From Chloracidobacterium sp. CP2_5A (GTDB lineage: Bacteria > Acidobacteriota > Blastocatellia > Chloracidobacteriales > Chloracidobacteriaceae), in contig NKPT01000038.1 in the NCBI GenBank assembly GCA_002254845.1, forward strand, positions 1 through 33,140: DNA of 33,140 bases, written 5' to 3'. This document shows positions 1 through 33,140 of this stretch, piece by piece. The notes beneath the pieces are model-generated. The model made no database searches. It was not told where the DNA came from and saw only the letters and a program-made list of their open reading frames with translations. Every line of letters begins with the position of its first letter. The first letter of the stretch is position 1. The position numbers were made by a program, and so were the translations under genes.

Positions 1-222
1 CGGGCGGAGCTGGTGATTGCCATCGCGCGCGTCAAGCAGGCTGGCGGGCTTCCGGTTCACATTCCGGCGCGCGAGTCGGAGGTGCTGACGCTTGTTACAG
101 CGCGCAACGCCGGCCCGCTTGACAATGCCGCCATTCGGCGACTCTTTGAGCGCATCATCGCCGAATCGCGCCGCCTTGAACACCGAGTCCTGGGAACGTC
201 GGAAGACCAGCCAGGCGCCTGA
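1..222 (+). CDS. Chorismate mutase, AroQ type (C-terminal part, 5' end outside window)
   Basis: The frame is open from base 1, so the gene starts upstream; 73 residues are visible before TGA at 220-222. The segment reads like the last two helices of an AroQ-type chorismate mutase: RAELVIAIARVK, then a PVHIPARESEVL turn, then RLFERIIAESRRLE. The family uses the Lys in the first block and the Arg-Glu pair in ARES to bind chorismate, which is converted to prephenate on the way to Phe and Tyr. Whether this is a stand-alone enzyme or the C-terminal end of a fusion (for example with DAHP synthase) cannot be seen. The next gene lies 189 bp downstream. I see no convincing U-tract terminator between them. 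Confidence 0.8.
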   Translation, partial: RAELVIAIARVKQAGGLPVHIPARESEVLTLVTARNAGPLDNAAIRRLFERIIAESRRLEHRVLGTSEDQPGA

Positions 223-411
223 CTTGCGCCGGGGGCGCCCGCTTTGGCGGCGGCAAGGCGTATCGCTCAAGTATCTGGACAGGCCGATGCCGGCGTCTTT
301 TCCATCGTTGCTTGTGCCCGTCTATGATACAAACGCGGACGCGTCGCCGAGCGCGGCTGCCCGCGGGCAAGCTCGGCGGGACGCACTTTCTTGTGAAACG
401 GAACTGTCTCG

Positions 412-1236
412 ATGACCCAAAGCTTGCCGCGCCTGGTCAAGCCGTTGAAGGCTTACCGCAATCAGGACTTCCTGGAAAGCCGCGCAGCGCGGATTCTTCG
501 CATTCAAAGCGAGTACCTTGAGCCGGCTCTCCGGCTGCGCGAACACAACGTTCAAGACACGATCGTGTTTTTCGGCTCGGCGCGCATTCACCCGCATCCA
601 AACGGCAAGTATCCGCCCGAACATGATGCGGAAGCGCCGGATCGCGGCGCGACCAGCTCAGCTCTGGCGCGCTTCTACGACGACGCGGTGGATTTGGCGC
701 GAATGCTTACGACGTGGGCGATGAGCTTGCCGACGACGCAGCGTCGGTTCCTGATTTGCTCTGGCGGCGGTCCTGGCATTATGGAGGCTGCCAACCGCGG
801 CGCGGCCATTGCCGGCGGCAAGTCGGTTGGCTTCAATATCAGCCTTCCGTTTGAGCAATACCCGAATCCTTACATCTCGCCGGAACTGTGCTTCGAGTTT
901 CACTACTTCTTTATGCGCAAGTTCTGGCTGGTCTATCCCGCCAAGGCGCTGGTAATCTTTCCCGGCGGCTTTGGAACGCTCGACGAGCTGCTGGAAGTGC
1001 TGACGCTGCTGCAAACGCGCAAGCTCAACCGCCGCATGCCGATTGTCATTTATGGCGAAGCCTACTGGCGCGAAGTCATCAACTTCGAGGCGCTTGTCAA
1101 GTGGGGCATGATTTCAGCGTCCGACTTGGAATTTTTCCGTTACGCCAACGCGCCGGACGAGGCCTTCGCCTACCTGCGGGACTGTCTGCTCGAAATTTAT
1201 GGCGAGTCAGACAGCGCCCCCGCTTTTAGCGACTGA
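412..1236 (+). CDS. LOG family (TIGR00730) nucleotide phosphoribohydrolase-like protein
   Basis: This 274-residue Rossmann-fold protein carries both LOG signatures: SGGGPGIMEAANRGA (from residue 117) and PGGFGTLDE (residues 184-192, the PGGxGTxxE motif). The family hydrolyses nucleoside 5'-monophosphates at the N-glycosidic bond, and the plant-type members release cytokinins. The bacterial substrate is usually unknown. It is longer than the minimal LOG protein (about 190 residues), with an N-terminal helical extension (about residues 1-45) and an insert before the glycine-rich motif. The ATG at 412 is the first sensible start; the Shine-Dalgarno is weak. livG begins 35 bp downstream on the same strand, so the two are probably cotranscribed. 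Confidence 0.85.
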   Translation: MTQSLPRLVKPLKAYRNQDFLESRAARILRIQSEYLEPALRLREHNVQDTIVFFGSARIHPHPNGKYPPEHDAEAPDRGATSSALARFYDDAVDLARMLTTWAMSLPTTQRRFLICSGGGPGIMEAANRGAAIAGGKSVGFNISLPFEQYPNPYISPELCFEFHYFFMRKFWLVYPAKALVIFPGGFGTLDELLEVLTLLQTRKLNRRMPIVIYGEAYWREVINFEALVKWGMISASDLEFFRYANAPDEAFAYLRDCLLEIYGESDSAPAFSD

Positions 1237-1271
1237 TGGCGGGTAGCGACTGATGGCCAGCCGAATTGACC

Positions 1272-2042
1272 ATGTCTTCTGTAGCTTTGCTGGCGGCTAA
1301 GTCCGCTACAGTCCGCTTTGGCGGCTTGGTGGCTGTCAAGGATCTTGATCTGGCGGTCGCCTCCGGTCAGGTTTTTGGCCTGATTGGCCCGAACGGGGCC
1401 GGCAAGACAACCATTTTCAATGTGCTGACCGGCATCTATCGCCCAACGTCTGGCGATATCAAGCTGGAGGGCCAGAGCATCGTTGGTCTGGCGCCGCACG
1501 AAATCGCGCGGCGCGGCGTGGCGCGGACATTTCAAAATATCCGCCTCTTCGGCGAGCTTTCCGTCTTGGAAAATGTTATGGCAGCCTGTCATCCGCGCAG
1601 TCGCGCCGGACTCTGGGCGACCATGCTGCGAACAGCCCGCCAACAGGCCGAAGAAAAGGAGCAGCGCGATTTCGCCTTGGCGCTGCTTGATCGCTTTGGG
1701 CTGGCCGCGCGCCGCCACGCGCCGGCCAAGACCCTGTCTTACGGCAATCAGCGGCGACTTGAAATCGCGCGCGCGCTGGCGACGCGGCCCAAGGCGCTGC
1801 TGCTCGACGAGCCAGCCGCCGGTCTCAACCCGCAGGAGTCGCTTGCGCTCATGCGCCAGATTCGACAGCTGCGGGATGATTTCAACCTAACCATCGTTTT
1901 GGTCGAGCACAACATGCGCGTTGTCATGGGCGCCTGCGAGCGCATTCACGTTGTCGAGCAGGGACAAACCATTGCTGTCGGCTCGCCCGATGACATCAAG
2001 CGCGATCCGCGCGTCATCGCGGCCTATCTCGGCAACCATTAG
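1272..2042 (+). CDS. livG: Branched-chain amino acid ABC transporter ATP-binding protein LivG
   Basis: A 256-residue ABC ATPase. Walker A GPNGAGKTT is at 39-47, the signature LSYGNQRRLEIARAL starts at 155, Walker B ALLLDEPAAGLN starts at 175, and the switch histidine is in VEHNM (H213). The LSYGNQRRLE form of the signature and the insert between the Q-loop and the signature are typical of LivG rather than LivF. It would energise uptake of branched-chain amino acids or similar compounds such as urea or amides. I chose ATG 1272; a TTG two codons upstream (1266) is possible. The permease genes (livH, livM) and the binding protein are not in this window. The next gene is a DNA methyltransferase, not livF. 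Confidence 0.9.
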   Translation: MSSVALLAAKSATVRFGGLVAVKDLDLAVASGQVFGLIGPNGAGKTTIFNVLTGIYRPTSGDIKLEGQSIVGLAPHEIARRGVARTFQNIRLFGELSVLENVMAACHPRSRAGLWATMLRTARQQAEEKEQRDFALALLDRFGLAARRHAPAKTLSYGNQRRLEIARALATRPKALLLDEPAAGLNPQESLALMRQIRQLRDDFNLTIVLVEHNMRVVMGACERIHVVEQGQTIAVGSPDDIKRDPRVIAAYLGNH

Positions 2043-2052
2043 CAAGTTCGAA

Positions 2053-3111
2053 ATGCCATACACTGATGATACGAAAGCCAGCGCAAGCCGGGCTCAAGCT
2101 GAAACCTTTCCCCTAGACTCGATTCTCTGCGGCGAGAGCCTCGACCTGCTGCAAAAGCTGCCTGCGGGGGTGGCGGATTTGGTTCTCACTTCCCCGCCCT
2201 ACTTCCATCAACGCGACTATGGACCCGGCATCGGCAACGAGGCGACGCAGGAGGAGTATATCGCGACGTTGCTGAAGGTCTTTGGCGAGTGTCTGCGCAT
2301 CCTCAAGCGGACCGGCAGCTTGGTGTTCAACATCGGCGACAAGTACGAGCGGCAAAGTCTTTTGCTGGTTCCGTACCGCTTCGCGATAGCCGCGCTGACG
2401 CAGTTTCCGGTTCGGCTCGTCAACAACATCACCTGGGTCAAGCTCAATCCGACGCCGCGCCATTTCCAGCGTCGCTTGGTATCGAGCTCCGAGCCGTTCT
2501 TTCACTTTGTCGTGTCTAACAAATACCAGTATTTCCCGGGCGACTTTCTGCGCCAGCCATCGCTGCCGAGAAGCCGCCGCCGAGGCCGGGGCATCGGGCA
2601 TCGGTACTTTCAGCTCATTGAAGCCTCGACGTTGACCGCCGAGCAGAAGGCGAAGGCGCGCTCCGCGCTGGAAGCCGCCATCGCTGAAGTCCAAAAGGGA
2701 GTCATTTCAGATTTCCGCATGAAAATTCGCGGGCTGCATTCGGTTCCGTTTGGCGGACGGGAAGGCGGGCGCAACATTCGCCTTGAGCGCGATGGCTTTA
2801 CGATCATTCGCATGCACGGCGAGCGACTCAAGCGCGATGTCATTGAGTCGCCAGTCGAGTCGCTCAAGGGCTGCCCGCACCGGGCGGTTTTCCCCGAAGC
2901 CTTGGCGAAGGAGTTCATCCGCTTGCTGACGCACCCCGGCGATGTGGTGGTTGATCCATTTCTCGGCTCGGGAACAACCGCCGTCGCCGCCAAGAAGCTC
3001 GGCCGCCACTACCTAGGCATCGACATCAATCCTGATTACTGCGTGTATGCGCGGGATCGCGTATCGAGGGCGACGCGCCAGACTCCCCTGCTTGATGCCG
3101 GCGCCTGGTGA
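2053..3111 (+). CDS. DNA methyltransferase, beta-class (N4-cytosine or N6-adenine)
   Basis: A 352-residue protein with the catalytic motif IV TSPPY (residues 46-50) near the N-terminus and the SAM-binding motif I DPFLGSGTT (301-309), followed by GIDINPDY, near the C-terminus. This order (IV, target-recognition region, I) defines the beta class. SPPY is more usual in N4-cytosine enzymes, but N6-adenine specificity cannot be excluded. The frame is open back to 1921 inside livG. ATG 2053 is chosen because it follows the livG stop by only 10 bp and the conserved domain begins shortly after. No restriction endonuclease gene is adjacent, so it looks like an orphan methylase. It sits between livG and livF, with livF starting 25 bp after its stop. 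Confidence 0.88.
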   Translation: MPYTDDTKASASRAQAETFPLDSILCGESLDLLQKLPAGVADLVLTSPPYFHQRDYGPGIGNEATQEEYIATLLKVFGECLRILKRTGSLVFNIGDKYERQSLLLVPYRFAIAALTQFPVRLVNNITWVKLNPTPRHFQRRLVSSSEPFFHFVVSNKYQYFPGDFLRQPSLPRSRRRGRGIGHRYFQLIEASTLTAEQKAKARSALEAAIAEVQKGVISDFRMKIRGLHSVPFGGREGGRNIRLERDGFTIIRMHGERLKRDVIESPVESLKGCPHRAVFPEALAKEFIRLLTHPGDVVVDPFLGSGTTAVAAKKLGRHYLGIDINPDYCVYARDRVSRATRQTPLLDAGAW

Positions 3112-3136
3112 CATTCGCGAGAAAGCGAGCCCGTCG

Positions 3137-3871
3137 ATGCCTGAAGAGCGCCAAGCCGCCCCGCCGCTGCTGACTGTCGAAAATCTCTCTGTCGCTTATG
3201 GCGCAATCGAGGCGCTGCGCGACGCATCCCTAGCGGTCGCGAAAGGCGAGATCGTCACGCTCATTGGCGCGAATGGGGCCGGCAAGACCACGACGCTCAA
3301 AGCCATTGTCGGACTGCTGCGACCAAAGCGGGGGCGCGTGATCTTCAACGGCGCGGACATTGCCGGACGTCCGACCCACGAGATTGTGGCGCGCGGCGTC
3401 GCGCTGTCGCCGGAAGGACGCGGCATTTTCCCCGACATGACCACGCTTGAAAATCTTGAGCTTGGCGCGTACCGCCAGCCCGACCGGGCGCAGTTTCGGC
3501 GCGATCTCGACCATGTCTGCGCGCTGTTTCCGCGCGTCAAGGAGCGGCTTAAGCAACGCGCCGGGACGCTGTCCGGCGGCGAACAGCAGATGGTGGCGAT
3601 TGGACGGGCGTTGATGAGTCGTCCGACGCTGCTGTTGTTGGATGAGCCGTCGTTGGGGCTGGCCCCATTGGCGACGCAGGCGATTTTTGACGCGCTGGGC
3701 GAGCTCAACCGCGAAGGGCTGACGATATTGCTCGTGGAGCAAAACGCGCGCCTTGCGCTGGCGCGGTCGCATCGCGGCTATGTTTTGGAAACTGGACGGT
3801 TAGTCATGAGCGGCGACGCCGACGTTCTGGCGCAGGACGCGCGGGTCAGGGAGGCCTATCTCGGACAGTGA
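3137..3871 (+). CDS. livF: Branched-chain amino acid ABC transporter ATP-binding protein LivF
   Basis: A 244-residue ABC ATPase with Walker A GANGAGKTT (44-52), the Q-loop region EGRGIFPDMT (from 93), the signature LSGGEQQMVAIGRAL (from 145), Walker B LLLLDEPSLGLAP (from 165) and the LivF-typical LVEQNA switch segment. It pairs with LivG to form the ATPase heterodimer of a branched-chain amino acid importer. The frame is open further upstream (to 3047, overlapping the methyltransferase), but ATG 3137 gives the normal LivF length. It is last in the LOG-livG-methyltransferase-livF run and is followed by a terminator-like hairpin. Confidence 0.9.
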   Translation: MPEERQAAPPLLTVENLSVAYGAIEALRDASLAVAKGEIVTLIGANGAGKTTTLKAIVGLLRPKRGRVIFNGADIAGRPTHEIVARGVALSPEGRGIFPDMTTLENLELGAYRQPDRAQFRRDLDHVCALFPRVKERLKQRAGTLSGGEQQMVAIGRALMSRPTLLLLDEPSLGLAPLATQAIFDALGELNREGLTILLVEQNARLALARSHRGYVLETGRLVMSGDADVLAQDARVREAYLGQ

Positions 3872-3950
3872 AAACGCGGCTTCGCCGGCTGATGGACAAA
3901 GCCGGATACGCTCATGGAAGTCGTTTTTGACGTCGGGGGGGGGGCAGTCT

Positions 3951-3986
3951 CGGCGAAACGGCTCGGTGGCTTCGCCGCGCTTTTTT
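3951..3986 (+). terminator. Probable Rho-independent terminator after livF
   Basis: A 7-bp perfect stem (CGGCGAA at 3951-3957 with TTCGCCG at 3971-3977) has a 13-nt loop. Three bases later comes a run of six T (3981-3986). It lies 80 bp after the livF stop and would end the liv operon. Confidence 0.55.
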
Positions 3987-4253
3987 AGAGACGGGCGAAA
4001 ATTCGCGTCTTGCCCGGCGGGCTAAAACGCTTTGCATCTTGACGCTTGATGCAATACACCTTCTGTGTCCAGCCCGCTTTGAGCAAGCGCTTCAAAAGCA
4101 TCAAGACGCTCTCCCGTGGAAAAAATGCTTGTCCAAAGGGATAGGGCTGGTCGTATGTAGAGTGTGCCGATCACGCCTGCGCTCGGCGCGTGCCGGGCCG
4201 GGGGGATTTGAGCTGCGACACCGTTTGGAAACATCTGTTTTTCTCTCACATTT

Positions 4254-4258
4254 GGAGG
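4254..4258 (+). promoter_or_regulatory. Shine-Dalgarno site deciding the ferritin-like start
   Basis: GGAGG, 11 bp before ATG 4270, supports that codon over the upstream in-frame starts. Confidence 0.6.
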
Positions 4259-4269
4259 ATGTGACCCTC

Positions 4270-4887
4270 ATGAAAGAACGCGACCTGACCAACAAATACC
4301 TCGAAGTAGGTGAACTTATTCAACGAGGCCGCCGCGCCGCGCTCAAGGCCGGCGCGGTCGGCCTCGGCGCGAGCGCCTTCACGCTGCTGAGCGGCTCGCT
4401 GCTGGCGCCGTCCGTGGCGCTTGCCGCCGACAAGGCCGGCGATGTGAAAATTGCCAATGTGGCCCTCAACCTGGAGCATCAAGCGATCGCCGCCTATGGC
4501 GTTGGCGCTGGCACTGGCTTGCTGGAAGGGACGGCGCTGGCGGCGGCAAAGCTCTTTCTGAGCCACCACGAAGCGCACCGCGACTCGCTCATTGGCGTCA
4601 TCAAGAAGTTTGGCGGCACGCCTGTCGAGCCGAAGAAGGATCCGAAGGAATACGAGGCGATCGCCGAGGCCGTGCCGAAAATCAAGTCGGCGACCGACGT
4701 CCTCGAATTCGCGCTGACGCTGGAAGAGCAGGCGGCCGGCGCATATATCGGCGTCTTGACCTCGTTCTCGGAAAAAGATCTGATTCCGGTGCTAGCGGGC
4801 ATTGGCGCGGCGGAAGCCCAACACGCGGCCCTGCTGCGTTTTGTGCTTCAGAAGAGCCCCCTCCTTCAGGGTCCGGTTGTTAAGTAG
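4270..4887 (+). CDS. Tat-exported ferritin-like (DUF4439/Ferritin_2-type) protein
   Basis: A 205-residue protein. An N-terminal twin-arginine-like signal (RGRRAALKAG, arginines 21-22, then a hydrophobic stretch to an ALA-AD cleavage site near 52) precedes a four-helix ferritin-like domain. Candidate metal ligands appear in each helix: E69 in LEHQ, E101/H103 in HHEAHR, E152 in LEEQ, and E182/H185 in EAQH. This matches the diiron pattern of small exported ferritin-like proteins. Storage, peroxide reduction or another oxidase role cannot be told from sequence. ATG 4270 is preferred: GGAGG at 4254-4258 lies 11 bp upstream, and the Tat motif is then N-terminal. A GTG at 4261 is too close to that site. 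Folded export by Tat fits a pre-assembled metal centre. It has its own terminator. Confidence 0.75.
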   Translation: MKERDLTNKYLEVGELIQRGRRAALKAGAVGLGASAFTLLSGSLLAPSVALAADKAGDVKIANVALNLEHQAIAAYGVGAGTGLLEGTALAAAKLFLSHHEAHRDSLIGVIKKFGGTPVEPKKDPKEYEAIAEAVPKIKSATDVLEFALTLEEQAAGAYIGVLTSFSEKDLIPVLAGIGAAEAQHAALLRFVLQKSPLLQGPVVK

Positions 4888-4907
4888 CATCCTGCCCAAC
4901 TCCATCC

Positions 4908-4944
4908 AGCCCCTGTCTCTCGCTCAGAGCCGGCAGGGGCTTTT
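4908..4944 (+). terminator. Rho-independent terminator after the ferritin-like gene
   Basis: An 8-bp perfect stem (AGCCCCTG at 4908-4915 with CAGGGGCT at 4934-4941) with an 18-nt loop is followed at once by T residues. It lies 21 bp after the ferritin-like stop and 22 bp before the cytochrome start. It may act as an attenuator, leaving the cytochrome at reduced readthrough or under its own start. Confidence 0.65.
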
Positions 4945-4965
4945 CACCACTCGGAGACGCCCCCC

Positions 4966-5313
4966 ATGGTCAAGCGTTTAGTACTGGCAATCGCGCTTGT
5001 CGGCGCATTGGCTGCGGTCTGGTCAGCCCCGGCCGCTCAAAAAGGCAAAGCCGCCGGCGACGCTGCCAAAGGCAAGGAGCTTTTCGCCCAAACCTGCGCG
5101 CCCTGCCATAGCGCCACCAGCAAGACGGCAAATGTCGGCCCGGGGCTGAAAGGTCTTTTCAAAGAGAAGACCATGCCCGCCACCGGACGCCCGGTTTCCG
5201 TCGCCGTGGTCAAGTCGCAGATTCAGAAAGGCGGCGGCGGCATGCCCGCGTTCGGTAGCAAGTATAATGCGCAGGAGCTGAATGACTTGATCGCGTACCT
5301 GCGCGCGCTGTAA
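4966..5313 (+). CDS. Exported monohaem c-type cytochrome (class I)
   Basis: A 115-residue protein with an N-terminal signal peptide (VKRLVLAIALVGALAAVWSAPA), one haem-attachment site CAPCH (C44, C47, H48) and a likely distal Met ligand in GGMPAFG (M93). The C-terminal helix ELNDLIAYLRAL is typical of small class I cytochromes c. It is probably a soluble electron carrier in the periplasm. GGAG at 4953-4956, 9 bp upstream, supports ATG 4966. It follows the ferritin-like gene by 78 bp across a terminator and precedes xseB by 9 bp. Its electron partner is not evident here. The neighbouring exported ferritin-like protein is one candidate, and photosynthetic or respiratory chains are others. Confidence 0.9.
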   Translation: MVKRLVLAIALVGALAAVWSAPAAQKGKAAGDAAKGKELFAQTCAPCHSATSKTANVGPGLKGLFKEKTMPATGRPVSVAVVKSQIQKGGGGMPAFGSKYNAQELNDLIAYLRAL

Positions 5314-5322
5314 CGTCGTCCT

Positions 5323-5586
5323 ATGCTGACTCGGAAAGCGGATGAGTCATTGAGTTATGAAGCCGCGCTCGCGGAGCTGGAGCGGATTGTCCAGCAAATG
5401 GAAGACGGAAGCCTTCCGCTGGAGGCGTCCCTGGATCTCTTCGAGCGGGGCATGACGCTGGCCCGGCTGTGTCGAGCGCGCCTATCCGCGGCTGAGCAGC
5501 GGATTGAAACCATCCTCAAATCAGCGGATGGCGACTTTGTCATCGCTCCTTTCGCGGCCGCTGCTGATGACGCCGACGACGAATGA
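5323..5586 (+). CDS. xseB: Exodeoxyribonuclease VII small subunit
   Basis: This 87-residue protein matches XseB throughout: LSYEAALAELERIVQQMEDG, then SLPLEASLDLFERGMTLARLC, and a coiled-coil helix ending QRIETIL. XseB binds the large subunit XseA to form the single-strand-specific exonuclease VII used in DNA repair. xseA is not in this window. The acidic tail (DDADDE) overlaps the start of the next gene by 20 bp, so the FHA protein is probably translationally coupled to it. There is no clear Shine-Dalgarno before ATG 5323. Confidence 0.9.
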   Translation: MLTRKADESLSYEAALAELERIVQQMEDGSLPLEASLDLFERGMTLARLCRARLSAAEQRIETILKSADGDFVIAPFAAAADDADDE

Positions 5587-6388
5587 CACCTCCAATTTCG
5601 CCGCTGAGCAAGCTCCCATCGCCCTGACCGTGACCCGCCTATGTGGCGCGCTGGCCGGGCAACGGCAAGTCGTTCGCCAACTTCCGGTCGTCATCGGTCG
5701 CTCCCGGCAGTGCGCGATTCGGCTTAGTGCCGCCGATGCCGAAGTCTCGGGCCGTCATGCGCAAATTTCCTTCGACGGACACGCCCTCTGGGTTGAAGAC
5801 TTAGGTAGCGCCAACGGCACGCGCCTCAATGACCAGCCCATCGGGCGGGCCGCGCTTGCTAGCGGCGATGAAATTGAGCTTGGACCGGGCGGCCCTCGCT
5901 TGCGCGTGACCTTTGACTGGCCCGCCGCGCAGTGGGTTGGCAATGTCCAGGGCGAGACTTATCACCTTGGCACATGCGAATTCCCGCTGCGCTCGGCGCT
6001 GCGCTTCCCGATCTACGGAGCGGGCGCGCTGTGCTTACTGCTGCCGCTCTGGCTCGGCAGCTTGGTCGCCGCCGTGTTGTTCACGCCGCTTGGTCTGCTG
6101 GCGCTGCTGCTTGGGTGGAGCCTGACGCGCGTCAACATCACCATCACGCCGCTTTGCCTGGAATATCAAGGCGTATGGCGACAAGTCACGCTGCCCTGGT
6201 CGGAAGTAACGCGCTTGCAGGTTGACTTGCGCGGCGCGGGCGGTCGCCGAGCGACCTACGCGATATTCGGGTCGGCGGGCCAAAGCCTGACCTTTCAAGC
6301 GGCTGATTATGTGAGCGGCGTCGAGCTGGCGCAGCTTATCGTTCGGCGCACGGGGAAACGCTGGGAGCCGCCGCTCGGTGAAAGCTGA
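5567..6388 (+). CDS. FHA-domain membrane protein with C-terminal PH-like domain
   Basis: A 273-residue protein. Residues 38-115 form an FHA domain with the conserved IGRS (43-46), SGRH (61-64) and LGSANGTRLN (79-88) motifs, used to bind phosphothreonine peptides. A hydrophobic block at about 148-188 can form two transmembrane helices. The rest (about 190-265: ITPLCLEYQGVWRQVTLPWSEV...) resembles bacterial PH (bPH2-like) domains. The FHA domain would be cytoplasmic. Frames extend upstream into xseB, but ATG 5567 starts just ahead of the domain and overlaps the xseB stop. No kinase is next to it; a PP2C phosphatase at 26.3-27.7 kb is the nearest phospho-signalling gene. Confidence 0.75.
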   Translation: MTPTTNDTSNFAAEQAPIALTVTRLCGALAGQRQVVRQLPVVIGRSRQCAIRLSAADAEVSGRHAQISFDGHALWVEDLGSANGTRLNDQPIGRAALASGDEIELGPGGPRLRVTFDWPAAQWVGNVQGETYHLGTCEFPLRSALRFPIYGAGALCLLLPLWLGSLVAAVLFTPLGLLALLLGWSLTRVNITITPLCLEYQGVWRQVTLPWSEVTRLQVDLRGAGGRRATYAIFGSAGQSLTFQAADYVSGVELAQLIVRRTGKRWEPPLGES

Positions 6389-6532
6389 GCTTTCATTCAT
6401 ATTCTTGGATTGCATGCCGCAAGCGCCCGGGGGTAAAACTTCGCTGTCGCTTTCTGCGCGGCAACGCCCAGCGGCGGCGCGCTAGCCTTCAAGCGCGCGG
6501 ATTTTCGATACTTTTTTCGGGGACGCCTTGCC

Positions 6533-7879
6533 ATGATCGCTCAACTTGAAGCTCCGCGCGCGGCGCGCGCGCTGCCCGGCGCCAACGTCTACCGCTTTCG
6601 GACCGACGCCCTACGCTTGCTTCAAGGCATGTATCGCCGCTATGGAGATGTCGTCCAGTTTCGCCTTGGCAGCGAGCGAGTGTTTATGGTGAGTAATCCC
6701 GATTACATTCGGGAGATTCTCGTCACCAGCCACAAGAACTTCATCAAGGGGCGCGGTTTGCAGCGCGCGCGCAAGTTTCTGGGCAATGGGCTGCTCACCA
6801 GCGAAGGCGATTTTCACAAACGGCAGCGCCGCTTGTCGCAGCCGGCCTTCCATCGCGAGCGAATTGCGACCTACGCGCGCGTCATGGCGCAGTATGCCGC
6901 CGAAATGCGCGACGAATGGCAACCCGGCGAGCGGCATGACATTGCCAAGGAAATGATGCGCCTGACGCTGCGGATTGTCGCCAAGACGCTCTTCGACGCG
7001 GAAGTCAAAAGCGAAATGGATGAAATCGGAGCGGCGCTGACAACGACCATCGAGCTGTTTTCCGCCGTCATGACGCTGCCGTTCTTCGAGTTGATCGAGA
7101 AGCTGCCGCTTCCGTTCAACTACCGCTTTCGCGCGGCGCGGGCGCGGCTGGACGAAACGGTTTACCGCATCATCGAGGAGCGCCGCCGCTCAGGCGAGGA
7201 TCGCGGCGATCTGCTTTCGATGCTGCTCCTCGCTCAGGACGAGGAAGGCGACGGGACGGGGATGACCGACGAGCAGCTCCGGGATGAAGCGATGACCATC
7301 TTTCTGGCCGGTCACGAGACCACGGCCAACGCGCTCGCCTGGACGTGGTATTTGCTCTCGCAGCACCCGGAAGCCGAGGCGCAAATGCGCGCGGAGATAG
7401 ACGCCGTCTTGGGCGGGCGCCTCCCGACCATGGTCGACTACGGCAAGCTCAAGTACACGGAGATGATCTTCGCTGAAAGCATGCGCCTATATCCGCCGGC
7501 CTGGGTCTTCGGAAGGCGAGCGATCGATGAATTCTCCATCGGCAACTATCGCCTGCCGGCGCGGGCGCTGGTGCTGATGAGTCCGTATGTCGTGCATCGG
7601 CGCTCGGATTTCTATCCCGCGCCGGAGCGCTTCATCCCGGAGCGCTGGACGCCGGAGGAAAAGGAAAAGCGGCCGAAGTTCGCTTATTTCCCCTTTGGCG
7701 GCGGCCCGCGCGCCTGCATCGGCGAAGGCTTCGCCTGGATGGAAGGCGTTCTGATTTTGGCGACCATCGCCCAAAAATGGCGCTTCCGTCTGGCCCCTGA
7801 CGCGCGCGTTGTTCCGGAGCCGCTCATTACGCTGCGACCGAAATTCGGCATTCCGATGCTCGTTGAAGCTCGCGCATGA
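6533..7879 (+). CDS. Cytochrome P450
   Basis: A 448-residue P450 with all core motifs: the I-helix oxygen-activation motif AGHETT (259-264), the K-helix ESMR (E315-R318), and the haem-binding loop [12 protein letters not shown] with the thiolate cysteine at 395. There is no N-terminal membrane anchor, so it should be soluble or peripheral. It needs an external redox partner, and none is adjacent. GGGGA at 6519-6523 lies 9 bp before ATG 6533. Its last four bases overlap the ispD start (ATGA), so it is translationally coupled to isoprenoid biosynthesis. By context it may hydroxylate a carotenoid, another terpenoid or a fatty acid; the sequence alone does not decide this. Confidence 0.95.
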
Positions 7880-8586
7880 CGGCCGTTGCCATCGTCCCAG
7901 CCGGGGGAATGGGGACGCGCTTCGGAGCCGACCGCCCCAAGCAGTTTCTCGAGCTCGCCGGCTGCCCGATCATCATCCATACCCTGCGGCGGCTGGCGGA
8001 CTGTCCTGACATCAGCCGGATCGTCGTCGCGCTGCCTGGCGCGGCGCGGGCGGACTTTGACGCGCTGCTGGAGCGCTTTCCCGTCGGAAAGCCTGTCGCG
8101 GCGGTGACGGGCGGCGCGGAGCGGCAGGACTCGGTACGGCTGGCGCTGGCCGCTGCGCCGACGAGCGCCACGGTTGTCATCGTTCATGACGCGGTGCGCC
8201 CGTTTGCCACGACGGCGCTGATGACGACGACCATTGCCGCCGCGCGCGCCGACCGGGCCGCTGTTGTCGGGCATCCGGCGACTGACACCATCAAGCTGGT
8301 TCGGAATGAATTAGCCTATGAAACCCCGCCGCGCCTGACGCTCTACGCCGTGCAAACGCCACAGGCGTTCGAGGCCGAGTTATTGCGCGAAGCGCACGCG
8401 CGCGCCGAAGCGGAAGGCTTTGAAGCCACTGACGACGCGATGCTCGTCGAGCGGCTGGGCGTGCCGGTGCGGATCGTTCCCGGACCGCGCTGGAACTTGA
8501 AAATCACGCACCCGGACGACTTGCCGCTGGCGGATTTCCTCTGGCGGCGAAGCTTGCAAGCAGGGCCAATGGATACAGCGCCCTAA
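7876..8586 (+). CDS. ispD: 2-C-methyl-D-erythritol 4-phosphate cytidylyltransferase
   Basis: This 236-residue protein matches IspD: the CTP-binding N-terminus [21 protein letters not shown], then [10 protein letters not shown], then TPQAF and TDDAMLVE. It makes CDP-methylerythritol in the MEP pathway to isopentenyl diphosphate, which feeds carotenoids, quinones and (bacterio)chlorophyll tails. The start overlaps the P450 stop by four bases. The last four bases overlap the end of convergent hisH, so the two stop codons interlock and there is no room for a terminator between them. Confidence 0.93.
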
Positions 8587-9197
8587 GCGCCCAGCGCGGC
8601 GAAGTTCCGAAGAAGCTGCAAGCCCGCCCGCTGGCTTTTTTCAGGGTGAAACTGCACGCCTAGGACGTTGTCGCGCGCGGCGGCGCTGGCATAGCGCAGC
8701 CCGTAGTCGGTCGTCCCAATCACGGTCTCCGGGCGGACCGACGCCGCATGGTACGAATGGACGAAGTAAAAAAACGTCTCGTCGGGGATGTCCTTCCACA
8801 GCGGATGCGCCTGCGTTTGGGCGACTTGATTCCAGCCGACGTGGGGTACCGGGCGTATGTCGGCTGGGAAGCGCGTCACTTCGCCGGCCAGCAGCCCCAA
8901 TCCGGCGTGCCGGCCAAATTCATGACTCGCTTCAAAAAGCATTTGAAACCCGACGCAGACGCCCAGCACCGGCAGTCCGGCGCGGGCGACTTCCTGAACG
9001 ACGCCGTCCAGCCGCCGCGCTCGGAGCTCCTCCATCGCCGCCCCGAAGGCGCCGACGCCCGGCAGGACAAGATGCGTCGCGCGACGGACAACGGCTGGGT
9101 CGTCCGAAATCTCGGCTGCCACGCCGACCCGAGCGAAAGCGCGCTCCAGGTTGCGCAGGTTACCGACGCCGTAATCAAGAATGACCAGTCGGCTCAT
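8583..9197 (-). CDS. hisH: Imidazole glycerol phosphate synthase glutamine amidotransferase subunit
   Basis: A 204-residue class I glutamine amidotransferase. It begins with the HisH pattern LVILDYGVGNLRNLERAF, has PGVGAFG, the nucleophile C81 in GVCVGFQ, and the catalytic H184/E186 in VQFHPEKS. HisH supplies ammonia to HisF for histidine and AICAR formation. hisF and other his genes are not in the window, so it is a detached member of the pathway. ATG 9197 shares one base with the stop of the upstream VWFA gene (TGATG); a TTG one codon earlier is less likely. It is convergent with ispD. Confidence 0.93.
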   Translation of the reverse strand: MSRLVILDYGVGNLRNLERAFARVGVAAEISDDPAVVRRATHLVLPGVGAFGAAMEELRARRLDGVVQEVARAGLPVLGVCVGFQMLFEASHEFGRHAGLGLLAGEVTRFPADIRPVPHVGWNQVAQTQAHPLWKDIPDETFFYFVHSYHAASVRPETVIGTTDYGLRYASAAARDNVLGVQFHPEKSQRAGLQLLRNFAALGA

Positions 9198-10471
9198 CAA
9201 TCGCGGGCGTTGGTTGGCGCAGGGGTTGTCGCCGGCGCGTTCCGGCGCGCCATCTGCTCGGTCACAACGTAGCCCGGACGCGCCCGCACCCGCGCTTCCG
9301 GCCGGCGCACCCGCACCCGCACCCGACGATAGCCAGGCTGGTCAAGCCCGCGGGTTGGATAGTAGCCAAGCACGTAGACGTGGCGCAGGTCCTCGGCAAT
9401 CGACTTGAAAATCGCCCGCGCCGCGCCAGGATCGGTGAAGCGGTTGTGCGTCCCGCCGGAAATCGCGGCGATGTCGCGCAGAAAGGTTTCTTCAAGGCCG
9501 AGCACCGAAGGCTCTTGCCGGCTGGTTGAGCGTCCGGCTTGTGGCGGATCGGCGACCGGAAACATTGGGCCGCGGCGCGGGCGCCGCCCCGGTATCGGGA
9601 AAGGCAGCGGAAACGGAAACTGAATTGGCGGCTGTGCCTGCCCTGGGGTCGCCGCTGGATACTCCGCCGTATAAACCAGCGTATCGGACTCAACCACCCG
9701 GTCGAGGATGTCGCGCGGCTTGTACCGCCGGCTGGTCGTATCTTCGCCGTCCGTCAGCAGGATCATCGCTTTTCGGCCTTCGATCGGGGCCAGGTGGCCT
9801 TCGAGAATCTGATAGGCTGCGTCGTAGAGCCGCGTGCCGCCCTCGATCTTGGCCTGCGCCACGGCGCGGCGCAGCTCGCCCTGATTGCTGGTGAACGGGC
9901 AAAGCTGCCGAATCTTGTCCGAGAAGGTAAAGACGCTTACCGAGTCGTCAGGGCGGATATGGTCAATAAAGGCGTTCGCCGCATCGCGCATGTCGTCAAT
10001 GCTCAGATAGGCGCTCCGGCTTACGTCCAGTACCAGCGCCACGTGAAAGGGAACCTGCTCGGAGGTGAAAAACGTGATTTCCTGCGGCGTATTGTCTTCG
10101 GTCAGCGAAAACTCGCTCTTCTTGAGGAACGGCAGGTAGCGGTTGTAGTCGTCGCTGACGACCACCGGAATTGTCACTAGCGTCGCCTGAATCGTGATGA
10201 GGTCTTCATCATTGGTCGCGGGCGGCGGCGCGGCCGGCGCAGGGCTTGGGGCGCTGTCTCCGCGCCGGCCCAGCGTCGGTCGCTCCCGCATGTTCGGGGC
10301 TTCCGCGTCATTGGCGTCCATTGGCGGGCGCGACGGCGCGATCCGCGGGCGCGACGCGTGGCGCCCGGATTGGGCTGTCGCCAGCAGCGGCAATCCGGCC
10401 AGCGCCAGGATCGCCCAAAGCGCCCAGAGCCGACGCGCCCTTTGGCCTCTCGCTTGCTCAATGTTTCCCAT
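9197..10471 (-). CDS. Secreted VWFA-related (acidobacterial-type) domain protein
   Basis: A 424-residue protein with a signal peptide (hydrophobic 15-32, cleavage near ATAQS), a low-complexity Pro/Ala linker (to about 88) and a von Willebrand factor A domain with an intact metal site: DVSRS (D149, S151, S153), T213 in GGTRL and D241 in LTDGED. The preceding ITIQATLVTIPVVVSDDYNRYL...SEFSLTEDNTPQEITFF segment is the hallmark N-terminal strand region of the TIGR03436 'VWFA-related Acidobacterial domain' family. A proline-rich insert (about 283-316) interrupts the domain. It is likely an extracytoplasmic adhesion or protein-binding factor of unknown partner. It is the first gene of a two-gene unit with hisH. 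Confidence 0.85.
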   Translation of the reverse strand: MGNIEQARGQRARRLWALWAILALAGLPLLATAQSGRHASRPRIAPSRPPMDANDAEAPNMRERPTLGRRGDSAPSPAPAAPPPATNDEDLITIQATLVTIPVVVSDDYNRYLPFLKKSEFSLTEDNTPQEITFFTSEQVPFHVALVLDVSRSAYLSIDDMRDAANAFIDHIRPDDSVSVFTFSDKIRQLCPFTSNQGELRRAVAQAKIEGGTRLYDAAYQILEGHLAPIEGRKAMILLTDGEDTTSRRYKPRDILDRVVESDTLVYTAEYPAATPGQAQPPIQFPFPLPFPIPGRRPRRGPMFPVADPPQAGRSTSRQEPSVLGLEETFLRDIAAISGGTHNRFTDPGAARAIFKSIAEDLRHVYVLGYYPTRGLDQPGYRRVRVRVRRPEARVRARPGYVVTEQMARRNAPATTPAPTNARD

Positions 10472-10558
10472 GCCCCCAGGTCCCCGCGTTCAGGATTGAC
10501 GTATAGCGATTCTGTTCCGGAATCTGATGAAAAAACCGCGCCTGTCGTTGCAAAAAGC

Positions 10559-11689
10559 CTACCATTGATGGCGCGTCAGCGCCGCTCGATAAAGCGCTTC
10601 AACCGCCGCGACCGCCCGCTCTGGCGCATAGCGCCTGACTGCTCGACGCCCGCCCTCCGCCAGCCGCCGCCGGAGGTCGGCGTCCCCGGCCAGTCGGCGC
10701 AGCGCGTCGGCCCAGGCGCCCGGATCAAGCGGCGCGACGCGCAGCCCGGTTTCTTCATGAGCAACCAGTTCCGCGAGCCCGCCGGCATCGGAGACCGCAA
10801 CCGGCGCGCCAGCCGCCCAGGCCTCCAGCGCGCCCAGCGAAAACGCCTCGTCCAACGAGGGGATGGCGACCGCGTCACAGGCTGCCAGAAAGCCCGGCGC
10901 GTCCTCGACGAAGCCCAAAAAGCTCACCTGCGCAGTTAGACCGGCCGCGTCGGCTTGTCGCCGCAGCTTGTCCAGATAATCCGTGTCGGCGCTTCCAGCC
11001 AGCGCCAGATGGAGACGCGGCGCCAAGCCCTGCGCCGCCTCCAGCGCCGAGAGCAATGTCGCCTGTCCCTTGTTGGCCTCTAAGCGGTTGAGACAGCCAA
11101 CGACGAAAGCGCCCTCCGGCAAGCCAAATCGCTGGCGACAGGACTGCCGGTCAACCCCGGGTGGCAGGCGAAAGCGCTCGGCGTCCACCCAGTTTGGAAT
11201 GACAACGACGCGAGCGTCATCCCAGCCAAGCGAAGCCCTGGCCTTGCCTCCCACATAGCCGGACACGGCAATCAGCCGCTCCGTCACCCCCAGCCACCAT
11301 CTATAAAGACGGCTTCGCGTCAGCGGGGCGTAGTGATGGCGCGTCAGAAACAAGGCAGGCGCAAGCTTGCCCCGCCAGCGTCGCCAGCGGACGGCTCCAG
11401 CCGCCACCGGATAGTCGCGGGCGTAGTGAGCATGGAGGATGTCTATCCGATGGCGCTCCAAAAGCGCCGCGAGCCGCCGCATCGCGCCAACGTCCAGCGC
11501 CTGACGGGCGACAACCGGATGCAGCGTATGGCTGATGCCGGAATCGCGCAAGCGACGGGCGAGCGCCCCATCCGCCGCTGCCGCGACGTGCAGGCGGTGC
11601 CCGCGCGCCGCCAGCGCCGCGACAAGCTCCAGCACGTGCCGCTCCCCGCCGCCGAAGGCTCGGCCGGGATTGATATGCAGAATGTTCAT
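10559..11689 (-). CDS. Glycosyltransferase family 4 (GT-B fold)
   Basis: A 376-residue GT-B enzyme. The N-terminal acceptor domain has FGGGERHVLELVAALAARGH. The C-terminal domain has VIPNWVDAERF, GCLNRLEANKGQATLL (202-213) and the EX7E pair E281/E289 in EAFSLGALE, followed by SDAGGLAELV. Such retaining glycosyltransferases add sugars from nucleotide-sugar donors in lipopolysaccharide, exopolysaccharide or glycolipid synthesis; the acceptor is unknown here. There is no transmembrane helix. Its ATG overlaps the stop of the upstream unknown gene by 4 bp (11686-11689), so the two are translationally coupled. Confidence 0.9.
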   Translation of the reverse strand: MNILHINPGRAFGGGERHVLELVAALAARGHRLHVAAAADGALARRLRDSGISHTLHPVVARQALDVGAMRRLAALLERHRIDILHAHYARDYPVAAGAVRWRRWRGKLAPALFLTRHHYAPLTRSRLYRWWLGVTERLIAVSGYVGGKARASLGWDDARVVVIPNWVDAERFRLPPGVDRQSCRQRFGLPEGAFVVGCLNRLEANKGQATLLSALEAAQGLAPRLHLALAGSADTDYLDKLRRQADAAGLTAQVSFLGFVEDAPGFLAACDAVAIPSLDEAFSLGALEAWAAGAPVAVSDAGGLAELVAHEETGLRVAPLDPGAWADALRRLAGDADLRRRLAEGGRRAVRRYAPERAVAAVEALYRAALTRHQW

Positions 11690-12330
11690 GCCGCCGGCAA
11701 GCGGCGCTTGACCATGTAGGGGTTGACCTGCGGATCAAACCGGAACTGGTCATGGCCGCCCACAAAGACGATACAGCCGACCAACAGCGCGACCAAGTGG
11801 TGAAAGTGAACCGCTTCCCAGCGCATGACGGGATGCACTTGGATGGTCAGCAGCCGCCGCGACGGCGAGGCATGACGCGCATTGAGCTGCGCCCGCTCGA
11901 ACCGCACTTCGAGCAGGTCCTGCTTGTAAAACTCGCGCCGCGCGTGAAGCGAAAAATCGCCCGGCTGGCGCCCGTCGCGGCGCAGGCTGACCAGGAAGCG
12001 GCCGGATGGCAGCTCTATCGTCATGCGCGCGCGATGCGGATTCCGCCGCCGATTGATGCGCAGCCGCGAGAGTCCCTGCGTGTCATCCCGAATGGTCAGC
12101 TCATAGCCCATCCGCCCAACGCTCAGATCGAGCGTCACCCCTTCCGCCAGCGCGATATAGCGCCCCGCCCGCCGCCGCCGCCAGAGTAGGTGGGCGAGGG
12201 TTTGGTCGGCTTGACGCAGCGTGAACAGCGGGCGCCGGACGCCCGTTCGCTCGACAATGATGACGCCAGTTTTCCACTCGTGAAAGTCAAGTCGCGGTTC
12301 GTGGGGGGTGGAAGCCGAAAATGCCCTCAT
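11686..12330 (-). CDS. Unknown protein, beta-rich with C-terminal hydrophobic helix (tubby/LURP-like fold possible)
   Basis: A 214-residue protein that I do not recognise as a named family. It is strongly basic and consists mostly of short alternating strands (for example GVIIVERTGVRRPLFTLRQ and RARMTIELPSGRFLVSLRRDG). Near the end is one hydrophobic helix, HLVALLVGCIVFVGG (178-192). A beta-barrel wrapped on a C-terminal hydrophobic helix is the plan of tubby/LURP-one-type domains, so that fold is a guess; a tail-anchored membrane protein is the alternative. There is no signal peptide and no clear Shine-Dalgarno at ATG 12330. It sits between the M48 peptidase (48 bp upstream) and GT4 (4-bp overlap), which suggests one unit acting at the envelope. 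Confidence 0.6.
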   Translation of the reverse strand: MRAFSASTPHEPRLDFHEWKTGVIIVERTGVRRPLFTLRQADQTLAHLLWRRRRAGRYIALAEGVTLDLSVGRMGYELTIRDDTQGLSRLRINRRRNPHRARMTIELPSGRFLVSLRRDGRQPGDFSLHARREFYKQDLLEVRFERAQLNARHASPSRRLLTIQVHPVMRWEAVHFHHLVALLVGCIVFVGGHDQFRFDPQVNPYMVKRRLPAA

Positions 12331-12378
12331 GCGTCACGCGCCGGTTGATCCCGGCTTTATGCTTTTACTTAGGATTGC

Positions 12379-13515
12379 TTAGGATGTCGTGGCGAGCGCG
12401 ACCGGCTTCATCAGCTTTTGGTAGCCGTCTTCGCTCTCCGTCCACTTGAGAATTTCCGAAACCCGCCAGACCGGGAAGGGGTGCGTTCGCCCGCCGGCAA
12501 TCTGCCAAGTCCAGAAGCGATCAATGAAGTTGCTCTCGTTGCGCTGGTCAAACGCCCGCGCCTGCGCGATGAACGCTTCGTGATCGAGCTTTGAAGTCAG
12601 CGCTCCGCCCGCCAGCTTCATCATGAGCTTGGTCAGCGTGTGCGACTCCTGCACGACGAGCTGCGCCGCCCGGTCGCAGCTCAGCTCCGCCTTTTGATAC
12701 CAAGTTAGCAGCGCGCTCCGAATCGGCCACGTCAGCAAGTCGGGAATGCCCGGCGGCAGCGGCGCGCGCGTCAGGGCGTAGCTCCCAAGCTGAAACAACA
12801 ACTCGGCCGCGACCTTATACAGCAAGTGATGGCAGTGAATGTGGCCCAGCTCGTGGGCGATGACCGCCAAAACCTCGATGTCGTCCAATCGCTCGACCAG
12901 CGGCGTGAACAAGACAATAAACGGACGCTCAACGCCGCTCGTGAAGGCGTTGAAGCCCAGCCCGCCGCCGCCCAGCGGATTCGTCACGCTGAGATAAAGC
13001 TCCGGCAGCTCCTGAAGGCCAAGGCACTGACAAGCCACCTCCAGCTTCGCGTGCAGGTCCGGGCACTGCTTTTCCGACACTTTGACGCCGTTGGCCGTGA
13101 ACATCACCCGCAAATAGCTTTCGCCGGTGATCTCAAGCGCCTTCTTGAGTAACGGGTCAATGCCCGGGATGAGCTGAAGCGCGTCCAGCGCCTGCGAGTC
13201 AAGCGGGTGGATGTATTCGCGCGGCGACAGGCCCGGAAACTTGCGGTGCGGCCGCTCATCAAGCGGCAGTCGGCAGCGCCCGCAGCGGATGCCCGCCTGG
13301 GGCGTCCAGTCGGCGCGCACGCGGTTGCGCTGGCCGCAGTAGCGACAGCGCGCCTCGCGGCAGGCGGCGCCGTTCCTATTCGCGGTCGCGCCTTCGGGCG
13401 CGTTGGCGGGCGGCAGCGATTCCGAAGCTCCCCCTAGCGAAGCTTCAGGCTCCGCCGCGCCAGACTCGTCAGCGGACGGATCGCCTTCAGCTGGCAGCGG
13501 CTCATCTGGTGACAT
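12379..13515 (-). CDS. M48-type zinc metallopeptidase with N-terminal zinc ribbon
   Basis: A 378-residue protein. After a low-complexity acidic N-terminus (1-50) there is a zinc ribbon (C57, C60, C78, C81), then a peptidase domain with HELGH (H221, E222, H225) and the downstream third-ligand motif ELSCD (E277, D281), as in M48 enzymes. Typical HtpX-type M48 proteins have four transmembrane helices. Here there is no clear signal peptide and only moderately hydrophobic helices after the active site, so it is probably cytoplasmic or peripheral. ATG 13515 is chosen because AAGGA lies 8 bp upstream; the open frame to 13623 runs through a simple repeat. Its substrate is unknown. It is followed on the same strand by the unknown protein and GT4. 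Confidence 0.82.
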   Translation of the reverse strand: MSPDEPLPAEGDPSADESGAAEPEASLGGASESLPPANAPEGATANRNGAACREARCRYCGQRNRVRADWTPQAGIRCGRCRLPLDERPHRKFPGLSPREYIHPLDSQALDALQLIPGIDPLLKKALEITGESYLRVMFTANGVKVSEKQCPDLHAKLEVACQCLGLQELPELYLSVTNPLGGGGLGFNAFTSGVERPFIVLFTPLVERLDDIEVLAVIAHELGHIHCHHLLYKVAAELLFQLGSYALTRAPLPPGIPDLLTWPIRSALLTWYQKAELSCDRAAQLVVQESHTLTKLMMKLAGGALTSKLDHEAFIAQARAFDQRNESNFIDRFWTWQIAGGRTHPFPVWRVSEILKWTESEDGYQKLMKPVALATTS

Positions 13516-13528
13516 AGCGCGTATCCTT

Positions 13529-13564
13529 GAAAAAGGGTGAGGGGAAAAAGGGTGAGGGGGGGGG
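13529..13564. repeat. 15-bp tandem duplication plus G9 tract
   Basis: The unit GAAAAAGGGTGAGGG occurs twice without mismatch (13529-13543 and 13544-13558), and the second copy runs into nine G (13556-13564). It lies just upstream of the M48 peptidase ribosome site on its 5' side, so length changes could alter spacing of its leader. Confidence 0.8.
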
Positions 13565-13675
13565 CGCGGGAGCGCCGCGCGGGGATGCCGGAGCAGCTTG
13601 CTTGATTTCGCGCGAATCGGCAACCCGCCCAGGCAACGCCCGCCGCCGCGACTGGCAGCCGTATCAGTGAGCGCG

Positions 13676-15115
13676 TCAGTAAGCGCGAGCGAAAATCGCC
13701 TGCGTCGCGGCCGGGCGTCCCGTCATGAAGCACGGACCGGTTCCGCCGGGCTGATCCAGCGGGATGCACCGCAGGGTCGCCTTGGTCTCTTCCTTGATTC
13801 GCTGTTCGAGCGCGGCGTCGCCAGCCCACCAAGCCCGAGCGAAGCCTATTTCAATCGCCTCCTTGAAGGCATCGTAGGTCGCCACGTCGCGGATGTTGGC
13901 GTCCCGGAACGCCGTCGCCTTGGCGAGCAGCGCCGCCTGAATGTCGTCCAGCGTCGCGGACGCGACGGCAGCCAGGCCATCCCGTGAAACGAGGGTCTTG
14001 CCTTCCTTGCCCGGTCGATCGCGCCGCGCCAGCGCGACCGTTCGCTTGGCGACATCCTTCGGTCCGACTTCGATGCGCAGCGGCACCCCGCGCATTTCCC
14101 AGTCGTTGAACTTGAAACCGGGCGTCAGCCCGTCCCGCGCATCCACCTTGACCCGGATGCCGGCCGCCGCCAGCTCGCGCTGCGCCCCGGCGACGACTTC
14201 CATCACTTGCGCGCGCTCGTCGTCATTTTTGTGAATCGGGACGATGACGGCCTGAAACGGCGCCAAGCGCGGCGGCAGAATCAGTCCCTGGTCGTCGCCG
14301 TGAACCATAATGATCGCGCCGACGATTCGCGTGGACAGCCCCCAGGAAGTCGTCCAGCAAAACTTTCGCTCGCCATCGCGGTCGAGAAACTGGATGTCGA
14401 AGGCCTTGGCGAAGTTTTGGCCCAGGTTGTGCGACGTGCCGGACTGAAGCGCCTTGCCGTCGCCCATCATCGCTTCGATTGAGTAGGTTCGATCCGCGCC
14501 GGCGAATCGCTCCGATTCCGACTTGATGCCGGGAATCACCGGCAGCGCCGCCTCGTTCATCGCGAAGTCGGCATAGACATCCAGCATCCGGCGGGTTTCC
14601 TCCTCGGCTTCCGCAAAAGTCGCATGCGCGGTGTGACCTTCCTGCCAGAAAAACTCCAGCGTGCGCAGAAAGAGCTTGGTCCGAAGCTCCCACCGGACGA
14701 CGCTGCACCACTGGTTAATGAGCACTGGCAGGTCGCGGTACGACTGAATCCACTTGGCGTAGGCATGCCCGATGACGGTTTCCGACGTCGGGCGCACGAC
14801 CAGCGGCTCCTCGAGCTCCTTGTTGCCGCCAATCGTCACCACCGCCAGCTCCGGGGAAAAGCCTTCCACATGCGAAGCCTCGCGCTCCAGAAAGCTCTTT
14901 GGAATCAGCAGCGGAAAGGCCGCATTGAGATGGCCGGTCGCCTTGAAGCGCCGGTCAAGCGACGCCTGAATGTTTTCCCACAGCGCCCAGCCATAGGGCC
15001 GGACAATCATGCAGCCGCGCACCGGCGCGTAATCGGCAAGCTCCGCCCGGATGACAAGCTGGTTGTACCATTCGTTGAAGTCTTCGGCGCGAGTTGGCAG
15101 TTTTGGTTCAGACAT
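13676..15115 (-). CDS. proS: Prolyl-tRNA synthetase (type 3, archaeal/eukaryotic-like)
   Basis: A 479-residue class II aminoacyl-tRNA synthetase. It shows RPYGWALWENIQASLDRRF (motif 1 region), RPTSETVIGHAYAKWIQSYRDLP, motif 2 RWELRTKLFLRTLEFFWQEGHTAH, and motif 3 region GAIIMVHGDDQGLILPP. It lacks the bacterial INS editing domain and ends in FARAY, the terminal Tyr typical of the type 3 form. Most of the cysteines of the C-terminal zinc site are missing (WWAGDAAL, and GPCFMTG where CxxC is expected), a variant also known in other bacteria. It charges tRNA-Pro. It is separated from the M48 gene by 160 bp and is divergent from the crtQ-like gene, with 270 bp between their starts. Confidence 0.95.
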   Translation of the reverse strand: MSEPKLPTRAEDFNEWYNQLVIRAELADYAPVRGCMIVRPYGWALWENIQASLDRRFKATGHLNAAFPLLIPKSFLEREASHVEGFSPELAVVTIGGNKELEEPLVVRPTSETVIGHAYAKWIQSYRDLPVLINQWCSVVRWELRTKLFLRTLEFFWQEGHTAHATFAEAEEETRRMLDVYADFAMNEAALPVIPGIKSESERFAGADRTYSIEAMMGDGKALQSGTSHNLGQNFAKAFDIQFLDRDGERKFCWTTSWGLSTRIVGAIIMVHGDDQGLILPPRLAPFQAVIVPIHKNDDERAQVMEVVAGAQRELAAAGIRVKVDARDGLTPGFKFNDWEMRGVPLRIEVGPKDVAKRTVALARRDRPGKEGKTLVSRDGLAAVASATLDDIQAALLAKATAFRDANIRDVATYDAFKEAIEIGFARAWWAGDAALEQRIKEETKATLRCIPLDQPGGTGPCFMTGRPAATQAIFARAY

Positions 15116-15385
15116 GGCAGGCGTCTCGGATACAGTCGAAGAAAGCTATCGGACGGCGCGCAGCCGGCCGGTCACGTGTTTACCTGGCCGCGGCCGACAG
15201 GTCAATCGGACAGCGAGCGGGCGCGGCGCGAAGCGTTCGCAAGCTTGCATTCCAGTTCAGCGAAAACCGCTAGCTTCGTCGGCTACATTCCGCGTATCGT
15301 TCGGCTCCGCGTTTGATGCCATCGGACGGGCTGCGCCGCCCCGGCTGTCAGACGGGAGCGCGCGAACTCTTGGGTCGTTTGCCTT

Positions 15386-16762
15386 ATGAAAGTCATCGTC
15401 ATTGGCGCCGGGCTGGCCGGCTTAGCTTGCGCGGTCGAGCTGGCCGACAACGGCTACGAAGTTGAAATTCTGGAAAAGCGCCCAGTGCTAGGCGGACGCG
15501 TTTCATCCTGGCTTGACAAGGATGGCGACTGGGTTGAAACCGCGCCGCACGTGATTCGGGGCAGCTACAAGTCGCTCATCGCCCTGATGGAGCGGGTTGG
15601 CATCGCCGACCGCATCCAGTGGAAAAAACAGCAACTGGTCTATGCCAGCAAGGGCGGCAAAATCTCCAATATCTCGTTTTCGCCATCAGCCGGCCCGGTT
15701 GAAATCCTCCGCTCGATGATCGGGAGCGACCTGCTTGGCTTTGGCGACAAGCTTAAGCTGCTAACGGGGCTGCTCCCGGCCTTTACCGGCGACAAGAACT
15801 TTATTGAAAACCAGGACATTAAAAACTTCAGCGATTGGGCCGCGAGTTTGGGCGTCAACCGCGAGGCTATCGGGCGCTTTTTCGACCCCTTGTCGCGGAC
15901 GATCAGCTTTCTGCGCCCGGACGAAGTCTCCGCGCGGGTCATCATTTTCCAAATGGCCTCCATCGCGCAGGGTCTCAACGCCACCCGCATCGGCTTTCTC
16001 GATGGCGATCCGTGTCAGCGGCTGTTCCAGCCCATTCAGGCGTACCTCGAAAAGCGCGGCGCGCGCATTCGCCCGAATGCGCGCCTGGCGCGGATTGATT
16101 TCTCCAACGATGAGCCGCGCGCCTTGGGGCTTGAGCTGACCAACGGCGAATACCTGACCGCCGACGTGTATGTCTCGGCCATGGAGCTCCACGCCCTGCG
16201 CGAGGTCTTGCCGGGCCAAGCCTGGAGCTTCCCGTTCTTTTCGCGTCTCTGGCAGGTCGAGGAAATCCCGGTCATTACCGTGCAGCTACGCTTCGACCGG
16301 AAGGTCGTGGCGATGGACAACGCCGTGTTTGCCATCGGAACGGTCATGTCGCTGGTGGTCAACCTTTCCGTCACGAGTCCGGGCTATGCTCATGACGTTT
16401 GCCTCATCGAAATGATTGTCGCCCCGGCCAAGGATATTTTTCACCTTGACGACGGCGAAATCGTCCGGCTGTGCCTCGATGACTTGACAGAGCTATTTCC
16501 AGAGGTCGCTCAGGCCAATCTCGTCAAGAGCACGGTGGTGCGCATTCCGCAGGCGCTTTACCGCTGCGAGCCAGGCGCCGAAAGCCGCCGACCGACCCAG
16601 AAAACGCCCATCGAGAACTTTTACCTCTGCGGCGACTTTACGCACCACGGCTACACGCCCAGCATGGAAGGCGCGACGCTGTCCGGCTTTCGGGCGGCGC
16701 AAATGATTATGGAGACGCGCGGGCGCAACTTGCAGTGGCATGGCGGCACGCCGCCCAGCTAA
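15386..16762 (+). CDS. crtQ: Zeta-carotene desaturase-like FAD enzyme (CrtQ/CrtP family)
   Basis: This 458-residue flavoprotein starts with the dinucleotide motif VIVIGAGLAGLACAVEL and the GGRVSSW signature, and ends with YLCGDFTHHGYTPSMEGATLSG. The central DPLSRTISFLRPDEVSARVI and ADVYVSAMELHAL...EEIPVITVQLRFD blocks follow plant and cyanobacterial zeta-carotene desaturase closely, better than bacterial CrtI. The family removes hydrogens from poly-cis carotenes on the way to lycopene, using quinone as acceptor. Assignment to CrtQ rather than CrtP is from remembered motif similarity and is not certain. The start codon lies close to the GxGxxG motif; the Shine-Dalgarno is weak. A second FAD protein follows after 72 bp. 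Confidence 0.72.
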   Translation: MKVIVIGAGLAGLACAVELADNGYEVEILEKRPVLGGRVSSWLDKDGDWVETAPHVIRGSYKSLIALMERVGIADRIQWKKQQLVYASKGGKISNISFSPSAGPVEILRSMIGSDLLGFGDKLKLLTGLLPAFTGDKNFIENQDIKNFSDWAASLGVNREAIGRFFDPLSRTISFLRPDEVSARVIIFQMASIAQGLNATRIGFLDGDPCQRLFQPIQAYLEKRGARIRPNARLARIDFSNDEPRALGLELTNGEYLTADVYVSAMELHALREVLPGQAWSFPFFSRLWQVEEIPVITVQLRFDRKVVAMDNAVFAIGTVMSLVVNLSVTSPGYAHDVCLIEMIVAPAKDIFHLDDGEIVRLCLDDLTELFPEVAQANLVKSTVVRIPQALYRCEPGAESRRPTQKTPIENFYLCGDFTHHGYTPSMEGATLSGFRAAQMIMETRGRNLQWHGGTPPS

Positions 16763-16834
16763 AAGACACTTGCTCGCCCCCTACGCTTAGAAAACGAGCC
16801 GGACCGGCGACAAGGCCCGGCCGCCCGAACCGCT

Positions 16835-17923
16835 ATGGATGTCGCCATTATTGGAGCTGGGCTTGCCGGACTGACCGCGGCCTACGCTCTTGCCCAGCGT
16901 GGTTTCAACTGTGAGCTCTTGGAGAAGAGCCGCGCGCTTGGCGGGCGCATGGCGACTCGCCGCTTCCTAGATATCGCCTTTGACCACGGCGCGCAGTATT
17001 TCACGGTCAAAACCGCGGCGTTCGCCGACTTCTTACGTGAAGTTGGCGTGGCGGAAGCGATGCATCCGCTAGCAGCGCCGGTCGTCAGCTACCCATTTCA
17101 AGACTTAGCCGCGGCCCTGGCGGAAGCGAGCCGGGAAGCGCCGGCAAGCAACAGCGAGTTTCCGCATCGCTACGTCTTCTATTCGGGGATGACCGCGCTC
17201 GCCAAGTCCATCGCGCAACGGATTGGCGAGCGCCAAATCATTCGGGAGTGCTTTGTTGAGGCGATGGCCTGGGACGCGGCAGCGCGGCGCTGGACGCTTC
17301 ACACCCGCGGCGACAACACGACCCTTGGCGGGACGCGCCAAGCGGACTGGGTGGTCATGGCGATTCCAGCGCCGCAAGCGGCCCAGCTTTTGGCGCGCAG
17401 CCGGCCACTCCCGGAGCCTTTCGCCAAGCTGCAGGAGGCGCTGGAGCGCGTGACCTATCATCCCTGTCTGACCGTCATCTGGGGCTCGCCTCCCGATAGC
17501 GCGTATCCCGGCGTTGGGGCGCTGCGAGCGGCGTCGAGTCGCTACTCCGTTGGGTGGCTGACGTGGCTCGACCGCATCGCGCCCTATCGCGTGCCGTCCG
17601 GGCAGAGCGTCGCTATTGCCCAGTTTGCCCCGCATGCCAGTCGCGCGCTGTTAGACCAGCCAGAAGGGGTGGTGCTTCGGACCCTAGCCATGGCGCTGGA
17701 GGCGGACTTGAAGATTGACCTGCCGACGCTGCAGTGGGTGCAAATCAAGCAGTGGCGCTATGCAAGCCCGGCGGCAAGCGTGACTGACCTCGACAGCCTA
17801 ACCGCCGTGTCCAACTTCAACTTTGAAGCCTGCGGCGACTACCTGATTAATGGCCGGATTGAATCCGCCTTTCTCAGCGGACTCGCCGCGGCCGACCGTC
17901 TGGGCCGGCGCGTCGGAGCGTGA
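16835..17923 (+). CDS. Renalase-like FAD-dependent oxidoreductase (COG3380 type)
   Basis: A 362-residue flavoprotein with the FAD-binding N-terminus DVAIIGAGLAGLTAAYALAQRG, ELLEKSRALGGRMATRR and DHGAQYFTV. The GRMATRR...DHGAQYFT pair is characteristic of the renalase-like COG3380 proteins, not of carotene desaturases. The C-terminal EACGDYLINGRIESAFLSGLAAA closes the FAD site. Members related to renalase oxidise isomeric dihydronicotinamides; the role of the bacterial phototroph members is not known to me. It follows the CrtQ-like gene by 72 bp on the same strand, so the two could be cotranscribed. Two short GC-rich hairpins lie downstream. Confidence 0.75.
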   Translation: MDVAIIGAGLAGLTAAYALAQRGFNCELLEKSRALGGRMATRRFLDIAFDHGAQYFTVKTAAFADFLREVGVAEAMHPLAAPVVSYPFQDLAAALAEASREAPASNSEFPHRYVFYSGMTALAKSIAQRIGERQIIRECFVEAMAWDAAARRWTLHTRGDNTTLGGTRQADWVVMAIPAPQAAQLLARSRPLPEPFAKLQEALERVTYHPCLTVIWGSPPDSAYPGVGALRAASSRYSVGWLTWLDRIAPYRVPSGQSVAIAQFAPHASRALLDQPEGVVLRTLAMALEADLKIDLPTLQWVQIKQWRYASPAASVTDLDSLTAVSNFNFEACGDYLINGRIESAFLSGLAAADRLGRRVGA

Positions 17924-17950
17924 AGCCTCGCCTTGCGAGGCGCGCTGTGG

Positions 17951-17977
17951 AAAAGCCCGCGAGAAACAAGCGCGGGC
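17951..17977 (-). terminator. Rho-independent terminator of the tRNA-Lys transcript
   Basis: Read on the minus strand, GCCCGCG (17977-17971), a 9-nt loop and CGCGGGC (17961-17955) are followed directly by TTTT (17954-17951). It lies about 50 nt after the tRNA 3' end. A second hairpin (GCCTCGC/GCGAGGC, 17925-17941) just past the renalase-like stop has no T run. Confidence 0.65.
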
Positions 17978-18024
17978 GACACCCGGTCCGACTGTAACCC
18001 TTAGGCTGGCTTGGGGATTGGGAA

Positions 18025-18097
<73 letters not shown>

Positions 18098-18405
18098 ATG
18101 CGCGAAAAGCGTAAGTCAAGTAAAGTATGAGAACGCTTGTCAGGCTGTCAATGCGGTTTGCCTCTGCGTTTATCCGAGCGCGCGCGGCGCGAAAGCGCGG
18201 CTCTTCCCAGCGACCTGTTCCTGCTGGTCTCTGCGTCCCCATGTTCGCAAGGCTGGACTTTAGCTCGGCTCTCTAGCTCCGGCGACGGCGCCGCTTGCCT
18301 TGCGCTTCAGCCCCAAACTAAGGCGCGCTGCGCATCGCCCCTGCGTAATCGCTGCAAGCGTGAAAGCGCGTAGATTCAATAAAGCTGTTTTCGGAGTTGA
18401 GAGGT
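18098..18405. other. Divergent intergenic region, tRNA-Lys / secreted metalloprotease
   Basis: These 308 bp hold the tRNA promoter at the left and the leader of the metalloprotease at the right, where GGAG at 18393-18396 and GAGAGG at 18399-18404 precede ATG 18406. I see no credible gene; short open frames here lack any recognisable motif. No clear plus-strand promoter was found. Confidence 0.5.
18124..18151 (-). promoter_or_regulatory. Sigma70-like promoter for tRNA-Lys
   Basis: On the minus strand a perfect -35 TTGACA (18151-18146) is followed after 16 bp by CATACT (18129-18124); with 18 bp spacing the alternative -10 is TACTTT. Transcription would begin about 20 nt before the mature tRNA. 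Confidence 0.65.
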
Positions 18406-21400
18406 ATGTCTCGCGTCTGTTCCCTTCGCCCATCAGTCGCCCTGCGGGTCGGGGCGTGCTTAGCGGTTTTCCTAGTCGGCGTCTGCGGGTTGCCAGCGGC
18501 CTTGGCGCCCGCGTCGCGGCTGACCGGCCGCGCCGCCGCTGATGATCCATGGCGAGAAACGCTTCAGTTCGTCGCCCGCGCCACGCGCCGCGATCTTGTC
18601 CCGCAGCCGGAGCGAAAGCTCGAGTCCGGGGCTGTGATGCTCGACGTGAGCGAGGGCTTCCAGCACGTCGCGCTGGCGCGGCGCGAAGCCGACGGTCGCG
18701 TTGTGGTCGCCTGCGTCGGCAGTCTCTCGGAAGCGGAAGCTTTCCTGCGCGGCGAAGCCGACGGTCTAGAGGGCGACCACAGCCATCGCGACCAGCTTCC
18801 CAACCGCGACATTGCGCTACCGCCTACCCGGATGCAGGTCGGCGCGGCGACCGGACCGGCGGTCAAGCGCGAGAACGCGCAGGGTTCAACCATTGTCATT
18901 CGTAACCAGAACGAGCCCGGCGTCGGCTTCAACGACCCAACGCCGGCGACGCCGGTTGGCGGCAATCCCGGCGTGACCCTTGGTCAGCAGCGGCTCAACG
19001 TCTTCCAGCGGGCGGCTGAAATCTGGGGCGCGACGCTCCGCAGCAACACGCCGATTGTCATCAACGGTCAGTTTACGTCGCTGGCGAGCGGGGTGCTCGG
19101 CTCGGCGGGGACAACGTCCATCTTTCGCGGCTTCCCGAACGCGCCGCTTGGCGACACGTGGTATCACTACGCGCTAGCTAACGCGCTGTCCGGGCAGGAC
19201 CTCGCTCCGCAGGAGCCGCCGCGCGCGCAAATCAACACCAACTTCAGCACGAATTTCACCTTCTACCTTGGTCTCGACAACAACGCGCCGCCCGACCAGG
19301 TGGATTTGCTGACCGTCGTGCTGCACGAGTTCGCGCACGGTCTGGGCTTTAGCACGTTTGTCAACTCAGCGAACGGGCGCAACGCGGGCGCGAGCGATGA
19401 AAACCCCGACGGGGGCTTTACGGATTGTTACGCGCGACTGCTGCGCGATGAAACTCTCAACCTGAACTGGAATCAAATGACGGCGGCGCAGCGGCAGGCG
19501 TCGGCCACCAACACTGGCAATCTGACCTGGACCGGACCGACAACGCAGAGCGCGCTGCCGGTGGCGTTGGAGCCATCGCCAGTGTTGCGCATTGAGCGCA
19601 ATCCGCCGGTGACGTTTGCCACTAATCAGGCAACGTTTGGCGGAGCGATCACGCTGGGCGGATTGACCCGGCCGCTTATCGCGGCGCAGCCGGCGCTGGC
19701 GTGCGGGACGTTGTCGAATCCGGGGGCGGTCAACGGGAACTTGGCGCTTGTGGATCGGGGCGACTGCCCGTTTGTGGACAAGGCCTTCAACGTCCAGCAG
19801 GCCGGGGCGCAGGGCGTTATCATCGCCAACAATGCCGCGGGCGGCTTTACCCCTGGTGGAACCGTGACTGGTATCACGATTCCGGTCGTCGGGATTTCCC
19901 AAGCGGACGGCGCGACCCTGCGCGACTTTTTATCAAGCGGAGGCGTGACGGCGACGCTGCTGCTCGACCCAACGCGCCTGACTGGGACAACCAACGGCCG
20001 GATGCGAATGTTTGCGCCGAATCCGCGTCAGGCCGGCTCGTCAGTCTCGCACTGGGACAACACGGTTCGGCCGCGCTTGCTGATGGAGCCGGCAATTACG
20101 CCGCGCCTGCCGCGCACGCAGGATTTGACGCTTAACCTCTTCCAAGACATTGGCTGGACGGTCAACCCGATTTTCTCGGCGGGCGGCGTCGCCATACCGG
20201 CAAGCGGATCAAGCGTCCCGCAACAAGTCGCCATCAACGCCGTCGGCGCGTGGACGGTTTCGGGAATTCCCAACTGGGTGACCGGCTTTCCGGCGGCCGG
20301 CAACTTGCTAACGCCGGTGAGCTTTCAGGTCGCGCCGAATCCGGGGCCGGAACGGACGGCGACGCTGACGCTCAATCCCGGCGGCAATACGTTCACCATT
20401 GTCCAGAGCGGCGCGGAAGCTGCTCCGAGCTTTACCAGTCCCAGCGCGGTGACGTTCACGGTCGGGCAGGCCTCGAGTTTCTTTATCGCCGCCAGCGGGA
20501 ATCCGCCGCCCAACATCACGCTGGCGAGCGGAACCTTGCCGCCGGGCGTGACCTTCACGAGCGGACTCGGCAGCGCCTTGCTGGCTGGCCTGCCGACGGC
20601 CGCCGATATTGGGACATACGCGCTGGTTGTCCGCGCCACGAACGGCGCCGGAACGGCGACGCAAAGCCTAACGCTGACCATCGGGCAGGGACTCTGCGCG
20701 TTTGCCGTGACGCCAAATTCCGTCAGCGTCGGCGGCGACCACATCGCCGGCGTCCAGCTGACAGTGACGACCGGCCCGACCTGCGCGTGGGAAGCCACCG
20801 TCCGTAATACGGACGCGCCGTGGATCAAGGTTATTGCGGCGCAGTTGTCCGACGGGCGCATCGCCTTGCCCCGCATGGTCGGCGCGCTTGGCGATGTCAA
20901 CCGGCGGCTGGCGATTTCCGGTTTCGGGAACGGCGCGGTGACGATTGCCATTGGACGCAACCCGCGTCCAACGCCGCGCACCGGAACCTGCCTCATCGCC
21001 GGACAAGTGGTGACCGTCATGCAGTCCGGGTCGTCGGGCGCCAGCGCGCCGGTCGGCTCGACGATGGCGATGTTCCGCCCATCAAACGGGTTTATGTATC
21101 TGAAAAACCAACTGATCTCCGACTTCGCCGATCAGGACTTTTTCTACGGCTTGGCCGGGGATGCGCCGCTAGCGGGCGATTGGGACGGCGACGGCATTGA
21201 CACGCCGGGGATTTACCGCAACGTCAACGGCAACCAGACGTTTTTCCTCATCAACAACAATACGGGCGGCTTTGCGGATATATCGTTCGCGTTTGGCGGC
21301 GCCGGCGACATCCCCATTGCAGGCGACTGGGATGGGAATGGGACGGTAACGGTTGGCGTCTATCGTCCGAGCGCGCAGACGTTTTTCCTCCGGAACGCGC

Positions 21401-21813
21401 TGGCTAGCGGGAATCCTGACTCGGTCGTGAGCATCACGGGCGCGCAGGCGACAGACCGCCCGATCGCTGGGCGCTGGACGGCCGGGAGCAATGTGACGGG
21501 ACTGGGGCTGTATCGTCCGAGTTCAGGGCGGTTTTTGCTCAAGAATGCCAACGCGAGCGGCGCGCCGGACGCGGACTTTGTGATGACAACGACCGGGGTA
21601 TTTGTGGAGGCGGTGGCCGGCGATTGGACGCGCCAGGGGTTTGCCACGGTGGGCGTCGTGACGAGCCTGAGCGGGACGATTCAGTTCCAGCTTCGGAACT
21701 CAAACACGAGCGGCGGGCCGGACATTCGGGTGAACTACGGCGCGCCGGGCGATGTGCCACTAATCGGGAGCTGGGACGGACAGCCTAAGCCGCCGCCGGT
21801 GTCTGTCCCCTAA
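18406..21813 (+). CDS. Large secreted metalloprotease: metzincin-like domain with inserted PA domain, BACON/Ig domains and C-terminal repeats
   Basis: A 1135-residue protein with signal peptide (hydrophobic about 11-35). The catalytic core has HEFAHGLGF (H307, E308, H311, G314). The position usually holding the third ligand is Thr (T317), but SHWDN (H549) and LMEP (559-562) occur about 235 residues later. That is the leishmanolysin-like plan of a distant third His and a Met-turn. Between them lies a PA domain (about 400-525; LALVDRGDCPFVDKAFNVQQAGAQGVIIAN). Next come a BACON-like domain (about 591-668, ending FTIVQSG), a putative Ig domain (about 672-760, LPPGVTFTSG...AGLPTAADIGTYALVV) and a second BACON-like domain (763-875). 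Five repeats fill 885-1125. A TTG at 18397 is possible, but ATG 18406 follows GAGAGG. It is probably released or attached to the cell surface. Confidence 0.8.
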   Translation: MSRVCSLRPSVALRVGACLAVFLVGVCGLPAALAPASRLTGRAAADDPWRETLQFVARATRRDLVPQPERKLESGAVMLDVSEGFQHVALARREADGRVVVACVGSLSEAEAFLRGEADGLEGDHSHRDQLPNRDIALPPTRMQVGAATGPAVKRENAQGSTIVIRNQNEPGVGFNDPTPATPVGGNPGVTLGQQRLNVFQRAAEIWGATLRSNTPIVINGQFTSLASGVLGSAGTTSIFRGFPNAPLGDTWYHYALANALSGQDLAPQEPPRAQINTNFSTNFTFYLGLDNNAPPDQVDLLTVVLHEFAHGLGFSTFVNSANGRNAGASDENPDGGFTDCYARLLRDETLNLNWNQMTAAQRQASATNTGNLTWTGPTTQSALPVALEPSPVLRIERNPPVTFATNQATFGGAITLGGLTRPLIAAQPALACGTLSNPGAVNGNLALVDRGDCPFVDKAFNVQQAGAQGVIIANNAAGGFTPGGTVTGITIPVVGISQADGATLRDFLSSGGVTATLLLDPTRLTGTTNGRMRMFAPNPRQAGSSVSHWDNTVRPRLLMEPAITPRLPRTQDLTLNLFQDIGWTVNPIFSAGGVAIPASGSSVPQQVAINAVGAWTVSGIPNWVTGFPAAGNLLTPVSFQVAPNPGPERTATLTLNPGGNTFTIVQSGAEAAPSFTSPSAVTFTVGQASSFFIAASGNPPPNITLASGTLPPGVTFTSGLGSALLAGLPTAADIGTYALVVRATNGAGTATQSLTLTIGQGLCAFAVTPNSVSVGGDHIAGVQLTVTTGPTCAWEATVRNTDAPWIKVIAAQLSDGRIALPRMVGALGDVNRRLAISGFGNGAVTIAIGRNPRPTPRTGTCLIAGQVVTVMQSGSSGASAPVGSTMAMFRPSNGFMYLKNQLISDFADQDFFYGLAGDAPLAGDWDGDGIDTPGIYRNVNGNQTFFLINNNTGGFADISFAFGGAGDIPIAGDWDGNGTVTVGVYRPSAQTFFLRNALASGNPDSVVSITGAQATDRPIAGRWTAGSNVTGLGLYRPSSGRFLLKNANASGAPDADFVMTTTGVFVEAVAGDWTRQGFATVGVVTSLSGTIQFQLRNSNTSGGPDIRVNYGAPGDVPLIGSWDGQPKPPPVSVP
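21058..21786 (+). repeat. Five C-terminal FG-GAP-like protein repeats of the metalloprotease
   Basis: Five units of about 45-50 residues follow the plan FRPS..FYLKN...SG..D..F..G..GD.PLAGDWDGDG. The calcium-loop-like DWDGDG is intact in unit 1 (925-930) and near-intact in unit 2 (DWDGNG), but degenerate in units 3-5 (RWTAGS, DWTRQG, SWDGQ). Confidence 0.6.
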
Positions 21814-21835
21814 TCGCTCGCCGCTTAAAAAGTTT

Positions 21836-21863
21836 GGGAGGGACGCCCGGCGCCGTCCCTCCC
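21836..21863. terminator. Bidirectional terminator between convergent genes
   Basis: A perfect 10-bp stem (GGGAGGGACG at 21836-21845 with CGTCCCTCCC at 21854-21863) has an 8-nt loop. On the minus strand it is followed by AAACTTTTT; on the plus strand by TGCTTCTTCC. It sits between the metalloprotease stop (21813) and the end of the minus-strand exported protein (21901). Confidence 0.75.
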
Positions 21864-21900
21864 TGCTTCTTCCAGCTGAATGCGCTCCAAAGAGGCTTCA

Positions 21901-22584
21901 TTATGGATGCCTGTCTAACCTCAGACCGCCGCCGCCCGGCGCTGACATCTGAATCGCGCCGCCGCCCGACGGCATGGTGATCGGCGCGCTCGGCCTGACG
22001 CCACTCGGAAAGTCGATGTCGGGACGCTTATTCATGCGGTTTATAAAATAAATAAGCTGCTGGAGCTGTCGCAGAGCTGGCGACGCCTGCGAGACTGGCT
22101 GCCGCTGGCGGAGAGTAAAACCCGGTTTCGTCGGCAGCGCCATCGGCGACTGAATGGGCTGGCTCAGCGGCAGCGCTACTGGCTCCGGGTCTTCCGAGGG
22201 GATGATCGGCCAGGGCAAGAACGCGCCCGCTGGACGGCCCGCGGGCAGGATCGGCGCTTGGGTTTGCTCGCCCGATGACGGCAGGAAAGTCAGGATGGTA
22301 TTTGGCTGGACATAACAACGGCGGGGCGCTCGCCCATGCCGCTCGGCGCGCTGCCGGAGTTCTTGGTAGCGCTTGGCGTCGGCGAGCCCCTGCTGCACGC
22401 CAATCGGCAAATCCGATGGATCGCCGATGGTTGGCGCCGCAGTGGACGGGTTCGCGCTGCGCTGGACGGGATTCTGAAGCGCCTGTGGTCGAGCGTTTTG
22501 TCCAAAGGCGATTGTGGGCGCGAGGGCGACGAGCGCGCCCATCGCTAGGCCGGCAGCGCTATCTCGTAAGTTCATCGTGGTCAT
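21901..22584 (-). CDS. Exported proline-rich protein of unknown function, GVQ-motif (copy 1)
   Basis: A 227-residue protein with signal peptide (SAAGLAMGALVALAPTIAFGQ) and otherwise low-complexity, Pro/Gln/Ser-rich sequence. I recognise no family. The one structured segment is DLPIGVQQGLADAKRYQELRQRA (from residue 58), which recurs in the next gene. A single Cys follows at C90. A second short helix (ALRQLQQLIYFINRMNKRP) lies near the C-terminus, and the tail is Gly-rich. AAGGAG lies 7 bp before ATG 22584 and fixes the start. It is probably periplasmic or envelope-associated. It ends at a bidirectional terminator. Confidence 0.72.
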   Translation of the reverse strand: MTTMNLRDSAAGLAMGALVALAPTIAFGQNARPQALQNPVQRSANPSTAAPTIGDPSDLPIGVQQGLADAKRYQELRQRAERHGRAPRRCYVQPNTILTFLPSSGEQTQAPILPAGRPAGAFLPWPIIPSEDPEPVALPLSQPIQSPMALPTKPGFTLRQRQPVSQASPALRQLQQLIYFINRMNKRPDIDFPSGVRPSAPITMPSGGGAIQMSAPGGGGLRLDRHP

Positions 22585-22730
22585 CTTGCGACTCCTTTCG
22601 CGTCAGTTCGTCGTCGGTAATGTCGGTTAATGCGCGAACGCTTAGCTACCTCTACGCTGGCCAGCGCACAGCATGTTTTACGCAAAGTAACTCGTAGCCA
22701 GAAATGAGGCTCGCTTTGAACGCGATAGCC

Positions 22731-23309
22731 CTACTGCGGGAGGGACGATTTAGCCGGCTTCTTGGGTTTTGGCCAGTCCCGGATAACGGTCTTGCCGCCG
22801 GCTGGCGGCGCAGTCGGATCTTGAGCGCTGTTGCCGCTCTGAGGCGCCGCCATTTGGCTTTCGGCTGGCGGATCAGCCGGCGGGGGGGTGTACTCAAGCG
22901 GCGGGGCCGGCTGTGAAACCGTCTGTGGCAGCTGAGGAGACGGAGAAGTTGGCGGCTGATCTTCGGGGGCGGCTTCTTCCGGCGGCGGCCACAGCAGCCC
23001 CTTCCGGCGAGCTTCCGCTTCCGCCCGCCGCTGAGCGGCGGCCTTGCGCTGGTATTGCTCTTCAAGGCGCTTGGCCTCGGCTAAGTTATCTTGAACGCCA
23101 AGCGGCAAGTCGTCCGCGTTGGCTGGCGGGGGCGCGCTTCCATCAGCGTTCGGCGTCGCTTTGGGCCGCTTTTTCGCCGGCTTGGATTTCGCTCCCTTGG
23201 GCGCGGGCGCGCCTTCCTGCGCCAAGCCGGCGACGGGCGACAGCGCGAGGCAAGCGCCAAGCAGCCCGCCCATCCAAAAATTGTGATGGCTGCGTTGCAT
23301 AAAGCGCAT
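22731..23309 (-). CDS. Exported proline-rich protein of unknown function, GVQ-motif (copy 2)
   Basis: A 192-residue protein. A signal peptide (FWMGGLLGACLALSPVAGLAQ) is followed by a Lys/Pro/Ala-rich stretch, the conserved DLPLGVQDNLAEAKRLEEQYQ (from residue 67) leading into a charged helix (to about 103), then a proline-rich tail. No known domain is recognised. GGAAGGAG lies 10 bp upstream of ATG 23309, so the longer open frame to 23390 is not needed. It is the upstream member of the pair, with 146 bp before the start of copy 1. That gap shows no obvious terminator. Confidence 0.72.
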   Translation of the reverse strand: MRFMQRSHHNFWMGGLLGACLALSPVAGLAQEGAPAPKGAKSKPAKKRPKATPNADGSAPPPANADDLPLGVQDNLAEAKRLEEQYQRKAAAQRRAEAEARRKGLLWPPPEEAAPEDQPPTSPSPQLPQTVSQPAPPLEYTPPPADPPAESQMAAPQSGNSAQDPTAPPAGGKTVIRDWPKPKKPAKSSLPQ

Positions 23310-23446
23310 AAAGCCAAATCTCCTTCCAACAGTCCGGACGGGCGTCCCATCCGCTGACGTATCGTGTGGAAGGTTGGGCGGCTTCGTCAAGCGCTGCCGG
23401 CTAACGAGGTCAAGTCAAGCGAGAAGAGGCTTCAGCGCGCCGGTCT

Positions 23447-24412
23447 TCAAGGCGTTTGGGCGTCGAGTTCGTCCAAAAGCTTCGCCGCACCCTGCGCTAG
23501 GACGCGCTCGGCCAGCTCTTTGCCAATGTCCTCGGCAAAGCGAGCGTCGCCGGTTAGCTCGTCCTGAACGAGGCGCGTCCCATCGGTACAGGCAACTAGG
23601 CCGCGCAGGCGGAGGCGTCCCTCATTGTCTACGGCGGCATGGGCCGCGATGGGCACCTGACAGCCGCCGCCCAAGCCGTGCAGAAAAGACCGCTCAGCCT
23701 CGCAAGCGCGCCAAGTGACATGATGCGCCAGGACCTGTACGACCTCGCGGGTCGCGGCGTCCTGTTCTCGAATCTCAATCCCTAGCGCCCCTTGCCCGAC
23801 AGCGGGCAGCATAACATCGGTCGGGATGCGCTGCGCGATGCGCGATTCAAAGCCAAGTCGGATCAGCCCGGCCGAAGCCAAAATGATGGCGTCATAGCGC
23901 CCTTCTTCCAACCGCTGGAGGCGCGTGCCGACGTTGCCGCGCAGGTCGGCAAGCTGGAGGTCCGGCCGGCGGGCGAGGAGTTGCGCCTGGCGGCGGAGGC
24001 TGCTGGTTCCGATCACAGACTTGGGCGGAAGGTCATCCAGGGATTGAATTCCTTCCCGCGCCACAAGCGCGTCGCGGACATCCTCGCGCCGCGTGACGCA
24101 CCCCAGCGTCAACCCTTCCGGCAAGCGGGTCGGCAGGTCTTTCAAGCTGTGCACGGCCAAATCCGCCACGCCGGCCAGCAAGGCTTCTTCAATTTCCTTG
24201 GTGAAAACGCCTTTGCCGCCGATTTTTGAGAGCGGGGCGTCAAGAATGGCGTCGCCGGTGGTCTTGATGATCTGGATGGCGACGCGGCGGGCTGGAAAGG
24301 CTTGCTCAAGTTGCGCCTTGACCCATTCGGCCTGCCGGAGCGCCAGCGCGCTGCCGCGCGAGCCGATGATGAGGTCGGCGTTGAGTCGAGTTGCGGGAAC
24401 AGTTGAACTCAT
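23447..24412 (-). CDS. hemC: Hydroxymethylbilane synthase (porphobilinogen deaminase)
   Basis: This 321-residue protein matches HemC across its length: IGSRGSALALRQAEWV, KTTGDAILDAPLSKIGGKGVFTKEIE, the catalytic Asp in HSLKDLPT (D92), IGTSSLRRQAQLL (substrate-binding arginines), and C251 in GGGCQVPIAAHA, which carries the dipyrromethane cofactor. It joins four porphobilinogen units into hydroxymethylbilane, the precursor of haem and (bacterio)chlorophyll. It appears alone here, with no other hem genes adjacent. Its Shine-Dalgarno is weak. Confidence 0.96.
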   Translation of the reverse strand: MSSTVPATRLNADLIIGSRGSALALRQAEWVKAQLEQAFPARRVAIQIIKTTGDAILDAPLSKIGGKGVFTKEIEEALLAGVADLAVHSLKDLPTRLPEGLTLGCVTRREDVRDALVAREGIQSLDDLPPKSVIGTSSLRRQAQLLARRPDLQLADLRGNVGTRLQRLEEGRYDAIILASAGLIRLGFESRIAQRIPTDVMLPAVGQGALGIEIREQDAATREVVQVLAHHVTWRACEAERSFLHGLGGGCQVPIAAHAAVDNEGRLRLRGLVACTDGTRLVQDELTGDARFAEDIGKELAERVLAQGAAKLLDELDAQTP

Positions 24413-24512
24413 GAATCTTCTGAAACAGCGCCCAAAGTCACAAAGTTGCTAAGCCCAGCCTATATCGCGCAGCGCCAATTCGCGACGAGAAAGAGCCACT
24501 GGTCGCCGCCCG

Positions 24513-25061
24513 TCAGCGTTTGCGGAAGGCGAAAAAGTTATTCAGGCCAAGCTGAAAGCGACGATGGAGGGCGAGTTCAAGCCCGGCCCGCTCGAAAATC
24601 TCGCAGGTGCGCGTCACGTCGAAGCCGTGATGCGCGTCGGTTTCCATGCCGTCCAGCAGGCGCAGGGCCGTCAGGACATCGAGGATCCGGTCAACGAACG
24701 GATGCGGCACGGTGATGAGCAGCTTCCCGCCTGGGCGCAGGGCGGCGGCGCAGGCGCGCGCGAAAGCGTCCAGTTTGGCGTCGGGAATATGCTCCAGCAC
24801 CGCCAGCAGCGTGATGGCGTCGAATGGCTCGTCCTGCGGCGGCAGGTCCTGCGGAAAGCGACCGCGCACGAGTTGCATGCGCGGGGCGAATTGCGCCGGG
24901 TCGGCTTCCGGGTCAATGCCGACGTAGGCTCTAAACTCCCCCACCTGACGCGCCAGCGCGCCGTCAAACGCGCCAATGTCGAGAATGCGGTCGGTCGGCC
25001 CAAGGTGCGGGCGAACCATAGCGATGCGCCAGTTTTGCAAAAAGTAGTCGAGCGGTTTCAT
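24513..25061 (-). CDS. Class I SAM-dependent methyltransferase
   Basis: A 182-residue methyltransferase (Methyltransf_11/23 type) with SAM motif I ILDIGAFDG (26-34), an acidic residue after strand 2 (VGIDPEAD), LLAVLEHIPD and LRPGGKLLITVPHP. The substrate is not readable from sequence. ATG 25061 is preferred over the longer frame to 25157, which would overlap the upstream glycosyltransferase. The gap to that gene is 17 bp, so the two form a unit and may act on the same lipid or glycan. Confidence 0.85.
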   Translation of the reverse strand: MKPLDYFLQNWRIAMVRPHLGPTDRILDIGAFDGALARQVGEFRAYVGIDPEADPAQFAPRMQLVRGRFPQDLPPQDEPFDAITLLAVLEHIPDAKLDAFARACAAALRPGGKLLITVPHPFVDRILDVLTALRLLDGMETDAHHGFDVTRTCEIFERAGLELALHRRFQLGLNNFFAFRKR

Positions 25062-25078
25062 CGCGCGGGCCGGTCCCC

Positions 25079-26260
25079 TTACATTCGCCGCATTCGCAGA
25101 CCAAGGACGCTTAGAAAAAGGCTGGCAAGAATGGTTTCGCAGCCCAGCATTAGGCAAAGCGCCGATGGAATCACCAAGCGAAGCGTCCGGCTGGCATCGA
25201 GCGGGCCGTAGGCGACCTCATTCCAGGAAGCGACGGCGGTCACGGAGCCAGCCAAGCCGCCAACGGTGAGCAGCCCGCCCAGAATAAGGCCGGTTTCAAG
25301 GGTGATGTACTTGAACAGCCGCGTCAGGCGCGGGTCTTCGGGGAGAAGCCCTTCGTTGATGGCGAAAACTTTGGCCAGGATGGCGAAAGTGACGCACTGA
25401 AAGCCGATTAGCACCGACAGCGCCGCGTAGAGCAGTGTATGCACGTCAAGGACCACGCCCGCGACGCGCTGCGGGCCGGGAAGCAGCCATGCGCCCGCCG
25501 CCAGCCCGAACAGTATGAGCCAGAGACCCGGATACAGAAAGAGCCAGCGCGGGCTGTAAAGCAGCATGAAGCGTAGGTGCCGCCAGCCGTCGCGCCAAGG
25601 GCGCAGGTGGGGCGGGCGCGAGCGGCCATCCGGCGACAGCGTCGTCGGCACTTCGGCGATCCGCAGACCCATCAGCGTCGCCTTGATCACCATCTCCGAG
25701 GCGAACTCCATGCCGGTCGTCCGCAAGTCCATTTTCTTGAAAGCGTTGAGCGAGTAGCCGCGCAAGCCGCAGTGAAAATCGCCGGCCGGGCACCCAAATA
25801 AGAGCCGCCCGATGCCGGTCAGCGCCGGATTGCCGATATAGCGGTTTTTCCACGGCATCGCGCCGGGCTGAATGCCGCCCTCGAAGCGATTCCCTATCAC
25901 AAGGTCATAACCGGCGCGCAGCTTCTCAAGAAATGGCATCAGGTTGGAGAAGTCATAGCTGTCGTCGGAGTCGCCCATGATGACATAACGCCCGCGAGCG
26001 GCAAGCGTCGCGCCATAGAGGGCCGCGCCATAGCCGCGCGTGGCGACTGGGACAACCCTTGCGCCGAACCGTTCGGCGATGGCTTGCGAGCCATCCGTCG
26101 AGCCGTTATCCCCGACGACGACTTCGCCGGCAACGCCGTGGCGCTTGAGGAACCCCTGCGCTTTGCGAATACAGGCTTCAAGCGTTTCAGCCTCATTGAG
26201 GCAGGGCATCACAATCGTGAGTTCAATGGCGGAAGCTTCGGCAGGCGAGGCGACGGACAT
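25079..26260 (-). CDS. Membrane glycosyltransferase family 2 (dolichyl-phosphate sugar synthase-like)
   Basis: A 393-residue protein. The N-terminal GT-A domain has IVMPCLNEAETLEACI, VGDNGSTDGS, the donor-binding MGDSDDSYDF (95-104) and DFHCGLRGYS (161-170). The C-terminal third has about four transmembrane helices (235-262, 270-300, 318-345, 360-388). This matches GT2 proteins that load sugars onto polyprenyl phosphates or otherwise work at the inner membrane face. ATG 26260 is chosen because it directly precedes the domain; the open frame to 26359 would overlap the phosphatase gene. It leads into the SAM methyltransferase. Confidence 0.88.
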   Translation of the reverse strand: MSVASPAEASAIELTIVMPCLNEAETLEACIRKAQGFLKRHGVAGEVVVGDNGSTDGSQAIAERFGARVVPVATRGYGAALYGATLAARGRYVIMGDSDDSYDFSNLMPFLEKLRAGYDLVIGNRFEGGIQPGAMPWKNRYIGNPALTGIGRLLFGCPAGDFHCGLRGYSLNAFKKMDLRTTGMEFASEMVIKATLMGLRIAEVPTTLSPDGRSRPPHLRPWRDGWRHLRFMLLYSPRWLFLYPGLWLILFGLAAGAWLLPGPQRVAGVVLDVHTLLYAALSVLIGFQCVTFAILAKVFAINEGLLPEDPRLTRLFKYITLETGLILGGLLTVGGLAGSVTAVASWNEVAYGPLDASRTLRLVIPSALCLMLGCETILASLFLSVLGLRMRRM

Positions 26261-26288
26261 GAAGCGAGCGACATTGGAAGGGCGGGCT

Positions 26289-27650
26289 TTAGGATGAGCG
26301 AGGAGCGACTTGCCGGGTTTGGTTGCGGGGCGGGTCGGAGCCGTCCGGTCGCCCGCCATCCTTGCCCCAATTGATCAAGGTCCAGACGAGAGCGCAGACC
26401 GAAAGAATAACGAGCGCGCTGGCCGCCACCAAACGATACATCCGCAGCCCATCGTCCGCGGCGTTCTCCGCGACGGGCGCCGGCGCGGGCGGCAAGACGA
26501 CGGCGGCGGGCGCCGCCCCATTGGACGCCGCCGCGTCCGCCTTTGGCGCGGGCGATGCGGCGACGACGGAAAACTGACGCGTCAACCCAAGCCCTCCGGT
26601 AATCGCCAGCTCGGCCGGCGTCGGCTCCTGAACCGAGCCGCTTTCCGAGGCAAGTTCCATGGTCGGCGAGGAATCCGCCTCGTCCTGCGTTGGCTCGTTG
26701 CCCAGCCCCAGCTTATCCTCGGTGGGGTAGGGCAGGTCATCATCCCGGTCAATCGGCGTGATGCGGTCGTAGCCGTCCACTTCGCCGCGCTCCGGGAAGC
26801 CGTCGCCCGTGAACCGCAAAATCATCACGGTAATGTTGTCTTCGCCGCCGCGCTCATTCGCCAGGTCAACCATGCGCTGGCACGCTAGGCGCAGGTTGCC
26901 GTTTGTCGCGTCGAGGATGGCCCGCATATCCTCGCCGTTGATCTTACCGGAAAGCCCGTCGCTACAAAGCAGCAAGATGTCGCCGCGGCAAACGGGCAAG
27001 CCGTCGACCGTGACGGTCACGTTGGGCGTCGCGCCAAGGGCCTGGAGGATGACATTCTTATACGGATGGGTTTCGGCTTCTTCGCGGGTGATGTGGCCGG
27101 ATTGAATCAACTGCTCGACAAGGGATTGGTCGGTTGTGACCTGAACAACCAAATCCTGCCGGAAGAGATAGGCGCGGGAATCGCCGACTTGGGCGAGGTA
27201 AAGCATCGTGCCGTCCAGCCCGGCGCCGGTGAAGGTCGCGCCCATCCCCGCGTATTCCGGGCTGCGCTGACTCTGGCTGTTGATGAAGAGATTGGCGCGC
27301 TCGATGGCGAAGCGAAGGTGTTCGTGGAAGCCAAAGCGTTTGAACTCAGCGTCTTTCTGAAGACGCATCATGCTGTCGCAGACCTGCGTTACCGCTAGAT
27401 GGCTCGCCACCTCGCCGGCCAGCGCGCCGCCCATGCCGTCCGAAACGGCCAGCAGGACGCCTCGATCCGGCGGGCGAAGCTCCACCAGTAACGGGTGTTC
27501 CGGTAGTTGATTCTCGGCTGTCCAGCTCTGTCCGTCGCTTAGGTTGACAATCAGGAAGTTGTCTTCATTGTGCGGGCGCACCACGCCAACGTCGGTTAGC
27601 GCATACACTTCAATTCTTCTCACGCCGTTAGCGGTCGTCGCAGTGGTCAT
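26289..27650 (-). CDS. PP2C-family Ser/Thr phosphatase with C-terminal membrane anchor
   Basis: A 453-residue protein. The PP2C domain (about 12-280) has the metal-binding set intact: ED in RPHNEDNF (E29, D30), DGMGG (D71), DGLSG (D231) and GGEDNITV (D271). A long acidic, then Ala/Pro-rich linker (285-402) leads to one transmembrane helix (about 406-427) and a short tail, so the catalytic part would face the cytoplasm. Such phosphatases reverse Ser/Thr kinases and often work with FHA proteins. No kinase of that type is adjacent. ATG 27650 is chosen because the domain starts soon after; the upstream frame (to 27821) crosses a tandem repeat. Confidence 0.9.
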   Translation of the reverse strand: MTTATTANGVRRIEVYALTDVGVVRPHNEDNFLIVNLSDGQSWTAENQLPEHPLLVELRPPDRGVLLAVSDGMGGALAGEVASHLAVTQVCDSMMRLQKDAEFKRFGFHEHLRFAIERANLFINSQSQRSPEYAGMGATFTGAGLDGTMLYLAQVGDSRAYLFRQDLVVQVTTDQSLVEQLIQSGHITREEAETHPYKNVILQALGATPNVTVTVDGLPVCRGDILLLCSDGLSGKINGEDMRAILDATNGNLRLACQRMVDLANERGGEDNITVMILRFTGDGFPERGEVDGYDRITPIDRDDDLPYPTEDKLGLGNEPTQDEADSSPTMELASESGSVQEPTPAELAITGGLGLTRQFSVVAASPAPKADAAASNGAAPAAVVLPPAPAPVAENAADDGLRMYRLVAASALVILSVCALVWTLINWGKDGGRPDGSDPPRNQTRQVAPRSS

Positions 27651-27738
27651 AGCATCGTGGTGTGATAAGGATTTTTCATCCCCATAACGGATCGTTTTCA
27701 AGAGTGTGAGCGGCCAGCCCGTAACGCAGCGGTCGCCG

Positions 27739-27766
27739 CTGTCTCGATAACCCTGTCTCGATAACC
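27739..27766. repeat. Perfect 14-bp tandem duplication upstream of the PP2C gene
   Basis: CTGTCTCGATAACC occurs twice in direct succession (27739-27752 and 27753-27766), about 90-115 bp before the PP2C start. It could be a slippage duplication or a paired binding site. Confidence 0.8.
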
Positions 27767-27843
27767 AGTGTCGCTTGCGCTGGAACGCTGCGAAAATACT
27801 TTGCCGCTGACCTGAGAGCAATGCCGCGGACGGCGTAAGTTAG

Positions 27844-27872
27844 CTCAAGCGGTAAGCCTTGAGAGATTTTTT
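27844..27872 (+). terminator. Orphan terminator-like hairpin (plus strand)
   Basis: CTCAAG (27844-27849), an 8-nt loop and CTTGAG (27858-27863) are followed by AGA and six T. On the plus strand no gene ends here: both flanking genes are on the minus strand. It may mark the end of an unannotated short transcript, or be chance. Confidence 0.4.
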
Positions 27873-28018
27873 ATAGGCTGCGGTACTTGCTGACGACATA
27901 AGCTCGGTCAGTCCCCGAATTTGACCCATTTCAAGAACGGTTGCGCTAGTATAAGTCAACTCGCGCAGAGCGACTAGTGGGAAATCTGCGCATCGCCATA
28001 ACTGGGGGCGCTGCCGCG

Positions 28019-29161
28019 CTACGCTTGGGCCAGCGCGCGGTCAAGGTCGGCCAGCAAGTCATCGGCGTCTTCAATGCCCACCGAAAGTCGAACGAGTCCG
28101 TCCGTAATGCCCAGCCGCTGGCGCTCGGCCGGCGGAACGCCGGCGTGGGTCATCGTGGCGGGGTGGCAAGCCAGGCTTTCGACGCCGCCCAGCGACTCGG
28201 CCAGCGCGAAGATTTTGAGCGATTCAAGCGCCCGGCGCGCCGCTTCGAGCGCGCCCAGGTCAAATGCCAGCATGCCGCCAAAGCCTGACATCTGACGCTT
28301 GGCCAGCGCATGCTGCGGATGCTCTTCCAGCCCCGGATAATAGACGCGCTTGACGCGCGGGCGCTCGCGCAGAAACTGAGCCACGACGCGCCCGTTCGCG
28401 TCGTGGGCCTGCATCCGCACGACGAGCGTCTTGATGCCGCGCAGCGTCAGCCAAGCGTCCATCGGCGACAAAATCGCCCCGGCGGCATTTTGAATGAACG
28501 CCAGTCGCTCGGCCACCTCCGGCTCGGCCGCAATCGCCACGCCGCCCACGCTGTCGCTGTGACCATTGAGATACTTCGTGGTCGAATGGACGACGATGCT
28601 GGCCCCAAGCGCGAGCGGGCGTTGGAAGTAGGGTGACATAAAAGTGTTGTCCACAACGACGCGGATACCCTTCGGCCGCGCGAGCTGCGCGATGGCGGCG
28701 ATGTCGCACAGGCGCATCACGGGATTGGTCGGGGTTTCCAGAAACACCATCCGCGTCGCGGGGCGCAGCGCCGCCTCGACTTGGGCGACATCGCTGGCGT
28801 CCGCGTAGTCGAACGTCAGTCCGAAATCCGTCAGCACGCGCTCAAAGAGGCGGTAGGTCCCGCCGTAGGTGTTGTCCGACACGACGACGTGATCGCCCGC
28901 CTTGAGGCACGCCGTCATCACGGCGTGAATGGCCGCCATGCCTGATGCAAAGGCAAACCCGGCCACTCCGCCCTCCAGCGCCGCGACGTTCGCTTCCAGC
29001 GCCGCGCGGGTTGGATTGTGCGTCCGGGCGTACTCATAGCCCTTGTGCCGCCCAAGCCCTTCCTGAACGTAGGTTGACGTTTGGTAAATCGGCACGGTGA
29101 CAGCCCCAGTGGCTGGCTCCGGCGGCTGACCCGCGTGAATGACATCCGTCGCAAATCCCAT
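28019..29161 (-). CDS. Cystathionine gamma-synthase/lyase (Cys/Met metabolism PLP enzyme)
   Basis: A 380-residue PLP enzyme of the Cys/Met metabolism family: YEYARTHNPTR (phosphate-binding Tyr/Arg), FASGMAAIHA, ETPTNPVM, VVDNTFMSPYFQRPLALGA, and the PLP lysine K196 in HSTTKYLNGHSD. The C-terminal ESLGGVESLACHPATMTHAG fits both cystathionine gamma-synthase (MetB) and gamma-lyase; sequence alone does not separate them, so no symbol is given. AAGGAG lies 8 bp before ATG 29161. The longer open frame (to 29308) has a low-complexity N-terminus and is not used. The Trm112-like gene ends 46 bp upstream. Confidence 0.93.
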   Translation of the reverse strand: MGFATDVIHAGQPPEPATGAVTVPIYQTSTYVQEGLGRHKGYEYARTHNPTRAALEANVAALEGGVAGFAFASGMAAIHAVMTACLKAGDHVVVSDNTYGGTYRLFERVLTDFGLTFDYADASDVAQVEAALRPATRMVFLETPTNPVMRLCDIAAIAQLARPKGIRVVVDNTFMSPYFQRPLALGASIVVHSTTKYLNGHSDSVGGVAIAAEPEVAERLAFIQNAAGAILSPMDAWLTLRGIKTLVVRMQAHDANGRVVAQFLRERPRVKRVYYPGLEEHPQHALAKRQMSGFGGMLAFDLGALEAARRALESLKIFALAESLGGVESLACHPATMTHAGVPPAERQRLGITDGLVRLSVGIEDADDLLADLDRALAQA

Positions 29162-29207
29162 AAGCCACGCTCCTTGATCCTTGCCGCTTGCCCCCGTTGG
29201 GTCCGGC

Positions 29208-29477
29208 CTAGCGTTCGCTTGATTGGCGTCCAGTTTCGTCGCTGGGTTCGTCCCTGGCGGGCGGCGGGCCGTCGAGCGCTGCGTCGGAGGGCCAGCGGGC
29301 CTTTTCAATCAGCATTTGCGGTATCCCATCCTCGATAGGATACACCCGTTGACAACGCTGGCACTGGATGCCGCGCCGATCCGGCGTCAGCCTGACCGGA
29401 ACGCGACAGACCACGCAGCAGATTAAGTCAATCGCCAGCGGCGCGCTCTCTTCCTGAACCGCATGCTCGTTCATCAT
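29208..29477 (-). CDS. Trm112-like small zinc-binding protein
   Basis: An 89-residue protein with a zinc-ribbon-like pair of cysteine motifs (C21/C24 in CVVC and C39/C42 in CQRC) and the Trm112 ending YPIEDGIPQMLIEKA. Bacterial Trm112-like proteins are small and poorly characterised; the eukaryotic and archaeal ones activate methyltransferases. The first Cys is followed by CRVP rather than CP.C, a small departure. A charged, Pro-rich tail of about 28 residues is extra. Two adjacent ATG codons (29477, 29474) could start it. It lies between the SprT-like gene (32 bp upstream) and the cystathionine enzyme, all on the minus strand. Confidence 0.8.
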   Translation of the reverse strand: MMNEHAVQEESAPLAIDLICCVVCRVPVRLTPDRRGIQCQRCQRVYPIEDGIPQMLIEKARWPSDAALDGPPPARDEPSDETGRQSSER

Positions 29478-29509
29478 CGCTTGGTCCGCTCGCTTTGCGG
29501 CCGGAACGG

Positions 29510-30295
29510 CTAGTCCAGGGCGCGCCTTTTGCGAGCTGACTTTGTCCGTCCGCGCGGCGCGCTGAGGGTTTCCGCCAGACGGCACAGCCAGCGCGACGCG
29601 GCGTCATAATCTTCAAACCGTCGCTCGTCTTCCTGGAAAGCCGGCGTATGGACGCAGCGCCGCCCGTTGATGTGGGTCACGCCATGCTTGATGTGGAGCA
29701 TCTCGTGGTACAGCACGTACTCCACCACGGGCTGCGGAATGCGCTCGTCATCGAGCGTGCGGCTGATGACGATGGTGTGGTGGGCGGCGTCGTAGTGACC
29801 AAACGTTCGGCGCGTCCGGCGTTGGCTCCACGTCAGCGCCGGCCGCGTCAGCCGTCCGGCAAAGTATCGCTGATTGAGGCGCTGGAACAACTTCTCAAGG
29901 TCATAATGCTTGCCGCGCGCCCCGGAAACGAGCTTGAAGCCGCGCTCGCGGCGGCGCTGCTCCGCCAGGCGCGTCACCGGCTTTGAGCGGGCGTAATCGC
30001 GGAAAACCTCCGTGCAGCGCGGCGGAATCGGTTTGCGAAACAAGCGCGCCAGGAGAATGCCGGCCACCGCCTCAATGACCGGCGTCGGCGCGTCAATGAG
30101 CATATCCGACAGTCGCGCCTGCATCACGCCGTCCCGCAGGCGAATGGTGTTATTGATGCCCACGTAGGGGTAAAATGCCACCGCGATAGCGCGCGGCGGT
30201 TTCGCTCGCGGAGCGATGAACGCCTGCCAGCGGGTGAAGATTTCGATTAGTTCAGCTTCTGTGAGTTGGCGAAGTTGCCGTGCCGGGTGAGCCAT
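29510..30295 (-). CDS. SprT-like zinc metalloprotein
   Basis: A 261-residue protein. Its C-terminal half has the SprT-like pattern: LFQRLNQRYFAGRL, TFGHYDAAHHTIVISRTLDD, the zinc motif YHEMLH (H197, E198, H201), and HTPAFQEDERRF (H216) as the likely third ligand. The basic N-terminal half (1-125) is helical with no match I recognise. SprT-like proteins are related to SPRTN, which degrades DNA-protein crosslinks, but the bacterial function is mostly unknown. The very basic C-terminus could bind nucleic acid. ATG 30295 is used; no Shine-Dalgarno is visible, and the open frame upstream to 30346 adds nothing recognisable. Confidence 0.78.
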   Translation of the reverse strand: MAHPARQLRQLTEAELIEIFTRWQAFIAPRAKPPRAIAVAFYPYVGINNTIRLRDGVMQARLSDMLIDAPTPVIEAVAGILLARLFRKPIPPRCTEVFRDYARSKPVTRLAEQRRRERGFKLVSGARGKHYDLEKLFQRLNQRYFAGRLTRPALTWSQRRTRRTFGHYDAAHHTIVISRTLDDERIPQPVVEYVLYHEMLHIKHGVTHINGRRCVHTPAFQEDERRFEDYDAASRWLCRLAETLSAPRGRTKSARKRRALD

Positions 30296-30470
30296 AAGAC
30301 CAAGAAACGCTGCGCGACACTGGACGATAGTCGGCTCCAGCCACAAGCGTCAACGCGCGAGCCGCTTGGTCGCGTCGCATCGCCACGCTTTCAAGTTGTC
30401 GGTCTGTTCGCTATTGCTTATCGCCCAGGCGCCAGGCGATACTGACGCAAGCGCCGACGGTGACTGCCAC

Positions 30471-31001
30471 ATGATCAAGCCTGATATTGCCCCGGCAACG
30501 CCAGCCGCCCCTCAGCCAGCCTCCCCTCAGCCAGCCGCCTCAGCCCCAGTCGATACGGGCTTTCCGCTCAAGTCGCTGCTGTTGGCGGCGAGCGGCATGC
30601 TACTGCTCATCGTCGCGGTTTTTTCGGGGCTGCTATATTACGCCACCCGCCCGCAAACAATGCCGATGACCGTCGTCGGCCTGACCTGGGAGCGAGCCAT
30701 TCAGCTCGAGCAGCGGCAGCCTGCGCCGCCCGGCGAAACCGGCGAGCGGTGGGTGGCCGTCCGCGAGTTGACCGAATCCGACGCCACGCCCAACCCGCGC
30801 TGGCCCGAGTTGCCGCCGGGGCCGGACTACCGCGCCGGCAAGCGATCAGAACGCTATTTGGCGCGCGTCCGGTCAGCGAAGAGCCCGAAGGTCTATGAGC
30901 ATCCGGTTTCCGCCGATGTGTTTTCGCGGTTGCGGGTGGGCGGACCCTGTCAGGTCGTCATTCGTAGCGGCCTTGTTGAGGACGTGACGCCCGCGCCCTA
31001 A
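30471..31001 (+). CDS. Single-pass membrane protein of unknown function
   Basis: A 176-residue protein: a Pro/Ala-rich N-terminus with a doubled PQPAS segment (from a 15-bp DNA repeat at 30508-30537), one transmembrane helix (about 35-57) and a soluble C-terminal part of about 115 residues. The end (ERYLARVRSAKSPKVYEHPVSADVFSRLRVGGPCQVVIRSGLVEDV) has the look of small membrane-anchored domains in which an extended strand pair is followed by V..L.VG, but I cannot name a family. ATG 30471 is chosen over the frame start at 30366 because the latter adds only a poor hydrophobic stretch. The SUFU-like gene starts 26 bp after its stop. Confidence 0.6.
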   Translation: MIKPDIAPATPAAPQPASPQPAASAPVDTGFPLKSLLLAASGMLLLIVAVFSGLLYYATRPQTMPMTVVGLTWERAIQLEQRQPAPPGETGERWVAVRELTESDATPNPRWPELPPGPDYRAGKRSERYLARVRSAKSPKVYEHPVSADVFSRLRVGGPCQVVIRSGLVEDVTPAP

Positions 31002-31027
31002 TCGCTGCGCCGCGAAAGTCGCTGTTT

Positions 31028-31591
31028 ATGGCCTTATCGTCAGTCTCATCCAAGATGCCGACGCCGCGCATGCGGCGAATTTTTTTCAAACTTTCCGAGC
31101 AGTGGGGTCCTCCAACCCGCATGGCGGCCCATGCGGCGCTGCATATCGCTGTTTGGGAAGACCCGGACGGCACGGCGATGGCCTTCAATACGCTGGGGCT
31201 GTCCGATGCGGCCCGCGCCGCCGACGGCTCGCCCATCGAGCTGCACTGGCTGGTCAAGCGCCCGCTCGACCTTGCCGCGCAAACGGCGGCGGCGGCGTTT
31301 TTAGCGCAACTGGCTGCCGCCGCCCGCGTCCCGGAGGCGCGATTTGATTGGCATCGGAGCGTTCGCGCGCCCGAAGGCGTCCCCGGCTTTCCCCGCTGCT
31401 TTGACCTCTGGCTGCATCCAGCGCTGACCGCCGCCGATCCCGATACGCTCGAAGACGCCGAAGGCGCGATCAAAATGCTCTACGTTATCCCGCTGACCGA
31501 ATATGAAAGCTTCGTCCTTGCGCAACAGGGCGCGAACGCCTTGCTTGATTACCTTCATCTCAACCAGATTGACTTGCTGGCGCCGCGCTGA
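31028..31591 (+). CDS. Suppressor-of-fused (SUFU)-like domain protein
   Basis: A 187-residue protein without signal or membrane segment. Two blocks resemble the bacterial SUFU domain: AMAFNTLGLSDAARAADGSPIELHWLVKR (51-78; the TxGxSD..P.ELhh pattern) and the C-terminal MLYVIPLTEYESFVLAQQGANALLDYL, the 'PLT..E...a...G..aLL..l' ending. SUFU-like proteins in bacteria are often immunity proteins or accessory domains of toxin systems, but no toxin gene is next to this one. The function is unknown. It is preceded by a membrane protein (26 bp) and followed by a histidine kinase (59 bp). Confidence 0.65.
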   Translation: MALSSVSSKMPTPRMRRIFFKLSEQWGPPTRMAAHAALHIAVWEDPDGTAMAFNTLGLSDAARAADGSPIELHWLVKRPLDLAAQTAAAAFLAQLAAAARVPEARFDWHRSVRAPEGVPGFPRCFDLWLHPALTAADPDTLEDAEGAIKMLYVIPLTEYESFVLAQQGANALLDYLHLNQIDLLAPR

Positions 31592-31650
31592 TAGACGTAG
31601 GGTCCTTCAATTTAGGTCGTCGCCATGTCAAACCAGTCAGGCTTCCCGCG

Positions 31651-33140
31651 ATGAGCCCTGCGACCAGCCTGCATCCTGAGCATGAAGCGGCTTATGCGGC
31701 CGCTTTGGACGCTTTCCTGCAAGGGGAAAGCGTCGCTGTTCCCTTCGCCGAGCTGCAAGCCGACGCTTGGCCCCCGGCGGCTGAAATTATCCGACTGCAC
31801 CACCGGTTAGTGCGCGAGCGACAGGATGCGGCGACCGACGCCGCCGCGCTGGAAGCGCGCGCCGCCGAGTTTCTCGCCCGGACGTTCGACGCCTGCGATG
31901 CGCGGAACGCCGACCTCAAGCGCGACTTTGCCGATCTGACCGAACTGGCTCACCTGACGACGTGGACGTACGACACGGTCACCCAACGCCTCCGCTGGTC
32001 GGCGAGGGCGTTGGAGCAAATGTGTGCGGGGATGGACTCCGTGCCGGCCACGCCGACTGAGGCCATCGAGCGGTTCGTTCACCCAGACGACCGCGCCTAT
32101 GTGCAGGCGATGTTGGCCAAGGTTATCGCCGATGGTCAGTCGCGCGAGCTGCGGTACCGCTTCCTGCCGCCCGGTCGCGCCCCGCAGTGGCGACGCTGCC
32201 GCGCCATTGCCCGCCGCGACGCCGAAGGGCGCGTGACCAACGTGTTTTTGGTCTCGCAGGACATCACCGGCGAGATTGAGCGGGAGACCGAAATCGGCAT
32301 CCTCACAGCGATTCTGGATAACATCCACGACGTGGTGCTGGTGACCGAGCCGGAGCCGATTGATCCGCCGGGGCCGCGCATCCTGTACGTCAATCGGGCG
32401 TTTGAGCGGACAACCGGCTACACAAGGGAAGAAGCGCTCGGTCAAACGCCGCGCATGCTGCAGGGACCCGGCACGTCGCCGGAAGCGCGAGCGCGCATCC
32501 GCGAAGCGTTGCGGAACTGGCGACCAATTACGCTGGAGGTCTTGAACTACCGCAAGGATGGGAGCGAGTTTTGGTCGGAGCTGGCGATTACGCCGGTGGC
32601 GCGTCCGGACGGGTATGTGGAGCGCTGGGTGGCCGTGCAGCGCGACATCACTGAACGTCGTCGCGCCGAAGCGCAGCAGCGACAACGCTCGAAAATGGAA
32701 GCGGTCGGACAGCTGGCGGCCGGCATCGCCCACAACTTCAACAATTTGTTGGCGATTATCCAGGGCTACGGTGAAATCGCGCTCCGCGACATCGCCTGCC
32801 AGTCACCCGCCACGGCGCAGCGCCTGGGCAAGTTGTTGCGGGCGGCCAAGCGCGGCGCCGAGCTGGTGCGCGAGCTCGCCATGTTTTCGCAGCAGCGCGA
32901 AAGCCAACCAGAAAGACTCAATCTGTATTGCGCCCTGAATGAAGCGCTCGACTTGGCGCGGCAGTTGCTACCAGCGGGAATTGAGATGAGCGGCCTGTAT
33001 TTGGCGCCGCCGGAAGAGCGGATCAAGGAAACCTGCGCCTACCTGGACGCGAGTCGTTTTTCACAGGCGATCATCAACCTCATTATCAACAGCCGCGACG
33101 CCATGCCGCGTGGCGGCCGCCTCTCCGTAACGCTGGGACG
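31651..33140 (+). CDS. PAS-PAS sensor histidine kinase (3' end outside window)
   Basis: The frame is open from ATG 31651 to the window edge (496 codons), so it lacks the end of the ATPase domain. It has an N-terminal coiled-coil-like helix (about 50-95), PAS1 (about 95-207, ending QDITGEIE), and PAS2 (about 214-338, with GQTPRMLQGPGTS and ending RDITERR). The phosphoacceptor helix is GQLAAGIAHNFNNLLAIIQGY (H361), followed by the start of a HATPase domain with the N-box NLIINSRDAM (476-485). PAS2 resembles a LOV core, but has Pro where the photoactive Cys would be, so it should not be a flavin photosensor. The HNFNN form is a variant of the usual HDFNN. There is no transmembrane segment, so it is cytoplasmic. 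Its response regulator is not visible. Confidence 0.92.
   Translation, partial: MSPATSLHPEHEAAYAAALDAFLQGESVAVPFAELQADAWPPAAEIIRLHHRLVRERQDAATDAAALEARAAEFLARTFDACDARNADLKRDFADLTELAHLTTWTYDTVTQRLRWSARALEQMCAGMDSVPATPTEAIERFVHPDDRAYVQAMLAKVIADGQSRELRYRFLPPGRAPQWRRCRAIARRDAEGRVTNVFLVSQDITGEIERETEIGILTAILDNIHDVVLVTEPEPIDPPGPRILYVNRAFERTTGYTREEALGQTPRMLQGPGTSPEARARIREALRNWRPITLEVLNYRKDGSEFWSELAITPVARPDGYVERWVAVQRDITERRRAEAQQRQRSKMEAVGQLAAGIAHNFNNLLAIIQGYGEIALRDIACQSPATAQRLGKLLRAAKRGAELVRELAMFSQQRESQPERLNLYCALNEALDLARQLLPAGIEMSGLYLAPPEERIKETCAYLDASRFSQAIINLIINSRDAMPRGGRLSVTLG

Follow-up and report, generated by a model that had tools for sequence, protein, structure and literature searches.

Two adjacent, exported-looking proteins with a shared conserved motif form an apparently genus-restricted pair in Chloracidobacterium

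Our analysis of a 33,140-nucleotide stretch of DNA from Chloracidobacterium sp. CP2_5A (hereafter the window; the assembly has 3.4 Mb in 385 contigs) revealed two adjacent genes, here called A and B, whose exported-looking products share one conserved motif. Chloracidobacterium is a genus of light-using bacteria from hot springs. With full-length profiles of A and B, both genes were found, adjacent, in all seven Chloracidobacterium genomes searched. Judged from sequence, the two proteins are supported as a lineage-specific, undescribed family restricted to this genus within the genomes searched. The reading we favour, to which we give slightly less than an even chance, is that A and B are exported, largely disordered tandem paralogues and that a shared helix docks both of them to the same or a related partner in the envelope. 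The features concerned are listed in Table 1.

Table 1. Positions in the window of the A/B pair, its parts and the flanking features.
Feature	Position	Strand	Basis
Inverted repeat of 10 pairs between A and the convergent gene, terminator-like on both strands	21836..21863	.	
Gene A, exported-looking Pro/Gln/Gly-rich protein, 227 aa	21901..22584	-	ORF; orthologues in 7/7 genus genomes, aligned
A core: motif DLPIGVQQGLADAKR and following predicted helix	22303..22413	-	Core profile E 4.9e-20, own sequence in profile
A residues 1-28: signal-peptide-like segment ending AFG-Q	22501..22584	-	By eye; Gln29 invariant
Gene B, exported-looking Pro/Ala-rich protein, 192 aa	22731..23309	-	ORF (ATG 23309, stop 22731); orthologues in 7/7 genus genomes, aligned
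B core: motif DLPLGVQDNLAEAKR and long charged predicted helix	22965..23111	-	Core profile E 2.7e-20, own sequence in profile
B residues 1-30: signal-peptide-like segment ending GLA-Q	23220..23309	-	By eye; Ala30-Gln31 invariant
Promoter-like footprint CTTGACG-N21-GATAC, 49 bases upstream of the B start	23359..23391	-	Pattern upstream of B in 7/7 genomes
hemC (porphobilinogen deaminase), conserved upstream neighbour outside the pair	23447..24412	-	PF01379/PF03900; same position in 7/7

An ORF check placed both reading frames where the sequence-only reading had put them, and its description of two neighbouring exported-looking proteins with one motif in common was confirmed by the comparisons given below. 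B lies upstream of A on the same strand with a gap of 146 bp between them, and both lie downstream of hemC, from which B is separated by 137 bp. The two proteins are built alike: a hydrophobic segment leads via a linker to the motif, after which come a charged stretch and a Pro-rich tail. The set of 14 proteins used throughout comprises A and B from the window and from six relatives (seven genus genomes); the Pro content of the A/B proteins is 14–21%, each has 0–2 Cys residues, and CxxCH is absent by eye. In the window and its relatives the start codons are preceded by a purine-rich, Shine-Dalgarno-like stretch (by eye), except that of A in G002. The A orthologue of this genome (L042 11493-12428) lacks an evident ATG around the position of the conserved start, which leaves the start codon uncertain; its open frame extends back into the end of B.

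The motif had been proposed in a form that we found, exactly as worded, in 4 of the 14 proteins. A relaxed form, [DEN]LP[IL]G[VI][QL]..[LM].[DE][AV][KR]R, which we formulated after inspection of the 14 proteins, is present in all of them, and in this form the motif is conserved in the orthologues. Of the window's stop-to-stop frames that are 40 aa or longer, only A and B contain it.

The resemblance between A and B is beyond chance. BLASTP aligned the two window proteins with E = 4e-9 over 88 aa (35%), and hhalign aligned the two orthologue alignments at 97.4%, E = 1.3e-11 over 69 columns. After removal of the signal segments, the local A-B score was higher than those of all 400 shuffles of A in each of the seven genomes (z 4.9–8.1); in the window it was 98, against a shuffle mean of 50.2 and maximum of 84. 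The earlier statement that all else differs between the two proteins did not hold, as the similarity spans the signal region, the linker and the core with its helix, and the layout matches as well. Because it covers these parts, tandem paralogy is the simplest account of A and B, which are best read as ancient duplicates; the A rows are 25–30% identical to window B. By the definition adopted here, the paralogue family has a signal-like region, the relaxed motif and a Pro-rich tail, all found in the 14 proteins; for a following helix, the further criterion, the prediction covers the two window proteins. The helix segment of B is about 11 residues longer than that of A, and therefore A and B may not dock alike. 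A weak P-x-GG-x-I tail is possibly common to the C-termini of both, tentatively so since GG is absent from A of G001 and G004.

A profile of the 38-position core gave 14 matches at E ≤ 1.1e-18, two per genome in the seven genus genomes. A and B of G004, which were left outside this profile, matched it with E 3.9e-21 and 5.7e-20 and are close to the G001 rows inside it. No credible match was found in the other 155 of the 162 genomes of the class (best E 0.0037), some match at E ≤ 1 being present in 81 of these 155. In a draw of 396 genomes of the phylum, which overlaps the class set, the core profile gave two matches in each of the four genus genomes and no credible match in the 392 others; single matches in G493 and G497 (E 0.002 each) were rejected, being by eye a sensor kinase and a PadR-like regulator. 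In many genomes a part of the first-look candidates was scored (among the matches listed, at most 43, 20, 17 and 17 per genome in the core-class, B, core-phylum and A searches, respectively), and therefore a diverged A/B relative could be missed.

Several weaker matches were considered and rejected. B matched G034 with E 6.8e-4 over query residues 6-85; the frame there begins like a signal peptide and continues with a comparable linker, but its examined part lacks the motif, and we take the match to reflect signal and linker composition. A second match of B in G001 (E 0.0036) was not accepted as a sign of a wider family, and neither were matches of the B profile in three other class genomes (E 0.005–0.008, positions 4-65) nor the best non-genus match in a single-sequence search with A (E 0.012). 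Plasmid records gave no match with B as the query.

Neither Pfam nor NCBIfam contained a family matching window A or B at E ≤ 1, the NCBIfam search covering the window pair only, and the 14 orthologues gave just three stray Pfam families (best E 0.13). A sequence search of the PDB returned one match for B (E 8.7) and none for A at E ≤ 10. With the core profile, 20 distinct PDB sequences were found at E ≤ 10; the best (2e-4) was a designed repeat protein whose single stretches were insignificant (about 460 each), and it was rejected. No paper describing these proteins or their motif strings was found in the literature searched. The suspicion that this could be an undescribed lineage-specific family is thus supported by the genome counts, and Pfam, NCBIfam and the PDB gave no significant match that would assign the proteins to a known large family.

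The gene order in the window and the six relatives is the same (7/7): g29510, a metC-like gene, a PP2C-like gene, a glycosyltransferase (GT), a methyltransferase (MT), hemC, B, A and a convergent gene for a PA-domain protein. Pfam matches were obtained for hemC, MT, GT and the PA-domain protein, while the metC-like and PP2C-like names were assigned by eye. The count of copies and neighbours across acidobacterial genomes, proposed as a check in the sequence-only reading, therefore gave two core copies per genus genome and one gene order. In the sister genus G008, GT-MT-hemC is kept on an 8 kb contig; A and B were found neither at this locus (tblastn) nor in the genome (profile searches), and the frame after hemC reads by eye like exonuclease VII. 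In G009 and G007, neither A nor B was found within 15 kb around hemC.

The gene convergent with A in all seven genus genomes (window 18397-21813, plus strand) encodes a large protein with PA, BACON and He_PIG domains; by eye, it also contains HEFAHGLGF, which is metallopeptidase-like, and repeated GDWDG-type units near the C-terminus. Elsewhere in the window we noted a SUFU match just below the Pfam cut-off (31028-31591, plus strand; 24.5 vs 25 bits, E 2.7e-5), a protein combining Pro-rich stretches with a von Willebrand A domain (9197-10471, minus strand; PF13519, E 1e-12), and a ferritin-like protein (PF13668; 4255-5313, plus strand) followed by a small c-type cytochrome (PF13442/PF00034).

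When all genome pairs were taken together, the core had a pN/pS of 0.13 for B and 0.24 for A, compared with 0.41–0.59 for B and 0.54–0.68 for A in the other segments, a contrast that is partly by construction because the core was delimited by its conservation. The pS values, 0.64–0.70, are near saturation and similar across segments; with this and the choice of the core by conservation, only the pN/pS contrast counts. The core is the most constrained segment of A and B, in agreement with the earlier claim that the motif is kept while the rest drifts, although that segment was chosen for its conserved look.

A and B are predicted to be largely disordered. The AF2 models, built from three sequences each, were weak, with a mean pLDDT of 59.0 for B and 50.8 for A and a pTM of 0.22 and 0.17, respectively. 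In B, a helix was predicted for residues 70-102, starting inside the motif, and the mean pLDDT was 57 for residues 61-70 and 65 for residues 71-80 (the motif), followed by 80, 80 and 73 for blocks in the charged stretch. In A, the predicted helix (61-82) also starts inside the motif, with ten-residue block means of 63, 70 and 57; the highest block mean in A, 73, belongs to a C-terminal helix (169-185) outside the motif. The motif ranks among the less confident helical parts, and reading it as a helix cap with the first turns of the helix is plausible at this low confidence. The amphipathicity of the core helix is modest: in 10 of 11 core sequences, 6–34% of shuffles reached the observed moment, and a strongly amphipathic helix was rejected as unsupported.

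The signal peptides were called by eye, as a hydrophobic stretch followed by Ala/Gly-Gln. In the combined alignment of A and B, the Gln after Ala/Gly at the presumed cleavage point is invariant in all 14 rows, and AF2 placed a low-confidence helix in both signal segments (A 7-20, B 9-22). On this reading by eye, both proteins may be exported by the Sec route and cleaved before the invariant Gln. Another possibility considered was that B is lipid-anchored via Cys20 in an LGAC lipobox-like site, as a Cys occupies the lipobox-like place in five of the seven B proteins and in one of the seven A proteins (G005). But this Cys is missing from the other two B proteins (Ser in G006, Gly in G003) and from six of the seven A proteins, unlike the invariant downstream Gln. 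Lipoprotein identity of A or B was rejected on account of the non-conserved Cys, and we regard it as highly improbable.

Upstream of B there is a block that looks like a promoter for this gene. The pattern CTTGACG-N(20-21)-[GC]AT[AGT]C, formulated after viewing the alignment, is present there in all seven genomes, and the rest of the hemC-B gap aligns poorly. One 7-mer is common to all seven within 120 bases upstream of B, as was the case in 0 of 500 shuffle sets; because the genomes are related, this is a footprint rather than seven independent cases. The seven genomes lack even a common 6-mer upstream of A. In relative L041 the pattern is matched a second time, some 3 kb away. The window has a single TTGAC-N(20-23)-GATAC, where 0.06 would be expected by chance, and one was seen in 6 of 100 shuffles; no promoter came up in a strict sigma-70 scan. 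The putative promoter upstream of B probably serves both genes, which would then be cotranscribed. As for the inverted repeat after A, four terminator-like sites were found in the stretch against a shuffle mean of 4.4, so they are no commoner than chance. A simple hairpin search, run without a shuffle control, gave stems of 9–12 pairs after A in five of the six other genomes and of 6 pairs in G006, and a T-run follows the stem only in the window, G001 and G004.

According to the favoured reading, A and B would have arisen as ancient tandem paralogues confined to Chloracidobacterium, paralogy being the presumed cause of their likeness. Both would be exported, cleaved after Ala/Gly before the invariant Gln, and would sit in the periplasm or on the cell surface as Pro-rich chains. 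Asp/Asn/Glu-Leu-Pro would form a helix cap and [IL]G[VI][QL]..[LM].[DE][AV][KR]R the first turns of the conserved helix, which may be a docking element for the same or a related envelope partner, with the Pro-rich arms serving as spacers; transcription of the pair would probably start at a conserved promoter of its own, upstream of B. Docking is suggested because an exported, largely disordered chain has one constrained helix, and binding of an envelope or surface partner by the motif, as proposed in the sequence-only reading, is a reasonable inference. A bolder version, in which A and B make up a two-protein envelope module of disordered adaptors, with the capped helix as a new docking motif, one dedicated partner and a promoter of its own since the genus arose, is possible but doubtful.

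Besides docking to a third protein, pairing of A with B was considered. If A and B bound each other or themselves via the shared helix, with the motif as the pairing surface, they would make a short helical bundle with Pro-rich arms, and the co-occurrence and adjacency of the genes in seven genomes and the same helix start kept in both proteins would be in keeping with it. We consider such pairing unlikely, as the hydrophobic spacing is irregular by eye and the amphipathicity is within the shuffle range for 10 of 11 cores. It is also rather unlikely that the proteins are a passive Pro-rich envelope filler, in which the helix persists with neither a specific partner nor a docking role: the core is under tighter constraint than the remaining segments at comparable pS, and it persists in all 14 proteins though the A and B sequences have diverged so far, even if the Pro-rich composition, the lack of a family match and the weak predicted structure would all suit a filler.

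A role in the photosystem was considered because the genus is chlorophototrophic, the sole such genus of Acidobacteriota according to PMC8245765. A and B would then belong to the photosynthetic apparatus as an accessory part in the periplasm, at the reaction centre, the cytochromes or FMO, an idea favoured by their restriction to this genus, by the adjoining hemC and by the FMO family, which is present in 7/7 genus genomes and in 8 of the 162 class genomes. In addition, the reaction-centre structure of Chloracidobacterium includes an unidentified polypeptide, UPP, according to PMC9751088. This role is weakened because the sister genus G008 has FMO, as well as GT-MT-hemC, without A or B, in a genome of 90% completeness, split into about 1090 contigs, whose FMO contig may be misbinned. 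The lack of a significant PDB match for A or B also speaks against it, although the PDB copy searched may lack reaction-centre chains. UPP was modelled as polyalanine, and therefore a sequence search could not find it, and it is described as a non-helical membrane span, which does not favour A or B. We hold a photosystem role to be very unlikely.

The FMO frame of G008 lies at 4683-5867 (minus strand) of L118 (G008:C758:1-8389), and the end of this contig reads by eye like pscA. The G008 FMO is 91.7–94.2% identical to three Chloracidobacterium FMOs, which are 96.1–98.4% identical among themselves. Barring misbinning, G008 may be a second chlorophototrophic genus of Acidobacteriota, in the same family.

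TonB/TolA-type periplasmic proteins have a hydrophobic N-terminus, a Pro- or Ala/Lys/Glu-rich spacer and a short envelope docking element. A and B are similar in having a hydrophobic N-terminus, a spacer and a candidate short docking element. However, their signal looks cleaved, their core is in the first half rather than at the C-terminus, and they have no Pfam match in the window and none of note among the 14 orthologues. A and B are also like the reaction-centre subunits PscU-Z and UPP of Chloracidobacterium (PMC9751088, PMC10968294), which are lineage-specific too and belong to the membrane or the periplasm; of these, PscX and PscY are haem cytochromes, whereas A and B have few Cys and, by eye, no haem-binding-type CxxCH. 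With orphan exported low-complexity proteins they have in common the lack of relatives outside the genus in the searches made, a signal-like start and a fast-changing Pro-rich body. The A/B pair belongs to this familiar kind, the lineage-specific exported orphan proteins, but differs from such proteins generally in being two paralogues side by side with one more constrained helix.

Consequences beyond Chloracidobacterium are limited. For the genus itself, one of chlorophototrophic Acidobacteriota, the two proteins provide a marker family that is small, clean and as yet unnamed. The most constrained part of these two drifting proteins has been narrowed to 28–38 residues, and this core would be a ready bait for an envelope partner.
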